Positions 1 through 64,000 of a stretch of 64,000 nt of DNA are shown one piece after another; the stretch's first letter is position 1; every line of letters starts with the position of its first letter. The notes beneath the pieces were generated by a model, which searched no databases, had not been told where the DNA came from, and saw nothing but the letters and a program-made list of their open reading frames with translations. The stretch comes from Rhodococcus sp. OK519 (GTDB lineage Bacteria; Actinomycetota; Actinomycetes; Mycobacteriales; Mycobacteriaceae): contig NZ_QAOW01000008.1 of NCBI RefSeq assembly GCF_003051005.1, positions 1 through 64,000 of the forward strand. The letters are read 5' to 3'. The position numbers and the translations under genes are program-made.

Positions 1-2
1 GC

Positions 3-1037
3 GCGGTCATCGGTGCGGCCATCATGCAGTTCGGCCCCAACCAGTCGACCGCGTTCCAGGAGTACTCGCTGCTGTTCTACGGCGGCTTCCTGATCCTCGG
101 CGGCGTGCTGCTCTCGGGCGGTCTGACCAAGGTGTTCCGCTCGCTGGCGACCAGGATCGACCGCAAGGCGGGCATCGGGGCGATGGAGCGGCCGGCGCCG
201 CGGGATCCGAACGAGGTGCCCGTCGTGGCGCCGATCGCCGGATCAACACTCGAGGTCGACGGGATCTCGAAGGCGTTCGGTGGCAACCAGGCCCTGAGGT
301 CGGCGACGCTGCGCGCCGAGCCGGGACAGGTGACCGCGCTGATCGGCCCCAACGGTTCGGGCAAGACGACGATGCTGAACATGATCTGCGGCTTCTACAC
401 CGCGGACGCGGGACGGATCGTCATCGGCAGCACCGAGGTTCAGACGTTCTCGTCGCACCGCGTTGCACGTGAGGGCGTGGCCCGCACGTTCCAGACGCCG
501 AACATCCCCGAGAACGTCACCGTGCTCGAGGCTGTCGCGTCGGGCCGGTACATGACCAACCGTGCCTCGATGATCTCCGCGATCCTCCGGCTGCCGAACT
601 TCCGCAAGGTCGCCAAGGCGGACATCGCCGAGGCCCAGCGGGTTCTCGAACTCGTCGGAATGTCGCACCTGCAGGGCGAGGTCGCCACCTCGCTGCCGCT
701 GGGTATGCGGCGCATGCTCGAGGTCGCGCGTGCCGTGATCGCCGAGCCGCGTGTGCTGCTGCTCGACGAGATCGCGTCCGGCATGGACGAGGACGAACTG
801 GTGCGGCTGTCGGTGCTCATCCGGGCACTGCGCGACGCCGGGGCCACGGTCCTGCTGGTGGAGCACAACTTCCGACTGGTCCTCTCGCTCGCCGACACCA
901 TCGTCGTGCTGGCGCAGGGGCAGGTCATCGCGTCCGGGCCGCCCGAGGAGATCGAGCATCACCCGCGGGTGCTCAGCGAGTACCTCGGTGTCGATCCCGA
1001 CAGCGGAACGGGCGTCGAGCTGGAGAAGGTGGAGTGA
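3..1037 (+). CDS. Branched-chain amino-acid-type ABC transporter, permease-ATPase fusion (5' end outside window)
   Basis: The reading frame is open to the left edge, so the gene starts upstream. The first ~45 codons (from AVIGAAIMQFG) are hydrophobic and read like the last membrane segment of a LivM-type permease. A linker follows, then a LivG-type ATPase domain from about base 246. That domain shows Walker A GPNGSGKTT (near 344-370), Walker B VLLLDE followed by IASGMDEDE, and the switch His in LLVEHNF. The ABC signature is unusual: LPLGMRR stands where LSGGQ or LSYGQ is expected. It overlaps the LivF-like gene by 1-4 bp. Family knowledge: such systems import branched-chain amino acids, amides, urea or aromatic acids; the substrate cannot be told from this fragment. 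The fusion call depends on sequence left of the window. Confidence 0.85.
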   Translation, partial: AVIGAAIMQFGPNQSTAFQEYSLLFYGGFLILGGVLLSGGLTKVFRSLATRIDRKAGIGAMERPAPRDPNEVPVVAPIAGSTLEVDGISKAFGGNQALRSATLRAEPGQVTALIGPNGSGKTTMLNMICGFYTADAGRIVIGSTEVQTFSSHRVAREGVARTFQTPNIPENVTVLEAVASGRYMTNRASMISAILRLPNFRKVAKADIAEAQRVLELVGMSHLQGEVATSLPLGMRRMLEVARAVIAEPRVLLLDEIASGMDEDELVRLSVLIRALRDAGATVLLVEHNFRLVLSLADTIVVLAQGQVIASGPPEEIEHHPRVLSEYLGVDPDSGTGVELEKVE

Positions 1038-1756
1038 TGGAACCGGTTCTGAGCGTTCGGAATCTGCAGTCCGGTTACGGTGACCTGCGCGTGGTCTGGG
1101 ACGTCTCGTTCGACGTGTACCCGGGCCAGGTGACGGCGCTGCTCGGGCGCAACGGTGCCGGTAAGACCAGCACCCTGCGTGCCATCTCGGGCCTGAACAA
1201 GGTGCACGGCGGCAGCATCGAGATGGACGGCCAGGACATCTCCGGTGTCGCCGCGCACCAGCGGGTGCGTCGCGGTATGGCGTATGTGCAGGAGGGCAAG
1301 CGGGTCTTCCACAAGCAGACCATCGAGCAGAACCTGCTGCTCGGCGGCTACACCCGGAAGATGCGGCGCGGTGCTCTGGGCCCCGACGTCGAGCGCATCT
1401 ACGAGATGTTCCCGATCCTCGGTGAGAAGCGGAACCTGTTGGCGGGCTCGATGTCCGGTGGCCAGCAGCAGATGCTGGCGATCGGCGCGGCACTGATGTC
1501 GAACCCGCGGCTGCTGCTGCTCGACGAGCCGTCGGGCGGTCTGGCCCCGGTCATCGTCAACGAGGTGATGGAACGCGTGCAGCTTCTCAAGGAGACCGGC
1601 CTGGCCGTGCTCCTCGTCGAGCAGGCCGTCGAGGCGGCCATGAGCGTCGCCGACCACGTCACCGTCCTCGACATCGGCAAGGTCGTCATGGATTCGCCGG
1701 CGTCGGAGATCGACGACATCGCGGTCCTCAAGGACGCGTACTTCGGGCGCGTCTGA
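1037..1756 (+). CDS. ABC transporter ATP-binding protein, LivF-like
   Basis: The second ATPase of the importer, about 240 residues and normal in length for LivF. It carries Walker A GRNGAGKTS, the LivF hallmark EGKRVF, an intact signature MSGGQQQM, Walker B LLLLDEPSGG and switch His-equivalent LLVEQAVE. The ATG at 1037 overlaps the upstream TGA by one base (TGATG), so the two genes are translationally coupled. A GTG at 1034 is an equally possible start that adds one residue. A strong hairpin follows the stop, so this is probably the last gene of the operon. Substrate unknown. Confidence 0.9.
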   Translation: MEPVLSVRNLQSGYGDLRVVWDVSFDVYPGQVTALLGRNGAGKTSTLRAISGLNKVHGGSIEMDGQDISGVAAHQRVRRGMAYVQEGKRVFHKQTIEQNLLLGGYTRKMRRGALGPDVERIYEMFPILGEKRNLLAGSMSGGQQQMLAIGAALMSNPRLLLLDEPSGGLAPVIVNEVMERVQLLKETGLAVLLVEQAVEAAMSVADHVTVLDIGKVVMDSPASEIDDIAVLKDAYFGRV

Positions 1757-1759
1757 CAC

Positions 1760-1827
1760 ACACCGTCGAACGGGAGTTCACGGCACGCTTCGCTCGCGAA
1801 ACCGTGCCGCGGGCTCCCGTTCGGTGT
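1760..1827 (+). terminator. Strong hairpin after the ABC importer operon
   Basis: A long imperfect inverted repeat starts three bases after the LivF-like stop codon. The left arm at 1760-1787 pairs with the right arm at 1803-1827, including CGAACGGGAG with CTCCCGTTCG and CGGCACG with CGTGCCG. No U-run follows, as is common in high-GC actinobacteria. Likely an intrinsic terminator. Confidence 0.6.
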
Positions 1828-2229
1828 TTCACGGTCAGGAACAAGAGAGGGAACACATCAGCGATGGGGGAGCAACGCTGGACTCGGGTTATGAAAGGCG
1901 TCGGCAGCATCTACATCTCTTTCCCTGCTTGCCAGCTGACGCCAGAGGCGGCGAAGGCCCCGCACCAAGGGGTAGCGCGGGGTCCTCGCCGCCTCTGCGG
2001 CACAGCGCGTTCAACGTATCCCACCGGAGGGATGCGCTCGAATCCGCGCTGACAAAACGCATCATGGTGAGCATCGACTCATCGTCGCGTCCCTCCGGTT
2101 CTGCCCCGCCACCGCGATCCGCCCAAATCACTCCGCGACCGTCATCAGCCCGGACCGTATCCCCCGTGATAGCACCGTCTTATCCGGTAGTCATTCGGTT
2201 TTGGGTAGCAGGCTACCTGGAGGAGCCGA
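1828..2229. other. Gene-free stretch with hairpins
   Basis: No convincing gene lies in this ~400-bp gap; open frames on both strands lack family character and plausible ribosome sites. It holds a large imperfect hairpin at 1943-1997 (arms CAGAGGCGGCGA and TCGCCGCCTCTG with inner CCCCGC/GCGGGG), a short palindrome GGTAGC-AG-GCTACC at 2204-2217, and AGGAGCC-GACTA-GGCTCCT at 2221-2239. The start of a mosaic region is the simplest reading. Confidence 0.5.
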
Positions 2230-3012
2230 CTAGGCTCCTAATGATCGCCACAATCGCAGATCGTCGCCGTTCAGCGGCGGATCGTGCTCCCGCCATCCAC
2301 GGGTAGGGCGACACCAGTGACGTAGGGGGATCTGGGTGGTGCGCAGCCAAGCGTGGACCGCGGGGTACAGCTGTCGATTGGTTGCATAGTCGGCGAACAG
2401 ATCGAGCTGAGCGCGATCGACTCCCGGGCGACTCAGTAGTGCGAGGTCGTGCTCCCAGGCATCGGGGTCAATGGTGGTCTCGTCGACGACCCCGTGCTTG
2501 TACTGCCATTCGACCGCCTCTCGGGCGAGGGCCGGACGTAGTGCCCTTTCGTTCTCGTCGGACCGGTCGGCGCCGTACGTCCAGATCGGTTCCCAGAATG
2601 CCGGTACGAAGCCTTCCTCGTACGCGTTGCCGTTCTGCGAGATCACGGCCTCGACGGACAACGGGGCGGCCAGCGCCAAGCGCCATGCGATCGGTGCGCC
2701 GTAATCCTGCACGTACACCGTGTACTTCGCGATGCCGAGTTCCGCGAGGAAGCGCCGCGTCACGTCCGCAAGAGACTCGAAGGTGTACTCGAAGTCATCG
2801 GCGGAGGGGGCGGACGAGCGACCGAAACCGATGTGGTCGGGAGCAATGACCCGGTACCTGTCCGCCAGGGCCGGAATGAGATGCCGAAACATGTGCGAGC
2901 TGGTCGGATAGCCGTGCAACAGGAGGAGAACGGGCGCGTCTTCGGGTCCGGACTCGCGGTAGAAGACCTCGTAGCCCTCGACAGAGACGGTGTGGTGGCG
3001 CACAACAGGCAT
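2230..3012 (-). pseudogene. Alpha/beta hydrolase (haloalkane dehalogenase/epoxide hydrolase type), 3' end replaced by an SDR tail
   Basis: Residues 1 to about 229 form a good alpha/beta hydrolase. They show the oxyanion motif HGYPTSS (33-39) and the nucleophile motif VQDYGAP with Asp103, as in haloalkane dehalogenases and epoxide hydrolases. After TTQIPL (near base 2325) the match stops, just where homologues enter the strand leading to the catalytic acid and the C-terminal His. The remaining ~31 residues are basic nonsense, because the DNA there encodes an SDR C-terminus in another frame. The protein therefore lacks its catalytic His and is probably inactive. The ATG at 3012 is chosen because the upstream extension is not family-like. 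It is divergent from the CGNR regulator gene, with a palindromic operator-like site between them. Confidence 0.75.
2271..2324 (-). pseudogene. C-terminal remnant of a short-chain dehydrogenase (SDR)
   Basis: In the frame ending at the TGA 2271-2273 the minus strand reads YVTGVALPVDGGSTIRR. This is a textbook end of a classical SDR (YxTG...l.vDGG). No SDR sequence continues upstream: beyond base ~2325 the DNA is the truncated hydrolase, in a different frame. The fragment marks a deletion or recombination point and is not a gene by itself. Confidence 0.75.
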
Positions 3013-3020
3013 GACTAACC

Positions 3021-3046
3021 CCTTAACTGAATTTAACTGGTTAAGG
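3021..3046. promoter_or_regulatory. Palindromic operator candidate between hydrolase and CGNR regulator genes
   Basis: CCTTAAC at 3021-3027 and GTTAAGG at 3040-3046 are exact inverted arms 12 bp apart. TTAACTG also occurs twice in direct orientation (from 3023 and 3033). The AT-rich site lies 9 bp upstream of the hydrolase start, in the divergent promoter region, so binding by the neighbouring CGNR regulator is a natural inference. Confidence 0.5.
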
Positions 3047-3070
3047 CGACGGTAGCATGGGGAGTGCCCG

Positions 3071-3601
3071 GTGGCGGCCGGGCGGCGAGACGAAAGGGTG
3101 CAGGTGATTCGGGACGAGGATCTGTTGTTGGCGCTCCTGAACAGTGCGCCGATCATCGACGGCAAGCAGACCGACAGCCTGGAGGGTGCGGCCGGCGCAG
3201 AATTCGCCCACCGATTCGGCGGAACCGGCTCGAAGGCCGAGATCGCGCACCTTCAGCGAGTGCGCGACGCCTTGCATGAGGTTGTTCGCGAGCAGGCCGA
3301 CCCTGGTACCGACCTCGGGCCACTGATCGGCGGAGCGATCCTCACACCCGAGGTCACACCCGGTGGAATCCGATGGGAGCTACAAGCCCCCGCAACCGAG
3401 AGGCTCGCGGTCCGTGCAGCAATGGCCTGGTCCGACGTCACGAGGGAGATGCCCGGACGACTCCGCCCCTGCGCCAATACCGAATGCAATCTCTTCCTCA
3501 TCGACCACAGTCGCCCCGGCAGCGCCAAGTGGTGCTCCATGGCAGCCTGCGGAAATCGAATGAAGGTGCGCACGCACGCACACCGCAGACGAGATCGGTA
3601 G
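3071..3601 (+). CDS. CGNR zinc-finger transcriptional regulator (ABATE-type)
   Basis: 176 residues from the GTG at 3071, with GGGGAG six bases upstream. A second GTG at 3104, behind GAAAGGG, would give 165 residues. The N-terminal region fits the ABATE domain (a proposed stress/ligand-sensing fold). The C-terminus holds the CGNR zinc-finger signature: Cys134, Cys139, Cys155 and Cys160, with WCSM and CGNR, followed by a basic tail. Family role: probable transcriptional regulators, few studied. The gene is divergent from the truncated hydrolase, so it probably once controlled that gene and itself; its target now appears broken. Confidence 0.85.
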   Translation: MAAGRRDERVQVIRDEDLLLALLNSAPIIDGKQTDSLEGAAGAEFAHRFGGTGSKAEIAHLQRVRDALHEVVREQADPGTDLGPLIGGAILTPEVTPGGIRWELQAPATERLAVRAAMAWSDVTREMPGRLRPCANTECNLFLIDHSRPGSAKWCSMAACGNRMKVRTHAHRRRDR

Positions 3602-3804
3602 CACCCCTCCGAGTCGTGGGAGCAATCAGTCTCGGCGAACAGTCACGCGAATCACGGTGGTCAGTAACTGTTTCGACATCCGGAACCCAAGCCGGGGGGT
3701 CGCCCACGGAGGGCCTGGGCCGCGCCACGAAACGTCAAGTCTCACTACGCACTTCGGATGGTCAACTCGCTACTCAGCACTCACGGCAACAATGCCGCCG
3801 CTGC

Positions 3805-4263
3805 TCAGACACTGGGCTCGTCGTATGCGGATCGGTGCGCGAGGACCTGCTGCATATGGTCTTGTGCCCAACTTCTGAGGCCACGTGTCATTTCGTGCAG
3901 CGAGAGTCCGAGGTCGGTCAGTTCGTAGGAAACGCTGACCGGGACAGTTGGCGTCACGGTGCGGGTGATCATGCCGTCACGCTCGAGTGCCCGCAAGGTC
4001 TGCGTCAGCATCTTCTGACTGACCCCTGCCAGCAAGCGCGCAATCTCGGAGTAGCGCATTGCCTTTGCCGTTCCCGCCGCACCGTCCGTTGCGGCACCAG
4101 GATCGGACGTCTCGCCGCCGAGCGCACACAGGACGAGGACCACCCACTTGTCGGAGATTCGTTCGAGCAGTTGGCGACTCGGGCACTGTGCCAGGAAGGC
4201 GTTGTACTCCATCTTGTCCAGAACTCGCTTCTGAGCCGCACTCGTCGTCGCCACTTCTGCCAC
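3805..4263 (-). CDS. HxlR-family winged-helix transcriptional regulator
   Basis: 152 residues. It carries the HxlR signature: Cys27 followed by LLERISDKW (DKW 38-40), then a winged-helix domain with MRYSEIARLLAGVSQKMLTQTLRALERDGMI in two adjoining parts, and a C-terminal helical segment. HxlR members with the conserved Cys often sense quinones, aldehydes or disulfide stress. An insert rich in Gly/Ala (about residues 51-66) lengthens the loop before the recognition region. It is divergent from the aldo-keto reductase at 4377, so control of that gene, for example in response to a reactive carbonyl, is the likely role. Confidence 0.85.
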   Translation of the reverse strand: MAEVATTSAAQKRVLDKMEYNAFLAQCPSRQLLERISDKWVVLVLCALGGETSDPGAATDGAAGTAKAMRYSEIARLLAGVSQKMLTQTLRALERDGMITRTVTPTVPVSVSYELTDLGLSLHEMTRGLRSWAQDHMQQVLAHRSAYDEPSV

Positions 4264-4334
4264 ACCTTCCCTCGAGTAAGTTACGCACTTTCAGGTGCCT
4301 ATTTCCCTACGGGAAGCGGCTCCCCAATGATGGT

Positions 4335-4363
4335 CTCAGGTAGCGACAAGCGCTACCCCTGAG
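4335..4363. promoter_or_regulatory. Inverted repeat upstream of the aldo-keto reductase
   Basis: GGTAGCG-ACAAG-CGCTACC (4339-4357) is a perfect 7-bp dyad. Partly matching outer arms CTCAG and CTGAG extend it to 4335-4363. It sits 13 bp before the aldo-keto reductase start and between the divergent HxlR and reductase genes. It is most likely an HxlR-type operator; a 5'-UTR hairpin is the alternative. Confidence 0.5.
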
Positions 4364-4376
4364 CAAGGGGACCACG

Positions 4377-5249
4377 ATGGAAACACCCACCGCTTCACTT
4401 CCGGGCGGCACTTGGACGCTCGGCGACTCTCCCGTCACCAGGTTCGGCTACGGGGCGATGCAGCTGACCGGCCCTTGGGCGATGGGGCCCCCGGCCGACC
4501 GGGACGGCGCTCTGACCGTGCTCCGCGAGGCCGTCGAAGCCGGGATCACTCACATCGACACCAGCAACGCCTACGGCCCCGGAGTGACCAACGAGCTGAT
4601 CGCCGAAGCGCTGCGCCCCTACCCCGAATCACTGCTCGTCGCCACCAAGGTCGGAGCCAACCGTGACGCGCAGGGCGGGTGGCCCACTGCCCGTCGACCC
4701 GAAGACCTCCGCACGCAGGTCCGAGAAAACCTCCGGTCCCTCGGGGTCGAGACGCTCGACCTCGTCAACATGCGCATGGGAGACGCAACCGGAACTCAAT
4801 CCGGTTCCCTCGCCGAAGCATTCGGAACACTCGCCGAACTCCAGACAGAAGGCCTGATCCGACACCTCGGGGTCAGCAACGTCACCCCCGAGCAGGTGGA
4901 CGAAGCCCGGGCCATCGCCCCGATCGTGTGCGTGCAGAACATGTACAACCTCGCGCACCGCCACGACGACGCCCTCATCGACCAGCTCGCCGCGCAAGGC
5001 ATCGCTTACGTCCCGTTCTTTCCACTGGGCGGCTTCACACCACTGCAGTCCGAAACGCTCTCCGCGGTAGCCGAACAGCTCGAGGCAGCACCGATGTCGG
5101 TGGCACTCGCATGGCTTCTGCAGCGCTCCCCGAACATCCTGCTCATCCCCGGCACCTCGTCGACCGCACACCTACGCCAGAACATCGCCGGCGCCGCACT
5201 GACTCTCCCCGAAGCGTCCGTAGCCGAACTCGACAGGATCGGCGGCTGA
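4377..5249 (+). CDS. Aldo/keto reductase
   Basis: 290 residues, a full-length single TIM-barrel AKR. Visible features are the N-terminal GYGAMQLTG, active-site Asp61 and Tyr66 in DTSNAYGPG, Lys91 in ATKVGAN, HLGVSN on the sixth strand, and a cofactor-binding end with LIPGTSS for NADPH. The catalytic His position (usually LxxxH after DLV) reads DLVNMRMGD, so His is replaced. This is seen in some AKRs and may alter chemistry or substrate range. The gene starts about 110 bp from the divergent HxlR gene. It probably reduces an aldehyde or ketone with NADPH; the substrate is unknown. Confidence 0.88.
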   Translation: METPTASLPGGTWTLGDSPVTRFGYGAMQLTGPWAMGPPADRDGALTVLREAVEAGITHIDTSNAYGPGVTNELIAEALRPYPESLLVATKVGANRDAQGGWPTARRPEDLRTQVRENLRSLGVETLDLVNMRMGDATGTQSGSLAEAFGTLAELQTEGLIRHLGVSNVTPEQVDEARAIAPIVCVQNMYNLAHRHDDALIDQLAAQGIAYVPFFPLGGFTPLQSETLSAVAEQLEAAPMSVALAWLLQRSPNILLIPGTSSTAHLRQNIAGAALTLPEASVAELDRIGG

Positions 5250-5374
5250 CACCCGCCGCGAGGATCCAGAGGGGACGGAGCGCCTCGAAGCCGAGGCCCG
5301 CATCGAATGCGGTACCTGACACGGTCGAGAGTCCTGCGCAAGCCGAGCCGACTTTTGGACACGTAAGTACATAA

Positions 5375-5381
5375 TTGTGTA
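5375..5381 (+). promoter_or_regulatory. TTGTGTA element at the TetR gene, also found before the MFS gene
   Basis: TTGTGTA lies just before the TetR GTG start, downstream of ACGTAAGTACATAA. The same heptamer occurs inverted (TACACAA) about 30 bp before the MFS start, within TTGTACTTTGAAATACACAA. The shared element in both leaders suggests a common operator for the TetR protein. Confidence 0.35.
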
Positions 5382-5392
5382 GTGTTGCGGGC

Positions 5393-5995
5393 GTGGGTAG
5401 ACCGAGAGAGTTCGACGAGGTGGCGGTCCTGGATGCCTCCGTCGAACAGTTCCGCGTACACGGGTTCGCAGACACCTCCACGGAGCAACTGTGCGCCGCC
5501 GCCGGCGTGCGCCGGAGCAGCCTCTACAACACCTTCACCTCGAAGGACGAGCTGTTCATCCGCTCCCTGGAACGAAGCGTCTCGGTTGCCAGGGAGCAGC
5601 AGGAAGCGATCCTGACAGACGCCGAACTGTCAGGAGCCGAACGCCTCTCGGCTCTATTTGCTCTCGTCTTGGACGAGGAGACTGACGCCAGGAACAATGG
5701 GCACGCTGCGGGTTGCATGATTGTGAGTTCGCGCATGGCACCGGACCTCGGGGCCCGCGAGCCCCGAGTGAAGCACATCCTCGACCGCTTCCTCGATGAC
5801 CAGCTCTCCCTCGTAACGGACGCAGTGAGGGCGGGGCGGCTCGATGGCACCCTGCGGGCGGAGGTGGCGCCGAATGAGGCTGCTCTCATGGTGGTGTCGG
5901 CGATCTCCGGGATACGCGTTCTCGCGCAGTCCGGCACCCTGCCCGCCGCACTGCGCAAGGTTGCGAATCTGAACCTCGACTCCTTGAGGGCATAA
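5393..5995 (+). CDS. TetR/AcrR-family transcriptional regulator
   Basis: About 200 residues. The GTG at 5393 is chosen because it begins GRPREFDE, the usual TetR N-terminus; longer readings from a TTG at 5375 run through the likely operator. The helix-turn-helix is STEQLCAAAGVRRSSLYNTF followed by KDELF. The C-terminal ligand domain resembles the TetR_C subgroup that controls efflux pumps and quinone or aldehyde responses, with Cys in AAGCMIV. It lies 83 bp upstream of an MFS exporter on the same strand, a common regulator-exporter pair. Confidence 0.88.
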   Translation: MGRPREFDEVAVLDASVEQFRVHGFADTSTEQLCAAAGVRRSSLYNTFTSKDELFIRSLERSVSVAREQQEAILTDAELSGAERLSALFALVLDEETDARNNGHAAGCMIVSSRMAPDLGAREPRVKHILDRFLDDQLSLVTDAVRAGRLDGTLRAEVAPNEAALMVVSAISGIRVLAQSGTLPAALRKVANLNLDSLRA

Positions 5996-6078
5996 GCGTT
6001 GGCGGACAACGCACTCGACTTTCGCCGAGTTTTGTACTTTGAAATACACAAGCGGCTTTCGACCACCGAAGGAATCCG

Positions 6079-7272
6079 ATGAAGAAACACCTGTACCTAC
6101 TGATGTTGACCATGATCATCGTGGTCTCGAGTGAGCTGCAAGTGCCCGCGATGATGTCAGAAATGGCCCACGACCTCGGGGTGGACACAGGAAAGATCGG
6201 CCTGCTTGTCTCGATCTTCGCCCTAGGCATGGCACTCGGCGGGCCGGTGATCGCCTATGCTCTGCGGCACCGCCCGCCCAAGCAAGCACTGCTCACCGTG
6301 GTCGCCGCCTACGCGGTCCCCGAGATGCTCGTCCCCGCCGTGCACGAGTACTGGTGGGTGGTACTGATGCGCATCGTGACCGGTTGCCTCGCGGGGGCGG
6401 CGGTGGGACTGTCGATCGTCTACGCCACCAGGCTTGCACCGAGTGCGGACAAAATCGGCGAGTCCGTCTCAATTGTGCTGAGCGGCATCATGGTCGGCAC
6501 GGTGGTAGGGCTTCCTGTCTCCCACTTCATCGCCGGCCGCTGGAACTGGCAGGCCACTTTCTACATTCTCGGCGCCGCAGCTCTTGCCGTGTTCGTCGTG
6601 AGCCTCCTCGCGCTCGCCCCGAGAAGCGCCGCCACCGCGGACGACAGCGCACAGGACGTGCGCAACCTTCGTCTCCCCCAGCTGTGGTCGCGCTACCTCG
6701 TGAGCTTCCTGACCATCGGTGCCGCATACGCGGCGTTCTCCTACTTCACGCCGCTCCTGGAAGAAGGCGCCGGGTTCGGCGCAGACACGACGACGCTGAT
6801 ACTTCTCGCGTACGGACTCTGCTCACTCGTCGGCAATCTGATCGTCGGGAAGCTGGCAGACAAGCACGCCGTCGGCGTTCTGCGATTCGGCCACGCCCTG
6901 CTCTTCGTCTCGCTGGGCGTACTCGCACTCGCAGGACAGATTCAGCCCCTGGTCCTCATCATGGTGCTTGTCGTCGGGCTCGCCGGGGTCACGATGAACC
7001 CGCCGCTGGTAACCCGCGTCGTGGAGATCGGGGGCACGGGAAACCTGGTGAGCACCTTCCACACGTCGGTCATCACCCTGGGCATCACGGTCGGGACCGC
7101 GGTGAGCGCGTTCGCGATCAGCATCTTCGGAAACGACCCCGCGGTCGCCATGTGGACCGGCAGCACGTTCGCGCTCCTGGCTGCAGTCACACTCGCCCTA
7201 CAGAAGGACCGCAAGCGGACCGGGAACACCGAACTTGGTCAGCCGCCCGCGGCGAAGGTCCGTGTCAGCTGA
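6079..7272 (+). CDS. MFS transporter, DHA1-type drug exporter
   Basis: 397 residues with 12 predicted membrane segments and the AraJ/Cmx-like layout. The N-terminus (MKKHLYLLMLTMIIVV) enters the first helix directly. A degenerate motif A appears as KQALLTVVAAY after the loop between helices 2 and 3, and a second copy as GKLADKHAVGVLRFG. It exports small toxic molecules by proton antiport (family knowledge); the substrate is unknown. It probably forms a unit with the TetR gene just upstream. Confidence 0.85.
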   Translation: MKKHLYLLMLTMIIVVSSELQVPAMMSEMAHDLGVDTGKIGLLVSIFALGMALGGPVIAYALRHRPPKQALLTVVAAYAVPEMLVPAVHEYWWVVLMRIVTGCLAGAAVGLSIVYATRLAPSADKIGESVSIVLSGIMVGTVVGLPVSHFIAGRWNWQATFYILGAAALAVFVVSLLALAPRSAATADDSAQDVRNLRLPQLWSRYLVSFLTIGAAYAAFSYFTPLLEEGAGFGADTTTLILLAYGLCSLVGNLIVGKLADKHAVGVLRFGHALLFVSLGVLALAGQIQPLVLIMVLVVGLAGVTMNPPLVTRVVEIGGTGNLVSTFHTSVITLGITVGTAVSAFAISIFGNDPAVAMWTGSTFALLAAVTLALQKDRKRTGNTELGQPPAAKVRVS

Positions 7273-7317
7273 ATCGGCAGAGCCGGAGTAGCAATCCGGA
7301 GGGTTTCAGTCGCCGGA

Positions 7318-7941
7318 TCAGCCTTCGACCGGCGCTGCGACACCGAGGCTGAGGGCGCCCATGATCCTCGGCGCACCCTTCTCGTAGAAGCTGTCGAGAT
7401 CCCTGATCTCGAAGCCCGCGACACGTACGAGTGCGGGGATGTCGCGAGTGAGGTGGCAGCCGCCGGCGACGGCCTTCTGAATCGGCTCGAACCGGCGCTG
7501 CCAGCGCTGAACCTTGGTGTGCGGCGCGAGTCCGTGTTCGACGAAGTGCAGAGTCCCGCCGGGCTTCAGGACTCGCCGCACTTCGTTCAGCGCGGCGCCG
7601 ACGTCGGGGATGGTGCACATCGTCCAGGTGGACAGGGCGGTATCGAAGGTGTTGTCGGGAAACGGAAGTGACTGCCCGTCGAGCCCGGATCGCTCGACGG
7701 AGACACCGGAGCGCGACAGCCGCTTGCCGGCCAGCTTCCATGCCTCGTCGGCCGGTTCGACGGCGCTGACCGAGTCGACAGCGGCGGGGTAGAAGGGAAT
7801 ATTGAGACCCGACCCGAAGCCGATCTCGACCACACGGCCGTTCAGTCCCGCGCACACGCGCTTCCGCGACCCTTCGGTCAACGACATCCCGCACGAGACG
7901 TCCACCAGGTGCGGGACGATCCGATCCGTGTAGAACCCCAT
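7318..7941 (-). CDS. Class I SAM-dependent methyltransferase
   Basis: 207 residues. The ATG at 7941 is chosen because it begins MGFYTDRIVPHLVD and has GGGAGG 10 bases upstream. SAM-binding motif I is VEIGFGSGLN, and the post-motifs include LPFPDNTFDTAL, EVRRVLKPGG and FVEHGLAP. The profile matches the UbiE/type-11 methyltransferases often annotated as phosphatidylethanolamine N-methyltransferase-like in actinobacteria. It is the last gene of the minus-strand run beginning at 13943, 22 bp behind the M20 gene. Substrate unknown; the context allows a methylated small peptide or an unrelated lipid role. Confidence 0.85.
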   Translation of the reverse strand: MGFYTDRIVPHLVDVSCGMSLTEGSRKRVCAGLNGRVVEIGFGSGLNIPFYPAAVDSVSAVEPADEAWKLAGKRLSRSGVSVERSGLDGQSLPFPDNTFDTALSTWTMCTIPDVGAALNEVRRVLKPGGTLHFVEHGLAPHTKVQRWQRRFEPIQKAVAGGCHLTRDIPALVRVAGFEIRDLDSFYEKGAPRIMGALSLGVAAPVEG

Positions 7942-7963
7942 CTGCAGCCTCCCGATCCGTTCC

Positions 7964-9118
7964 TCACTCCCCCGACTCCACCTCGAAGTCTCCACCGTAG
8001 GCGAGGGCGAGGAAGGTGCGCACCCCGTACACGAGGGCACGCTCGTCCAGGTCGAAGTTCGGCGTGTGCAGATCATGTCGCGCACTGGTGCCGTCCCAGA
8101 CACCCAGCCGTGCCATGGCACCGGGAACGTGCTCGAGGTACCACGCGAAATCCTCGCCCCCGCTCGATTGTCCGGCCTCGGCCAGATTCTCGACACCCAC
8201 GACGGACTGGATCGCTGCGATCATTTCGGCGGTGGCCTCGGGGTCGTTGACGACCGGCGGCACGCCCTGCACGTAGTCCAGTTCGTGCTCGACGCCGTAC
8301 GGCGCGAGCAGGTCTGCGACGGCGCGCCGCACCAGCGGTTCCACCGTGGACCACGTCCGGTGCGACGCGCTGCGCAGAGTGCCCACCAGTTCCCCCGACT
8401 CCGGAATGGCGTTGCCGACCCTGCCCGCCCGGATCCGGCCCCAGGTCAGCACGGTGGCGGTGCGGGCGTCGAGTCGGCGATCGAGCACCGACGCCAGCCC
8501 GGTCACCAGCACGGACGCGGCGAAGATCAGGTCCCCCGTCAGGTGCGGACGCGCCGAATGGCCACCCGGAGAGGACAGTCGCACCGTGAGCATGGCGCCC
8601 GACGAGGTGATCGGGCCCGCCCGCGTGGCGATCTTGCCGATCTCGAGTTGCGGCGCGCAGTGCAGGGCGAAGATTCGCGAAACACCCTCGAGCGCACCGG
8701 CTGCGACGACCCTGAGGGAACCTCCCGGGGTCGTCTCCTCACCGGGTTGGAAGATCAACCTCACCCGTCGCGATGGAGGCTCGGCCGCCAGCACTGTCGC
8801 GGCCTCGAGGAGCATCGCGGTGTGCGCGTCGTGCCCGCACGCGTGGCACACCCCCTCGACCGTGGACGCATAGGGCGCACCGGTTGTCTCCGTCAACGGG
8901 AGCGCGTCGAGGTCGGCCCGCAACGCGACGCACGTCGCGGTGTCGGGCCCGACGTCGCACCACAGGCCGGTACCGCTCGGCAGGTCCACCGGAGCGAGTC
9001 CCAGCGAACGCAGGTGGTCACGCACCAGCGCGGTGGTCCGGAACTCCTCGAAGGACAGTTCGGGGTGGGCGTGCAGATCCCGTCGCCAGGCGACGATCCG
9101 GTCGTGATCGATGTGCAT
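7964..9118 (-). CDS. M20-family amidohydrolase (N-acyl-amino-acid amidohydrolase type)
   Basis: 384 residues. The dinuclear metal motif HACGHDAHTAM is intact. LIFQPGEE carries the catalytic Glu pair, SSPGGHSARPH belongs to the lid domain, and SSGGEDFAWY to the C-terminal metal region. These fit the M20D group (hippurate hydrolase, N-acyl-L-amino-acid amidohydrolase, IAA-amino-acid hydrolase), which removes an acyl group from a capped amino acid. The gene starts 16 bp after the S9 peptidase stop and is followed by a methyltransferase. In this operon it is a candidate for removing an N-acyl cap or splitting an amidated dipeptide. Confidence 0.9.
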   Translation of the reverse strand: MHIDHDRIVAWRRDLHAHPELSFEEFRTTALVRDHLRSLGLAPVDLPSGTGLWCDVGPDTATCVALRADLDALPLTETTGAPYASTVEGVCHACGHDAHTAMLLEAATVLAAEPPSRRVRLIFQPGEETTPGGSLRVVAAGALEGVSRIFALHCAPQLEIGKIATRAGPITSSGAMLTVRLSSPGGHSARPHLTGDLIFAASVLVTGLASVLDRRLDARTATVLTWGRIRAGRVGNAIPESGELVGTLRSASHRTWSTVEPLVRRAVADLLAPYGVEHELDYVQGVPPVVNDPEATAEMIAAIQSVVGVENLAEAGQSSGGEDFAWYLEHVPGAMARLGVWDGTSARHDLHTPNFDLDERALVYGVRTFLALAYGGDFEVESGE

Positions 9119-9134
9119 CGTCCAGGCACCCCCG

Positions 9135-11018
9135 TCAGATCGCCGAGACCGGGGCGTCGGACCGGGCCAGTCGGCTCGTCAGCCAGTTCACCATCGTCTT
9201 GGCGAGTGTGTCCCGATTCTCGCGCTTGACGATGTCGTGGCCCTCGTCGCGGAACAACAACAGTTCGGCGACACCACCGTGGGCTCGCACCGACGCCACG
9301 ACCTGTTCGGATTCACTGACCGGCACGTTGGTGTCGTTGGCGCCGTGCACCACGAGGACGGGCGCCCTCAGGGAGGCGACGCGGTGGATCGGCGAGAGCT
9401 CCGCCAGTAGCTCCCGGTCGTGCTCCGGGTGCCCGTACTTGGGATAGGCGGCGGCCGCGATCCACGGTTCCGTATTGGCATAGAAGGTTTCGAGGTTGCT
9501 CATGCCGCAGACGGCGATGCCCGTGGCGAACAGGTCGGGGTGGAACGTGAGCGCCGTCAACGTCAGGTACCCGCCGTACGAGTGCCCGGCGCACGCGATC
9601 CGCGCGGGGTCGGCCAGTCCGTTCTCCACGACGTAGCGCACGCAGTCCGCGACGTCGTCGATGCCGGCGAATCGGCCGTACCGCTCGTCGGCGTGCATGA
9701 AGGTGCGGCCGAATCCGCCCGAGCCGCGCACGTTCGGCGCAAAGACGGTGATGCCGGCTTCGACGAGGGCCGGGAAGTAGTCGCTGTATCCCGGACGTTC
9801 CTGAAGCTCCGGTCCGCCGTGGAACCACAGCATCACCGGTCCGGGCTCGTCCCCGGCCGCACGGTACAGCCATCCGGTGAGGGGCAGCCCGTCCCGCGCC
9901 GTGAGTTCGGCGAGCATCGGGGCGTCGGCCCGGGCGATCCGGGTCCGGGCCGGTTCCACGGGACCCCACTCCCCCGTTCGCGTGTCGACGATCTCCACCG
10001 ACGGCGGCATCCCGGGGCCCTCCACCGTGACCGCCAGCAACGAGCCGTCGGCACTGATACTGAGCTCGGACGCCACCAGCCCCGGCAGGCTGATCGGGGA
10101 ATCGAGCGTGCCGTCCGCGAGATGCAAGATCTGCAACTCGCTCAGGCCCTTGTAGTTCCACAGCAGGGCCACCGTGGCATGGTCGTCGCTGACGACGAAC
10201 TCGTCGAGGTCGAAGTTGTCCCGCTCGGCCAGCACGCGATAGGAGACACCCCGATCGGAGGCGGCCACACCGAGCAAACGCGCGAACTCCGCGCCGTTGT
10301 CACTGCGCACGAGCGCGCGGATGTACCGGTCCGGTTCACCCTCGCTCGACGCCCACGGGGATCGGTGCTGGCCGAGCACACCGAGCAGTCGGTGGTCGTC
10401 GAGGAGAACGCCCGCGTCGGTGGTCGATCCGAAGTCCGTCGGCAGCAACGGGGCCCGGCTTCCGTCGTCGCGGTGCAACAACAGTTCACGGTGCCCGCGC
10501 GGCCCCACCCGGAGCAGCGCGGATCCGTCCCACGCGTCCACGAGGAAACTGCCGACACGACGGTCGAGCACAGTGGTGTCCTGGGTGTGCGGATCGACCA
10601 ACCGCGCCTCCGCCACTCCATCCTCGTCGGTCGCGGTGAGCGCCACCCGGTTCCCGTCCCATCCGATCAGCTCGGCCGAGACTGCGTGCTGCGACCCGAC
10701 GAGGCGGGCCGACCGATCCAGCGGATCGGTTTGCACGACCCACACCTGAGTGCGGTTACCGCCGTGCGGGGCGACCTGGCACGCGAGCCACCCGCTGTCC
10801 GCCGAATGCACGATCCTCGTGACGGGACCGGGCACCGGCAGTTCCACGCGTCGGTCCGTGCTGCCGTGCCGGCCCGACAGGAATCGCTGCACGGCCCAGG
10901 GGTAGCCCCCGTCGTCGACGATGTGCGCGAATCCGGTCGCGTCCGGCGACACCGATGCGCCCGAAGTGAAGCGGATGTGCCGTCCGCCTGAAGGTTCCGT
11001 CGACTCCCGAGCGGTCAC
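9135..11018 (-). CDS. Prolyl-oligopeptidase-family serine peptidase (S9)
   Basis: About 627 residues. The GTG at 11018 overlaps the amidotransferase stop by 4 bp (GTGA); longer in-frame readings only run into the antisense of that gene. The N-terminal two thirds form repeated beta segments of a propeller, as in acyl-aminoacyl peptidases. The C-terminal hydrolase domain has MLWFHGGPE, the nucleophile motif GHSYGGYLTLTAL, HGANDTNVPVSESEQV with the catalytic Asp, and DEGHDI with the catalytic His. No signal peptide, so it is cytosolic. S9 enzymes cleave short peptides, often N-blocked ones. Its coupling to a ligase and an amidotransferase suggests turnover of the product of the operon. Confidence 0.9.
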   Translation of the reverse strand: MTARESTEPSGGRHIRFTSGASVSPDATGFAHIVDDGGYPWAVQRFLSGRHGSTDRRVELPVPGPVTRIVHSADSGWLACQVAPHGGNRTQVWVVQTDPLDRSARLVGSQHAVSAELIGWDGNRVALTATDEDGVAEARLVDPHTQDTTVLDRRVGSFLVDAWDGSALLRVGPRGHRELLLHRDDGSRAPLLPTDFGSTTDAGVLLDDHRLLGVLGQHRSPWASSEGEPDRYIRALVRSDNGAEFARLLGVAASDRGVSYRVLAERDNFDLDEFVVSDDHATVALLWNYKGLSELQILHLADGTLDSPISLPGLVASELSISADGSLLAVTVEGPGMPPSVEIVDTRTGEWGPVEPARTRIARADAPMLAELTARDGLPLTGWLYRAAGDEPGPVMLWFHGGPELQERPGYSDYFPALVEAGITVFAPNVRGSGGFGRTFMHADERYGRFAGIDDVADCVRYVVENGLADPARIACAGHSYGGYLTLTALTFHPDLFATGIAVCGMSNLETFYANTEPWIAAAAYPKYGHPEHDRELLAELSPIHRVASLRAPVLVVHGANDTNVPVSESEQVVASVRAHGGVAELLLFRDEGHDIVKRENRDTLAKTMVNWLTSRLARSDAPVSAI

Positions 11019-12799
11019 AGCCGCTCCATGGCCTGCAGCCACATCTCCAGCAGTCCCACCTGCCACAGGGTGTTCACGCCGCGGGCGGTACGAATATCGT
11101 TGGGAGTGGCGAACATCGCATCGAGCGCTTCCGGCCGGAACAGGCCTCGCTCGCGAGCGCTGCGGCTGCGCAGTGCGTCCTGCACGAGGTCGAGGACCCC
11201 GCCCTCGAGATGCCGGATTCCGGGGACCGGGAAGTACCCCTTGGTCCGATCGATCACTTCGCTCGGCAGTAGGCCGCGGCTGGCATCCTTGAGCACGCCC
11301 TTGCCGTCGCCCGCCAGTTTGAGGTCCGGCGGGCAGGTGGCCGCCAGCTCCACGAATTCGTGATCGAGGAACGGCACCCGAGCCTCGAGCCCCCACGCCA
11401 TCGTCATCGTGTCGACCCGCTTGACCGGGTCCTCGACGAGCATCACCGTCGTGTCGAGTCGCAACGCCGCATCGACGGAGGTGTCGGCCCCCGGCGCGCT
11501 GTGATGCCGGACGACGAATTCCGAACTGACGTCACGATCGAGACAGTAGGCGGGGTCGAGCAGGGCCGCGATGTCGTCGTGGGTGCGGTCGAAGTACACC
11601 TTGGCGTACGCCTCGGCCGACTGTTCCCGCGCGACCCCGACCAGCGGCGGATACCAGTGGTAGCCGCCGAGGATCTCATCGGCGCCCTGGCCGGACTGCA
11701 CCACCTTGACGGACTTGGAGACCTCCTCCGACAGGAGGTAGAACGCCACGCAGTCGTGGCTGAGCATCGGCTCGCTCATCGCTTCGACTGTCTTCGGGAG
11801 CGCCGCGGGCAACCGCGACGGATCGATGTGAATCTGCTGATGATCGGTACCGAACGTCCGTGCCACCAGATCGGAGTAGAAGTACTCGTTTCCGGATTCG
11901 CCTCCGGCCGAGTCGAATCCGATGCTGAATGTCGCGAGACCCCGCTGCCCCTGTTCGGCCAGTAGGGCCACGAGCAGACTGGAATCGATGCCGCCCGACA
12001 GCAGCACCCCGACGGGAACGTCGGCGACCATCCGGCGCGACACCGCGGTGCGCAGTGAGTCCATCAGCGCCTGCTGCCACTGCTCCGGCGTCCACGACGT
12101 CCGCTCGGGAGCGGGCTCGAATCGGGGCTCCCAGTACTGCCTTTCGGTGGCGGCTCCGTCGGGCTGCACCACCCGGATCGTCGCCGGTGGCAGCTTACGG
12201 ACGCCCTCGAACACGGTGTGCGGCGCCGGCACGGCCGCGGCGAAGCTCAGATAGTGATGCAGAGCGACCCGGTCGATCGTGGTGTCGACGTCACCGCCAC
12301 GCAGCAGCGCCTGCAACGTCGAGGCGAATCGCAACCGTCCCGGCCGCTCGGTGAAGTACAGGGGCTTGATGCCCAGACGATCCCGCGCGAAAGTCACCAC
12401 ACCCGAGTCGATTTCGTGCACCGCGAAGGCGAACATTCCTTTGAAGCGGTGGACGCAGTCCGCGCCCCAGCGGTGGAAGCTCTTGAGCACCACCTCACTG
12501 TCCGCCGTCGAGAAGAACCGGTATCCCGCTTGGTGCAGTTCCGCGCGCAACTCCTTGTAGTTGTAGATGCAGCCGTTGAAGACCAGCGACAACCGGAGTT
12601 CGCTGTCGACCATCGGCTGACCGCCCCGCGCGGACAGGTCGATGATGCACAACCGGCGATGACCGAAGGCCACCGATTGCTGGGCATAGGCGCCGGCCGA
12701 ATCCGGCCCGCGGGTCACCATCGCGTCGGTCATCCGGGCCACCGCTGCCACGTCGGGCGGCGTCCCGTCGAAGCGAATCTCACCGCATATGCCACACAT
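11015..12799 (-). CDS. Asparagine-synthase-like glutamine amidotransferase (NAGGN amidotransferase type)
   Basis: 594 residues. The ATG at 12799 is chosen because MCGICGEIRF exposes the catalytic Cys2 of a class II (Ntn) glutaminase after Met removal. The synthetase half has the ATP pyrophosphatase motif LLSGGIDSSLLVAL. The C-terminus has RVPFLDHEFVELA, then TKGYFPVPGIRHL and LWQVGLLEMWLQ, which I associate with the N-acetylglutaminylglutamine amidotransferase group (TIGR03104) rather than true AsnB. That group amidates the C-terminus of an osmoprotectant dipeptide. Its usual partners, an ATP-grasp synthetase and an M42 peptidase, are absent. Instead it overlaps a GCS2-type ligase by 20 bp and an S9 peptidase by 4 bp. 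Subfamily assignment is from memory of the motif and needs an HMM check. Confidence 0.82.
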   Translation of the reverse strand: MCGICGEIRFDGTPPDVAAVARMTDAMVTRGPDSAGAYAQQSVAFGHRRLCIIDLSARGGQPMVDSELRLSLVFNGCIYNYKELRAELHQAGYRFFSTADSEVVLKSFHRWGADCVHRFKGMFAFAVHEIDSGVVTFARDRLGIKPLYFTERPGRLRFASTLQALLRGGDVDTTIDRVALHHYLSFAAAVPAPHTVFEGVRKLPPATIRVVQPDGAATERQYWEPRFEPAPERTSWTPEQWQQALMDSLRTAVSRRMVADVPVGVLLSGGIDSSLLVALLAEQGQRGLATFSIGFDSAGGESGNEYFYSDLVARTFGTDHQQIHIDPSRLPAALPKTVEAMSEPMLSHDCVAFYLLSEEVSKSVKVVQSGQGADEILGGYHWYPPLVGVAREQSAEAYAKVYFDRTHDDIAALLDPAYCLDRDVSSEFVVRHHSAPGADTSVDAALRLDTTVMLVEDPVKRVDTMTMAWGLEARVPFLDHEFVELAATCPPDLKLAGDGKGVLKDASRGLLPSEVIDRTKGYFPVPGIRHLEGGVLDLVQDALRSRSARERGLFRPEALDAMFATPNDIRTARGVNTLWQVGLLEMWLQAMERL

Positions 12800-13943
12800 G
12801 TTCGGCAACTCCTCCCGGGCCGTCGGCCCCGGTCCAGGTGTCCCCACCGCCGGCAGTCTCGGCCGCCAGCAGGTCCACGACGTCGGTCAGCCGGCCCCGC
12901 CGACGCAAGATCCGGCGCTGCCGCGCCGACGAGCTGCCCTCCTTCAGAGTGACGGCCGCCAACTCGGAGATCACGTCCCAATCACCCGCGGATTCGAGGT
13001 GGGGCCGCAGTGACCGGATCAGATCCTCGACGACCTCCGAAGCGGGACGCGGCGCGGCAGCCTCCACGTCGACCAGATCGCCCTCGAGACCCGAACGCGC
13101 CGCCCGCCACATGGCCGCGCGCACGAGCGTGGGCGAGACCTGTAGCGGTGGCCTCCCCTCACGGAGGGCGGCGGCCTCGCGTTCGACGAGCGCACGGAAG
13201 AGCCCCGCCACGAGCGCAATCGTGTCCACCGACGGGCAGCTGTCACACACCCGCAGCTCGAGCGTCGAATACCGATCGGACGGTCGCAGGTCGAAGTAGA
13301 CCATTCCGGGGCCGCTGATCACCCCACTCGCGACGAGGTCCGCGATGAGCCGGTCGTATTCCGCGGCCGATTGCACCGGCGCCGCGGGGCCGGTGGTGGG
13401 CCAGCGGCTCCACACCAGGCATCGCATGCTGGCGTATCCGGTGTCGGTGCCGTCGGCCCAGAACGGTGAACTCGCACTCAGAGCGAGGAAGACCGGTAGG
13501 TACGGGGCGGCACGATTGGCGATTCGCACCGCCTCGTCGCGATCCGCCACGTCCACATGCACCTGTGTGCCGCAGATCAGCTGCTCGCGGGCGAGGAGCT
13601 GATAGTCGGCGAGCATGCGCCGATACCGTGGGGTCTCGGTGACCGCCATCTCGGCGGGCACCGACAGGGGCACCGCCCCCGCGGCCACCACTCCGATGCC
13701 GAGGGCGGCCGCGGTGTCGACGAGGACCCTCCGCAGGTGGGTCAGATCGTCCCGGAGATCGGCCAGGTCCGGGAACACCCCGCTGTTGACCTCGACGACG
13801 CAGCGCTGCAGTTCCTCGACATAGACGTCCCCGGGGAGTCGCTCGAGCAGTTCCGGTGCGCGCGTGACCAGCCGCCGGGTCGTAGCGTCGATGAGATGGA
13901 ACTCCTCCTCGACGCCCAGCTTGCGTCCTCCATCGGTCGCCAC
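12780..13943 (-). CDS. Carboxylate-amine ligase, GCS2/YbdK-type glutamate-cysteine ligase homologue
   Basis: 387 residues. The family start GVEEEFHLID is present, followed by CVVEVNSGVF and the TQVHVDV strand of the active site. YFDLRPSDRYSTLELRVCD (in two parts) and the C-terminal basic RQRRILRR complete the GCS2 pattern. GCS2 enzymes join the side-chain or main-chain carboxyl of an amino acid, often glutamate, to an amine using ATP; YbdK shows weak glutamate-cysteine ligase activity. It is the first gene of the operon and overlaps the amidotransferase by 20 bp. It therefore probably supplies the dipeptide-like substrate that the amidotransferase amidates. Mycothiol-using actinobacteria normally lack glutathione, which argues against a plain glutathione role. 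Confidence 0.85.
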   Translation of the reverse strand: MATDGGRKLGVEEEFHLIDATTRRLVTRAPELLERLPGDVYVEELQRCVVEVNSGVFPDLADLRDDLTHLRRVLVDTAAALGIGVVAAGAVPLSVPAEMAVTETPRYRRMLADYQLLAREQLICGTQVHVDVADRDEAVRIANRAAPYLPVFLALSASSPFWADGTDTGYASMRCLVWSRWPTTGPAAPVQSAAEYDRLIADLVASGVISGPGMVYFDLRPSDRYSTLELRVCDSCPSVDTIALVAGLFRALVEREAAALREGRPPLQVSPTLVRAAMWRAARSGLEGDLVDVEAAAPRPASEVVEDLIRSLRPHLESAGDWDVISELAAVTLKEGSSSARQRRILRRRGRLTDVVDLLAAETAGGGDTWTGADGPGGVAEHVWHMR

Positions 13944-14140
13944 AGCGGCTTACCTCGCGCGCCGGGAAGATGTGGCGGGCATCGGGCTCATCCAGGGTCC
14001 TCTCTGTCCCGTCGACGAGCTGACCGAGCCGTGCACTGTCTTCCGTACGCGACCCGCGTCGTCGACCGGTTACCCAGGCTGTCGGTGTTCCAACCGCACT
14101 GCCCGACCAGTCTTCGCACCCTCATGGCCGATTCACACAC

Positions 14141-14150
14141 ATATCGATAT
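14141..14150. promoter_or_regulatory. ATATCGATAT palindrome upstream of the ligase-amidotransferase operon
   Basis: A perfect 10-bp palindrome about 200 bp upstream of the ligase start, in a gene-free stretch (13944-14202). It resembles the ATATCGA-type half sites near the two arsR genes. It could be an ArsR/SmtB-type site or chance. Confidence 0.25.
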
Positions 14151-14202
14151 TCGTTAGCGTCTTGATACCCGGACTGCGGGGCGAACATCGCGTCGAACGG
14201 CG

Positions 14203-14571
14203 CTACCGCGACTCGCCGCAGCAGTTCGGGTCGAGCACCAGACGGAGTGCGTCGAGCGATTCGCCGCGGGCCCGGTAGTAGACGTTCATGCCGCGCCGCT
14301 CCGATTCGACCATGCCGGCCTTCTTGAGTCGCCCCAGGTGGTGGCTGACGGTCGACTCCCCCAGGCCGACCCCGGCGGCGAGGTCGCACGTGCAGACCGC
14401 TCCACCGTCGGTCGTGAGCAGGATCGACACGAGCTTGATCCGGACCGGGTCGGCGAGCGCCTTCAACCGGAGCGCGATCTGCAGCGCCGCGTCGTCACTC
14501 AACGGCGCTGCGGAGACCGGCGCGCAGCAGATCGGTGCGCTGACATCCACGATCGGCAGGGCTTTCGGCAT
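14203..14571 (-). CDS. arsR: ArsR-family arsenite-responsive repressor
   Basis: 122 residues from the ATG at 14571, where the conserved N-terminus MPKALPIVDV begins. Cys15-Cys16 match the numbering known for Corynebacterium glutamicum ArsR, whose As(III) site uses Cys15, Cys16 and Cys55. Cys60 and Cys62 (VCTCDL) lie in the alpha-3 region, and there is a C-terminal CC pair. The DNA-binding helix is STVSHHLGRLKKAGMV. It is divergent from arsI with a TATGTCGAA/TTCGACATA dyad between them. Likely an As(III)-released repressor of arsI and itself. Confidence 0.9.
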   Translation of the reverse strand: MPKALPIVDVSAPICCAPVSAAPLSDDAALQIALRLKALADPVRIKLVSILLTTDGGAVCTCDLAAGVGLGESTVSHHLGRLKKAGMVESERRGMNVYYRARGESLDALRLVLDPNCCGESR

Positions 14572-14598
14572 GCCGCGATCGTAACCGGCTTCTTGACT

Positions 14599-14643
14599 TA
14601 TGTCGAAAAGGTGGGAGTCTGTAGTTGCAAAGAATTCGACATA
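14599..14643. promoter_or_regulatory. ArsR operator candidate between arsR and arsI
   Basis: TATGTCGAA (14599-14607) and TTCGACATA (14635-14643) are exact inverted arms 27 bp apart in the divergent promoter region. Similar TTCGA(C/T)AT units recur at the second arsR start near 16741-16774. Confidence 0.5.
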
Positions 14644-14665
14644 TATCGCATAGGTGGAGGCTCTC

Positions 14666-15142
14666 ATGTCACGCGCCCAACTCGCTCTCAACGTCGACGA
14701 CCTCGAGCAGGCGGTCACGTTCTACTCGAAGCTCTTCGGCACGCAGCCGACCAAGCTGAAGCCCGGTTACGCGAACTTCGCGATCACCGAGCCGCCGCTC
14801 AAGCTGGTACTGCTCGAGAATCCCGGCAAGGGCGGCACGATCAACCACCTCGGAGTCGAGGTCGAATCGTCGGAGAAGGTGCACGCGGAGATTGCGCGCC
14901 TCACCGACGAGGGCCTATTTACGGACGAGGAGATCGGCACCACCTGCTGCTTCGCCACCCAGGACAAGGTGTGGGTCACCGGCCCGGCCGGCGAGAAGTG
15001 GGAGGTCTACACGGTGCTCGCCGACTCGGAGTCTTTCGGCTCGAGTCCGCAGCACGTCGAGGACAGCAATCCCGTCGGCGGCGTCTGCTGCCGCACCGCA
15101 GCGAAGGACGACTCCGCACCAAACGAATCAACTTGCTGCTGA
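14666..15142 (+). CDS. arsI: ArsI/CadI-family protein, probable C-As lyase
   Basis: 158 residues from the ATG at 14666 (RBS GGTGGAGG). It is a vicinal-oxygen-chelate (glyoxalase-like) fold with metal ligands in the N-terminal LNVDDLE region, INHLGVEV (His) and GPAGEKWEVY (Glu). The ArsI thiol pair sits in GTTCCFATQDKVWV, and more Cys pairs lie near the C-terminus (GGVCC, STCC). ArsI cleaves trivalent methyl- and aromatic arsenicals using Fe(II) and oxygen; the mycobacterial homologue is called CadI because cadmium induces it. Divergent from arsR, so probably under its control. Confidence 0.88.
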   Translation: MSRAQLALNVDDLEQAVTFYSKLFGTQPTKLKPGYANFAITEPPLKLVLLENPGKGGTINHLGVEVESSEKVHAEIARLTDEGLFTDEEIGTTCCFATQDKVWVTGPAGEKWEVYTVLADSESFGSSPQHVEDSNPVGGVCCRTAAKDDSAPNESTCC

Positions 15143-15164
15143 ACGGAATACTCCCACCATCCGG

Positions 15165-15272
15165 CTACGGCAGGAGCTCGGCGATCAAGACTTCCACCCG
15201 GTTGCGAATCTCGTCGCGGTTGGGCCGGACGGCGTTGTGGATACAGATGAAGAGCGCGCTGGGAACTACCAC
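15165..15272 (-). pseudogene. arsC: arsC (arsenate reductase) relic with a large in-frame internal deletion
   Basis: The minus strand reads VVVPSALFICIHNA and then VRPNRDEIRNRVEVLIAELL before a TAG. The first part is the phosphatase-loop start of thiol arsenate reductases (normally LFVCVHNAGRS). The second is their C-terminus (normally VRPIRDEI.RV..LI.EL). Roughly 90 to 100 residues between them are missing, with the frame kept. What remains is 35 codons from a GTG at 15272, 5 bp after the ACR3 stop. That is where arsC sits in arsR-acr3-arsC operons. It cannot fold as a reductase. Confidence 0.7.
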
Positions 15273-15277
15273 GGGGT

Positions 15278-16372
15278 TCAGGACTCCTTCGACGCCAACG
15301 CATTTTCCGGCCCGGTTCGGGCGAAGCGCTTGCGTAGCGTGAGGGAGACGTAGACGAGGCCGACGAGTACGGGGACCTCGATCAGCGGCCCCACGACACC
15401 GGCGAGCGCCTGGCCGGAGGTGACGCCGTAGGTGGCGATCGCGACCGCGATGGCGAGCTCGAAGTTGTTGCCCGCCGCGGTGAATGCGAGGGCGGTGGTG
15501 CGCTCGTAGCCCAGGCCCATCGCCGCGCCGAGTGCGTAGCCGCCGCCCCACATGATCGCGAAGTAGGCGAGCAGCGGGATCGCGATCCGCACGACATCCA
15601 GCGGCTGGGAGGTGATCTGCTCGCCCTGCAGGGCGAAGAGGATCACGATCGTGAACAGCAACCCGTACAGCGCCCCCGGGCCGATCCGCGGCAGGAACCT
15701 CGACTCGTACCAGGCTCGGCCTCTCGCCTTCTCCCCGAAGTGCCGGGTGAGAAAGCCTGCCAGGAGCGGGATTCCGAGGAAGATCAGCACCGACTTCGCG
15801 ATCTGCCACGGCGACGTGTCGATCGCGGTCTGCTCCAGCCCGAGCCAACCCGGCAGGACCGACAGGTAGAACCAGCCGAGCACGGCGAACATGACCACTT
15901 GGAACACCGAGTTGATCGCCACGAGCACGGCTGCGGCCTCCCGGTCACCGCACGCGAGGTCGTTCCAGATGATGACCATCGCGATGCACCGGGCCAGGCC
16001 GACGATGATCAGGCCGGTCCGGTACTCGGGCAGGTCGGGTAGGAGGATCCAGGCGAGCGCGAACATCAGTGCCGGTCCGAGCACCCAGTTCAGCAGCAGC
16101 GAACCGAGCAGCAGTCTGCGATCGCCTGTGACGGTGTCGAGGCGGTCGTAGCGAACCTTCGCCAGCACCGGATACATCATGATCAGCAGGCCGAGGGCGA
16201 TCGGCAGTGAAATGCCGTCGAGTTCCACCGACGACAGCGCGTCGCCCAGCCCGGGGATCATCCGTCCCAGCAGCAGGCCCGCCAGCATCGCGACACCGAT
16301 CCACACCGGCAGGAAACGGTCCAGGGTCGAGAGTTTGCCGACGACGGCGGGGTGCGCGGTCGCGTCGGTCAC
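15278..16372 (-). CDS. acr3: ACR3-family arsenite efflux transporter
   Basis: 364 residues with 10 hydrophobic segments. The GTG at 16372 is the start because it overlaps the arsR stop by 4 bp (GTGA); the upstream extension is antisense-like. Hallmarks are GLARCIAMVIIWNDLACGD, with the essential helix-4 Cys, and AFTAAGNNFELAIAVAI in the helix-9 region. ACR3 exports As(III) by proton exchange at the cell membrane. It is translationally coupled to the second arsR and followed by the arsC relic. Confidence 0.93.
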   Translation of the reverse strand: MTDATAHPAVVGKLSTLDRFLPVWIGVAMLAGLLLGRMIPGLGDALSSVELDGISLPIALGLLIMMYPVLAKVRYDRLDTVTGDRRLLLGSLLLNWVLGPALMFALAWILLPDLPEYRTGLIIVGLARCIAMVIIWNDLACGDREAAAVLVAINSVFQVVMFAVLGWFYLSVLPGWLGLEQTAIDTSPWQIAKSVLIFLGIPLLAGFLTRHFGEKARGRAWYESRFLPRIGPGALYGLLFTIVILFALQGEQITSQPLDVVRIAIPLLAYFAIMWGGGYALGAAMGLGYERTTALAFTAAGNNFELAIAVAIATYGVTSGQALAGVVGPLIEVPVLVGLVYVSLTLRKRFARTGPENALASKES

Positions 16373-16749
16373 CGGACGATCCCCACGACCGGTGCGCAGG
16401 CCGAGCCCAGGACGCCGTCCACTTCCGGGGACAGCACCGCCGCGAGCTGCGCCAGCGCCGACGGGATCACCCGGTAGTACACCCACGTTCCTCGCCGCTC
16501 GCTGTCGAGCAGACCGGCCTCTCGTAGCACCTTCAGGTGGTGCGAGATTGTCGGCTGCGACAGGGCGAATGCGGGCGAGATGTCACAGACGCAGCTCTCC
16601 CCGCCCTCGTGCGCGGCGATGAGGCTCAGCATGCGCAACCGCGCCGGATCGCCGAGCGCCTTGAACATCCGGGCCAGATCGCTCGCCCGGTCCTCGGGGA
16701 TCGGCTCTGTCCCGAGCGGTGTGCAGCACCCCGCACCTTGATTCGACAT
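16369..16749 (-). CDS. arsR: ArsR-family repressor of the acr3 operon
   Basis: 126 residues. An N-terminal Cys pair (GAGCCTPLG), SCVCDIS in the metal-binding helix and HTH QPTISHHLKVLREAGLL are all present. It is a different ArsR from the one at 14203, with its Cys pair at residues 8-9 rather than 15-16. The 4-bp overlap with acr3 makes this an arsR-acr3 operon. TTCGA repeats span its start (16741-16774), so self-repression is likely. Confidence 0.92.
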   Translation of the reverse strand: MSNQGAGCCTPLGTEPIPEDRASDLARMFKALGDPARLRMLSLIAAHEGGESCVCDISPAFALSQPTISHHLKVLREAGLLDSERRGTWVYYRVIPSALAQLAAVLSPEVDGVLGSACAPVVGIVR

Positions 16750-16774
16750 TCTTCGATATTGACAGACTTCGAAT
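16741..16774. promoter_or_regulatory. TTCGA-repeat operator candidate at the second arsR
   Basis: ATTCGA (16741-16746) and TCGAAT (16769-16774) form an inverted pair, with TTCGATATT between them. The site overlaps the arsR start codon and resembles the dyad at 14599-14643. Confidence 0.45.
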
Positions 16775-16800
16775 CATCCGGTGCGGCGGGTCCGCCGACC

Positions 16801-18651
16801 TCACTCCGCGACGGTGCGGAAACCCAGCATCATGTCGTGGTCCTCGTGGTCGAGCATGTGACAGTGCCACACGTACCCCTGCAACTGCCCGGACATGGCC
16901 GGCGCGGTGTCGTGCCCCGCGTGGGCGGGCGTGCCGTGCCCTGCGTGTTGGGGCGAGGCCGGCACTGGCGCCGCGACCTCGCCGACACCGAACGTCGCGT
17001 CGGGGTCGAAACCCAACCGGGCGGCCGTCGGGAATACCGCCACGATGCGGGTGACTTCCCCGGGATTCGCGACGACGGTGTCCTTGCGCCCGGCCTCCCA
17101 CGCTGCTGGCGGGATCAGCGGCCCGGTGACGAAGGCATCGACGGGCGGCGCCCACTTGGTCCCCACCGGTGGCGCCGGGTTCTCCCGCGTATAGCGCGAC
17201 AGGTCGAAGGCCTGTCGGCCGAGAACCCGAAAGTTGACCAGGTGCAGGTGGATCGGATGCGGCTCGGGGGTGACGTTGACGATGTTCCACTGCTCGACGG
17301 TGCCCTGCCGCGGCATCTCGATATCGGTATCCCCGAACCGAAGGTTGTTGAGCGACATCAGCACACTGCCGGACGACGGATCGGGCAACTGCATGACGGT
17401 GACGGTTCGCTGCACCTGCGGCGCCGGCACCGGTTCGAGATCCGCGGGCTGCCCGGCCCCGCCTCGCAGCGTCTCCGGCACCGCGCCGGTGAAGCCGCGC
17501 CCGCCCGCCACCTTGAACCGGCAGAACAGTGGCATCGGTCGTGCACCGCGCTGCGAGGCCGCCAACGGTGGCGGCTCGTCGTTGCACAGTTCCACCGTCG
17601 CTCCCGGCTCGAGCGCACCGAAATCGACCAGCAGATCGACGCGTTCGCCGGGCGCGAGTCGCACATTCGTCGTCGGCACCGGTGCCGCGAGCATCCCACT
17701 CTCCATGCCGAGGACCCAGAATCGCATTCTGTTGCCGAAGAACAGATTCCACACGCTGAACGACGCGGCGTTGACGATCCGGAGCCGGTACGTTCCGCGG
17801 GCGACCTCGAGTTCCGGCCAGATCTTTCCGTTCACCACACCGACGTCACCGGGGGTGCCACCGTCCCAGCGGCCCTGCGGCACGACGGGGGTCGCGCGGA
17901 TACTCTGACGCCCGTCGGCGGTGAAGATCTTCTCCTGCAGGATCAGCGGTAGCTCGAACTCGCCGGACGGCAGGCCCCACGCGTTTCCTGCTGCACCCGT
18001 GTCGAATTCGTCGCGCAGCAGGAACATTCCTGCCAGACCCGCATACACGTTGAGGCGGGTGATGCCCATCGCGTGGTCGTGGTACCAGAACTGGGTGGCC
18101 TCGTGCACGTTCGGATAGTGGTGCACGTGCCCCTGTCCGGGCCGCTGCAGGAAGGCGGGGTGGCCGTCGTGTTCGGGTGGTGTCACCGCACCGTGCAGGT
18201 GCATCGACGTCGGCACCGCCGTCCGGTCCTGCTCGGTGACGCCGTGCAGCGTGGTGTCGAAGTCGGCTGCGAGCGGGTGGACGCCGATCTCGTTGCGGTA
18301 GGCGACGGTCAGGGGATCGCCGTCGTGCGCCTCGACCGTCGGCCCCAGGTAGTCCATGCCGCCGTAGGCGAGGGCCGGCGACGGCTGCAGGTCGCGATGG
18401 AACCGGTGGGTGGTGCTCGCGGCCCGCAGTTCGAGCTGCGATCCGGTCAGCACCGGCAGCATGGGCAGCGGATCGACGAACGGCTCGAGCTTCGGCGACG
18501 AGAACAGCAGCGGCCGAGACGGGTCGATGTTCCCGAGGTCGCCGAGATCCTGCGCGCGCACCGCGGCCATTCCCGCCGCGCCGACGCCGACTGCGCCCGC
18601 GGTCCACGCGAGCCCGCGATTGAACGCGCGTCTCGACATCCGTCCACCCAT
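16801..18651 (-). CDS. Multicopper oxidase (CotA/bilirubin-oxidase-like), Tat-exported
   Basis: 616 residues. The N-terminus carries a twin-arginine signal (SRRAFNRGLAW followed by an Ala/Gly-rich segment). All four copper motifs are visible: MHLHGA, WYHDHAMG, HPIHLHLVNF and WHCHMLDHEDHDMM, the last with the Met axial ligand of type 1 copper. Substrates of this family are phenols, bilirubin, metal ions or o-aminophenols; the exact one cannot be read. A His-rich insert (HAGHGTPAHAGHD) lies before the last motif and could bind metal. An internal ATG at 18639 is an alternative start. It lies 52 bp downstream of the arsenic genes on the same strand, but with its own start region. Confidence 0.92.
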   Translation of the reverse strand: MGGRMSRRAFNRGLAWTAGAVGVGAAGMAAVRAQDLGDLGNIDPSRPLLFSSPKLEPFVDPLPMLPVLTGSQLELRAASTTHRFHRDLQPSPALAYGGMDYLGPTVEAHDGDPLTVAYRNEIGVHPLAADFDTTLHGVTEQDRTAVPTSMHLHGAVTPPEHDGHPAFLQRPGQGHVHHYPNVHEATQFWYHDHAMGITRLNVYAGLAGMFLLRDEFDTGAAGNAWGLPSGEFELPLILQEKIFTADGRQSIRATPVVPQGRWDGGTPGDVGVVNGKIWPELEVARGTYRLRIVNAASFSVWNLFFGNRMRFWVLGMESGMLAAPVPTTNVRLAPGERVDLLVDFGALEPGATVELCNDEPPPLAASQRGARPMPLFCRFKVAGGRGFTGAVPETLRGGAGQPADLEPVPAPQVQRTVTVMQLPDPSSGSVLMSLNNLRFGDTDIEMPRQGTVEQWNIVNVTPEPHPIHLHLVNFRVLGRQAFDLSRYTRENPAPPVGTKWAPPVDAFVTGPLIPPAAWEAGRKDTVVANPGEVTRIVAVFPTAARLGFDPDATFGVGEVAAPVPASPQHAGHGTPAHAGHDTAPAMSGQLQGYVWHCHMLDHEDHDMMLGFRTVAE

Positions 18652-18889
18652 GTCACGTCACACTCCCCCCGTGGTCGCCCTGCCGGAGCACGCTCGCCCG
18701 ATGGTACGCCGGAACCGACTGCCGCCCTGACACTTTGCGTGGAACCAGTCGAATTCTCCGTCGGATTTGCGGCGAGCCGGACGAATCGCCGGGTGGAACC
18801 TTTTCACTGCGCGGGAAGCCGTATGGCGGTTGATGGCAATTCGGGACACGCTGGGCCCTGACGACATCCGCGACAGACAGAGGCTGACG

Positions 18890-19756
18890 ATGACTACTGA
18901 GATCAGTTACGAGGACACCCTGCGGGAACTGCACACCGATCAGGGCGTGCTCCGCTACCACCAGGCCGGCGACGGTCCCCCGCTGCTGCTGCTGCACGGC
19001 TCCGGCCCCGGTGTCACGGGCTGGCGCAACTACCGCGGCGTCCTCGCGGACTTCGCGAAGCACTTCACCTGCTACGTCCTCGAGTTCCCCGGCTTCGGCG
19101 TCTCCGATCCGTGTGACGGCCACCCGATGGTCGAGGCCGTCAATGCGGTCCCCGTCTTCCTCGACGGACTGGGCCTCGGTGCGGTCGACATCATCGGCAA
19201 CTCGATGGGCGGCGGCGTCGGCGCCAACATCGCAATCGCACACCCCGAGCGGGTGAACAAGCTCGTCTCGATCGGCGGCATCGGCAAGAATGTCCTCTCC
19301 CCGTTCCCGGGCGAGGGCATCAAGCTGCTCACGGAATTCACCGACAACCCGACCCGCGAGAGCCTGGTCCGCTGGCTGCAGTCGATGGTCTACAACCCCG
19401 CGATGGTGACCGAGCAGCTCATCGAGGAGCGCTGGGCGCTCGCGACCGAGCCCAAGACGCTCGAGATCGCCCGCCGGATGTACAGCAGCAAGGCGATGGC
19501 CGCGATGGCGGCCGCCAACGCGCAGGCCGACATCACGCCGTACTGGGCCCGACTCGGGAAGATCAAGGCCCCCACCCTCATCACGTGGGGCCGTGACGAC
19601 CGCGTCAGCCCCGTCGACATGGGCCTGCTGCCGATGCGCGACATCCCCAACGCCGAGTTCCACGTGTTCCCGAACTGCGGTCACTGGACGATGATCGAGG
19701 CCCGCGACGCCTGGCTGGCGTCCGTGCTCTCCTTCCTCCTGCGCGACCGCAAGTGA
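18890..19756 (+). CDS. Alpha/beta hydrolase, meta-cleavage-product (C-C bond) hydrolase type
   Basis: 288 residues from the ATG at 18890; the upstream in-frame extension is not family-like. HGSGPGVTGW forms the oxyanion region typical of BphD/HsaD/MhpC enzymes, Ser105 lies in GNSMGGG, TWGRDDRVSP holds the Asp, and NCGHWTMIE the His. These enzymes hydrolyse ring-cleavage products in aromatic or steroid breakdown. No dioxygenase gene is adjacent, so the pathway is unknown. Divergent from the multicopper oxidase and followed at once by a strong terminator. Confidence 0.9.
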   Translation: MTTEISYEDTLRELHTDQGVLRYHQAGDGPPLLLLHGSGPGVTGWRNYRGVLADFAKHFTCYVLEFPGFGVSDPCDGHPMVEAVNAVPVFLDGLGLGAVDIIGNSMGGGVGANIAIAHPERVNKLVSIGGIGKNVLSPFPGEGIKLLTEFTDNPTRESLVRWLQSMVYNPAMVTEQLIEERWALATEPKTLEIARRMYSSKAMAAMAAANAQADITPYWARLGKIKAPTLITWGRDDRVSPVDMGLLPMRDIPNAEFHVFPNCGHWTMIEARDAWLASVLSFLLRDRK

Positions 19757-19767
19757 ACTGAACGCTC

Positions 19768-19805
19768 CTTCCGCGGATCACCGACCACCCGGTGATCCGC
19801 GGAAG
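19768..19805. terminator. Perfect 16-bp stem between convergent genes
   Basis: The arms at 19768-19783 and 19790-19805 (CTTCCGCGGATCACCG and its exact complement) flank a 6-nt loop. The stem serves the hydrolase from the left and the ClC gene from the right. The last codons and TGA stop of the ClC gene (19778-19780) lie inside the left arm. Confidence 0.8.
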
Positions 19806-21085
19806 ACGCGAATCGTCATGGTCGGCCGGTGCACCACCAACAGCCACACCGGCAACACCGCGAGGCACAAGGCCGGCAGCACCGACACCGAACCGGCCAT
19901 CGCCACCGGGATGAAGATTCCGAGCCAGCAACTGCGCACCGCCACCACCACCGCGCCGAGCACGCCGCACGCGATCGCGAGCGTCACCGGCACCGCCGGC
20001 ATCAGCGCGTGCCCGAGCAGCCCGGCGGTCACCCCGATGGCCGCCGATGCGATCACACGCCCTCCCCGGAACCCGCCCGCGGCCGCCACCGAGAAGGCAA
20101 CGAGGCTGCACAGGCCCAGCACCGTGAGTCGCAGGATCGACAGGTTCGGCGCCTCGTCGACCAGGGACCGCATCGTCGAGACGTCCTTGAACATCGACTC
20201 GCGGCCGCCGAGCGCGCCCACCAGGCCCAGCACGACGCCGGCCGCCCCCGTCATCAGCACGGGATTGTGCACGCGGTGGAACAGAGTGTGCAGGCCGCGG
20301 TACGCGTACACCGCGGCCAGCATCGCAACCGCGGTCACCGTCGCGATCGCCATGCCCCCGATCAGGTCGCGCAGCGTCGTCGTCCCATAGTCCGGCATGT
20401 CCAGCGCCAGCACGGGTCGATCGAGGATCGCCATCGTCATGGTCCCCGCGCCGGCCGCGACCAGCGGCGCCGACACGGCGTCCCACAGGTTGCCCCGGAC
20501 CCGGCGCCCGGTGAGTTCGAGGTACGCGAGCGGCGCAGCGATAGGAGTTCCGAACTGGACACCGATCGTCGCGGCCGTCGCGAGCACCACGACCCGGTCG
20601 GACGCGACCGTCGGCGCCATGCGCGCGAGCACCCACACAGCGAGTGCCGCGTTGACTGCGACGAGGACATTCTCCGGGCTCAGGCTGACGCCCGCGCCCA
20701 GCGCGATCACCAGCGCAAGCAGCAGGCTCGGCAGTACGCGCAGCGGCATCAGTGGTCCGATCAGACCCGCCGTCGCCGAGTCGCGGCCACCGTGCCCGGG
20801 GACCAGCCAGACGATCAGTCCGACGACGACGCCCGCAGAGGTCAGCACCGCCACCGGCCACCACCGGGCGTCGCCCGAGAAGCCCAGCGCGTCCGGCACC
20901 CGCTCGTACAGGAACACGGCGAGGACCCGGGCAGCGGCGAGCACCGCAATGGGAACGGCCGTCGCGGCGACACCCACGAGGACCGCGAGGACCGCCTCGC
21001 ACGCGATCACACGGGCGGCCGGGTGCTCCTCGTCCGTCAACGGTGCCTCCCGCGGACTCGGCGGCTCATCTCGGCGCCCCGTCAC
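19778..21085 (-). CDS. ClC-type ion channel/transporter family protein, YfeO-like
   Basis: 435 residues with about 10-11 hydrophobic segments. The layout matches the ClC superfamily but the usual selectivity motifs are altered: GAGVSLSPEN stands where GREGP-type sequence is expected, and GGFRGGRVI replaces GGxFxP. This matches the YfeO-like branch, annotated as putative ion channel. The role is probably chloride or fluoride-type anion movement, unproven. Its 3' end overlaps the bidirectional terminator with the hydrolase gene. Confidence 0.75.
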   Translation of the reverse strand: MTGRRDEPPSPREAPLTDEEHPAARVIACEAVLAVLVGVAATAVPIAVLAAARVLAVFLYERVPDALGFSGDARWWPVAVLTSAGVVVGLIVWLVPGHGGRDSATAGLIGPLMPLRVLPSLLLALVIALGAGVSLSPENVLVAVNAALAVWVLARMAPTVASDRVVVLATAATIGVQFGTPIAAPLAYLELTGRRVRGNLWDAVSAPLVAAGAGTMTMAILDRPVLALDMPDYGTTTLRDLIGGMAIATVTAVAMLAAVYAYRGLHTLFHRVHNPVLMTGAAGVVLGLVGALGGRESMFKDVSTMRSLVDEAPNLSILRLTVLGLCSLVAFSVAAAGGFRGGRVIASAAIGVTAGLLGHALMPAVPVTLAIACGVLGAVVVAVRSCWLGIFIPVAMAGSVSVLPALCLAVLPVWLLVVHRPTMTIRVFRGSPGGR

Positions 21086-21221
21086 CGTACTTGCCGCGAC
21101 CGGATCCGGGGCGTGACTTCCGATTCGCCTGCCCGACAGGTACCTCCGGTTCGCCTACGCTGTCGTTAGTCTGTCGGCACGGCACCCGCCACCCCGACGC
21201 CGGTTGTCTCGGAGGGGTGTC

Positions 21222-22118
21222 GTGCGGTCCTCGAGGTTCTCTGTCGCCCTGGCCAAGGAGGCGCTCGCCGCCCGGTCGGAATCCGCACAGGGCTGGCTAC
21301 GCGGCACCCCTCCGGGTCGGACCGTGCAACGCATTCTGTCCGGCGTGGTCGACATCGAGTGGGCGGACCGATCCATGACCCTCGCGGCCCAGTCGTTCAC
21401 CTCAGTGCTGCCGGTCGTGATCATGGCATCGACGATCGGCAGCCACGACACGTTCACCAAGGGATTCTTCGACCAGTTCGGCATCGACATGGACAGCGTC
21501 GAGGTGGGCCCGGACAGCTTCGGCGTCGACGAACCGTCGTTCGCCGCCTTCGGAATCGTCGGGTTGCTGATGGTCCTGCTGGGTGGCACCTCCTTCGCCC
21601 GAGCCCTCGGCCGGATGTACGGACGGGTGTGGCACGTCCCGACCCTGAGATTCGCGAGTTGGTGGCGGTGGCTGGCGGTACTGCTGTCGGTGGCGTCCTC
21701 CGCAGCGCTGATCGGCGCCACCCGGGTACTGCGCGGCGTCCCCTATCTGGGCGGCCCGCTCTCCCTGGCCGCACAGTTCGTGGTGTGGACCGGGTTGTGG
21801 ACCCTGGTGCCCTACCTGCTCACCGAACGGCGGCTGTCCGCCCGAGTGCTGTGGACGACCGGCGCGATCACCGCGGCGGGTCTGACGATCCTGCGGATCG
21901 GGGGCAACGTCGTCCTCCCCCGGACGCTGGCCACAGCCGAATCCAAGTTCGGCGAACTGGGCCTGGTGTTCACGGCCATCGGCTGGATGTTCGTCGCGTG
22001 CGGCATCGTGGTCGGCGCCTCGGTCGTGACGAAGGCGCTCGCGCTCGATGAGGGCCCGATCGGGCGGTACCTGCGCGGACCGGTGGAGCCACTCACGGAA
22101 ACCTCCATGATTCGCTGA
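21222..22118 (+). CDS. YihY/virulence factor BrkB-family membrane protein
   Basis: 298 residues from the GTG at 21222, with GGAGGGG six bases upstream. A TTG 18 bp earlier is possible but sits before the ribosome site. A soluble N-terminus of ~55 residues is followed by about six membrane segments, typical of the BrkB/YihY family (once called RNase BN). The function is not established in actinobacteria; proposed roles include envelope transport. It stands alone between the divergent ClC gene and the secreted-protein gene. Confidence 0.75.
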   Translation: MRSSRFSVALAKEALAARSESAQGWLRGTPPGRTVQRILSGVVDIEWADRSMTLAAQSFTSVLPVVIMASTIGSHDTFTKGFFDQFGIDMDSVEVGPDSFGVDEPSFAAFGIVGLLMVLLGGTSFARALGRMYGRVWHVPTLRFASWWRWLAVLLSVASSAALIGATRVLRGVPYLGGPLSLAAQFVVWTGLWTLVPYLLTERRLSARVLWTTGAITAAGLTILRIGGNVVLPRTLATAESKFGELGLVFTAIGWMFVACGIVVGASVVTKALALDEGPIGRYLRGPVEPLTETSMIR

Positions 22119-22487
22119 AGGAACACCTCAGGAACGTCGCCGCGCCGCACCGAGTCGCTTCTCGGTGTCCTCTCCCCGCGGGAGCGCGCGGAGCTCGCGC
22201 AATCCGCGAAAACTCAAGCGACGCAATCATTGATCGAGCCTCCAGGTTAGACCGTTACGACATCGTTACCTTCAGTGGAGACCTTTCGGTTTGCGCAGTT
22301 CATGGCGCCGCCCGGGAGGGTCGAGCTCCTCGCTCACGCCGATTTTGACGTTCCCTTTGCCCCGTTTGCCCGGGTCATCTGTTGCGGGTCGGGCAAACGG
22401 CGTCGATGGTGGAGAGGTGATCTTGGTCTCGGAGAATGCGTGAGCTTGGATCACGTTCCGATGGTTCACATTTGAAAGGGGATGAAC
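22119..22487. other. Intergenic region with a hairpin
   Basis: About 370 bp without a supportable gene. An 11-bp inverted repeat (CCGTTTGCCCG at 22362-22372, CGGGCAAACGG at 22390-22400) lies ~90 bp before the secreted-protein start. It could be a late terminator for the YihY gene or a 5'-leader structure. Confidence 0.4.
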
Positions 22488-23066
22488 ATGCAGTTGCGTA
22501 ATCGGAAGAGTCTCGGTCACGCGGTCGGTGGGGCTGCGATCATCGCCGCGGCAGCGCTCGCGGCACCCGCTCTGGCCTCGGCCGAGCCGATCGAACTCAC
22601 GAACCCGACGATCACCACCGCAGTGGAGGAGAACACCCTCTCGGTGACCGTCGCCAACCCCAACGTCGATCCCACGAGCAGTTGCGGCGCGTTTGCACTC
22701 GAGGTCGCAAAGCTGCCCGCACTCAGGGACGATCCGAGCAAGATCACCGAGCCCGGCTTCCTGTCGTGGCAGACGGATGTTGCCGATCGCGTCGGTCCCG
22801 AGTCTCAGGACACGTTCAGCACCGATCTTGCAGACGGCGCGTATGCCGTTGTCGGAGAGTGTGTTTCGGAGACCGTCCCGACTCCAGCGGTCGGAGAACC
22901 TCAGCTGGTGACGGTCGGCGGCGTGCTCGGTAGCGTCGATCTCGGTAGCCTGCAGGCCCTGCTGCCCGCAGACCTGGATCTCGGTAGCCTGCTCGAGGCG
23001 CTCCCGGGTGGCATCGGTGACCTCATCGCCGGCCTGCCCCTCGGCTCCACCGCTCCGGCAGCCTGA
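22488..23066 (+). CDS. Small secreted protein of unknown function
   Basis: About 192 residues. The ATG at 22488 is preferred over 22482 because GAAAGGGG ends 8 bases before it. A Sec signal peptide is clear: basic QLRNRKSLGH, a hydrophobic Ala-rich core, and cleavage near ALASAEP. The mature part is acidic and has two Cys (in SSCGAF and VGECVSE), probably a disulfide. The tail repeats DLGSL-type units (VDLGSLQALLP, LDLGSLLEALP) and ends in Pro/Ala. No known domain was recognised. A strong terminator follows. Confidence 0.75.
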   Translation: MQLRNRKSLGHAVGGAAIIAAAALAAPALASAEPIELTNPTITTAVEENTLSVTVANPNVDPTSSCGAFALEVAKLPALRDDPSKITEPGFLSWQTDVADRVGPESQDTFSTDLADGAYAVVGECVSETVPTPAVGEPQLVTVGGVLGSVDLGSLQALLPADLDLGSLLEALPGGIGDLIAGLPLGSTAPAA

Positions 23067-23091
23067 TTCCGCACCCCCGCTTCCCCGGGGC

Positions 23092-23124
23092 GGCGCCGGC
23101 ACCCATTGGGTGCCGGCGCCTTTT
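23092..23124 (+). terminator. Canonical intrinsic terminator after the secreted protein
   Basis: A perfect 13-bp stem (GGCGCCGGCACCC at 23092-23104, complement at 23108-23120) with a 3-nt loop is followed by TTTT at 23121-23124, 25 bp after the stop codon. Confidence 0.85.
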
Positions 23125-23522
23125 CCCTCCCCAGGGAGTCTGGCAGTCAGCTGCCGAATGCAAATCCGGTGAAGGCTCTCTGCAGCGAGCCCGCATGATT
23201 CGAGACGAACTGGAAGAGTGTTCCCACTCCTGTTGTCAGATGTGCCACCTGCGGCAGGCGCGGCCCCGTCGTTCGCACCCTATGCGGAATTTTGCACGGG
23301 TAACGATCTCTGCGTCAACGTGGATTCGTCCTGCGAGGCAATGATTTTCGATTCGGTCCAACCGGCGGAAGGGGACGAATTTCACCCTCCGATTTCACCC
23401 TTTCGCGACGTTCGGTTCTTCCGCACCACGATTCCTACTCCGAGGCCGCCCGCGGACCACACCTCCCGGCCTAGCCTGAACAGCAGGGCACATCCGGTTC
23501 GAGGTCCCGGGAGGAGCACTCG
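23125..23522. other. Intergenic region, no gene supported
   Basis: About 400 bp, poorer in GC than its surroundings, especially 23270-23440. A plus-strand frame from GTG 23218 has a vaguely signal-like start and a Cys-containing stretch, but its C-terminal third is low-complexity Arg/Pro. I see no family match and do not call it a gene. Confidence 0.4.
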
Positions 23523-24008
23523 ATGAGCGCGGAACCGACAACCCGAATAACCCGCACCACGGTCAACTGGAGACGTCTCTGGGCGGGCGGTGTCGCCACC
23601 GCGATCGTCGCCGCCCTGGCCGCCATGGTGGGGGTCCTGGCCGTGCGGGGCCCGATCGACACCCCCGTCATCTCGCCACCACACACGCCGTGGGACTCGG
23701 AGGTCGCCACCGTGGCCGTCTACTCCGCGATCGCGGCGCTGATCGCGACCGGACTGCTGCATCTCCTGCTGATCTCGACGCCTCGCGCGACGACATTCTT
23801 CAGCTGGATCGGAGTGCTCGCCACCGCCGCGACGGCGCTCTGGCCGTTCAGCGTCGATGCCACCACCAAGTCGCAGGTCGCCAGCGGGGCCATCTACCTC
23901 GTGGTCGGCATCGCGATCGTGTCACTGCTCTCAGGCGTCGCCGCGTCCTCGCAGAGCACGCTGACCGCGAGCGCGAGGAGAACTCACGGGCCGTCGGATC
24001 CGACGTAG
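23523..24008 (+). CDS. Four-helix membrane protein (DUF6069-like)
   Basis: 161 residues with a short charged N-terminus and four hydrophobic segments. The spacing, including the polar PISPPHTPWDSE loop after helix 1, matches small actinobacterial membrane proteins grouped as DUF6069. RBS GGGAGG lies a few bases upstream. Function unknown. The next gene begins within 50 bp, so they may be co-transcribed. Confidence 0.7.
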   Translation: MSAEPTTRITRTTVNWRRLWAGGVATAIVAALAAMVGVLAVRGPIDTPVISPPHTPWDSEVATVAVYSAIAALIATGLLHLLLISTPRATTFFSWIGVLATAATALWPFSVDATTKSQVASGAIYLVVGIAIVSLLSGVAASSQSTLTASARRTHGPSDPT

Positions 24009-24049
24009 ATCGGACGAGGTGCATCCACGACCGGCAGGCGCTGATACTC

Positions 24050-24412
24050 GTGCGGCTTGGTGAATCGACCGGCGAGTTCGATCCGGCACGCGCGCTGCTC
24101 GACGAACTTGCTGCCGAGTTCCTTCGTGAGCCTCTCGTCGAGTTCGGGACGATGTTTCGCAGCCCGGGCCTGCGCGTGGCCGGCAAGATCTTCGTGTTTC
24201 TCGGCCACGACCACCGGCTGATCGTCAAGCTACCGCGCCACCGCGCCCAGGAGGTCGTCGCCGCCGGCACCGCCCGGGAAGTCACGATGGGCAGCCGAAC
24301 GATGAAGGAGTGGGTCTCCTTCGATCTCGACGACGACGACCTGGACGGCACGCTGTCCATGTGGCGCGACGCGGCCCGCGAAGCACACGAATTCGTTTCC
24401 GGCGCTGTGTAA
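24050..24412 (+). CDS. TfoX N-terminal/MmcQ-YjbR-like small protein
   Basis: About 120 residues from the GTG at 24050. Family-like sequence starts with DPARALLDELAAEFL and goes on to MFRSPGLRVAGKIF, VKLPRHRAQEVVAAG and MKEWVSFDLD, the pattern of TfoX-N/YjbR-type domains. Such proteins are small and cytosolic, with no settled biochemical role. The start is not certain; the frame is open upstream but overlaps the membrane-protein gene. Confidence 0.65.
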   Translation: MRLGESTGEFDPARALLDELAAEFLREPLVEFGTMFRSPGLRVAGKIFVFLGHDHRLIVKLPRHRAQEVVAAGTAREVTMGSRTMKEWVSFDLDDDDLDGTLSMWRDAAREAHEFVSGAV

Positions 24413-24426
24413 CAGAGCTATGCCGG

Positions 24427-24795
24427 TCAGACGCCGCGAATCCTGGCCGTCGCCTTGACCTCCACGAGAATGCCTGGCATCCCGAGGGCCGCGACTCCGA
24501 CCGCTGTCCACGCCGGCCGCGCGCCGTTCTGGAAACGCGCCTTCGCCGCCATGAACTCGGTCATGTGTTCGGGAAAGCCGACGTGGAAGCTGGTCAGCTC
24601 CACTAGATCCTGTGGAGCCGCACCGTGCTCGGCGAGCAGCGCGCCGAGCGTCGCGAACGCGAGGTCGTACTGCCGTTCCGGATCCGCCGGAGCGCTTCCG
24701 TCCGCCTCGAGGCCGACCTGGCCCGAGCAGAACAGCAGATCGCCACTGAGCACGGCATTCGAGTAGCCGTACTCTTCTTCCCAATTCTTCGACAC
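24427..24795 (-). CDS. RidA-family (YjgF/YER057c) enamine/imine deaminase
   Basis: 122 residues. The trimeric RidA fold is recognisable by YSNAVLSGDLLFCSGQVG, VELTSFHVGFPEHM and the C-terminal LVEVKATARI. The residue that marks active RidA (Arg in the loop ..R.A) appears as GARPAWTAVGV, consistent with this group. RidA enzymes clear reactive enamines made by PLP enzymes; some relatives act in catabolic pathways. It starts 24 bp after the carboxyltransferase gene, so probably shares its transcript. Confidence 0.88.
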   Translation of the reverse strand: MSKNWEEEYGYSNAVLSGDLLFCSGQVGLEADGSAPADPERQYDLAFATLGALLAEHGAAPQDLVELTSFHVGFPEHMTEFMAAKARFQNGARPAWTAVGVAALGMPGILVEVKATARIRGV

Positions 24796-24819
24796 GTCGT
24801 GTCCCTTTCGATTTCCAGG

Positions 24820-26349
24820 TCAGCGCAGGTAGCCGTGGTGTGCAACGGGGTCGACGGCGTCGTCCCGTCTACTCGCGGCGAGTCCACGGAGGAGGATGTT
24901 CCGCAGCTCTCGCGGATCGATCACGTCGTCGTAGAACAGGGTCTGTGCCAGCGCCCACGGCCCCGACGACTCGTTCTCGACGAGCGCGCGGCGGGTATGG
25001 TCGTCTTCCTTCGCGGTACGCCCGCCGACGTCGGCGGGGATGCCACCGAGCGTGACGGCCGGGAATGCGAGTGTCATCGTCTGGTTGTCGTACGGATTGG
25101 CGCCCATCACGGAACTGCCGAATCCGAACGCCTTGCGCACCGTCACATGGAACTTCGGCGTTCGCAGCCGATGCTGTGCGGCGAACATGCGCGCACTGGC
25201 CTTGAGGATGCCGGCCTTCTCGGATCCACTGCCCGCCATCACGCCCGGGTTGTCCGCGAGGAACAGTACCGGGAGATGGAAGGCGCCGGCGAGCTGGAGG
25301 AATGCCGCTGCCTTGTCGGCAGCGGCCACGGTGACGGCCCCCGCCATCACCGTCGGCTGGTTCGCGACGACGGCGACGGAGTGTCCGCCGATCCGGACCA
25401 GTGCGGTGATGATCGATGTCCCGTAGGTGGGCTGGATCTCGGTGACGGTGCCGGTATCGGCCAGCGCGCCGAGCATTGCCCGCATGTCGTAGGGCCGCTT
25501 CTGGTTCACCGGGATCAGATCGAGCAACTCCGGCAGGGACCGCTCGCCGACATCGTGGTTGCCACCGTGCGGGCCCACCCACGGCGGGCGCTGCCACGCA
25601 CTGCTCGGGAAGTACGACAGGTACCGGCGGGCGAGGGCCAGCGCGGCCTCGTCGGACTCGGCGAGATTATGGGCGACGCCGGACGTCTCGATCGCGACCT
25701 GCGGTCCGCCGAGCGTTTGTTTGTCGATCTGTTCGCCGGTGGACGCCGCCACGAGCGGCGGCCCGGCAGTGAACAGCGCGCCGTGGCCGTCGACCATGAT
25801 CACGAAGTCCGACAAGGGCGCGGCCAGCGCCCCGTGCCCGGCGGACGGCCCGGTCACGATCGCCACGGTGGGGACCAGCCCCGACAGATCGGCCATCGCC
25901 TGAAGGTCGTTGGGCGCCGGACGATTTCGTTCCAGCGCATTCGTGGCGCGGTGGCCGGCACCCTCGAGCATCATCACCAGCGGCGTCCGGTTGCGCAGCG
26001 CGAGCTGCGCGGCGCGGGCGCGCTTGGACGCGGCCGCAGTGCCGATCGAGCCACCGGCGACGGTGAAGTCCTCCGCCCCGATCGTCACGGGCCGGCCGTC
26101 GATGGTCCCCGTTCCGGCGACGAACGCGTCCGACGGCACCGCAGGATCACCTGTGAGCGGCCCCAATTCGACGAAGGTTCCCGGGTCCACCAGCGTGCAG
26201 ACCCGCTCCCGGGCGTCCAGCCGTCCGGACGAGCGGTAGCGCGCGACCTTCTCCGGACCTCCCATCGCGCGGGCAGACGCCTTCCGCTCGGTCAGTCGTT
26301 CGAGGAGCGGGCCCCAGTCGGCACTGTTTCCGGTAGACACCCTCGACAC
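24820..26349 (-). CDS. Acyl-CoA carboxylase carboxyltransferase (beta) subunit
   Basis: 509 residues, normal for the AccD/PccB/MccB family. It has ARERVCTLVDPGTFVELG at the N-terminal crotonase half. GGSIGTAAASKRARAA and the oxyanion glycine regions (GPSAGHGALAAPLSDF, DNPGVMAGSGSEKAG) mark both CoA and biotin sites. The enzyme moves carboxyl from carboxybiotin to an acyl-CoA. No biotin carboxylase or carrier gene is nearby, so it must share an alpha subunit encoded elsewhere, as mycobacterial AccD paralogues do. Substrate unknown. The next gene on the strand is RidA. Confidence 0.85.
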   Translation of the reverse strand: MSRVSTGNSADWGPLLERLTERKASARAMGGPEKVARYRSSGRLDARERVCTLVDPGTFVELGPLTGDPAVPSDAFVAGTGTIDGRPVTIGAEDFTVAGGSIGTAAASKRARAAQLALRNRTPLVMMLEGAGHRATNALERNRPAPNDLQAMADLSGLVPTVAIVTGPSAGHGALAAPLSDFVIMVDGHGALFTAGPPLVAASTGEQIDKQTLGGPQVAIETSGVAHNLAESDEAALALARRYLSYFPSSAWQRPPWVGPHGGNHDVGERSLPELLDLIPVNQKRPYDMRAMLGALADTGTVTEIQPTYGTSIITALVRIGGHSVAVVANQPTVMAGAVTVAAADKAAAFLQLAGAFHLPVLFLADNPGVMAGSGSEKAGILKASARMFAAQHRLRTPKFHVTVRKAFGFGSSVMGANPYDNQTMTLAFPAVTLGGIPADVGGRTAKEDDHTRRALVENESSGPWALAQTLFYDDVIDPRELRNILLRGLAASRRDDAVDPVAHHGYLR

Positions 26350-26454
26350 CCTCCTCGATTCCGCGCGTGAGCCGGGTCACATCGGCCACCGTCGGGGTGA
26401 ATGTACGAAGGAATGTACCCGGGTGCAACGGGCGTCCCCACTGAGCGGAAATGA

Positions 26455-26502
26455 CGCGTGCGCGGCCACCCCGACCTGAAGGCCGGCGTGACCGCGCACG
26501 CG
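26455..26502 (-). terminator. Inverted repeat after asd
   Basis: The arms CGCGTGCGCGG (26455-26465) and CCGCGCACGCG (26492-26502) are perfectly complementary, with a partly paired 26-nt centre. It begins 13 bp after the asd stop on the minus strand. Likely terminator of the lysC-asd operon. Confidence 0.65.
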
Positions 26503-26515
26503 GGACGAGCAGGAG

Positions 26516-28850
<2,335 letters not shown>

Positions 28851-28985
28851 GCGTGTGTACCTCCGGATAGATGGGTTGATGCAGTCCAGTGGTCGAGCTT
28901 ACCGAGGGGTGTCCGCGTCAGTGCAGGGCGTCCTCACCGACTGTGCGTGCGACCTGTCGGGCGCGCGGGTGGCAGCATCGTCGCC

Positions 28986-30182
28986 GTGGACATCACCCGC
29001 AGGCTGACCACGCGTCCCACGGAGGAACGCGCTTCGGTCTCCCCACTCGAGCTCTTCTTCGACCTGGTGTTCGTCTTCGCGCTCACCAGAGTCACCGACC
29101 TCATGGCCGACGATCCCACAGGGATCAATCTCCTGCACGGCATCCTCGTGATGGCCGTGCTCTGGTGGAGCTGGGTCGGCTACTCGTGGCTCGCGAACCT
29201 CGTGCGCGCCGACGAGGGTGTCGTGCGGGTGGCGATGCTTGCCGCGATGTCGGCGGTGTTCATAGTCGCGCTCACCATCCCCGAGGCGTTCGACGACCTG
29301 CCGGGCGGACTCGACGGCCCGATGGTGTTCGCCATCGGATACTTCGCCGTCCGACTGCTGCACATCCTGATGTTCCTGGTGATCAGCAAGGACGATCCGC
29401 AGCTACGAGGTCAGGTCAAGCGGTTCGTGCCGTCGATGCTCACCGGCACGGCTTGTCTGTTGATCGCGTCCCAGCTGACCGGCCCGTGGCAGACAGTGAT
29501 GTGGTTCCTCGCGCTGGCCGGGGACTATCTGGGCACCCTGGTCGGCGGCACGAACTGGCGGCTGCGCTCGGTGAGCCACTTCGCCGAACGGCACGGGCTG
29601 TTCGTGATCATCGCGCTGGGTGAGTCCATCGTCTCGATCGGCATCGGGGTGGCAAGCCTGCCGATCACGTGGGCCATCGTGGTGGCGTCGCTGCTCGGGC
29701 TGACGGTGTCGTCGCTGCTGTGGTGGGCGTACTTCGACGTCACCTCACTGATGGTCGAGCACGCCTTCGAGGAGGCCGAGGGCCGGCGCCGCATCCAGAT
29801 CGCGCAGCGCTGCTACAGCTACGCGCACCTGCCGATGGTGATCGGCATCGTGATGCTCTCGCTGGGTCTGAAGAAGATCCTCTTCTACGTCGGCGACGGC
29901 AATCACCACCGCCTCACCGACCCCCTGCAGGGCTGGCCGTTGGCGGCCATGTTCGGTGGCGCGGCGCTGTACCTGGCAGGACTGATCGTCTTCAAGCTGT
30001 ACGGCGTGGGCGCGTTCAGCGTGCCGCGCACCGTCACTGTCGTGGTGCTGGTGGCGTTGATCCCGGTGGCATGGCACCTGCCCGCGCTCGTCACGCTCGG
30101 CATTCTCACGGCGGTACTGCTGGCACTCGTCTCCTACGAGATGCGTGTGTTCGCGGAGGGCCGGCGCACCATCCGGGCCTGA
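28986..30182 (+). CDS. LtrA-family (low temperature requirement protein A) membrane protein
   Basis: 398 residues from the GTG at 28986; the longer frame from 28593 only reads antisense through lysC. About 11 hydrophobic segments follow a short polar N-terminus. Signature stretches are SPLELFFDLVFVFALTRV, WWSWVGYSWLAN and ERHGLFVIIALGESIV, all typical of the LtrA family first linked to cold growth of Listeria. The biochemical role is unknown. It is divergent from lysC and stands alone. Confidence 0.85.
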   Translation: MDITRRLTTRPTEERASVSPLELFFDLVFVFALTRVTDLMADDPTGINLLHGILVMAVLWWSWVGYSWLANLVRADEGVVRVAMLAAMSAVFIVALTIPEAFDDLPGGLDGPMVFAIGYFAVRLLHILMFLVISKDDPQLRGQVKRFVPSMLTGTACLLIASQLTGPWQTVMWFLALAGDYLGTLVGGTNWRLRSVSHFAERHGLFVIIALGESIVSIGIGVASLPITWAIVVASLLGLTVSSLLWWAYFDVTSLMVEHAFEEAEGRRRIQIAQRCYSYAHLPMVIGIVMLSLGLKKILFYVGDGNHHRLTDPLQGWPLAAMFGGAALYLAGLIVFKLYGVGAFSVPRTVTVVVLVALIPVAWHLPALVTLGILTAVLLALVSYEMRVFAEGRRTIRA

Positions 30183-30357
30183 CTCTCGAGCCGGCGCGAC
30201 CAGGTTCCGGATGACGAACGCACCACCGCGATCCCGGCAGGCGTGACGGCCATGCCCGCCAGTTCCGGAAGCAGTTGCAGCATGAGCTCGCCCATGAAGG
30301 AAGCCAACGCCTTTCACGCGTGCTATTCCTCACCCGCGGGGCATGAAGAACCCCCGG

Positions 30358-32019
30358 TCAGTCGGACAGCGCGCGGGCCGCCGACTCGACACTGTCGAAC
30401 ACCCGCCCGCGCGACTCGTAGTCCCGGCCGAGTGCGGTACGGCGGACGGTGTCGAGGTTTCGGCGAGGCAACGCGGCGAAGTAGACCTCCACTCCCGTAT
30501 CCGACAGTTCCTTGACGAGGTCGAGGAAACTCCGCATCACCGTCGTCGTCACCTGCGCCAGACGCGAGCAGTCGATGATGAGCGTGGACGGCTGCGCCTG
30601 GGCGACTCGACGCGCGATCTCACGGGTGTTGGCCCGGACGTTCGCGGTGTAGAGGCCCGAATCGACCCGCAGCACCAGCGGATCCGAATGCACGGGGTCC
30701 TCGTCCGGTTCCACTACCCGCCAGCCGCCCCTGACCTCGCGGACGAGCTGCGCGATGTGCGGCCGATCAAGCTCGCGCAGAACCAGATACAGGGTGAGTA
30801 GGACACCTGCGAGCACCGCCGGCAGCAGTCCGGCCGTCAGCCCGATCGCGGCGGTCGCGGCCGCGATCCAGAATTCGATCCGGTTCACCCGCCAGTACCG
30901 CGCGAAGGACCCGAGATCGACGAGGCCCAGCGTCGCGACCACCACCATCGCGCCGAGCGTCGCCTGCGGCAGATCGCTGAGCACCGGCGCGAGGAACAGC
31001 GCCACGAGCACGGCCAGCGCCGCGGTCACGATGCCGCTCAGCTGCGTACGCGCGCCGGCACGCACCGCCACCGCGGTCTGCGAGAACCCGCCCGCCGGGG
31101 GCAGCGTATGGAAGAACGAACCGGCCACTGCCGCAACCCCACCCGCGAGCAGCTCCCGGTCACTGTCGATCGGCGGTTCCGTGGACCGTCGCACCCCTCG
31201 TGCCACCGCGACGGTCTCCAGGAACGCCATCACCGAGATCGCCAGCGCTCCGGGAAGGAGGTCGGCAACGTCGTGCAACGACGGTACCCCGGGAAGTGGG
31301 ATTCCCTGCGGTACTTCGGCAATGACCGCGACACCCCGATCCCGGAGGCCGGTGAACGCGATCAGGGCGACACCGGCCGCCACCACGACGAGCGGTCCGG
31401 GAACACGCGGCACCAACCGCCCGATTGCGAGCAGCGCGCCGATGGATGCGACCGACAGGACCACTGTCGCACCGTTGGCGTCGCCCAGCTGTCGCAGCAC
31501 ACCGTTCAGCACGTGGAAGAACCCGGTGGCGTCCGGATCGCCGGGGACACCGAGCAGTTTCGGTAGCTGGCTCGCCGCTACCGTCAGTCCGACGCCGGCC
31601 TTGATCCCGGACAGTGTTGCCTCGCTGATGTTCTCGATGATCGCGCCCAACCGCAGGACGCGAGCGGCAAGGAGTATGAGCCCGACCATCAGTGTCAATG
31701 TCATGAGCGCGGTCTGCGCGTCCTCCGACCCGGCGGCGATACCGGCACCGATGAGCGTCGATGCGGTCAACGTCGCGATCGTGGAGGTCGTGCTGACACT
31801 CGCGGTGCGCGATCCACCCAGCAGTGCGTACACCACCATCGGCACCATGCACGTGTACAGGCCGATCTGCACCGGCATGTCGGCGATGGTCGCGTACGCC
31901 ATAGCCTGCGGGATCACGACCGCACCGGCACTCAGCCCGGCCACGAGATCGGCTCGGAGCCAGGACCTCCGGTAGCCGACGAGTGTCGGCGCGAACACCG
32001 CTTCCCCGGTCGTCGTCAT
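30358..32019 (-). CDS. SulP-family anion transporter with STAS domain
   Basis: 553 residues. The membrane domain (to about residue 420) carries the SulP entry VIPQAMAYATIADMPVQIGLY. The C-terminal STAS domain has the LIIDCSRLAQVTTT nucleotide-binding-like loop. The usual phosphorylatable position in STAS (D-x-S) is partly kept as DCS. SulP proteins carry sulfate, bicarbonate or other anions. The ATG overlaps the stop of the second SulP gene by 4 bp (ATGA), so this is the downstream member of a tandem pair. The substrate might differ between the two. Confidence 0.9.
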   Translation of the reverse strand: MTTTGEAVFAPTLVGYRRSWLRADLVAGLSAGAVVIPQAMAYATIADMPVQIGLYTCMVPMVVYALLGGSRTASVSTTSTIATLTASTLIGAGIAAGSEDAQTALMTLTLMVGLILLAARVLRLGAIIENISEATLSGIKAGVGLTVAASQLPKLLGVPGDPDATGFFHVLNGVLRQLGDANGATVVLSVASIGALLAIGRLVPRVPGPLVVVAAGVALIAFTGLRDRGVAVIAEVPQGIPLPGVPSLHDVADLLPGALAISVMAFLETVAVARGVRRSTEPPIDSDRELLAGGVAAVAGSFFHTLPPAGGFSQTAVAVRAGARTQLSGIVTAALAVLVALFLAPVLSDLPQATLGAMVVVATLGLVDLGSFARYWRVNRIEFWIAAATAAIGLTAGLLPAVLAGVLLTLYLVLRELDRPHIAQLVREVRGGWRVVEPDEDPVHSDPLVLRVDSGLYTANVRANTREIARRVAQAQPSTLIIDCSRLAQVTTTVMRSFLDLVKELSDTGVEVYFAALPRRNLDTVRRTALGRDYESRGRVFDSVESAARALSD

Positions 32020-33704
32020 GTGCTCTCGTCCACCGAGCTGTCCGCCAGCGCATCGGCGATCGTCGCATAGACCCCGACCGAGTCCGTCCGCCGGAGCGTG
32101 TCGCGGAACTGGCCGATATCCCGCGCGACGCGGAGTTCGATACCGCTCTGCGACAGGGTGTTACGCAACTGCACCAGCATCTCCGCGGCCGTCACGTCCA
32201 CGTAGGGCGACGTCTCGGCGTCCAGCACCACCAGGCGGGTTCGCTCGGTGCACAGGTCCTCGATCCGGGTCTTGACGTGATCGCAGTTCGCGAAGAACAG
32301 TCCCGACTCGACTCGAACGACGAGCACGTCCGGGCGGGTCGGCAACTCCGGATGCCGTTCGGCGTCGATCCACAGGTTGCCCTGTTTGGCGAGCTGCGCG
32401 ACGTGCGGGCGTGACGCGCGGTACAGCAGGAGCAGCATCGAGACCCCGATTCCGATCACCAGTCCGGGCAGCGTGTCGAAGAACAGGACGCCGGCCATCG
32501 CCGCGATCGCCGCCGCGAAGTCCGCTCGGGCCGCATGGCCGTAGATGCGGCCCAGGCGCGCGGTCCACACCCCGTACAACCGGCGCAGCGCGGCGATGTC
32601 GACGAGTTCGATCACGGCCGCGATCACCACGGCCGCGAGCGTCGCCTCCGGCAACTTCTCGAACAGTCCGGTCAGAAACAAGAGCGTTGTGATCGTCAGC
32701 ACCGCCACCACGAGCCCACTCACCTGGGATTTCGCACCGGCACCACCGTTGACAGCCGTTTTGGAGAGGCTGCCGTTGACCACCATCCCGGACGCCAGGC
32801 CGGCTCCCAGGTTGGATGCACCCAGGCCCAGCAGTTCCCGGTTCGCGTCCACCTCGTAGCCGGCCTTCGCCGCGTACGTCTTGGCCGCACCGAGACCTTC
32901 CGCGAACCCGATCAGCAGCACTCCGACCGCCGGACCGAGCAGGTCGACGTAGTCGTCGAACCCGACGCCGTCGGGCAGGCCCACCGCCGGCAGACCAGCC
33001 TCGATGTGCCCGACGATGGCGACACCCTGGTCGGCGAGATCGAAAACCGCGACCGCGGCGATACCGAGCAGCACTGCGAGCAGAGATCCGGGAATCAGCG
33101 GCAGCCAGCGCTTGAAGCCGAGGACCACCGCCAGGGTCAGCGCACCGATCAGGAGCGTCCGCCACTGGGTGTCCCCGAGACGGGTGATCACACCCCACGC
33201 CTGTTCGAAGAAGTTGCCGCTCGACTTCTCGACCCCGAACAGCTTCGGCACCTGTCCGATCACGATCGTGAGGGCGAGGCCGACGATGAATCCCTCGAGC
33301 ACCGGTTCGGAGATGAAGGACGCAATGAACCCGAGCCGGATCAACCCGGCGAGCAGGCCCACCAATCCCGTCGCAATCGCCAGGACCGCCGACAACGCGA
33401 CGTACTTGCCTCCGTCCGCGCCGGCCATTGGGGCGACGATCGCGGCCGACAACGCCGCCGTCGCCGACATCGGGCCCACCACGAGATGGCGTGAACTGCC
33501 GACCGCCGCATAGAGAATCAGCGATGGAACGGCGGCGTAGAGCCCCACCACCGGCGGCACGCCGGCGATCGTTGCGTATGCGAGGGCCTCGGGGACGAGC
33601 ACTGCCCAGACGGTCAGTCCCGCGACCACGTCCGGCCTGATCCAGCCTCGCCGATAGTCCTGCAGCGAGGCGAACACGGGCCAGTTCCGGGTCGGGGACG
33701 TCAC
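32016..33704 (-). CDS. SulP-family anion transporter with STAS domain (tandem partner)
   Basis: 562 residues from the GTG at 33704 (VTSPTRNWPVF); earlier in-frame starts are possible. The membrane domain starts with LVPEALAYATIAGVPPVVGLY and keeps GLAS-GMVVNGSLSKTAVN. The STAS domain shows LVVLDAETSPYVDVTAAEML, where a Thr replaces the Ser seen in many STAS loops. The pair shares the same architecture but differs widely, so an old duplication. Only ~117 bp separate it from the divergent arylsulfatase, which suggests linked regulation and a sulfate-handling role. Confidence 0.9.
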   Translation of the reverse strand: MTSPTRNWPVFASLQDYRRGWIRPDVVAGLTVWAVLVPEALAYATIAGVPPVVGLYAAVPSLILYAAVGSSRHLVVGPMSATAALSAAIVAPMAGADGGKYVALSAVLAIATGLVGLLAGLIRLGFIASFISEPVLEGFIVGLALTIVIGQVPKLFGVEKSSGNFFEQAWGVITRLGDTQWRTLLIGALTLAVVLGFKRWLPLIPGSLLAVLLGIAAVAVFDLADQGVAIVGHIEAGLPAVGLPDGVGFDDYVDLLGPAVGVLLIGFAEGLGAAKTYAAKAGYEVDANRELLGLGASNLGAGLASGMVVNGSLSKTAVNGGAGAKSQVSGLVVAVLTITTLLFLTGLFEKLPEATLAAVVIAAVIELVDIAALRRLYGVWTARLGRIYGHAARADFAAAIAAMAGVLFFDTLPGLVIGIGVSMLLLLYRASRPHVAQLAKQGNLWIDAERHPELPTRPDVLVVRVESGLFFANCDHVKTRIEDLCTERTRLVVLDAETSPYVDVTAAEMLVQLRNTLSQSGIELRVARDIGQFRDTLRRTDSVGVYATIADALADSSVDEST

Positions 33705-33821
33705 GTCGCCATCGTGTCCGATTCCGACGCCCCGTTCTTCACACGCGATGGGTGAAGCGCTGCCGTCCGCGAAATCCGACGATGGGGGCATCGCGCTTCG
33801 CGCCGGAACGGAGGATCGGGA

Positions 33822-36167
33822 ATGGCCAAGGAATTCGAGGGCACCATCAACATGGACGTACGGGACTCGGTCTCGGACTGGGACGCCTTCCTGCCCGACA
33901 AGGCGCCGCAGGGCGCCCCCAACGTCCTCGTCGTGCTGTACGACGACACCGGCATGGCGGCCTGGTCCCCCTACGGCGGTCGGATCAACATGCCGACGAT
34001 GGACCGCCTGGCCGAGAACGGGCTGACCTACACGCAGTGGCACACGACTGCGCTGTGTTCACCGACGCGGTCCACATTCCTGACGGGCCGCAACCACCAC
34101 CTCAACGGCTTCGCATCGATCTCCGAGTCGTCCACCGGCTTCCCCGGATACAACTCCCACATCCCGCCGTCGAACGTCACGATGGCAAACCTGTTGCGCG
34201 ATGCCGGGTGGGCGACGTTCTGGGTCGGCAAGAATCACAACGTCCCGATCGACGAGTGGACGGCGGGAGCGTCGAAGAAGAACTGGCCGCTCGCGCAGGG
34301 CTACGACCGCTTCTACGGTTTCGTCGGCGGTGAGACGAACAACTGGTATCCGTCACTCGCCGAGGACAACCGCTACATCGAGCAGTCGTACTCACCCGAG
34401 GAGGGCTACCACCTCTCGAAGGACCTCGCGGACCAGGCGCTCAAGATGATCCGCGACGTCAAGCAGACCGAACCGGAGAAGCCGTGGTACCTGTGGTTCT
34501 GCCCGGGGGCGAACCACGCCCCGCACCACGCGCCGCAGGAGTACATCGACAAGTACGAGGGCATGTTCGACGACGGTTACGAGGCTTACCGCGAATGGGT
34601 GCTCGGCCGCATGATCGAGCGCGGCATCCTGCCCGAGGACACCGACCTGACCCCGCTGAACCCGATGCCCGACGGCACGTTCTCCCCCACGGACGAGGTG
34701 CGGCCGTGGGACGAGCTGAACGACGACGAAAAGCACATGTTCAGCCGCATGGCGGAGGTGTTCGCCGGGTTCTCCGAATACACCGACTCCCAGGTCGGCC
34801 GCATCGTCGACTACCTCGAGGAGTCCGGTCAGCTCGACAACACGATGATCGTCTACTGCGCCGACAACGGGGCGTCCGGCGAGGGCAGCCCCAACGGTTC
34901 GGTCAACGAGGGCAAGATCTTCGGCGGCTACCCGGACGACGAGGCGCAGAACCTCACGATGGTGGACAAGCTCGGCAGCCCCGAAACCTACAACCACTAC
35001 CCGACCGGCTGGGCGGCGGCGTTCTCGACGCCGTACAAGATGTTCAAGCGGTACACCTACCAGGGCGGCGTCTGCGACCCACTGGTCATCCACTGGCCGG
35101 CCGGGATGAAGTCCCGCGGGGAGGTGCGGCACCAGTACCACCATGCGACGGACATCGTGCCGACGATCCTCGAGGCCTGCGGCGTCGCGATGCCGCAGAC
35201 GTACAACGGTGTCGAACAGACACCGCTGTCGGGGGTGTCGATGACGTACTCGTTCGACGCACCCACAGATGGCCCGACGGCTAAGCAGACGCAGTACTAC
35301 GAGATGTTCGGCCAGCGCGGCCTGTGGCACCAGGGATGGAAGGCAGTGTCGGTGCACGGTCCGGTCTCGGGGATGGGCAACTTCGACGACGACGTGTGGG
35401 AGCTGTATCAGACGGACGTCGACCGCTCCGAGGCGCACGACCTGGCCGCCGAGCACCCGGACAAGCTCGAGGAACTGAAGGCACTGTGGATGGACGAGGC
35501 GAAGGCCAACAAGGTGCTGCCGCTCAACGACCTGCAGATCATCGGTAATCCCGAGGACTTCGAGACGTTCATCGGAATGGAGTTCCACCAGCCCGTGCCG
35601 CCGAGCGGGCAGTACGTCTACTACCCCGGCACCAGCGAGGTGCCGGAACGATCTGCGGCCAACGTGCACGGAGTGTCGTACAAGATCCTCGCCGAGGTCG
35701 ACCTCACCCCCGGCACGCAAGGGGTGATCTTCGCGCAGGGTTCACGATTCGGCGGGCACTGCCTGTTCATCAAGGACGGGACCGTCACCTACGCATACAA
35801 CTTCCTCGGTATCCCGCCGGAAGACCGCATCTCCGCGCCCGTCCCGACGTCCGGCAAACACATCATCGGGGTGGATTTCACGAAGGAGGGCATGGGCCCC
35901 AACCGCGAAGGCATCGGCCCGCTGCGGCTGTACATCGACGACAAGCAGGTCGGTGAGCAGAAGATCCGCACGGTACTCGGGCATTTCTCGCTTTGTGGCG
36001 AGGGCCTGTGCATCGGGTACGACAGTGCGGACCCGGTGTCGAGCGCCTATCCGGAGCCACGTTTCGAGTTCCGCGGCGGCGAGATAGCCAAGGTGGTCTT
36101 CGACATCGCCGACGACGCGTACGTCGATGTCGAGAAGCACATGCAGGCAGCGATGGCCCGCGACTGA
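33822..36167 (+). CDS. Arylsulfatase (type I, formylglycine-dependent)
   Basis: 781 residues. Metal ligands are Asp41-Asp42 (VLYDDTG). The formylglycine motif is CSPTR, Cys79-Arg83, followed by STFLTGRNHH, so the enzyme needs a maturase encoded elsewhere. Calcium and active-site residues recur in YCADNGASGEGSP. The last ~170 residues (after about 610) look like an added beta-sandwich domain, with FAQGSRFGGHCLF and GLCIGYDSADPVS, found in this large arylsulfatase subgroup. No signal peptide is visible, so the enzyme is probably cytosolic. It releases sulfate from sulfate esters. Divergent from the SulP pair. Confidence 0.93.
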   Translation: MAKEFEGTINMDVRDSVSDWDAFLPDKAPQGAPNVLVVLYDDTGMAAWSPYGGRINMPTMDRLAENGLTYTQWHTTALCSPTRSTFLTGRNHHLNGFASISESSTGFPGYNSHIPPSNVTMANLLRDAGWATFWVGKNHNVPIDEWTAGASKKNWPLAQGYDRFYGFVGGETNNWYPSLAEDNRYIEQSYSPEEGYHLSKDLADQALKMIRDVKQTEPEKPWYLWFCPGANHAPHHAPQEYIDKYEGMFDDGYEAYREWVLGRMIERGILPEDTDLTPLNPMPDGTFSPTDEVRPWDELNDDEKHMFSRMAEVFAGFSEYTDSQVGRIVDYLEESGQLDNTMIVYCADNGASGEGSPNGSVNEGKIFGGYPDDEAQNLTMVDKLGSPETYNHYPTGWAAAFSTPYKMFKRYTYQGGVCDPLVIHWPAGMKSRGEVRHQYHHATDIVPTILEACGVAMPQTYNGVEQTPLSGVSMTYSFDAPTDGPTAKQTQYYEMFGQRGLWHQGWKAVSVHGPVSGMGNFDDDVWELYQTDVDRSEAHDLAAEHPDKLEELKALWMDEAKANKVLPLNDLQIIGNPEDFETFIGMEFHQPVPPSGQYVYYPGTSEVPERSAANVHGVSYKILAEVDLTPGTQGVIFAQGSRFGGHCLFIKDGTVTYAYNFLGIPPEDRISAPVPTSGKHIIGVDFTKEGMGPNREGIGPLRLYIDDKQVGEQKIRTVLGHFSLCGEGLCIGYDSADPVSSAYPEPRFEFRGGEIAKVVFDIADDAYVDVEKHMQAAMARD

Positions 36168-36183
36168 CGCGATACTGCCCACA

Positions 36184-36228
36184 CGAACCGCCTGCGCGGG
36201 TTAGACTTTCCCCGCTACAGGCGGTTCG
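36184..36228 (+). terminator. Inverted repeat after the arylsulfatase
   Basis: CGAACCGCCTG (36184-36194) and CAGGCGGTTCG (36218-36228) are exact inverted arms; inner GCGGG and CCCGC extend the stem. It starts 16 bp after the stop. Probable terminator, although it also lies in the leader of the regulator gene that follows. Confidence 0.65.
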
Positions 36229-36273
36229 TCCATTTGTCCCGGATGATGACTCGTTGTGTGGGAGGCATGTCGG

Positions 36274-38889
36274 GTGTCTATCGTGCAGGGCGGGAGTTTC
36301 GCTGCGAGCACCGAGATTCCGGTGTTGCGCAGCGATCGCGTCGTGTCCCGCACTCGTCTCTTCGAGGTACTCGACTGCGCGTTCGCCGACCACGATTCCG
36401 CTGGTACCGTCGTACTCGTCTGTGCGCCAGCAGGTTCGGGAAAGACGACGTTTCTCGCGGACTGGGCGCACCGGGTAGGCAGCGGACCAGGGGAACCGAT
36501 CATCGCGTGGGCGTCGGTCGACGACGGGCACAACGCCCCGCACGCTCTCCGCACCGAACTCGCTCGCGCACTTGCCGACGCGGGCCATTCCCGCCTTCGC
36601 GACAACTGCACGCCCGCTCTGGATCCCGTTCGCGGACAGGACTTCACCTTCGAATCGGCACTGAACGGTATCGACGAGTCCGTCTGGCTGGTCGTCGACG
36701 ACGCGCACCTGATCCACGAACCGAACGCACTGTCGCAACTGGAGATGCTGCTGCGTGCACCGCCGGATCGGCTGCAGGTAGTGGTGTGCTGCCGGTTCGA
36801 GCCCCCGCTCGCATTCCAGAAGCTGCGACTCGACGGCCGCGTTCTCGACGTGACGTTCAACGACCTCGCCTTCACTTCGGAAGAAGCGACGGCCATGCTC
36901 GCCGAACACGACGTCGAACTCGACGACCACGACCTCACAGCACTGATGGGGCGCACCGAGGGCTGGGCGGCAGGACTCCGCCTCGCCGGCATGTCGCTGG
37001 CGGGGCACCCGGATCCGAGCACCCTCATCGAGAACTTCAGCGGATGCCGTCGCGCCGTCGCCGACTACCTGATCGAGCAGGTTCTCTCGGGTCAGAGCGA
37101 AGAGATCCGGCAGTTCCTCGTGAAAACCTCGGTTCCCGAGACATTTTCCGCCGCACTTGCCGAGGAACTCACCGGATGCAGCGATGCTCACGCGATCATC
37201 GACCTCCTCGAACACCGGAACTTTCTGATCACCCGGATCGAGACCACGCCCACCCAGTTCCGCTACCACCCACTGCTACGCAGCTATCTACGCGCCGAGA
37301 TCAGCCTGCTCGGCCGCCGGGCGGTAGCAGAACTCGAACACGTGACGGCCCGCTGGTATGCCCGGTTCGGTGATGCGCTGCTCGCCCTCGAGCATGGCGT
37401 GACGGCAGGCGAGGCATCCGACGTCGAGAGCGTGCTGTCCAAATCCGGTCTGGCGCTGGTCCTGGACGGTCACGGAGAAGCGATCGAACGCCTGCTAGCC
37501 CGAGCGCCGCAGTGCGCGGATCAAACGATTACCCGCCTCGTGCGCGCAGCTGCGCATCTGCACGCCGACAACCCCACGGTCGCCGCGGGAATGCTCGGGA
37601 CTGCCGACATCCCGGCTCCGGACGGCGGGACCGATTTCCGCACATCCCTTCTCGAAGAGTCACTACGGATGCAGATCGCGGTGAGCACCGGTGACTTCAC
37701 CACGCTGACAGCGCTCGCCGGCCCGCCCGCCAACCTGTCGGGGGACGTCCTGTTGGACGCCTTTGCCGCACTCCAGCGCGGACGGGTTCACCTTCGTCTC
37801 GGCCGCCTCGACTCCGCAGCGGACAACCTGAGCCGTGCCCGGGCCCACGCGCGCGAGAGCGACGCCCCACGCCTGGTGACACAGACGTCGATCGCACTCG
37901 GCATCGTCGCGCTCTCCCGTGGGCAACTCGGTGACGCACATGCCCTCGCGGTCGAGAGCCGTTCGACTGCAACGGATACCGGTTCGTCCGCCTCGTCGGA
38001 CGGGCGCGCCGCCACCCTGCTCGAGGCGCTCTGCCACTACCTACGCAACGACACGCGTCGGGCAGTGGAGCTCGTGGGTTTCCCACCGGAGAGCGACCCA
38101 CCCTCATACCCGGACAACGCGGTGGCCGCAGCACTGTTCGGCATCGACACCGCCCCCGACCGCCGGATCGCGGTGGCCGCACTGCACTCCGCCGGCTCGT
38201 CGGGCCGGCCCGCATCACATCCGCCGGGGTTGATCGCCGCGTGTCTGCCGTCGATCCAGTTCGCCTACCTGCACATCGGCGAGACGATCTGGGCGCGTGA
38301 ACTGGTCACCAACGCGTCGACGGCTCTGGGGCAAGTCGGTGACGTACAACTTCTCGAGGCAGTCCTGCACCTGTGTACCAACCAGCTGGAGCGGGCACGG
38401 GCCGTCCTGCTTCCGATACTCGAGGGCGAACTGCCTTGTGCCGCAGCGACCAACACCGTCACGGCCTGGCTCGTCGAGGCCGAACTCGCCCGGCGTCGAT
38501 CGCACGACTCTCGCGCCCACGATGCGCTCGGCGAGGCCCTGCGCCTCGCCGAGCCCGAAGGCGTACTGCGACCCTTCCACGACATGGCGTCCGCGACCGT
38601 GGAACTGTTGTCCACCAGCCGCGGACGATTCGGATCCCGCGACCGATTCGCGGATACCGTGTGGGCGTCGCTACCGCGCACGCCCGCCACCACCGCCGAG
38701 AAGCTCACCCGACGTGAGCTGCAACTGCTCGCGGAATTGCCCACCTGGCGTACCGCCGAGGAGATCGCGGCCGACCTGTGCGTATCGGTGAACACCGTCA
38801 AGACGCATCTGCGCGGCATCTACCGCAAACTCGGCGTCACCACCCGACGCGACGCCGTCAATGCGGCACACACGCACGGGCTGCTGTGA
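36274..38889 (+). CDS. Large ATP-binding LuxR-family regulator (LAL/MalT-like)
   Basis: About 871 residues from the GTG at 36274, with GGGAGG eight bases upstream (a GTG at 36256 is possible). The P-loop CAPAGSGKTTF lies at 50-60 and a Walker-B-like WLVVDDAHLIHE follows. After a long helical TPR-like middle, the C-terminus has a LuxR helix-turn-helix: LTRRELQLLAELP, then SVNTVKTHLRGIYRKLGV. MalT-type regulators are switched by ligand and ATP. The ligand is unknown; the arylsulfatase and SulP neighbourhood offers targets but no proof. Confidence 0.9.
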   Translation: MSIVQGGSFAASTEIPVLRSDRVVSRTRLFEVLDCAFADHDSAGTVVLVCAPAGSGKTTFLADWAHRVGSGPGEPIIAWASVDDGHNAPHALRTELARALADAGHSRLRDNCTPALDPVRGQDFTFESALNGIDESVWLVVDDAHLIHEPNALSQLEMLLRAPPDRLQVVVCCRFEPPLAFQKLRLDGRVLDVTFNDLAFTSEEATAMLAEHDVELDDHDLTALMGRTEGWAAGLRLAGMSLAGHPDPSTLIENFSGCRRAVADYLIEQVLSGQSEEIRQFLVKTSVPETFSAALAEELTGCSDAHAIIDLLEHRNFLITRIETTPTQFRYHPLLRSYLRAEISLLGRRAVAELEHVTARWYARFGDALLALEHGVTAGEASDVESVLSKSGLALVLDGHGEAIERLLARAPQCADQTITRLVRAAAHLHADNPTVAAGMLGTADIPAPDGGTDFRTSLLEESLRMQIAVSTGDFTTLTALAGPPANLSGDVLLDAFAALQRGRVHLRLGRLDSAADNLSRARAHARESDAPRLVTQTSIALGIVALSRGQLGDAHALAVESRSTATDTGSSASSDGRAATLLEALCHYLRNDTRRAVELVGFPPESDPPSYPDNAVAAALFGIDTAPDRRIAVAALHSAGSSGRPASHPPGLIAACLPSIQFAYLHIGETIWARELVTNASTALGQVGDVQLLEAVLHLCTNQLERARAVLLPILEGELPCAAATNTVTAWLVEAELARRRSHDSRAHDALGEALRLAEPEGVLRPFHDMASATVELLSTSRGRFGSRDRFADTVWASLPRTPATTAEKLTRRELQLLAELPTWRTAEEIAADLCVSVNTVKTHLRGIYRKLGVTTRRDAVNAAHTHGLL

Positions 38890-38906
38890 TTCTCGGATTC
38901 ACCATC

Positions 38907-38925
38907 GACGGGTGAGGCACCCGTC
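38907..38925 (+). terminator. Hairpin after the LuxR-family regulator
   Basis: GACGGGTG-AGG-CACCCGTC is a perfect 8-bp stem with a 3-nt loop, 17 bp after the stop codon. Confidence 0.5.
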
Positions 38926-39016
38926 TCTCACGCGCGGCATCCTCGACGGATCGGGTGTGGGGACCCGACGGGCAGGTTCCGACCACATGCGCCACGATCG
39001 GTAGACGGGAGATGTC

Positions 39017-39244
39017 ATGGCCACTTCCGATTCGGGCTGGCCGGCCACCGTGCGTTACGCCTTCCTCGTCGGAGGCGAACTGTCCGAGCGGGTTCTCGCG
39101 GCGTTTCCCGAGCTGCAGGTCTCGGAGACCGCCCACACGACCCTGTACGGACCGGTCCGTAGCCCCACCGAGTTGCGCGGCATGCTCGCCCGCTTCGACG
39201 CGCTCGGCCTCACGCTCGTCGAGATGCGACGACTCCCGGACTGA
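39017..39244 (+). CDS. Small conserved-looking hypothetical protein
   Basis: 75 residues with a good ribosome site (GGGAG) before the ATG. The composition is normal for a folded cytosolic protein. The pattern YAFLVGGELSERVLAAFPEL, HTTLYGPVRS and LRGMLARFDALGLTLVEMRR suggests a beta-alpha-beta unit like small ACT-type or ferredoxin-like domains, but no family was recognised. Convergent with the next gene, with 7 bp between stops. Confidence 0.65.
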   Translation: MATSDSGWPATVRYAFLVGGELSERVLAAFPELQVSETAHTTLYGPVRSPTELRGMLARFDALGLTLVEMRRLPD

Positions 39245-39251
39245 GAAGCAC

Positions 39252-39617
39252 TCAATCGTCTTTCCTGCCGACGAGTCGGATCCTGGCCTCGATGCGGTGG
39301 ATGCGTGGATCGCCGGCCGGGATGACGAACGCCTCGTGCACTCGGGCGGTGACCAGCGTGCGACCGAACAACCCGGCGTCGATCAGGTAGTCGGCCACCA
39401 CCTCGTCGCCGTCCGCCCGATACTGCTCGTCCCGGATGGCGCGGATCAACCGGAACTGCGGGCCGCGCGAAAGGCTGCGCCGCAGGTGGTTTCCCGAGAA
39501 TCCCGTCTTCAGGCCCACTTCGTAGCGCACCGCGTTCGGCGCGTAGGGCACAGAATCACCGTCGTGGCTGAGCAGCGCGGCGACGTAGGTCCGGGCCGCG
39601 TCGAGCTGTTGTGTCAT
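39252..39617 (-). CDS. Hypothetical protein, possibly NTF2/SnoaL-like
   Basis: 121 residues from the ATG at 39617; an extra 17 residues upstream are possible but overlap the leuA promoter region. The sequence (QLDAARTYVAALLSHDG, VPYAPNAVRYEVGLKTGFSG, VADYLIDAGLFGRTLVTARV) resembles proteins of the NTF2-like superfamily that act as small ligand-binding or enzyme folds. No catalytic motif is evident. Divergent from the leuA leader. Confidence 0.6.
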   Translation of the reverse strand: MTQQLDAARTYVAALLSHDGDSVPYAPNAVRYEVGLKTGFSGNHLRRSLSRGPQFRLIRAIRDEQYRADGDEVVADYLIDAGLFGRTLVTARVHEAFVIPAGDPRIHRIEARIRLVGRKDD

Positions 39618-39655
39618 GCGCACAGTCGACCACGCCGGAACCACCCTGAGTGTGA

Positions 39656-41656
<2,001 letters not shown>

Positions 41657-41668
41657 GTTCAGCTCTGT

Positions 41669-41703
41669 CGGAGGGGTCGCATCCATCGGGAGCGGCCCCT
41701 CCG
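41669..41703 (+). terminator. Hairpin after leuA
   Basis: CGGAGGGGTCGC (41669-41680) pairs with GCGGCCCCTCCG (41692-41703) with one mismatch and an 11-nt loop, beginning 12 bp after the stop codon and followed by GCGTTTCCC. Confidence 0.65.
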
Positions 41704-41851
41704 GCGTTTCCCGGTCCGGCCAGTCGTGGCGGCCGAGGCGTAGCTACGCGATACATCATCTCGTCGCGACACGCCCGACCGTCGTCGGCGTGGAGTCCCG
41801 CTGAGCGGGAAGCAGCCACTAGCGAAAGGCGTCGCGAAATAGCTTCCTGAC

Positions 41852-43981
41852 GTGACGATCCGACAGCAGACGACGTTCCCCCGGCTCCTCTCGCCCGGAA
41901 AGATCGGGCCCATCACGCTGGACAACCGGGTTGTCCTCCCCGCGATGGACATGAACCTCTGCGAGGACGGCGAGATCCACCAGGGCGACATCGACCACTT
42001 CGCGACCCGCGCCGAAGGCGGGACCGGGATGATCATCACCGGCTGCTGCGCCGTCGCGTACCCCGCGGGCTGCACCAGCCGCAAGGAGCCGGGCCTGTCC
42101 GAGGATCGGTTCATCCCCGGTCTCAAGGCGCTCGCCGACGCGGTCCACGCGGCCGGCAGCAAGCTGTGTGTGCAGATGACGCACCACGGCAAGGTCGCCC
42201 GGATCGACACGCTCGACGGCCGCCCGCAGATGGTGCCGTCCATCCCGAAGCCGCCCGGCGACATGAGCGCGATGATCGACTGCACCCCCGAGGAACTCGG
42301 GAAGATGGCGGCGATCCAGGAGGGCAAGAAGGCCACCTATCGCGAGGCCACCCACGAGGACCTCGAGTGGCTGGTCCGCATGTTCGCCGAGGCAGCGGGC
42401 CGGGTGCTGACCGCCGGCGGCGACGCCGTCGAGATCCACGCCGCCCACAACTACGTGCTCGGCGGCTTCCTGAGCCGTTACTCGAATCAGCGCACCGACG
42501 AATACGGCGGATCGCTCGAGAACCGGGCACGGCTGTCGTGCGAGGTGATCCGCGCGGTCAAGGCCGAGGTCGGCGACGGCCTCGCCATCATCGTGCGTCT
42601 GGCCGGTCAGGAGTACGGCGAAACCGACGGCCTGACCCCCGACGAGTCCGCCCGCGCCGCCGCGATGTTCGAGGAGGCCGGCGCCGACGCCATCCACGTG
42701 ACCGGCACCGCGCTGAACGCGTTCGCGAACTTCACCGACGGCCCGCTGCCCAACACGGTCGGCTTCTACACCGCCAACGCCGCGGTCGTGAAGCGCGCAG
42801 TGTCGATTCCGGTCATCACCGTCGGCCGCATGCTGCCCGAGGTCGGCGAGCAGATGATCACCGAGGGCCACACCGATTTCGTCGCGATGGGCCGCCAGCT
42901 CCTGGCCGATCCCGCACTGGTCAACAAGCTCAAGGCCGGCCGCAGCGAGCAGGTCCGTCCCTGCATCAACTGCTACGTGTGCGTGCAGGAGAACTTCTGG
43001 GACGACACACCGCTGTGCGCGGTCAACCCAGCGCTGGGCAACGAGACGCTGCTGCCGTTCCCGAGCGCGACGAAGCGCAAGCACGTCGTCGTCGTCGGCG
43101 CCGGCCCGGGCGGCATGGAGACCGCCCGCGTCGCCACCGAGCGCGGCCACCGCGTCACTCTGCTGGACAAGGCCGATCGTCTCGGCGGCACCCTGTGGTT
43201 CTCGACTCTGACCACGCCGGACAACGAGCGCCTGCTGAACTGGCTCACCCAGGAGGTGCAGCGCGCAGGTGTCGACGTCCGACTGAAGACCGAAGCCACC
43301 GCGGCGGCGATCAAGGCCCTTGCGCCGGACGTCGTCGTGGTCGCCACGGGTGCAGTGCGGGCACGGCCGAGCGTGCCGGGCGGCAACCTGCCCCACGTCC
43401 ATACCGGTGACAGCCTGCGCGGCCTGATGACCGGCTCCGGCGATGTCTCGGACCAGGCACTGCTGCTGCGGGTCGCCGGCAAGCTCGGCGGTCTGGTCGG
43501 CATCACCAAGAGCCCCGAGAAGATCCGCACGCTGAGCCGCAAGTTCCTCAAGTTCCTGCCGATGAGCAAGAACGTCGTCGTCATCGGCGGCTCGCTCGTC
43601 GGTCTGGAACTGGCGGAGTTCCTCGCCGAGCGCGGCAGCCGGGTCACCCTGATCGAGGAGGGTCAGCAGCTCGGTGTGCCGATGGCGATGCCGCGCCGCT
43701 GGACCGCCGTCAAGCACGCCAAGGAACTGGGCGTCGACATCCAGCGCAACGCCACCGTCCAGCGCATCACCAAGAAGACCGTCGAGTTCACCGTCGGAGA
43801 CAAGACGATGTCCGTGCCGGCGAGCATGGTCGTCGTCGCGTCCGGCGTCTCCGCGGCGGCACCGCTCGCCGACGAACTGGCCCGCGACGGTGTCGAGGTC
43901 CGCGTCGTCGGCGACGCCACCGAGGTCGACTACATCGAGGGCGCAATGCACTCGGCGTGGAAGGTTGCCACCGAGATCTGA
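41852..43981 (+). CDS. NADH:flavin oxidoreductase of the 2,4-dienoyl-CoA reductase/TMADH type
   Basis: 709 residues from a GTG start. The N-terminal OYE-type FMN barrel (LLSPGKIGPITLDNRVVLPAM) has HAAHNYVLGGFLS with catalytic-site histidines. A CX2CX2CX11C iron-sulfur motif, CINCYVC to CAVNP, matches trimethylamine dehydrogenase spacing rather than the CX2CX3C of E. coli FadH. The C-terminal half has FAD/NAD dinucleotide folds VVVVGAGPGGMETA and VVVIGGSLVGLELAE. Such enzymes reduce unsaturated CoA esters or act on amines and enones. The substrate is not determinable here. Strong terminator downstream. Confidence 0.88.
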   Translation: MTIRQQTTFPRLLSPGKIGPITLDNRVVLPAMDMNLCEDGEIHQGDIDHFATRAEGGTGMIITGCCAVAYPAGCTSRKEPGLSEDRFIPGLKALADAVHAAGSKLCVQMTHHGKVARIDTLDGRPQMVPSIPKPPGDMSAMIDCTPEELGKMAAIQEGKKATYREATHEDLEWLVRMFAEAAGRVLTAGGDAVEIHAAHNYVLGGFLSRYSNQRTDEYGGSLENRARLSCEVIRAVKAEVGDGLAIIVRLAGQEYGETDGLTPDESARAAAMFEEAGADAIHVTGTALNAFANFTDGPLPNTVGFYTANAAVVKRAVSIPVITVGRMLPEVGEQMITEGHTDFVAMGRQLLADPALVNKLKAGRSEQVRPCINCYVCVQENFWDDTPLCAVNPALGNETLLPFPSATKRKHVVVVGAGPGGMETARVATERGHRVTLLDKADRLGGTLWFSTLTTPDNERLLNWLTQEVQRAGVDVRLKTEATAAAIKALAPDVVVVATGAVRARPSVPGGNLPHVHTGDSLRGLMTGSGDVSDQALLLRVAGKLGGLVGITKSPEKIRTLSRKFLKFLPMSKNVVVIGGSLVGLELAEFLAERGSRVTLIEEGQQLGVPMAMPRRWTAVKHAKELGVDIQRNATVQRITKKTVEFTVGDKTMSVPASMVVVASGVSAAAPLADELARDGVEVRVVGDATEVDYIEGAMHSAWKVATEI

Positions 43982-43988
43982 CTCTCGA

Positions 43989-44030
43989 CCGACGGCCGAT
44001 CCCGAAGCTCACCTCGGGGTCGGCCGTCGG
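43989..44030 (+). terminator. 17-bp stem terminator after the flavin oxidoreductase
   Basis: The arms 43989-44005 and 44014-44030 pair over 17 bp with a single G-U wobble and an 8-nt loop (AGCTCACC). It starts 7 bp after the stop codon. Confidence 0.8.
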
Positions 44031-44049
44031 CGCGTTCAGCGAAACCTGC

Positions 44050-44355
44050 TCAGCGCGTTGTGAATCCGCCGTCGATCGCGAGCGCTGCGCCGGTGATGAA
44101 CGAGGCCTCGTCGCTCAGCAAAAAGGCCACGAACGGAGCGATCTCCTCGGGCTGCGCGATCCGGTTCACCGGATGCAGCGACTCGATGTAGGCCAGTGCC
44201 TCGGCGGTGGTCGCCATCGACCCGCGCGCCAGGGGCGTATCGACGCCACCAGTGGTGATGGCGTTGACGCGCACGCCACGCGCGGCGATCTCGAGTGCCA
44301 CCGACCGTGTCAGGCCCACGACCGCATGCTTGGCGGCGACATACGGGGCCGCCCG
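44050..44355 (-). pseudogene. C-terminal half of a short-chain dehydrogenase (5'-truncated)
   Basis: The minus strand encodes the second half of a classical SDR. It has the active site YVAAK, then HAVVGLTRSVALEIA, GVRVNAITTGGVDTPL, and ends ITGAALAIDGGFTTR. The N-terminal Rossmann part (TGxxxGIG, NNAG) is missing. Homology stops at about base 44355, where a fragment of an NTF2-like gene on the other strand begins. The apparent start at 44400 uses antisense of that fragment. It cannot bind NAD and is a remnant. Confidence 0.75.
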
Positions 44356-44640
44356 GCGATCGAGAAATTCCTGCAGTCCTTCGTCGACGCCGGGCTCCAC
44401 GGCGAGATCACCGAGGTCTACTTCGGCGGTGCACCCTGGCGGATGACGCTTCTTGCGCGCTTCGACGACCGCGCGAACGCCTCCGACGGGTCACCGCTCT
44501 ACCGCAACCGCACGGTGCTCCTCGTCCGCACCCGGTGGGGGAAGATCGTCGAGCAGGAGGACTTCTACGAAGACACGTCGCGGATCGATGCGTTCGACGC
44601 GCGCCTGCGTGAACGCGAGAAGCATTCCACCCCGCGATAA
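44349..44640 (+). pseudogene. NTF2/SnoaL-like protein, 5'-truncated
   Basis: The frame ending at the TAA 44638-44640 reads GRPAIEKFLQSFVDAGLHGE, then YFGGAPWRMTLLARFDD, YRNRTVLLVRTRWGKIVEQ and EDFYEDTSR. This is the latter two thirds of a nuclear-transport-factor-2-like protein. Upstream of ~44349 the frame runs through antisense SDR sequence and has no start of its own. The stop codon is supplied by the repeat that begins at 44628. Confidence 0.7.
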
Positions 44641-44698
44641 GTGCGCGAATCGCGGATTTTCGGCCCCGAACTTCGCGACAAGTGCGCAGATCGCGGGG
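44628..44698. repeat. Paired stem-loop repeat, left copy
   Basis: Unit 1 (44628-44657) holds CCGCGAT (44632-44638) and ATCGCGG (44649-44655), a 7-bp stem around AAGTGCGCGA. Unit 2 (44672-44698) is a diverged copy, TCGCGACAAGTGCGCAG and following. The first 30 bp are identical to 52521-52550. It lies between convergent genes and contains the TAA of the NTF2-like fragment. A terminator-like or mobile short repeat is likely. Confidence 0.7.
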
Positions 44699-44699
44699 G

Positions 44700-45668
44700 T
44701 TAGGCCTCCGATGCGGCCCGCAGGTGCCGCCCCGACGCGACCAGCAGGATCAGGCACACCACGACGGCCGGCCACACCAGGACGTGACCGATCGGGCGCA
44801 GCCAGTCGGCGTCGGATGCCGTCGCCACCGTGAGCGACGCCGCCGCCGTCATGCCCATCGGGAAGGCGGTGGACCAGCGGCGCACGTCGTACTGCAGACG
44901 GGGCCAACGTATCTCGGAGATCACCAAGACCACGTAGTCCACCAGCACGATGCATACGATCACCACGCCGGCCACCCGGATCGCCTCGTGAACGCCCTCG
45001 GGCCATCCGGCAGCAACGGCGGCGGGCGCCAACTTTCCCGCAGCGAGGGCACTGATCGCGAGACCACCCGCGAACACCCACTGGTCGCCGGCACCGACGC
45101 GGAACTGGTTGTACGAGAACCGGATCATCACCATCAGGTAGAAGAACAGTCCCAGCAGGAAGGCCACGAAGGCGGGCCCGGCGAGCCAGTGCGCCGACGC
45201 CGAGACTGCCAGCGAGGCGCCCAGCACCGCGAGACCCTGCGTGGAGACGCAGAGCAGGAAGTGCACGCCCACGGTGGGTGAGGCCCAGTGCCGCACGACG
45301 GCGGGGATCAGCACCACCCACGCGACGAGCGCGATACTCAGCGCCACCCAGCCCACGTGATTCCAGTCGAGCAGCACGCACCGCGCGCCCAGCACACACG
45401 TCGCGGCGACGCCGGTGAGCGCGGGAGGGGTGTCGGCTTCGTTCGCCCAGCGCGCACGGTCGTCGAACAGACGGCCGACGAAGACCACCATGAGTAGCAA
45501 CCAGATCAGCACACCCACGACGAGCCAGAAACGGGAGAACCACTCGAACCCGACCAGATGCAGGCCCACCGACACGATGCCCGTCGACATCGCCGCGGCG
45601 CCTGCCCCAGCCGGGATGGCGGTCAGCGCGCGGCCGGCGTCTGCCTTCACACCCGGTCCGTCGGACAC
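44700..45668 (-). CDS. TDT-family (TehA/SLAC1-like) anion channel or transporter
   Basis: About 322 residues from the GTG at 45668. Starts at 45758 (352 residues) or 45650 are possible; the long one would leave only 22 bp to narG. Ten hydrophobic segments and AAMSTGIVSVGLHLVGFEW at the first helix fit the TDT fold (TehA, Mae1, SLAC1). The conserved Phe gate of TehA lies in a stretch such as FLLGLFFYLMVMIRF. Family members move malate, chloride, nitrate or tellurite-related anions. Its divergent position beside narG makes nitrate or nitrite a tempting but unproven substrate. Confidence 0.8.
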   Translation of the reverse strand: MSDGPGVKADAGRALTAIPAGAGAAAMSTGIVSVGLHLVGFEWFSRFWLVVGVLIWLLLMVVFVGRLFDDRARWANEADTPPALTGVAATCVLGARCVLLDWNHVGWVALSIALVAWVVLIPAVVRHWASPTVGVHFLLCVSTQGLAVLGASLAVSASAHWLAGPAFVAFLLGLFFYLMVMIRFSYNQFRVGAGDQWVFAGGLAISALAAGKLAPAAVAAGWPEGVHEAIRVAGVVIVCIVLVDYVVLVISEIRWPRLQYDVRRWSTAFPMGMTAAASLTVATASDADWLRPIGHVLVWPAVVVCLILLVASGRHLRAASEA

Positions 45669-45780
45669 CTCCCCATGATGCGCGCGTCGTGACGGGGCCG
45701 GTCCCGATTCGGCGGTTCCTGGCCTGGTTTCGCTGCGGGTCTCGACGGTTTGCGCCATCCTCGACACAGGGAGGCAGCCC

Positions 45781-48700
45781 ATGTCGCGTGCAACCGAGGA
45801 ACCCGATCGCTCCGTCCCGGCCCCGCCTGCGCCGATCGAGAGTCCGCTCGGCGCCGCCCTGCTCGAGACGGGACGTTTCTTCACTCGCTCCACCGTGTCC
45901 GCGGACCTGCGGGCCGTGTACCGGACGGGTGGACGCGAGGGCGACGTGTTCTACCGCGACCGCTGGAGCCACGACAAGGTGGTCCGATCGACGCACGGCG
46001 TGAACTGCACGGGTTCGTGCTCGTGGAAGGTGTACGTCAAGGACGGCGTCATCACGTGGGAGACGCAGGCGACGGACTACCCGTCGGTGGGTCCGGATCG
46101 TCCGGAGTACGAACCCCGCGGGTGTCCCCGCGGCGCCGCGTTCTCCTGGTACACGTACTCCCCCACCCGGGTTCGCTACCCCTACGTGCGTGGTCTGCTG
46201 CTCGAGATGTTCCAGGAGGCCCGCGAGAGGCTGGGCGACCCGGTGCTGGCGTGGGCCGACGTCGTCGGCGATCCCGACCGGCGTGCGCGGTATCAACGGG
46301 CCCGCGGCAAAGGTGGCCTGGTGCGGGCGTCGTGGGAGGACGCGGTGGAGATGATCGCCGCCGCGCACGTGCACACCATTGCGAAGTACGGCCCCGACCG
46401 AGTGGCGGGCTTCTCGCCAATCCCAGCGTTCTCGATGGTCTCGTTCTCGGCGGGATCCCGCTTCATCGAACTGCTCGGCGGCGTGATGGCGTCGTTCTAC
46501 GACTGGTACGCCGACCTGCCGGTCGCGTCCCCGCAGGTGTTCGGCGACCAGACCGACGTGCCCGAGTCCGGCGACTGGTGGGACGCCGCCTACCTGATCA
46601 TGTGGGGCTCCAACGTCCCGGTCACGCGTACCCCCGACGCGCACTGGATGGCCGAGGCGCGCTATCGCGGGCAGAAGGTGGTGGTGGTCTCCCCCGACTA
46701 CGCCGACGCCACCAAGTTCGCGGACGCGTGGCTACCTGCACAACCCGGCACCGACGGCGCACTCGCGATGGCGATGGGGCACGTCATCCTCCGGGAGAAC
46801 TACGTCGACCGACGCGTTGCCATGTTCGCCGACTTCGCTTCGCGCTACACGGATCTGCCGTTCCTCGTCACGCTCTCCGAGCGCGACGGCGCTTACGTCC
46901 CGGGGCGATTCCTGAGGGCATCCGATCTCGGTGACGACGGGGAGGGCGCCGAGTGGAAGACCGTGCTGCTGAACTCGGCCGACGGGTCACCGGTGGTCCC
47001 GCGGGGCAGCATGGGCTTCCGGCACACCGATTCCGGTGTCGGACAGTGGAATCTCGACCTGGGCGACACCGTACCGGCGCTGAGCGTGCGCGACGCACCC
47101 GGCGCCAGTCGCGATGTCGAGATCCTTCTGCCCCGTTTCGATGTCGGCGAGCAGGGCGTCGTGATGCATCGGGGCGTCCCGGTCCGCGAAGTCGGCGGAC
47201 AACTGGTGACGACCGCGCTGGATCTGATGCTCGCGCAGTACGGCGTGCGACGCGACGGCCTGCCCGGCACGTGGCCGAGCGGCTTCGACGACCCCGACGA
47301 GCCGTACACCCCGGCGTGGCAGGAGTCGCTGACGTCGGTCCCCGCGGGCGCGGTGATCCGCATCGCCCGCGAATTCGCCCGCTCGGCAGAGAAATCCGGC
47401 GGGCGTTCGATGATCATCCTGGGTGCCGGCATCTGCCAGTGGTTCCACGGCGACGCCACCTACCGTGCGGTGCTGGCCCTGCTGATGCTCACCGGCAGCA
47501 TGGGCAAGAACGGCGGCGGCTGGGCGCACTATGTGGGCCAGGAGAAGGTGCGGCCGTTCACGGGGTGGGCGACGATGGCGATGGCCACCGACTGGTCCCG
47601 CCCGCCGCGGCAGGCCGTCGGCACCGCCTTCTGGTACATGCACGCCGACCAGTGGCGCTACGACGGGTACCGCGCCGACGCCCTCACCTCACCACTCGCG
47701 GAGGGACACCTCGCGGGGCAGCACACCGCCGACACCATCGCGCAGTCGGCACGGATGGGGTGGATGCCGTCGTATCCGCAGTTCGATCGCAATCCCCTCG
47801 ATCTCGCCGACGAGGCGGCGGCGTCAGGCACCGATGTGGGCGACTACGTCGTCGATCAACTGCGCAGCGGCAAATTGCATTTCGCTGTCGAGGATGTCGA
47901 TGCGGAGGAGAACTGGCCTCGGGTCCTCACGCTGTGGCGGGCAAATCTGCTGGGCGCGTCGGCAAAAGGCAACGAGTACTTTCTCGAGCATCTGCTCGGG
48001 GCCGGCTCGAGCCTGCGTGCCACCGAGACGGCGCGCGAGTCCCGTCCGACGTCGGTGCGCTGGCGGGACGAGGCGCCCCGAGGCAAGCTGGATCTGATGG
48101 TGTCCCTGGACTTCCGGATGACCAGTTCGACGCTGCTGTCGGATGTCGTGCTGCCCGCCGCGACGTGGTACGAGAAGTACGACCTGTCCAGCACGGACAT
48201 GCACCCGTTCGTGCACGCGTTCACCCCGGCCGTCGACCCGCCGTGGGAGGCCCGCAGCGACTTCGACGCGTTCGCCGAGATCGCACGCCGCTTCAGTGAA
48301 CTCGCGAAGACGCACCTCGGTACCCGACGCGACCTCGTCGCGACCGCGCTCGGCCACGACACTCCCGGCGAGACCGCGCAGCCGTTCGGCGAGGTGCGCG
48401 ACTGGCGCGCCGGAGAGACGGAACCGGTGCCGGGGAAGACGATGCCGGGCCTGAAGATCGTCGAGCGCGACTACACCGCGATCGCCGAGAAGATGGCCAC
48501 CCTCGGGCCGCTCGTGGAGAAGCTGGGCCTGAACACCAAGGGCGTCACGTTCCACCCCGACGCGGAGGTGGCCGAACTGGCGCAGCGGTGCGGGGTGATG
48601 TCGTCCGGGGCGGGCGCCGGGCGGCCGGCACTCGACACCGACGCGAAGATGGCCGAGGCGATTCTCGCACTGTCCGGGACGACCAACGGGCGCCTGGCCG

Positions 48701-49500
48701 TCGCCGGCTTCGAGGAACTGTCCCGACGCGTCGGCCGGTCCCTCACCCACCTGGCGTCCGGCAACGAGGAACGCCGGATCCGGTTCGCCGACACACAGGC
48801 ACAGCCGGTCGCGACCCTGGCCAGTCCCGAGTGGTCGGGCAGCGAGACCGAGGGCCGGCGGTACGCACCGTTCAGCATCAACGTCGAGGAACTCAAGCCG
48901 TGGCACACCCTCACGGGGCGAATGCACTTCCTACTCGACCACGAATGGATGCGCGAGTTCGGCGAAGCGCTCCCGATCTATCGGCCCCCGCTCGACATCA
49001 CACGTCTGTTCGGTGAGACCCGGCTCGGGGACCGCGACGGCAAGGCGCTGTCGGTGCGATACCTGACGCCGCACTCCAAATGGTCGATCCATTCCGAGTA
49101 CCAGGACAACCTGCTGATGCTCTCGCTCTCCCGCGGCGGACCGAATGTCTGGATGAACGTCGACGACGCCGCGGCGGTCGGCGTGGCCGACAACGACTGG
49201 GTGGAGGCCGTCAACCGCAACGGGGTCCTCGTCGCCCGCGCGGTCGTCACGCACCGCATGCCGCCGGGCACGGTGTTCGTGCATCACGCGCAGGAACGAC
49301 TGATCAACGTCCCGAAGTCGGAGACCGACGGCCGTCGCGGCGGTATCCACAACTCGCTCACCCGGGTGCTCGTCAAGCCCACACATCTCATCGGCGGGTA
49401 TGCGCAGCTGTCGTTCGGCTGGAACTATCTCGGCCCCACCGGAAACCAACGCGACGAGGTCACGGTGATTCGCCGCCGCAGCCAGGAGGTGCAGTACTGA
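45781..49500 (+). CDS. narG: Respiratory nitrate reductase alpha subunit
   Basis: 1239 residues, normal for NarG. The N-terminus has the FS0 cluster ligands HGVNCTGSC and a later Cys in RGCPRGAAF. FYDWYADLP contains the Mo-coordinating Asp. The molybdopterin binding regions include MWGSNVPVTRTPDAHW and YVGQEKVRPFTGW. A clear AGGGAGG ribosome site precedes the ATG. It reduces nitrate to nitrite on the cytoplasmic face during anaerobic respiration. It overlaps narH by one base. Confidence 0.97.
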   Translation: MSRATEEPDRSVPAPPAPIESPLGAALLETGRFFTRSTVSADLRAVYRTGGREGDVFYRDRWSHDKVVRSTHGVNCTGSCSWKVYVKDGVITWETQATDYPSVGPDRPEYEPRGCPRGAAFSWYTYSPTRVRYPYVRGLLLEMFQEARERLGDPVLAWADVVGDPDRRARYQRARGKGGLVRASWEDAVEMIAAAHVHTIAKYGPDRVAGFSPIPAFSMVSFSAGSRFIELLGGVMASFYDWYADLPVASPQVFGDQTDVPESGDWWDAAYLIMWGSNVPVTRTPDAHWMAEARYRGQKVVVVSPDYADATKFADAWLPAQPGTDGALAMAMGHVILRENYVDRRVAMFADFASRYTDLPFLVTLSERDGAYVPGRFLRASDLGDDGEGAEWKTVLLNSADGSPVVPRGSMGFRHTDSGVGQWNLDLGDTVPALSVRDAPGASRDVEILLPRFDVGEQGVVMHRGVPVREVGGQLVTTALDLMLAQYGVRRDGLPGTWPSGFDDPDEPYTPAWQESLTSVPAGAVIRIAREFARSAEKSGGRSMIILGAGICQWFHGDATYRAVLALLMLTGSMGKNGGGWAHYVGQEKVRPFTGWATMAMATDWSRPPRQAVGTAFWYMHADQWRYDGYRADALTSPLAEGHLAGQHTADTIAQSARMGWMPSYPQFDRNPLDLADEAAASGTDVGDYVVDQLRSGKLHFAVEDVDAEENWPRVLTLWRANLLGASAKGNEYFLEHLLGAGSSLRATETARESRPTSVRWRDEAPRGKLDLMVSLDFRMTSSTLLSDVVLPAATWYEKYDLSSTDMHPFVHAFTPAVDPPWEARSDFDAFAEIARRFSELAKTHLGTRRDLVATALGHDTPGETAQPFGEVRDWRAGETEPVPGKTMPGLKIVERDYTAIAEKMATLGPLVEKLGLNTKGVTFHPDAEVAELAQRCGVMSSGAGAGRPALDTDAKMAEAILALSGTTNGRLAVAGFEELSRRVGRSLTHLASGNEERRIRFADTQAQPVATLASPEWSGSETEGRRYAPFSINVEELKPWHTLTGRMHFLLDHEWMREFGEALPIYRPPLDITRLFGETRLGDRDGKALSVRYLTPHSKWSIHSEYQDNLLMLSLSRGGPNVWMNVDDAAAVGVADNDWVEAVNRNGVLVARAVVTHRMPPGTVFVHHAQERLINVPKSETDGRRGGIHNSLTRVLVKPTHLIGGYAQLSFGWNYLGPTGNQRDEVTVIRRRSQEVQY

Positions 49501-51167
49501 TGCAGGTGGCCGCGCAGATGGCGATGGTGATGAACCTCGACAAGTGCATCGGGTGTCACACGTGTTCGGTGACGTGCAAGCAGACGTGGACCAACCGCGG
49601 TGGCACCGAGTACGTGTGGTTCAACAACGTGGAAACCCGTCCGGGTCAGGGTTATCCGCGCAAGTACGAGGATCAGGACCTGTGGAAGGGCGGGTGGACG
49701 CTCAACCGTCGTGGACGGTTGACGCTCCGCGCCGGCGGCCGGGTCAAGAAGCTGCTGTCGATCTTCGCGAATCCGTTGCTGCCTAACATCCGCGACTACT
49801 ACGAGCCGTGGACCTACGACTACGACACCCTCACCAAAGCACCGTTGGGCGAGGACTTCCCGGTGGCACAGCCCATCTCGCTGCTGTCGGGCAAGCCGAT
49901 GCCGATCGAGTGGAGCGCCAACTGGGACGACGACCTCGGCGGCACGGCGGCCACCGAGGCACACGACCCGATCCTCGCGCAGATGCGCGACAACGCCACC
50001 GAGAAGGTCCGACTCGAGTACGAGAAGACGTTCATGTTCTTCCTGCCGCGGATCTGCGAGCACTGTCTCAACCCGTCGTGCGTGGCGTCGTGCCCGTCGG
50101 GCGCGATGTACAAACGCGCCGAGGACGGCATCGTCCTGGTGGACCAGGACCAGTGCCGGGGCTGGCGGATGTGCGTCACCGGATGCCCGTACAAGAAGGT
50201 GTATTTCAACCACCGCACTGGCAAGGCCGAGAAGTGCACGTTCTGCTATCCGCGGGTCGAGGTGGGCCTGCCGACGGTGTGCTCGGAGACATGCGTCGGC
50301 CGCCTGCGCTATCTGGGAATCGTGTTGTACGACCTCGACCGGGTGGGCGAGGTCGCCTCGACCCCCGACGAGAAGGACCTCTACGACGCGCAGCGGCGCC
50401 TGCTGCTGGACCCCGAGGATCCGGCGGTGATCGAGGCGGCCCACGCGGCCGGCATTCCCGAGGACTGGATGGATGCGGCCCGCCGGTCCCCCGTCTACGC
50501 GTTGATCGAGAAGTACCGGGTAGCGCTGCCGCTGCATCCGGAATTCCGCACGCTGCCGATGGTCTGGTATGTCCCCCCACTCTCCCCGGTGGTGGACGTG
50601 CTCACCGAAACCGGCCACGACGGTGAGGATCTCGACAACCTATTCGGCGCGATCGATACTCTACGGATCCCGATCGAGTACCTGGCGGGCCTGTTCACCG
50701 CGGGTGACCCGGAGCCCGTCACCGCCGTCCTGCACCGTCTGGCCGCGATGCGCTCGTACATGCGTGACCTCAACCTCGCAGACGAGCCGGACGAGTCCAT
50801 CGCGACGGCGGTCGGGATGACCGGCGAACAGATCTACGAGATGTACCGACTACTCGCGATCGCGAAGTACGAAGAGCGATACGTGATTCCCACCGCGCAC
50901 GCCGAGCAGGCGCACCAACTCGAAGAACTGGGCTGCAGCCTCGACTTCGAGGGCGGCCCGGGCATGCTGGACAGCGGGCCGTTCGGGGAGGCGTCCGGCC
51001 GCCCTGTCCCGGTCGCGGTCGAAACTTTCCACGCGCTCAAACACCGGCAGACGGCCGAGGATGTCGCCGACCCGCAGGACCGATCGGCTCGGATCAATCT
51101 GCTGAACTGGGACGGTAAGGGCGTTGTGGACGGCATGTTCCCGAAGCGGAACGGGGACAAGCGATGA
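49500..51167 (+). CDS. narH: Respiratory nitrate reductase beta subunit
   Basis: 555 residues. Cys clusters for three [4Fe-4S] centres and one [3Fe-4S] centre are visible: CIGCHTCSVTCKQTW, CEHCLNPSCVASCPSG, CRGWRMCVTGCPYKK and CTFCYPRVEVGLPTVCSETC. The Trp in CRGWRMC marks the [3Fe-4S] site. It passes electrons from NarI hemes to NarG. Translation is coupled to narG (TGATG) and to narJ by a 4-bp overlap. Confidence 0.97.
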   Translation: MQVAAQMAMVMNLDKCIGCHTCSVTCKQTWTNRGGTEYVWFNNVETRPGQGYPRKYEDQDLWKGGWTLNRRGRLTLRAGGRVKKLLSIFANPLLPNIRDYYEPWTYDYDTLTKAPLGEDFPVAQPISLLSGKPMPIEWSANWDDDLGGTAATEAHDPILAQMRDNATEKVRLEYEKTFMFFLPRICEHCLNPSCVASCPSGAMYKRAEDGIVLVDQDQCRGWRMCVTGCPYKKVYFNHRTGKAEKCTFCYPRVEVGLPTVCSETCVGRLRYLGIVLYDLDRVGEVASTPDEKDLYDAQRRLLLDPEDPAVIEAAHAAGIPEDWMDAARRSPVYALIEKYRVALPLHPEFRTLPMVWYVPPLSPVVDVLTETGHDGEDLDNLFGAIDTLRIPIEYLAGLFTAGDPEPVTAVLHRLAAMRSYMRDLNLADEPDESIATAVGMTGEQIYEMYRLLAIAKYEERYVIPTAHAEQAHQLEELGCSLDFEGGPGMLDSGPFGEASGRPVPVAVETFHALKHRQTAEDVADPQDRSARINLLNWDGKGVVDGMFPKRNGDKR

Positions 51168-51769
51168 AGACGACAGATCTGCGCGTCGTCGACCAGGCGA
51201 CGTCACTGCTGCTGGACTATCCCACTCCGGCGTTGGTGGACCGGCTACCGGTTGTCCGGGACGCGTTGGCGGAACTTCCCCGCGACGCAGCCGTCGAATC
51301 TCTCACCACGTTCGTCGAATATCTACGCACCCAGCCGCTTCCGGACCTCACCCGGCACTACGTCGAAACGTTCGATCTGCGGCGCAAGAGCTGCCTGTAC
51401 CTGACGTACTACGCCGACGGCGACACCCGCCGACGCGGCGTGACGCTGGTGCGCCTCAAGCAGTACTACCGGCGCGCCGGTGTCGAGTTCGATGCCGCCG
51501 ACCTGCCGGACTTCCTGCCCGTGGTGCTCGAATTCTCCGCTGCGACCGGCGACCGCTCGTTGCTCGTCAAGCACGTGCTGGGTCTGCACCTGATCCGTCT
51601 CGGTCTCGCCGAGACGGACAGCCCGTACGCGGCAGTGCTCGACGCTCTGCTGTCCACGCTGCCCGGCCCGACCGTGAAGGATCGGGACGCAGTCCTGGCG
51701 TTGGCACGCAGCGGTCCACCGCAGGAGGACGTGGGACTGGAACCGTTCCCGACCGGAGGTACGCGATGA
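51164..51769 (+). CDS. narJ: Nitrate reductase assembly chaperone
   Basis: 201 residues, all-helical TorD/NarJ fold. Family features are LLLDYPTPALVDRLP, THYVETFDL-type DLTRHYVETFD followed by LYLTYYADGDTRRRG. It inserts the molybdenum cofactor into NarG and does not stay in the final complex. It overlaps narH and narI by 4 bp each. Confidence 0.95.
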   Translation: MKTTDLRVVDQATSLLLDYPTPALVDRLPVVRDALAELPRDAAVESLTTFVEYLRTQPLPDLTRHYVETFDLRRKSCLYLTYYADGDTRRRGVTLVRLKQYYRRAGVEFDAADLPDFLPVVLEFSAATGDRSLLVKHVLGLHLIRLGLAETDSPYAAVLDALLSTLPGPTVKDRDAVLALARSGPPQEDVGLEPFPTGGTR

Positions 51770-52533
51770 CCGACAGCAGCCTCACCGACATTCTGCTGTG
51801 GGCGGTGTTGCCCTACGTGATGGTGGCGATCTTCGTGACCGGGGTGGCCTGGCGGTATCGGTACGACCAATTCGGTTGGACCACACGCTCGTCGGAACTG
51901 TACGAGTCACGACTGCTGCGCATCGGGAGCCCGCTGTTCCACTTCGGTCTGGTGTTCGTCGTCGCCGGCCACGTCCTCGGGCTGATCATCCCTGACGAGT
52001 GGACCGCCGCACTCGGGGTGACGGAGACGGGGTACCACTACGTCGCGTACGTGCTCGGCGGCATCGCCGGGTTCTGCACCCTCGTCGGTATTGCAATCCT
52101 GTTGTACCGCAGACGCACCAAGGGTCCGGTCTTCATGGCGACCACCCGCAACGACAAGATGATGTACATCGTGCTGGTCGCCACCATCTGCGCCGGGCTG
52201 TGGACCACCGTCGCCGCCAACTCCCTGCACCAGGGCTACAACTACCGCGAGACCATCGGCCCGTGGTTCCGCAGCCTGTTCATCCTCCAGCCCGAGATCC
52301 ACCTGATCGCGACCGCACCGCTGACCTACCAGGTGCACGCGCTCATCGGCATCGTGCTGTTCATCCTGTGGCCGTTCACCCGTCTGGTCCACGCCTTCAG
52401 CGCGCCGGTCAAGTACCTGTTCCGGCCATACATCGTCTATCGCAGCCGCGACGTGGGCGGCCAGCCGCGCACCGAGGTGCCCGGACGCGGTTGGGATGCC
52501 GGCGCGACGCGACCGCCCCGCACCCCGCGATAA
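51766..52533 (+). CDS. narI: Respiratory nitrate reductase gamma subunit (cytochrome b)
   Basis: 255 residues with five membrane helices. Histidines for two b hemes lie in LFHFGLVFVVAGHVLG, GYHYVAYVLGG and the last helices (EIHLIATAPLTYQVHALIG). It oxidises menaquinol and feeds electrons to NarH. The C-terminus is long and polar and ends in TPR, with the TAA inside a repeat copy (52521-52550). The last residues may therefore come from repeat insertion. Confidence 0.96.
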   Translation: MTDSSLTDILLWAVLPYVMVAIFVTGVAWRYRYDQFGWTTRSSELYESRLLRIGSPLFHFGLVFVVAGHVLGLIIPDEWTAALGVTETGYHYVAYVLGGIAGFCTLVGIAILLYRRRTKGPVFMATTRNDKMMYIVLVATICAGLWTTVAANSLHQGYNYRETIGPWFRSLFILQPEIHLIATAPLTYQVHALIGIVLFILWPFTRLVHAFSAPVKYLFRPYIVYRSRDVGGQPRTEVPGRGWDAGATRPPRTPR

Positions 52534-52592
52534 GTGCGCGAATCGCGGATACCGCCTCTCAGAATTCGCGATAAGTGCGCAGGACGCGGGGC
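52521..52592. repeat. Paired stem-loop repeat, right copy
   Basis: Bases 52521-52550 are identical to 44628-44657, and unit 2 (52565-52592, TTCGCGATAAGTGCGCAG and following) is a diverged copy, as on the left. It lies between convergent narI and the alkylsulfatase gene and supplies the narI stop codon. The two copies have the same orientation and bracket an ~7.9-kb block. Confidence 0.7.
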
Positions 52593-52599
52593 GGGCCGC

Positions 52600-54492
52600 C
52601 TACGGCGTGACGATCGCGAAGTCGGGGTCGGGACGGTCGATGTAGCCGGCGAACTCGGCGAGCCTCCGGACGTCCCCCGCGGCCTTGACGCGGCCGTCCG
52701 CGATCGCCTCGGGCAGATCGAGGCCGCCGGTGAGGACGCCGAGCAGTAGAGGACGGGTGAGGGTGAACTTCGCGTCGGGTTCGGCGACGGGGCGGGTGCC
52801 GTCGAGATCCCAGTGCAGCAACACGCCGTTGCGCAGTTCCATCCGATGCACCAGAGAGTCGTCGGTGACGTGCCAGTCGACGACCATGCGTGCATTCCAG
52901 GCCTTGGGCCCGTCCACGTTCAGCGAGACCGCGTCGAACAGTTGCTCGACGGACAGGGTGGCCGCGAGGTCGGGCGCGTTGGTCTGGGTGGGGGTGCCGA
53001 CCGACTTCCCCCGCAGTTCCATTGCGCCGGTGAGGAAGAAATTGCGCCATGTGCCGTTCTCGGAGCCGTATCCCATCTGCTCGAGCGTCGCGGCCTGCAA
53101 CTCCTTGGCCTCGGTGTTGTCGGGCTCGGCGAAGACCACGTAGTTCACCACTTGTGCGACCCATCGGAAGTCCCCGGCCGCAAACGATTCCCGCGCCTTG
53201 CGCAGCACCTCGTCGGCACCACCCATGAACTCGACGTGCCGCTTCGCCGCTTCCACCGGCGGGTGCTCCCACAGGTGTGCCGGGTTGCCGTCGAACCATC
53301 CCATGTAGCGCTGGTAGATGGCCTTGACGTTGTGGCTCACCGATCCGTAGTAGCCGTGGGTGTGCCACACGTCCTCGAGTGCCGGCGGCAGTTTCAGGTC
53401 CTCGGCGATCTCGGCGCCGGTGAGCCCCTGGTTGAGCCGGCGCAGCGTCTGATCGTGCAGGTATGCGTAGAGGTCCCGCTGTTGCGAGAGGAACTCGGTG
53501 AGCGCTTCGGTGCCCCAGGTGGGCCAGTGGTGCGACGCGAACAAGACGTCGGAGTCCGCGGCGAACCGGTTGATCGCCTCGGTGAGGTACTTGGCCCACA
53601 CATGCGGATCCCGCACCAGCGCACCGCGCAGGGTGAGGAGATTGTGCAGTGTGTGAGTGGCGTTCTCCGCCATGCACAGCGCGCGCCGCTGCGGGAAGTA
53701 GAAGTTCATCTCGGCGGGAGCCTCGGTGCCCGGCGTCAACTGGAACTCGATCAACACACCGTCGAGGGTCTCGGTCTGCCCCGACTCGGCGATCAGCAGG
53801 GTCGGGTTGATGAGCGTGGTCGTACCCACCGAGGTCGTCTGCCCCAGCCCGGCACCGACCGAGCCGCGAGGACCGCGCGGGAGCGCCGCGCCGTACATGT
53901 AGGCAGCACGGCGGGCCATTGCCGTACCGGCATAGACGTTCTCGGCAACCGCGTGCTCGACCATCCCTTCGGGCGCCAACACCTGGCACCGTCCGGCCTC
54001 GACGTCGTCGAGCGTGGTGACACCCTTGACGCCGCCGAAGTGATCGACGTGCGAGTGGGTGTAGATGACGGCAACGACGCGCCGGTCGCCACGATGCGCC
54101 CGATAGAGGGCCAGCGCGGCAGCCGCCGTCTCCACCGAAATGAGGGGGTCGATGACGATCACACCGGAATCACTCTCGACCACCGTCATGTTCGACAGGT
54201 CGAGACCGCGCACCTGGTAGATGCCCTCACACACCTCGAACAGGCCCTGCCGCGCAGCAAGTCGGCTCTGCCGCCACAGGCTCGGGTTGACCGTGGGCGG
54301 GCAGTCGTCGTCGAGGAACGAGTAGGAGTCGTTGTCCCAGACGACGGTTCCGTCGTCAGCCCGCACGATTCCGGGTTGGAGGGCTGCGATGAATCCGCGG
54401 TCCACCTCGTCGGTGTCGGTGCCGGGCATCGTGGCTGCGAATCGTGCGTTGGCCGCTGCAATCTCGTGCGTCGAATCTGCCGGAACGGTCAT
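52600..54492 (-). CDS. Alkyl sulfatase (SdsA/YjcS-type metallo-beta-lactamase fold)
   Basis: 630 residues from the ATG at 54492 (MTVPADSTHE). The metal motif THSHVDHFGG, later AENATHTLHN and SHHWPTWG, fit type III sulfatases with a dinuclear zinc site. A helical dimer domain and a C-terminal SCP2-like segment (VDGPKAWNARMVVDWHV and following) complete the architecture. These enzymes release sulfate from primary or secondary alkyl sulfates such as SDS. No signal peptide, unlike secreted SdsA. It is the second sulfatase type in this window, after the arylsulfatase at 33822. Confidence 0.92.
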   Translation of the reverse strand: MTVPADSTHEIAAANARFAATMPGTDTDEVDRGFIAALQPGIVRADDGTVVWDNDSYSFLDDDCPPTVNPSLWRQSRLAARQGLFEVCEGIYQVRGLDLSNMTVVESDSGVIVIDPLISVETAAAALALYRAHRGDRRVVAVIYTHSHVDHFGGVKGVTTLDDVEAGRCQVLAPEGMVEHAVAENVYAGTAMARRAAYMYGAALPRGPRGSVGAGLGQTTSVGTTTLINPTLLIAESGQTETLDGVLIEFQLTPGTEAPAEMNFYFPQRRALCMAENATHTLHNLLTLRGALVRDPHVWAKYLTEAINRFAADSDVLFASHHWPTWGTEALTEFLSQQRDLYAYLHDQTLRRLNQGLTGAEIAEDLKLPPALEDVWHTHGYYGSVSHNVKAIYQRYMGWFDGNPAHLWEHPPVEAAKRHVEFMGGADEVLRKARESFAAGDFRWVAQVVNYVVFAEPDNTEAKELQAATLEQMGYGSENGTWRNFFLTGAMELRGKSVGTPTQTNAPDLAATLSVEQLFDAVSLNVDGPKAWNARMVVDWHVTDDSLVHRMELRNGVLLHWDLDGTRPVAEPDAKFTLTRPLLLGVLTGGLDLPEAIADGRVKAAGDVRRLAEFAGYIDRPDPDFAIVTP

Positions 54493-54665
54493 GTCGGAAG
54501 CCCCCAAGTCGGATGTTCGCCTGCCGGGATTTCCGAACAATCATCGCCCTTTTGTCGCATGTTCGTAGTGACTTGCGTTTCACCCGTGGCGAATGACCCA
54601 ATTGTGGCGGCCGATGTGTCACAGTCAGGAGCACTTTCGACAGACACGTGAATGGAGCTCTACAG

Positions 54666-55046
54666 ATGGACTCTTTCTGGGATTTTCTCTGGGTGATTCT
54701 CGTCAGCTTCGCGTTCGTCGCGTACCTGATGCTGTTGTTCTCGATCATCACGGACCTGTTCCGGGACCACAAGAGCTCCGGCTGGGTCAAGGCGATCTGG
54801 GTGGTCTTCCTGATCATCTTCCCGTTCATCACGGCGCTGATCTACCTCATCGTCAAGGGTGACGACATGACGAAGCGCTCGGTGCGCGCTGCTCACCAGA
54901 TGCAGAGCGCACAGGACGCCTACATCCGTCAGGTCGCCGGCAAGTCCGGCCCCGAGCAGATCGCGGATGCGAAGGCACTCCTCGATTCGGGCACGATCAC
55001 GCAGGATGAGTTCGACTCCCTCAAGGCAAAGGCCCTGGCTCACTGA
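54666..55046 (+). CDS. Membrane protein with PLDc_N-like segment and C-terminal SHOCT domain
   Basis: 126 residues from the ATG at 54666. Two hydrophobic helices (FLWVILVSFAFVAYLMLLFS and KAIWVVFLIIFPFITALIYL) flank a short DHKSSG loop. The tail IADAKALLDSGTITQDEFDS-LKAKAL is a SHOCT domain. Such small proteins are common in actinobacteria; SHOCT is thought to aid oligomerisation. Function unknown. Confidence 0.85.
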   Translation: MDSFWDFLWVILVSFAFVAYLMLLFSIITDLFRDHKSSGWVKAIWVVFLIIFPFITALIYLIVKGDDMTKRSVRAAHQMQSAQDAYIRQVAGKSGPEQIADAKALLDSGTITQDEFDSLKAKALAH

Positions 55047-55172
55047 CCCAGGCACTCGCCGCTCAGCTTTTCGCGATGCCGCGCTCCCGATCGGGGGCGC
55101 GGCATCGCCGTTTCCGAAGCGGCAACGCAGCGCCGGACGACGGCCTCCACGGACCTGTGGAAAACTCGTCAC

Positions 55173-56429
55173 GTGGGAACCAGCACTCAGATCAGCCTGC
55201 GTGGACGCCTCGCGATGCGCGCCGCCGCCACCGCGGCTTGGGCTTCGCAGAAGGCCGGACGCGGCAAGGGATCGATGATCGGTGGCCTCATCGCGCTGAA
55301 GATCGATCCGACGCTCATGCAGCAGTTGGGGCGGGGACGGCGCAGCGTCGTCATCACCGGCACCAACGGCAAGTCCACCACCACCCGGATGACCGCCGCG
55401 GCCCTCGCGACGCTCGACGAGGTCGCGACGCAGGCCGACGGCGCCAACATGGACGCCGGCATCGTCGCCGCCCTCACGGCCCGCGTGAACGCCCCGCTGG
55501 CCGCGCTCGAAGTGGACGAACTGCACGTCCCGCACGTGTGCGATGCCGTGAACCCCGAGGTCGTCGTCCTGCTCAACCTCAGCCGGGACCAGCTGGACCG
55601 GGTCGGCGAGATCAACATGATCGAGCGCGCGCTGCGCGCCGGTCTCGAGCGGCATCCCGACGCACTCGTGGTCGCGAACTGCGACGACGTGCTCGTCACG
55701 TCCGTCGCCTACGACTGCAAGAACGTGGTGTGGGTCGCCGCTGGCGGCGGCTGGGCCAACGACTCGGTCAGCTGCCCGCGCACGGGCGAGCCGATCGTGT
55801 GGGACGGGCCGAACTGGCGCAGCACCGGATCCGACTTCGCTCGTCCCACGCCCGACTGGTGGCTGGACGACGACAATCTGTACGGCCCGAACGGGCTCGT
55901 GCTCCCGATGAAGCTGACGCTGCCCGGCAAGGCGAATCGCGGTAATGCGGCGCAGGCGGTGGCGGCGGCCGTCGCGATGGGCGCGAAGGCGGAGGACGCG
56001 GTCGCGGCCTCGTCGATCGTCGAGGAGGTCGCGGGCCGGTACAGCACGGTCCAGGTGGGTGCGCACTCCGTGCACATGCTGCTGGCGAAGAATCCGGCCG
56101 GCTGGCAGGAGGCGCTGTCGATGATCGATCACAGCGTCGACGGACTCGTCATCGCCGTCAACGGCCAGGTGCCGGACGGCGAAGACCTGTCGTGGCTGTG
56201 GGACGTGCGCTTCGAGCACTTCGAGGGCGTCAAGGTCGTGGCCGCCGGTGAGCGCGGCACCGACCTCGCGGTTCGACTGACCTACGCCGGCGTCGAGCAC
56301 ACCCTCGAGAAGGATCCACTGAAGGCCATCGCGTCGTGCCCGCCCGGACGGGTCGAGGTGCTGGCCAACTACACGGCGTTCCGTGACCTCAACACCGCGA
56401 TCGCGAAGGAGAACAGCCGCGATGTCTGA
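55173..56429 (+). CDS. murT: Lipid II isoglutaminyl synthase, Mur-ligase-like subunit
   Basis: 418 residues from a GTG start. The Mur ligase P-loop GTNGKSTTTRM lies at 63-73, with the central NLSRDQLDRVGE (136-147) and a C-terminal DUF1727 domain. With GatD it amidates the D-glutamate of lipid II using glutamine and ATP, needed for peptidoglycan crosslinking. The Cys4 zinc ribbon known from staphylococcal MurT looks degraded: CPRTG (201-205) and STGS (217-220) keep one Cys of four. It overlaps gatD by 8 bp. Confidence 0.93.
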   Translation: MGTSTQISLRGRLAMRAAATAAWASQKAGRGKGSMIGGLIALKIDPTLMQQLGRGRRSVVITGTNGKSTTTRMTAAALATLDEVATQADGANMDAGIVAALTARVNAPLAALEVDELHVPHVCDAVNPEVVVLLNLSRDQLDRVGEINMIERALRAGLERHPDALVVANCDDVLVTSVAYDCKNVVWVAAGGGWANDSVSCPRTGEPIVWDGPNWRSTGSDFARPTPDWWLDDDNLYGPNGLVLPMKLTLPGKANRGNAAQAVAAAVAMGAKAEDAVAASSIVEEVAGRYSTVQVGAHSVHMLLAKNPAGWQEALSMIDHSVDGLVIAVNGQVPDGEDLSWLWDVRFEHFEGVKVVAAGERGTDLAVRLTYAGVEHTLEKDPLKAIASCPPGRVEVLANYTAFRDLNTAIAKENSRDV

Positions 56430-57135
56430 GTCCACGATCCGCATCGGCCTGGTCCTGCCCGACGTCATGGGCACCTACGGTGACGGCGGCAACGCGCTGA
56501 TCCTGCGGCAACGCCTGCGTATGCGCGGGTACGACGCCGAGATCGTCGACATCACGCTCAGCGACCCGGTCCCCGAGTCGTTGGACCTGTACACGCTCGG
56601 CGGCGCGGAGGACTCCGCGCAACGCCTCGCCACCCGGCATCTCCAGAAGTACCCGGGTCTGCAGAAGGCCGCCGAGCGGGGCACGCCCGTCCTCGCGATC
56701 TGCGCGGCCATCCAGGTGCTCGGCCACTGGTACGAGACATCGTCCGGTGAGCGGGTCGACGGCGTGTCGATGCTCGACGCCACCACGTCCCCGCAGGCGA
56801 CGCGCTCGATCGGCGAGGTCGTCACCGCCCCCCTGATCGGCGGCCTGACCACCCCACTGTCGGGCTTCGAGAATCACCGCGGCGGAACGACTATCGGACC
56901 CGACGCCGAACCGGTCGGCCGCGTCACCCACGGTGTCGGCAACGGGGTGGGCGACGGCTTCGAGGGCGTCACACAGGGCTCGGTCATCGGCACCTACATG
57001 CACGGACCCGTGCTCGCGCGGAACCCGGATCTGGCCGACCTGCTGCTGAAGCGAGCCCTCGGTGTGGACGAACTTGCACCGCTGGATCTGCCCGAGGTGG
57101 AGCAGTTGCGTCGGGAGCGGCTCCGGGTGCGCTGA
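56422..57135 (+). CDS. gatD: Lipid II isoglutaminyl synthase, glutaminase subunit
   Basis: 237 residues. It is a class I glutaminase-like domain with catalytic Cys94 in LAICAAIQVLG, the same number as in characterised GatD. The FENHRGGT motif and the His in GTYMHGPVLARN complete the site. It supplies ammonia to MurT. The start overlaps the murT end by 8 bp (ATG at 56422), a standard murT-gatD operon. Length and active site are normal. Confidence 0.95.
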   Translation: MSESTIRIGLVLPDVMGTYGDGGNALILRQRLRMRGYDAEIVDITLSDPVPESLDLYTLGGAEDSAQRLATRHLQKYPGLQKAAERGTPVLAICAAIQVLGHWYETSSGERVDGVSMLDATTSPQATRSIGEVVTAPLIGGLTTPLSGFENHRGGTTIGPDAEPVGRVTHGVGNGVGDGFEGVTQGSVIGTYMHGPVLARNPDLADLLLKRALGVDELAPLDLPEVEQLRRERLRVR

Positions 57136-57139
57136 AACG

Positions 57140-57154
57140 ACCCCGAACAGGGGT
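57140..57154 (+). terminator. Short hairpin after gatD
   Basis: ACCCC-GAACA-GGGGT, a 5-bp stem starting 4 bp after the stop codon. Weak; the ~190-bp gap to the next gene holds nothing else recognised. Confidence 0.3.
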
Positions 57155-57329
57155 GTGGCCGGGAATGCATTCACATCCTCGGCCGCATCTCTGTTTCACG
57201 AAACTTTCACCGTTGCCGATTACTCACTCGATCCGCACTACTGACAGTACACCCGTGAGCGGGTCGCGCAACGACTCGAACTGGGGTTTTCCGACTTGTG
57301 ACCCCAATCCGAAAAACGCGCCCGAAGCG

Positions 57330-58232
57330 TTACACGAGGCGCTTGCCGGACCGGATCCGGCGCTGCAGGTCCCCCATCAACACCCGACTCGGAAGATGCC
57401 GTAGGAATCGCGGAACGAAGCGGTTGACGAATGCGACGAAAATGAACAGGTGCTCGAATCGGCGGCGGTCATCCTCGTCCCATTCCATGCCGAGTTGCTC
57501 ACGGAACAGCGGCGACAGGAAGCCGGCGGTGAGGAACTTCAATAGATTCCCGAAGACCAGTCGCATCGGCCACGACAGCATCCGCAATTCGATCAGATCG
57601 GTGAGATAGTCCCGAACAGTGTCGTCTACGGCGACCCGCTCGCAGGCGATGTTCCAGTACCGGTCGAAATCCGCCCGCGTGGCCGGCCACATGTCCTCGG
57701 TGACCTGAAGCGTGGTGCCGAGCGTCGACGACGATCGAAAGAACTCCTCAGCCTGCGCAGGAGTCATCTTCCCGTGTAGCAGTTGGTGGGTGTCCTCGAA
57801 ACCGATGAACAGGCACGCTGCCACCCACAACTGGAGCTCGCGGTCGAAGGCGTTGTAGGACACCGGACTGTTCTCGTCGGACCGCACGTACCGGTGCGCG
57901 CCGTTGACGGCCTCCCGGTAGGCACGGCGCTCGTCGTCGGTGCCGAGGATCGCCACGCTGAGGTACGTGAAGGTGGTCCGGGCGCGCTTCCACGGATGCT
58001 TGGCGAGACTGCCGGACTCGACCTTGCTCTCCGCCACCCCATGCCCCACCTCGGGCCACGACAGCTGCATCACCACATTCGCCGCTCCACCGGCGAACGA
58101 CCAGAAGTCGAGCGCGTCGGAGATCCGGGCAGTGCGTCCGCGCCGGCGCGCCGGTGTCGCGATGCGGATCCGTGTGCGATCGTTGGTCAATCGCGGCTCG
58201 GCTCCCGCGAGATCGAGGTAGTGGGTCGGCAT
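57330..58232 (-). CDS. MpaB/DUF2236-family oxygenase-like protein
   Basis: 300 residues from the ATG at 58232. The family pattern includes ISDALDFWSFAGGAANVVMQ, WKRARTTFTYLSVAILG, VSYNAFDRELQLWVAACL and HQLLHGKMTPAQAEEF. Related proteins are latex-clearing (rubber) oxygenase and fungal MpaB, which use a b-type heme. The His residues of the ~HR.V and ..H.L helices are present. It starts 50 bp after the Mce-associated gene on the same strand, so it may be the last gene of the mce operon and act on the imported lipid. Substrate unproven. Confidence 0.82.
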   Translation of the reverse strand: MPTHYLDLAGAEPRLTNDRTRIRIATPARRRGRTARISDALDFWSFAGGAANVVMQLSWPEVGHGVAESKVESGSLAKHPWKRARTTFTYLSVAILGTDDERRAYREAVNGAHRYVRSDENSPVSYNAFDRELQLWVAACLFIGFEDTHQLLHGKMTPAQAEEFFRSSSTLGTTLQVTEDMWPATRADFDRYWNIACERVAVDDTVRDYLTDLIELRMLSWPMRLVFGNLLKFLTAGFLSPLFREQLGMEWDEDDRRRFEHLFIFVAFVNRFVPRFLRHLPSRVLMGDLQRRIRSGKRLV

Positions 58233-58282
58233 GGATCCCCTCCGTTGTCCGCGGCTGCGACGTTTCGGGCAACCTCGCCCAG

Positions 58283-58882
58283 CTACTTGGTCTCGACGTT
58301 GCCGACGATCCAGCGGTCGCCGTCGCGATCGAGCGTCACGACCATCCGGTACTTCTGTGACTTGCCCTCGGGCGCAATCACATTCTTCGCCTCCTGATCG
58401 ACGAAGGCCAGCACGACGGCGCTGGAGTCGTCGACGCTCTGGACACCGATGTTCGCGACTGTGGCTGTCGCCTGCCCCTGCCCGTCCGTGACGAGGCTCC
58501 GCAGCGCGTCGACCATCTTGTTGTACTGTCCGGCGAACTCCGGCGTGGACATCCCAGCGATCTTGTCGCGGTTGGCGTCCAGGTTCTGGTAGTCGAACGA
58601 CGCCACCGTCTGCGCGTAGTCCCGGGTGGTCTCGACGGCGTCGGCGCGCAACGAGTCGAGCTGCCGCTGTTCCCACCACTGCCAGCCCGCGAGCGCCCCG
58701 AGGACGAGGGCGAGCACCGCGAGGATTACGACGGGAACGACGCCGAAGCTGCGTGCCCCCTGCGAGGTCGGTCGGTCCACAGGTAGCGCAGGCACGGACG
58801 CTTCGGCGACGGGATCCGACAGCGTGGCCACCGGTGCGGCGGCAGTGGTGGTGTCGACGTTGTCCGGCTTATCGTTCGCCAT
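58283..58882 (-). CDS. Mce-associated membrane protein
   Basis: 199 residues: a Pro/Ala-rich cytoplasmic N-terminus, one membrane helix (VVILAVLALVLGALAGWQWW) and an external NTF2-like domain with VETTRDYAQTVASFDYQN and a final RWIVGNVE. This is the layout of Mas proteins that stabilise Mce complexes. It overlaps mceF by 14 bp. Confidence 0.88.
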   Translation of the reverse strand: MANDKPDNVDTTTAAAPVATLSDPVAEASVPALPVDRPTSQGARSFGVVPVVILAVLALVLGALAGWQWWEQRQLDSLRADAVETTRDYAQTVASFDYQNLDANRDKIAGMSTPEFAGQYNKMVDALRSLVTDGQGQATATVANIGVQSVDDSSAVVLAFVDQEAKNVIAPEGKSQKYRMVVTLDRDGDRWIVGNVETK

Positions 58883-60089
58883 TTCCGAGCTCCTCCAGCA
58901 GTTGGTTCCATTGGTCGAGCGCCTCGGCCCCGGTGGGGACGAGGATCGGGTCCTGCACCATCGGCGGACCGATTGCCGTCCCCGGTGTGGTCGCGTTCTG
59001 CAGCCCGAGATCGTCTGGGCGCGGCGCCGTTCTCGATCCGCGCTGCGCTAGGTTCTCTCCGGGCGGGCAGTACAGCGTGAGGTTCGGCTCGGCGGGAGTG
59101 AGGTCACCTACTGCACGTCTGGTCGTGTCGTAATTGCACACGGGCCCCTGTGTCCCCACGAGCGCGAATTCCGCCCGATCCCCCTCGACGATCGACTCGA
59201 GTTTGCCGAGCCCCTCGGGGATCTCGTCGAGTCCGGCGGCCAGAGCGTTACGTCGGTCCGAAATGACCGGTGTGACTGCGGCGAGGTTGGCGAGCAGCGC
59301 ACCGAAGGTGTCGTGGTACCGGTCGAACAGGTCCCGAGTCCGGGTCAGTGCCTCGGGCGACTGGTTCACGAGGTACACCAGGACGGGACGATTGGCGTCC
59401 AACTGCTCGGTGAACGTGCGGGCGGCGCTCATCCCGCCGACGAACGCGTCCGAAGTGCCGGACATCGTGCCCAGCAGGCTCGCGCTGCGCACGAGCAGCG
59501 ACTGCAACTGCGGCGCCTGCCCGTCGAGCATTGCGGCGATTCGGTCGCCGTCCTCGATCATGCCCGACAGTGTGGGGCCCAGACCCTCGAGGGACGCGCC
59601 CAGTTCGGTGCCGAGCGTGCCGACATCCTCGGGGTCGATGCCGTCGAGGAGTTTCGCGGCGTCCCCCATCAACCGGTCCATCTGAACCGGCTGCAGGTCC
59701 TGCGGGGCGGCGAGGGTGTCGCCGTCCTCGAGGTAGGGCCCGGAGTCTGTGTTCGGGAAGATGTCCACGTTCTGGATGCCGGCGACGGTGCCCATGCCGA
59801 CCTTGGCGACGCTGTCCTGCGGGATCCGGATGCCGGGATCGAGGTCGAATTCGATTCGGGCACCGCCCCGCTCGGGGGCGAGAGCGACCGACGCCACCTT
59901 GCCGACCTGCACCCCGCGGTACGTGACGCTGGTGCCCGCCGTGAGTCCGAGCGCGTCGGACATGTTCGCGTGCACCCGGGTCGGATCACCGAACGCCCGC
60001 GAACCCCCCACGTACGCGATGCCGAACGGCACGACCACGGCCGCAGTGATCGCGAAGAGGATCAGTTGGACCAGGACGACGCGCCTCAT
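58869..60089 (-). CDS. MCE-family protein, MceF-like
   Basis: 406 residues with an N-terminal membrane anchor (LVQLILFAITAAVVVPFGIAY) and the MCE domain (DALGLTAGTSVTYRGVQVGKV). A long helical tail follows. It is the last Mce subunit in operon order, and it overlaps the lipoprotein gene upstream by 4 bp. Mce hexamers form a tunnel for lipid or sterol import through the mycolate envelope (family knowledge); the substrate here is unknown. Confidence 0.9.
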   Translation of the reverse strand: MRRVVLVQLILFAITAAVVVPFGIAYVGGSRAFGDPTRVHANMSDALGLTAGTSVTYRGVQVGKVASVALAPERGGARIEFDLDPGIRIPQDSVAKVGMGTVAGIQNVDIFPNTDSGPYLEDGDTLAAPQDLQPVQMDRLMGDAAKLLDGIDPEDVGTLGTELGASLEGLGPTLSGMIEDGDRIAAMLDGQAPQLQSLLVRSASLLGTMSGTSDAFVGGMSAARTFTEQLDANRPVLVYLVNQSPEALTRTRDLFDRYHDTFGALLANLAAVTPVISDRRNALAAGLDEIPEGLGKLESIVEGDRAEFALVGTQGPVCNYDTTRRAVGDLTPAEPNLTLYCPPGENLAQRGSRTAPRPDDLGLQNATTPGTAIGPPMVQDPILVPTGAEALDQWNQLLEELGNGER

Positions 60090-61123
60090 CGGATACCTCC
60101 CGACAGCAGGGACTGCAGCGAGCCCGTCCCGGCCGGCAACGGCTCCGTCCCACCGGTCAACAGGGTCTCGATGCTCCCCGGAATGTCGAGAGTGCCGTCG
60201 AACACGAGGTAGCCGCCCTTGGCGGCGCGATCGAAGTTGTCGAGGAAACCGTTCATGCTGGTGAGGGTCTCGCCCATGTTCGAGTTGACCGAGCGCAGCG
60301 CCGACAAGACCGTCGCCGCGTCGCCGAGCACCGAGTCGAGACCCGTCGGCGACTGCGCCAGCACGAAGTCGACGTGCCCGGCGAGCTGCGCACTCGAATC
60401 CAGCAGCGTCACAATCCGTTCACGCTGTCCGGCCAGCACCTTCGTCACCTCTGGCGCGACGTCGAGGAACTCGTCGATCGTCTCCTGCTGCGATGCGAAC
60501 CGGCTCGAGATGTCGGCCGCGAGCTGCATCGCGGCATCGAAATCCTGCTGATGCCGCATCGCCGTCCCGGTGAGAGTGGTGACGGTGTCGAGCAGGCCGC
60601 GCACCTGCTGGGGACGGCCGCCGAACGCGACGTTCAGTTCGTCGAGCACAGTCTGCAACTGGTCGAAACCGCTTCCGGTGAGGATCGTGCCCAGCACCGC
60701 CAGCACACTTTCTATCTGCGGCCCGATCTCGGTGCGCGACTCTACGATCACGTCGCCGGCGGCGAGCGCCCCGGACGAGGGTTGTGCCGGCGAGCGCAGG
60801 CGGATGAACGGGCTGCCCAGGGCGGACGGCAGCTCCACGGCCACCTCCACGTTTCCCGGCAACGCAACCGACGACGACAGGCTCAGGTCGACGACGGCCC
60901 CGACCGTATCGGTCGACAAGCCGGACACCCGCCCGATCACGCGCTGACCGTTGCGGACGTCCGCACCCATCAGCAGCCCGTCCGCGTGGGCGAGTTGGAC
61001 ATGCACCGTGTAGTTCTGCCCCGGCACCGATCGGCCCAACGGCAGATCCTGGATACCCGCGCCGCACCCCGTCATCAGCATCATCCCGGCCAGCGTCCCT
61101 GCAAACGTTGTCGTGCGGCGCAT
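60086..61123 (-). CDS. MCE-family lipoprotein, MceE-like
   Basis: 345 residues. The lipobox MLMTGCGAG near residue 20 identifies the lipoprotein subunit (MceE/LprK position). The MCE domain includes HADGLLMGADVRNGQRVIG, and a helical region ends in LLSGG. ATG 61123 overlaps the mceD stop by one base. Confidence 0.92.
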   Translation of the reverse strand: MRRTTTFAGTLAGMMLMTGCGAGIQDLPLGRSVPGQNYTVHVQLAHADGLLMGADVRNGQRVIGRVSGLSTDTVGAVVDLSLSSSVALPGNVEVAVELPSALGSPFIRLRSPAQPSSGALAAGDVIVESRTEIGPQIESVLAVLGTILTGSGFDQLQTVLDELNVAFGGRPQQVRGLLDTVTTLTGTAMRHQQDFDAAMQLAADISSRFASQQETIDEFLDVAPEVTKVLAGQRERIVTLLDSSAQLAGHVDFVLAQSPTGLDSVLGDAATVLSALRSVNSNMGETLTSMNGFLDNFDRAAKGGYLVFDGTLDIPGSIETLLTGGTEPLPAGTGSLQSLLSGGIR

Positions 61124-62238
61124 CAGTTCGCCCCCGCCGGTGCCATCCCGCCCGACAGCAGCGTCCCCAGACCGAGCGGGTCGGACGCACTGATCGGGAA
61201 GGAGATCGGGTTGGTGAATCCGGCGCCGGTGCACAGCGGCATCGGGTACCGAGCACACAGCGGCTGCGCAACGGTGAACTGCGTCAGTGCGGTCGAGATG
61301 TTGAGCCGGATCCGGCCGCGGTCATCTGGTCCGACGGTCTTCGACAGGTTCTGCATCAGCAGCGGCACGAGGTCCATGAACTCGGCCAGACCCACGCGGT
61401 TCGCGGTGAGAGTGTCCCCGAGCACGGTCACGTTCTGCGCAATTGCTCCGACGTCGTCACCGTGTTCGGCGGTGAAGCGGTCGATCTGGTCGAACACTGT
61501 CGCCAGATCCTGCAGAGGCTCGGACAAGTCGAGATCCTGTGCAGCCCATTCGTCGCCGAGAGCCGCGAGGTCGGATACCAGCCCGTCGAGGCTCACCTGA
61601 CGCTCGTCGAGTTGCGCCATGAGGGTGTCGAGGTTCCCGACTACCGCACCGATGTCGTCGGTCCGGGCACCGACCACTCCCGTGGCCGCACCGAGATCCC
61701 GAACCGCGCGGTTGAACTCGTCTCCTCGTCCCTCCATGCCCGCTGCAGCCTGCGACAACAGCTCGCCGGCATTGCCGCCCTCGGGCCCCAGGGCCTGGGT
61801 GAGCGTGCTCAGGCTTCCCATCAGCCCGTCGAAGTCGATGGGCGCGTGACTGCGCTCGAGTGGAATCTCGGCACCGTCCTCGAGCTTCGGCCCGCCCTGG
61901 TAGGCCGGCCCGAACTCGAGATGGCGATCGCTGATCACCGACGGATTGAGCACGTACGCATGCACATCCGCCGGAAGATCGACCGTTGCGGGCACCGACG
62001 CGGTCACTCGCACATAAGTGCCCATCGGCTCCACGCCCTCGACGGTGCCGACCGGAACGCCGAGCACCGTCACCTTGCTCCCCGGGTACAGGCCGTTGAC
62101 GTAGGCGAAGTCGACGTGGACGGTCGTCGTGCGGTCGGTTCGCGCGAAGACGTACCAGGATCCCGCCGCGACGGCCGCCACCAGAATCAGCACCATGGCG
62201 ATCCGGCTGCGTCGGCGGGACGGTGCCGGGGCGGTCAT
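61123..62238 (-). CDS. MCE-family protein, MceD-like
   Basis: 371 residues from the ATG at 62238 (MTAPAPSRRRSR). One membrane helix is followed by the MCE domain YVNGLYPGSKVTVLGVPVGTV and a long coiled helical region. The C-terminus is Gly/Pro/Ala-rich. It overlaps mceC by 4 bp and mceE by 1 bp. Confidence 0.9.
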   Translation of the reverse strand: MTAPAPSRRRSRIAMVLILVAAVAAGSWYVFARTDRTTTVHVDFAYVNGLYPGSKVTVLGVPVGTVEGVEPMGTYVRVTASVPATVDLPADVHAYVLNPSVISDRHLEFGPAYQGGPKLEDGAEIPLERSHAPIDFDGLMGSLSTLTQALGPEGGNAGELLSQAAAGMEGRGDEFNRAVRDLGAATGVVGARTDDIGAVVGNLDTLMAQLDERQVSLDGLVSDLAALGDEWAAQDLDLSEPLQDLATVFDQIDRFTAEHGDDVGAIAQNVTVLGDTLTANRVGLAEFMDLVPLLMQNLSKTVGPDDRGRIRLNISTALTQFTVAQPLCARYPMPLCTGAGFTNPISFPISASDPLGLGTLLSGGMAPAGAN

Positions 62239-63293
62239 CGGCAGTCCTGCATCACACCGAGCGCGCACAGCAGATTGTCGGGGACGACAGCGGCCGGCGC
62301 GGTCACATCGGTCCACGACCCATTGCCCGTCGCGTCGGTGGCAGCCCGGAGGGCTCGCGGCAGTCGCTCGAGCATCTGTCCGACGTGGTCGGCGTTGCGC
62401 TGCAGGGTATCGGTGACCTGAACCAAGTTCGTCGTCATCTGCCCGAACTCCTCCTCGTGTTCGGTGTAGGTCGTCGCGAGTGTCGACAGCACCGAGCGCA
62501 GGTTCTCGACGAGCTTGGTGAGAACCTCTCTGCGCACCGCCAGGGTCCGGACGATCGTCTGCGCATTCGCGACCGTCAGTGTCAGCGAATCACTCTGCCG
62601 GGCAGCGAGGTCCGACAGAGAACGTGACATCGCCAGAAGCTGGTCGATCTGCTCGGCGTTCTGGGAGACGACGGCCGAGGCACCGCTGACGCCCGCGAGG
62701 GCCCGGCTGACCTGTTCGGGATCGTCCGGCATCACCTCCGACATCGTCGTCATCATGGCTTCCAACGACTCCGCATCGATCTGTGTGGCCGCATCGGTCG
62801 CGTCCCGGCTGACGTCGTCGAGGCTGTAGGGGACCGTGGTCCGGGCGAGCGGAATGACGTTCGCGGCAGGCTCGTCGACCGTCACGCCGGCGGGTACCAC
62901 TTCGAGGTAGCGCTTGCCGAGCACCGTCTCGAGTCGGACGGTGGCGGTTGTCCGGTCGCCGAGCGGCTGACCGTTGTCCAGCCGGAAATCGACGCGCACA
63001 CGATCGCCCGCGAGATCGACCCCCTCGACGCGTCCGGCCGGGACACCCGCGACGTAGACGGGGTCGCCGTCCGACAGGCCACTCGCATTCGCGAGTTCCG
63101 CGGAGTACGGACTGGTCCGCGACAGGTACCACAGCTTCGGGACGCCGATGGCCGCCGCGAGGCCCGCGACCAACAGCACGATGCCGATCGTTCCGAGTGC
63201 GAGTGGAGTGCCGGATCCGGGGCGCCGCTCACCACGGAACACGAAGAGCCAAGATCCGACAAGAACGTCGATCACTTTGACCAGAAACATCAT
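62235..63293 (-). CDS. MCE-family protein, MceC-like
   Basis: 352 residues from the ATG at 63293, which overlaps the mceB stop by 4 bp. A membrane helix (LALGTIGIVLLVAGLAAAIG) and the MCE domain (NASGLSDGDPVYVAGVPAGRVEG, in part) are present. Placement as C follows gene order between B-like and D-like members. Ends in CALGVMQDCR with a Cys pair. Confidence 0.9.
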   Translation of the reverse strand: MMFLVKVIDVLVGSWLFVFRGERRPGSGTPLALGTIGIVLLVAGLAAAIGVPKLWYLSRTSPYSAELANASGLSDGDPVYVAGVPAGRVEGVDLAGDRVRVDFRLDNGQPLGDRTTATVRLETVLGKRYLEVVPAGVTVDEPAANVIPLARTTVPYSLDDVSRDATDAATQIDAESLEAMMTTMSEVMPDDPEQVSRALAGVSGASAVVSQNAEQIDQLLAMSRSLSDLAARQSDSLTLTVANAQTIVRTLAVRREVLTKLVENLRSVLSTLATTYTEHEEEFGQMTTNLVQVTDTLQRNADHVGQMLERLPRALRAATDATGNGSWTDVTAPAAVVPDNLLCALGVMQDCR

Positions 63294-64000
63294 CGGCACA
63301 CCTCCGAGTGTGAGTTGCCGAAGATGTTCGCCTCGAGGTCGCCGGCCTTCAGAACGAGATTGCACAGGTAGAGGCTCACGAATCCGCCGTAGTCGCTGAT
63401 GCGGTTGACGCCGTCCGCGAACTGGGGCATCTTCGCGACGAACTGCTCGAAGGCTGTGGTGTCGGCGATCCACGCATCGGTCACCGACTTCAGATTCGTG
63501 ATCGATGTACCGAACGCGCCGTCCGACCGGGACAACGCTTCGGCGAGCGATGCGACGGCGCTGTTGCCGTCGTCGAGCAGTGTGGCCAGACTGTCGTTGC
63601 TCCCGACCACCGACGTGCTCAGGTCGCGCAATCCGGTGACGAGTTGCTCGAGTTGCGGTTGCCGCTGGTCTACCGATCTCATCAGCGTGTTCATATTGGT
63701 GACCAGCTGTTCGAACACTCCGCGCCGATCAGCGAGATCGGTCGTGAGAGTTGCGATCCTGTCGAGCAACGCCGACATGGCCGCACCCTGACCGTCGAAC
63801 GTCTCGACGAACCCGCGCATCAGCGTGTTGACCGCGGCCGGGTCCAGTGCGTCGAACAGCGGCGCGAACCCGTTCATCAAGGCGGTGAGGTCGACGGGCG
63901 GGGTGGTGCGTTCGATCGGGATCACACCGCCGGGCTCGAGAGCCTCGGAGGAGGAATGCAGCACCGGTTCCACCGCGGTGCCGTCCGGCGGACTCAGGGC
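63290..64000 (-). CDS. MCE-family protein, MceB-like (5' end outside window)
   Basis: The frame is open to the right edge (codons for ALSPPDGTAVEP precede the GTG at 63973), so the N-terminus and membrane anchor lie beyond 64000. The visible 236 residues match MceB well: GGVIPIERTTPPVDLTALMN, TFDGQGAAMSALLDRIATLT, and the C-terminal Cys pair (LYLCNLV and SEVCR). yrbE and mceA genes are expected just outside. Confidence 0.88.
   Translation of the reverse strand, partial: ALSPPDGTAVEPVLHSSSEALEPGGVIPIERTTPPVDLTALMNGFAPLFDALDPAAVNTLMRGFVETFDGQGAAMSALLDRIATLTTDLADRRGVFEQLVTNMNTLMRSVDQRQPQLEQLVTGLRDLSTSVVGSNDSLATLLDDGNSAVASLAEALSRSDGAFGTSITNLKSVTDAWIADTTAFEQFVAKMPQFADGVNRISDYGGFVSLYLCNLVLKAGDLEANIFGNSHSEVCR

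Follow-up and report, generated by a model that had tools for sequence, protein, structure and literature searches.

Results

Five genes on the minus strand form a compact operon within the analysed window, the first 64,000 nucleotides of contig NZ_QAOW01000008.1 from Rhodococcus sp. OK519. In order of transcription they encode a GCS2/YbdK-type carboxylate-amine ligase whose ATP-grasp domain has been deleted (12780–13943; 387 aa; PF04107), a TIGR03104-type, AsnB-like glutamine-dependent amidotransferase (11015–12799; 594 aa), an S9 acylaminoacyl-peptidase-like hydrolase (9135–11018; 627 aa; PF00326), an M20 aminoacylase/amidohydrolase-like hydrolase (7964–9118; 384 aa; TIGR01891) and a class I SAM methyltransferase (7318–7941; 207 aa; PF08241). 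Successive genes overlap by 20 bp and by 4 bp, where the S9 GTG start overlaps the AsnB stop, and then lie 16 bp and 22 bp apart. Re-deriving the open reading frames confirmed all five and reproduced the coordinates and spacings of a preliminary description of the locus. Median dN/dS is 0.106–0.130 across the five genes (seven Prescottella loci; six for the methyltransferase), and this purifying selection rules out a decaying pseudo-operon. Together with the adjacency of GCS2, AsnB and S9 across many actinobacterial families, it indicates that the operon is more than a chance arrangement.

The second gene encodes a TIGR03104-type enzyme, as the preliminary description had suggested. Its product scores 940.1 bits against TIGR03104 (cut-off 570.1) and retains Cys2 and an SGGIDS motif starting at residue 268. 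That the protein is a plain asparagine synthetase, an outcome that description had allowed for, and its neighbours unrelated, is very improbable. It does pass the TIGR01536 cut-off (423.5 bits versus 267.1), but its TIGR03104 score is more than double, another gene elsewhere in the genome is the stronger TIGR01536 match (478 bits), and the adjacency is repeated in many families. We therefore rejected assignment to ordinary AsnB.

TIGR03104 enzymes divide by genomic context. In a tree with support from a quick search, a branch with SH-aLRT 98 separates 79 rows from GCS2/ATP-grasp/S9 loci from 30 Ngg-linked rows, two rows of a different type and the outgroup. Between AsnB of GCS2-type and Ngg-type contexts, three near-fixed columns differ and 143 are invariant, which suggests similar chemistry in both. 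As diagnostic positions, two of the three are imperfect: both proteobacterial AsnO proteins have K at 529, and one has A at 278.

The ligase is a full-length family member that has lost a fused domain. It exceeds the cut-offs of NF010041 (366.7 bits versus 332) and TIGR02050 (279.4 versus 176.4), and the GCS2 profile (A1) matches the YbdK structures 1r8g and 1tt4; a second GCS2 elsewhere in the genome is 32% identical to it. Most relatives have GCS2 fused to a circularly permuted (CP) ATP-grasp domain, followed by AsnB and then S9. The window protein carries GGGDTWTG (12828–12851, minus strand), which aligns with ...RGGGGKDTWIATG of a fused protein (G208) and is the scar left by the C-terminus of the deleted CP-ATP-grasp. 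All 17 ATP-grasp domains compared share GGG.KDTW. On a tree of GCS2 loci, again with support from a quick search, the deletion is confined to a single clade. Scar and tree show one in-frame internal deletion that took ATP-grasp out of the Prescottella GCS2 fusion. The domain did not move elsewhere in the genome: a profile search at E 1e-5 that recovered the positive control (G208) found no CP-ATP-grasp copy in the window genome, and among 14 Prescottella genomes just one, that with the fusion, has the domain. The preliminary description had GCS2 taking the place of the ATP-grasp synthetase. GCS2 does stand here without Ngg, but simple replacement does not hold, since the fusion form is ancestral and ATP-grasp was deleted in Prescottella.

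The upstream region carries two conserved elements. A candidate general-stress-sigma promoter, GTTG-N15-GGGTA (14071–14094, minus strand), lies 127 bp upstream of GCS2 and is present in seven of eight Prescottella loci. The strict pattern occurs in 10 of 75 GCS2-first loci, seven of these ten being Prescottella, whereas shuffled sequences give an average of 0.2. A similar pattern is rare outside Prescottella (3/67 GCS2-first operons; average on shuffling 0.4). No enrichment is seen for a broader sigma-B promoter pattern (4/75 loci versus 1.9). Judging from this conserved promoter-like element, the operon is probably expressed under a general-stress sigma factor. Between element and ligase, a 13-codon leader ORF (13950–13991, minus strand) runs in frame with GCS2 and stops just before its GTG start; read by eye, it is found in six of eight aligned Prescottella loci.

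The recurrent core is ligase–AsnB–S9. The window shares the one-strand adjacency of GCS2, AsnB and S9 that marks the GCS2-CP-ATP-grasp / AsnB / S9 operon family, and departs from it in the deleted CP-ATP-grasp domain. With such loci in many families, the linkage reaches well past this strain, and the preliminary description's own doubt on that point falls away. Among the loci compared, the complete set of five genes without ATP-grasp occurs only in Prescottella, namely in the window and five of 13 other genomes (L058, L059, L060, L062 and L066, the last with frame breaks). Two further Prescottella loci vary, L061 missing the methyltransferase and L063 retaining ATP-grasp. TIGR03104 scores above cut-off in eight of 14 Prescottella genomes and the operon is missing from six; no TIGR03104 match turns up in the two genomes of the genus where GCS2 is fused to M20. 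An M20 gene follows the core in Prescottella, three Rhodococcus and Antrihabitans, and in one Corynebacterium MAG M20 follows with AsnB missing. Other lineages keep ATP-grasp alone or have GCS2 fused to M20.

Ligase partners of TIGR03104 vary, and the operon genes also occur apart. Across 200 genomes of the order, 55 of 106 TIGR03104 loci lie near Ngg, 27 near GCS2, none near both and 24 near neither. Sixteen of this last class were viewed with longer flanks, and 12 have AsnB with CP-ATP-grasp, 11 of these with S9 between. Of 77 named loci, 12 have GCS2 with none of the other operon genes (the contig end truncates two of them, L110 and L133). For five of these 12, flanks viewed by eye with a crude gene call hold no common operon. 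Three loci (L107, L113, L147) have GCS2, ATP-grasp and S9 but no AsnB, and one (L067, genome G081) has AsnB–S9 with no ligase match within 19 kb around. As these exceptions show, partnership among the operon genes is not obligatory.

The S9 and M20 proteins both resemble enzymes cleaving N-blocked substrates, a similarity already proposed in the preliminary description. The S9 protein (family scan from position 10991, 618 aa) contains GHSYGG plus candidate Asp and His motifs; its best solved relatives are 5l8s, 2qzp and 1ve6, and it resembles acylaminoacyl peptidases (5l8s and 1ve6, names as deposited). The M20 protein scores 326.4 bits against the TIGR01891 amidohydrolase model (cut-off 153.75). 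Its structural relatives are 1ysj (yxeP, the best match), 4ewt, 1xmb, 6slf and 3io1, with a likeness to IAA-amino acid hydrolase (1xmb) and N-alpha-acyl-glutamine aminoacylase (6slf), again named as deposited; M20 homologues are fused to GCS2 in eight loci. The methyltransferase, of class I SAM type and below every NCBIfam cut-off, is a local addition to the operon. Among the loci compared it adjoins the operon only in Prescottella; a homologue lies 2.5 kb off on the opposite strand in a single Antrihabitans case (L077).

The expected partners of NAGGN synthesis are missing, in agreement with the preliminary description. None of 14 Prescottella genomes has Ngg (TIGR03103) at E 1e-40, a model that matches 61 of the 200 genomes surveyed in the order. 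At E 1e-20 the M42 peptidase (TIGR03106) is missing from the window genome and found in G109, nine genomes having been searched. Another genome (G130) has Ngg without M42, so M42 is not a constant feature of the NAGGN cassette.

Discussion

The database name of these amidotransferases probably misleads. Such proteins are called N-acetylglutaminylglutamine amidotransferase (TIGR03104), as is a Streptomyces GCS2-linked case, yet eight of 14 Prescottella genomes have the enzyme and none a recognisable NAGG synthetase; the osmolyte that the label implies, NAGGN, is thus probably not the right one for this locus or for other actinobacteria that carry the operon. It is quite unlikely that the operon makes NAGGN, with GCS2 (plus CP-ATP-grasp in relatives) as NAGG synthetase in place of Ngg and acetylation elsewhere. 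Gamma-glutamyl bonds are what GCS2 ligases are known to form, Pfam shows no GNAT domain in the window GCS2 or five fused relatives, and the AsnB tree splits by context, all of which count against that route; near-identity of AsnB between the two contexts favours it. So does a Frankia asnO–dipeptidase–'ngg' set that the available portion of PMC5563000 calls a NAGGN cluster, despite an 'Ngg' less than 15% identical to known ones.

We propose instead that the operon makes a small peptide amide non-ribosomally, much as the NAGGN cassette does but with different ligases, and give this reading a probability of about 0.6. By analogy with its family, GCS2 would carry out an ATP-driven ligation between a carboxylate and the amino group of another residue; the carboxylate is probably the gamma one of glutamate, and the other residue may be glutamine. 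The TIGR03104 enzyme, if it acts like AsnO, would then amidate the free carboxylate with ammonia from glutamine, and the homologies of S9 and M20 suggest a role in turnover, in which they would cut the blocked product. A CP-ATP-grasp ligase was also part of the ancestral Prescottella enzyme, and its loss should have shortened or altered the product.

Two other products can be weighed against this reading. An amidated peptide made as a specialised metabolite, serving in signalling or as an antibiotic, tailored by the methyltransferase and with the hydrolases for self-protection or maturation, would suit the patchy presence in the genus (8/14) and the lineage-specific tailoring gene. It is nonetheless unlikely given the strong purifying selection and the spread over many families; moreover, the sole transporter beside the operon, of the MFS type (6079–7272), is unmatched at 150 bits or more in the limited flanks of the other loci compared. 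A polyamine- or amine-coupled gamma-glutamyl compound resembling glutathionylspermidine is highly improbable. The CP-ATP-grasp of relatives does match 3n6x, deposited as a putative glutathionylspermidine synthase, with 507 bits as its sole profile match at E 0.1 or better, but that name is itself putative and seven Prescottella operons without the domain still have AsnB and S9.

More tentatively, the peptide-amide reading may extend to TIGR03104 as the constant capping enzyme of actinobacterial peptide amides. The ligase would be interchangeable (Ngg, GCS2, CP-ATP-grasp or the latter two fused), each combination might yield its own stress-induced peptide amide, and the Prescottella deletion could have removed one ligation step and so changed the product. 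The loci form a natural series, with both ligases, either one or a hydrolase fusion, in which substrate logic is testable. If true, this would point to small peptide amides of a class not recognised before, perhaps stress metabolites.

The closest known system is the NAGGN cassette of asnO, ngg and an M42 peptidase, a single operon in Azospirillum. It shares the amidotransferase family and the logic of ligase, amidotransferase and peptidase; here, by contrast, Ngg and M42 are missing, the ligase is GCS2, either alone or joined to CP-ATP-grasp, the hydrolases are S9/M20, and AsnB falls on the opposite side of the TIGR03104 branch. The likeness to the GCS2/YbdK ligases 1r8g and 1tt4 is that of a full-length family match, and the differences are that GCS2 here is linked to an amidotransferase and, in relatives, is fused to CP-ATP-grasp or M20. 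Iyer, Aravind and colleagues reportedly described in 2009 amidoligase operons in which amidotransferases and peptidases accompany ATP-grasp and GS-like ligases. The GCS2–AsnB–S9 operon is not named in the titles or abstract openings of our literature matches, nor does it appear in the portions available of PMC2922099, PMC2588565, PMC5884947 and PMC8146288, the last of which reports NAGGN itself from a Micromonospora. According to the accessible part of PMC4694148, the M. smegmatis SigF regulon includes one gene for an asparagine synthase and another for a carboxylate-amine ligase (MSMEG_2594, MSMEG_5590); these numbers are far apart, so the account does not describe the operon. A Streptomyces fungicidicus plasmid carries three consecutive genes annotated as glutamate--cysteine ligase, 'N-acetylglutaminylglutamine amidotransferase' and alpha/beta hydrolase. 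ATP-grasp is missing from this locus, and the stretch listed has no M20 or adjoining methyltransferase. The Frankia cluster, compared by its description in the available portion of PMC5563000, was assigned to NAGGN with no other ligase family named there, and its AsnO, peptidase and non-Ngg ligase follow the order of the AsnB–S9–CP-ATP-grasp loci found here.

A TIGR03104 operon distinct from the NAGGN cassette

The window operon is not the N-acetylglutaminylglutamine amide (NAGGN) cassette, which combines asnO (TIGR03104), ngg (TIGR03103) and an M42 peptidase (TIGR03106). Gene coordinates bore out the preliminary description of five minus-strand genes separated by 20- and 4-bp overlaps and 16- and 22-bp gaps. 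Profile scans identified a GCS2/YbdK ligase (12780–13943), an S9 peptidase (9135–11018), an M20 amidohydrolase (7964–9118) and a class I SAM methyltransferase (7318–7941) that scores under all NCBIfam cut-offs. The AsnB-like amidotransferase (11015–12799), whose C-terminus had been likened to that of the TIGR03104 group, scores 940.1 bits against that model's cut-off of 570.1; the ordinary AsnB model, TIGR01536, has a stronger match (478 bits) at another gene of the source genome. The suspected absence of the remaining NAGGN partners also held. Of 200 genomes sampled across the order, 61 had an Ngg match, but none of 14 from Prescottella (Rhodococcus equi/hoagii group), the genus of the source genome, had one. 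TIGR03106 was not found in the source genome, with another compared genome, G109, positive. TIGR03104 exceeds its cut-off in 8 of the 14 Prescottella genomes, and all eight copies sit within the GCS2 operon. Median dN/dS is 0.106–0.130 across the five genes (seven Prescottella loci; six for the methyltransferase). One Prescottella locus, L066, has interrupted frames in AsnB, S9 and M20, reflecting sequencing error or decay in a genome 79% complete.

GCS2 and Ngg mark separate TIGR03104 contexts. Across the order, 94 of 200 genomes carry TIGR03104 at 106 loci, with Ngg within 5 kb at 55, a GCS2 match within 5 kb at 27 or more (a lower bound), both at none and neither at 24. The operon type accounts for 15 of the 27 GCS2-near loci, spanning nine genera and seven families by genome labels. 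The other 12 all belong to one genus, g20, and adjoin a GCS2 of about 40% identity in convergent (6), divergent (5) or same-strand (1) pairs; eight of these genomes carry a second TIGR03104 gene. The g20 GCS2 is another subfamily, lying tens of bases from TIGR03104 and convergent at L048 and L049, and about 1.9 kb away and divergent at L169. When 16 'neither' loci were viewed over longer stretches, 12, from families f4 and f16, proved to pair AsnB with a circularly permuted ATP-grasp and to have no GCS2 match; S9 lies between the two genes in 11 of these. The remaining four do not show this arrangement.

The amidotransferase phylogeny follows these contexts. In a quick-search tree of 112 rows, a branch with SH-aLRT 98 separates 79 rows from GCS2, ATP-grasp or S9 contexts, only three of them AsnB-S9-ATP-grasp loci without GCS2, from the rest of the tree: 30 rows linked to Ngg, two of the g20 arrangement, and the outgroup; the root is unsure because the outgroup is very distant. 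The 75 GCS2-linked and 30 Ngg-linked proteins share 143 invariant columns and differ at only three near-fixed ones, most cleanly at residue 570 (R in 75/75 versus L in 28/30). Both proteobacterial AsnO proteins have K at column 529, and one of the two has A at column 278.

Loss of the ATP-grasp in Prescottella

Most relatives of the window ligase are fused to an ATP-grasp. Ligases at the 14 fused loci annotated first span 845–891 aa, and the five that were scanned carry a circularly permuted ATP-grasp (PF14403 and PF04174) as their C-terminal portion. Within Prescottella, G208 alone keeps this domain (1 of 14 genomes). The seven other operon ligases carry C-terminal scars graded in length: variants of PAGSSITNSLRGGGGKDTWTVTG in G205, G200 and G202, GGRDTWTVTG in G203, GGGDTWTG in the window, at most a vestige in G204 and none in G201. 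The motif GGG.KDTW is unvaried in 17 ATP-grasp domains. All seven truncated proteins group as a single clade of the GCS2 tree (support 95), nested in a set that also takes in G208 (99), the pattern expected from a single in-frame deletion. The trees also suggest separate ATP-grasp losses within Streptosporangiaceae.

Named GCS2 relatives display a range of architectures. The best 80 of 548, three coinciding with loci already in the set, gave 77 loci, some truncated by contig ends. A fused ATP-grasp occurs with AsnB and S9 at 39, with AsnB, S9 and M20 at four, with AsnB at four and without AsnB at four; eight carry GCS2, AsnB and S9 without ATP-grasp, six are GCS2-M20 fusions and 12 have GCS2 alone, proportions that are not natural frequencies because the set was picked by GCS2 similarity. 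GCS2-M20 fusions provide a link between M20 and GCS2 that does not depend on the operon. Eight loci (L064, L065, L073–L076, L083 and L100) encode ligase and hydrolase in one chain from a single frame and form one set in the GCS2 tree (nine rows including a partial one, support 95); the stretches fetched around them matched neither AsnB nor S9. Planobispora loci L114 and L128 place a tandem pair of GCS2 genes ahead of AsnB-S9. The AsnB and GCS2 of a locus in a MAG labelled Nevskia are identical to those of a Mycobacterium MAG (L102 and L103), which probably reflects a binning error.

Upstream region

Upstream of GCS2, at a distance of 127 bp, is a GTTG-N15-GGGTA element that resembles Mycobacterium smegmatis SigF sites (PMC4694148). 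It is kept at seven of eight Prescottella loci while spacer and flanks vary, and is missing from L061. With related loci each counted and the pattern picked after the window had been seen, the strict form occurs at 10 of 75 GCS2-first loci, seven of them Prescottella (shuffle mean 0.2, maximum 2 in 200; equal mean and maximum in 100 random-window trials). Elsewhere it occurs at 7 of 29 Ngg loci and at AsnB-first loci without (2/15) and with (3/5) GCS2. Outside Prescottella, a similar pattern occurs at 3 of 67 GCS2-first loci, against a shuffle mean of 0.4; a broader sigma-B pattern showed no enrichment at GCS2-first loci. By eye, a 13-codon minus-strand leader ORF (MSPMPATSSRRAR-stop, 13950–13991) lies in frame directly before the GCS2 start. 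It is present at six of eight Prescottella loci including the window; at the remaining two, GCS2 itself starts at the leader's ATG. Farther upstream, within 14203–18651, are an Rv2640c-type ArsR regulator (profile match) and, by inspection, CadI/ArsI-like, arsenite-permease-like, second ArsR-like and multicopper oxidase genes; the ArsR neighbour had no match at operon-bearing Prescottella loci L059, L063 and L066.

Candidate role and relation to known systems

Beyond its observed gene content, conservation, deletion and absence of Ngg, the operon is a candidate for a stress or osmolyte role, based on the promoter-like element and analogy. Pseudomonas mutants in NAGGN genes grow much more slowly in salt (PMC8070244), and two Frankia alni proteins assigned to NAGGN by the paper reporting them increase under PEG (PMC5768760). 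GCS2 would form an amide bond, probably gamma-glutamyl, and AsnB would amidate a carboxylate, as AsnO does with NAGG in the described NAGGN steps (PMC8070244). S9 and M20 may then cleave the product: the nearest solved relatives of S9 are 5l8s, an 'amino acyl peptidase', and acylamino-acid-releasing enzymes, and M20 is nearest to yxeP (1ysj), its five matches including an IAA-amino acid hydrolase and an N-alpha-acyl-glutamine aminoacylase.

Literature searches yielded no description of the GCS2-AsnB-S9 operon; a 2009 amidoligase survey may already list the linkage. The nearest description found is a Frankia set in which asnO is accompanied by a dipeptidase and by a 'putative Ngg' less than 15% identical to known Ngg (PMC5563000). 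We infer that this set fits the AsnB-S9-ATP-grasp order of the loci described here.
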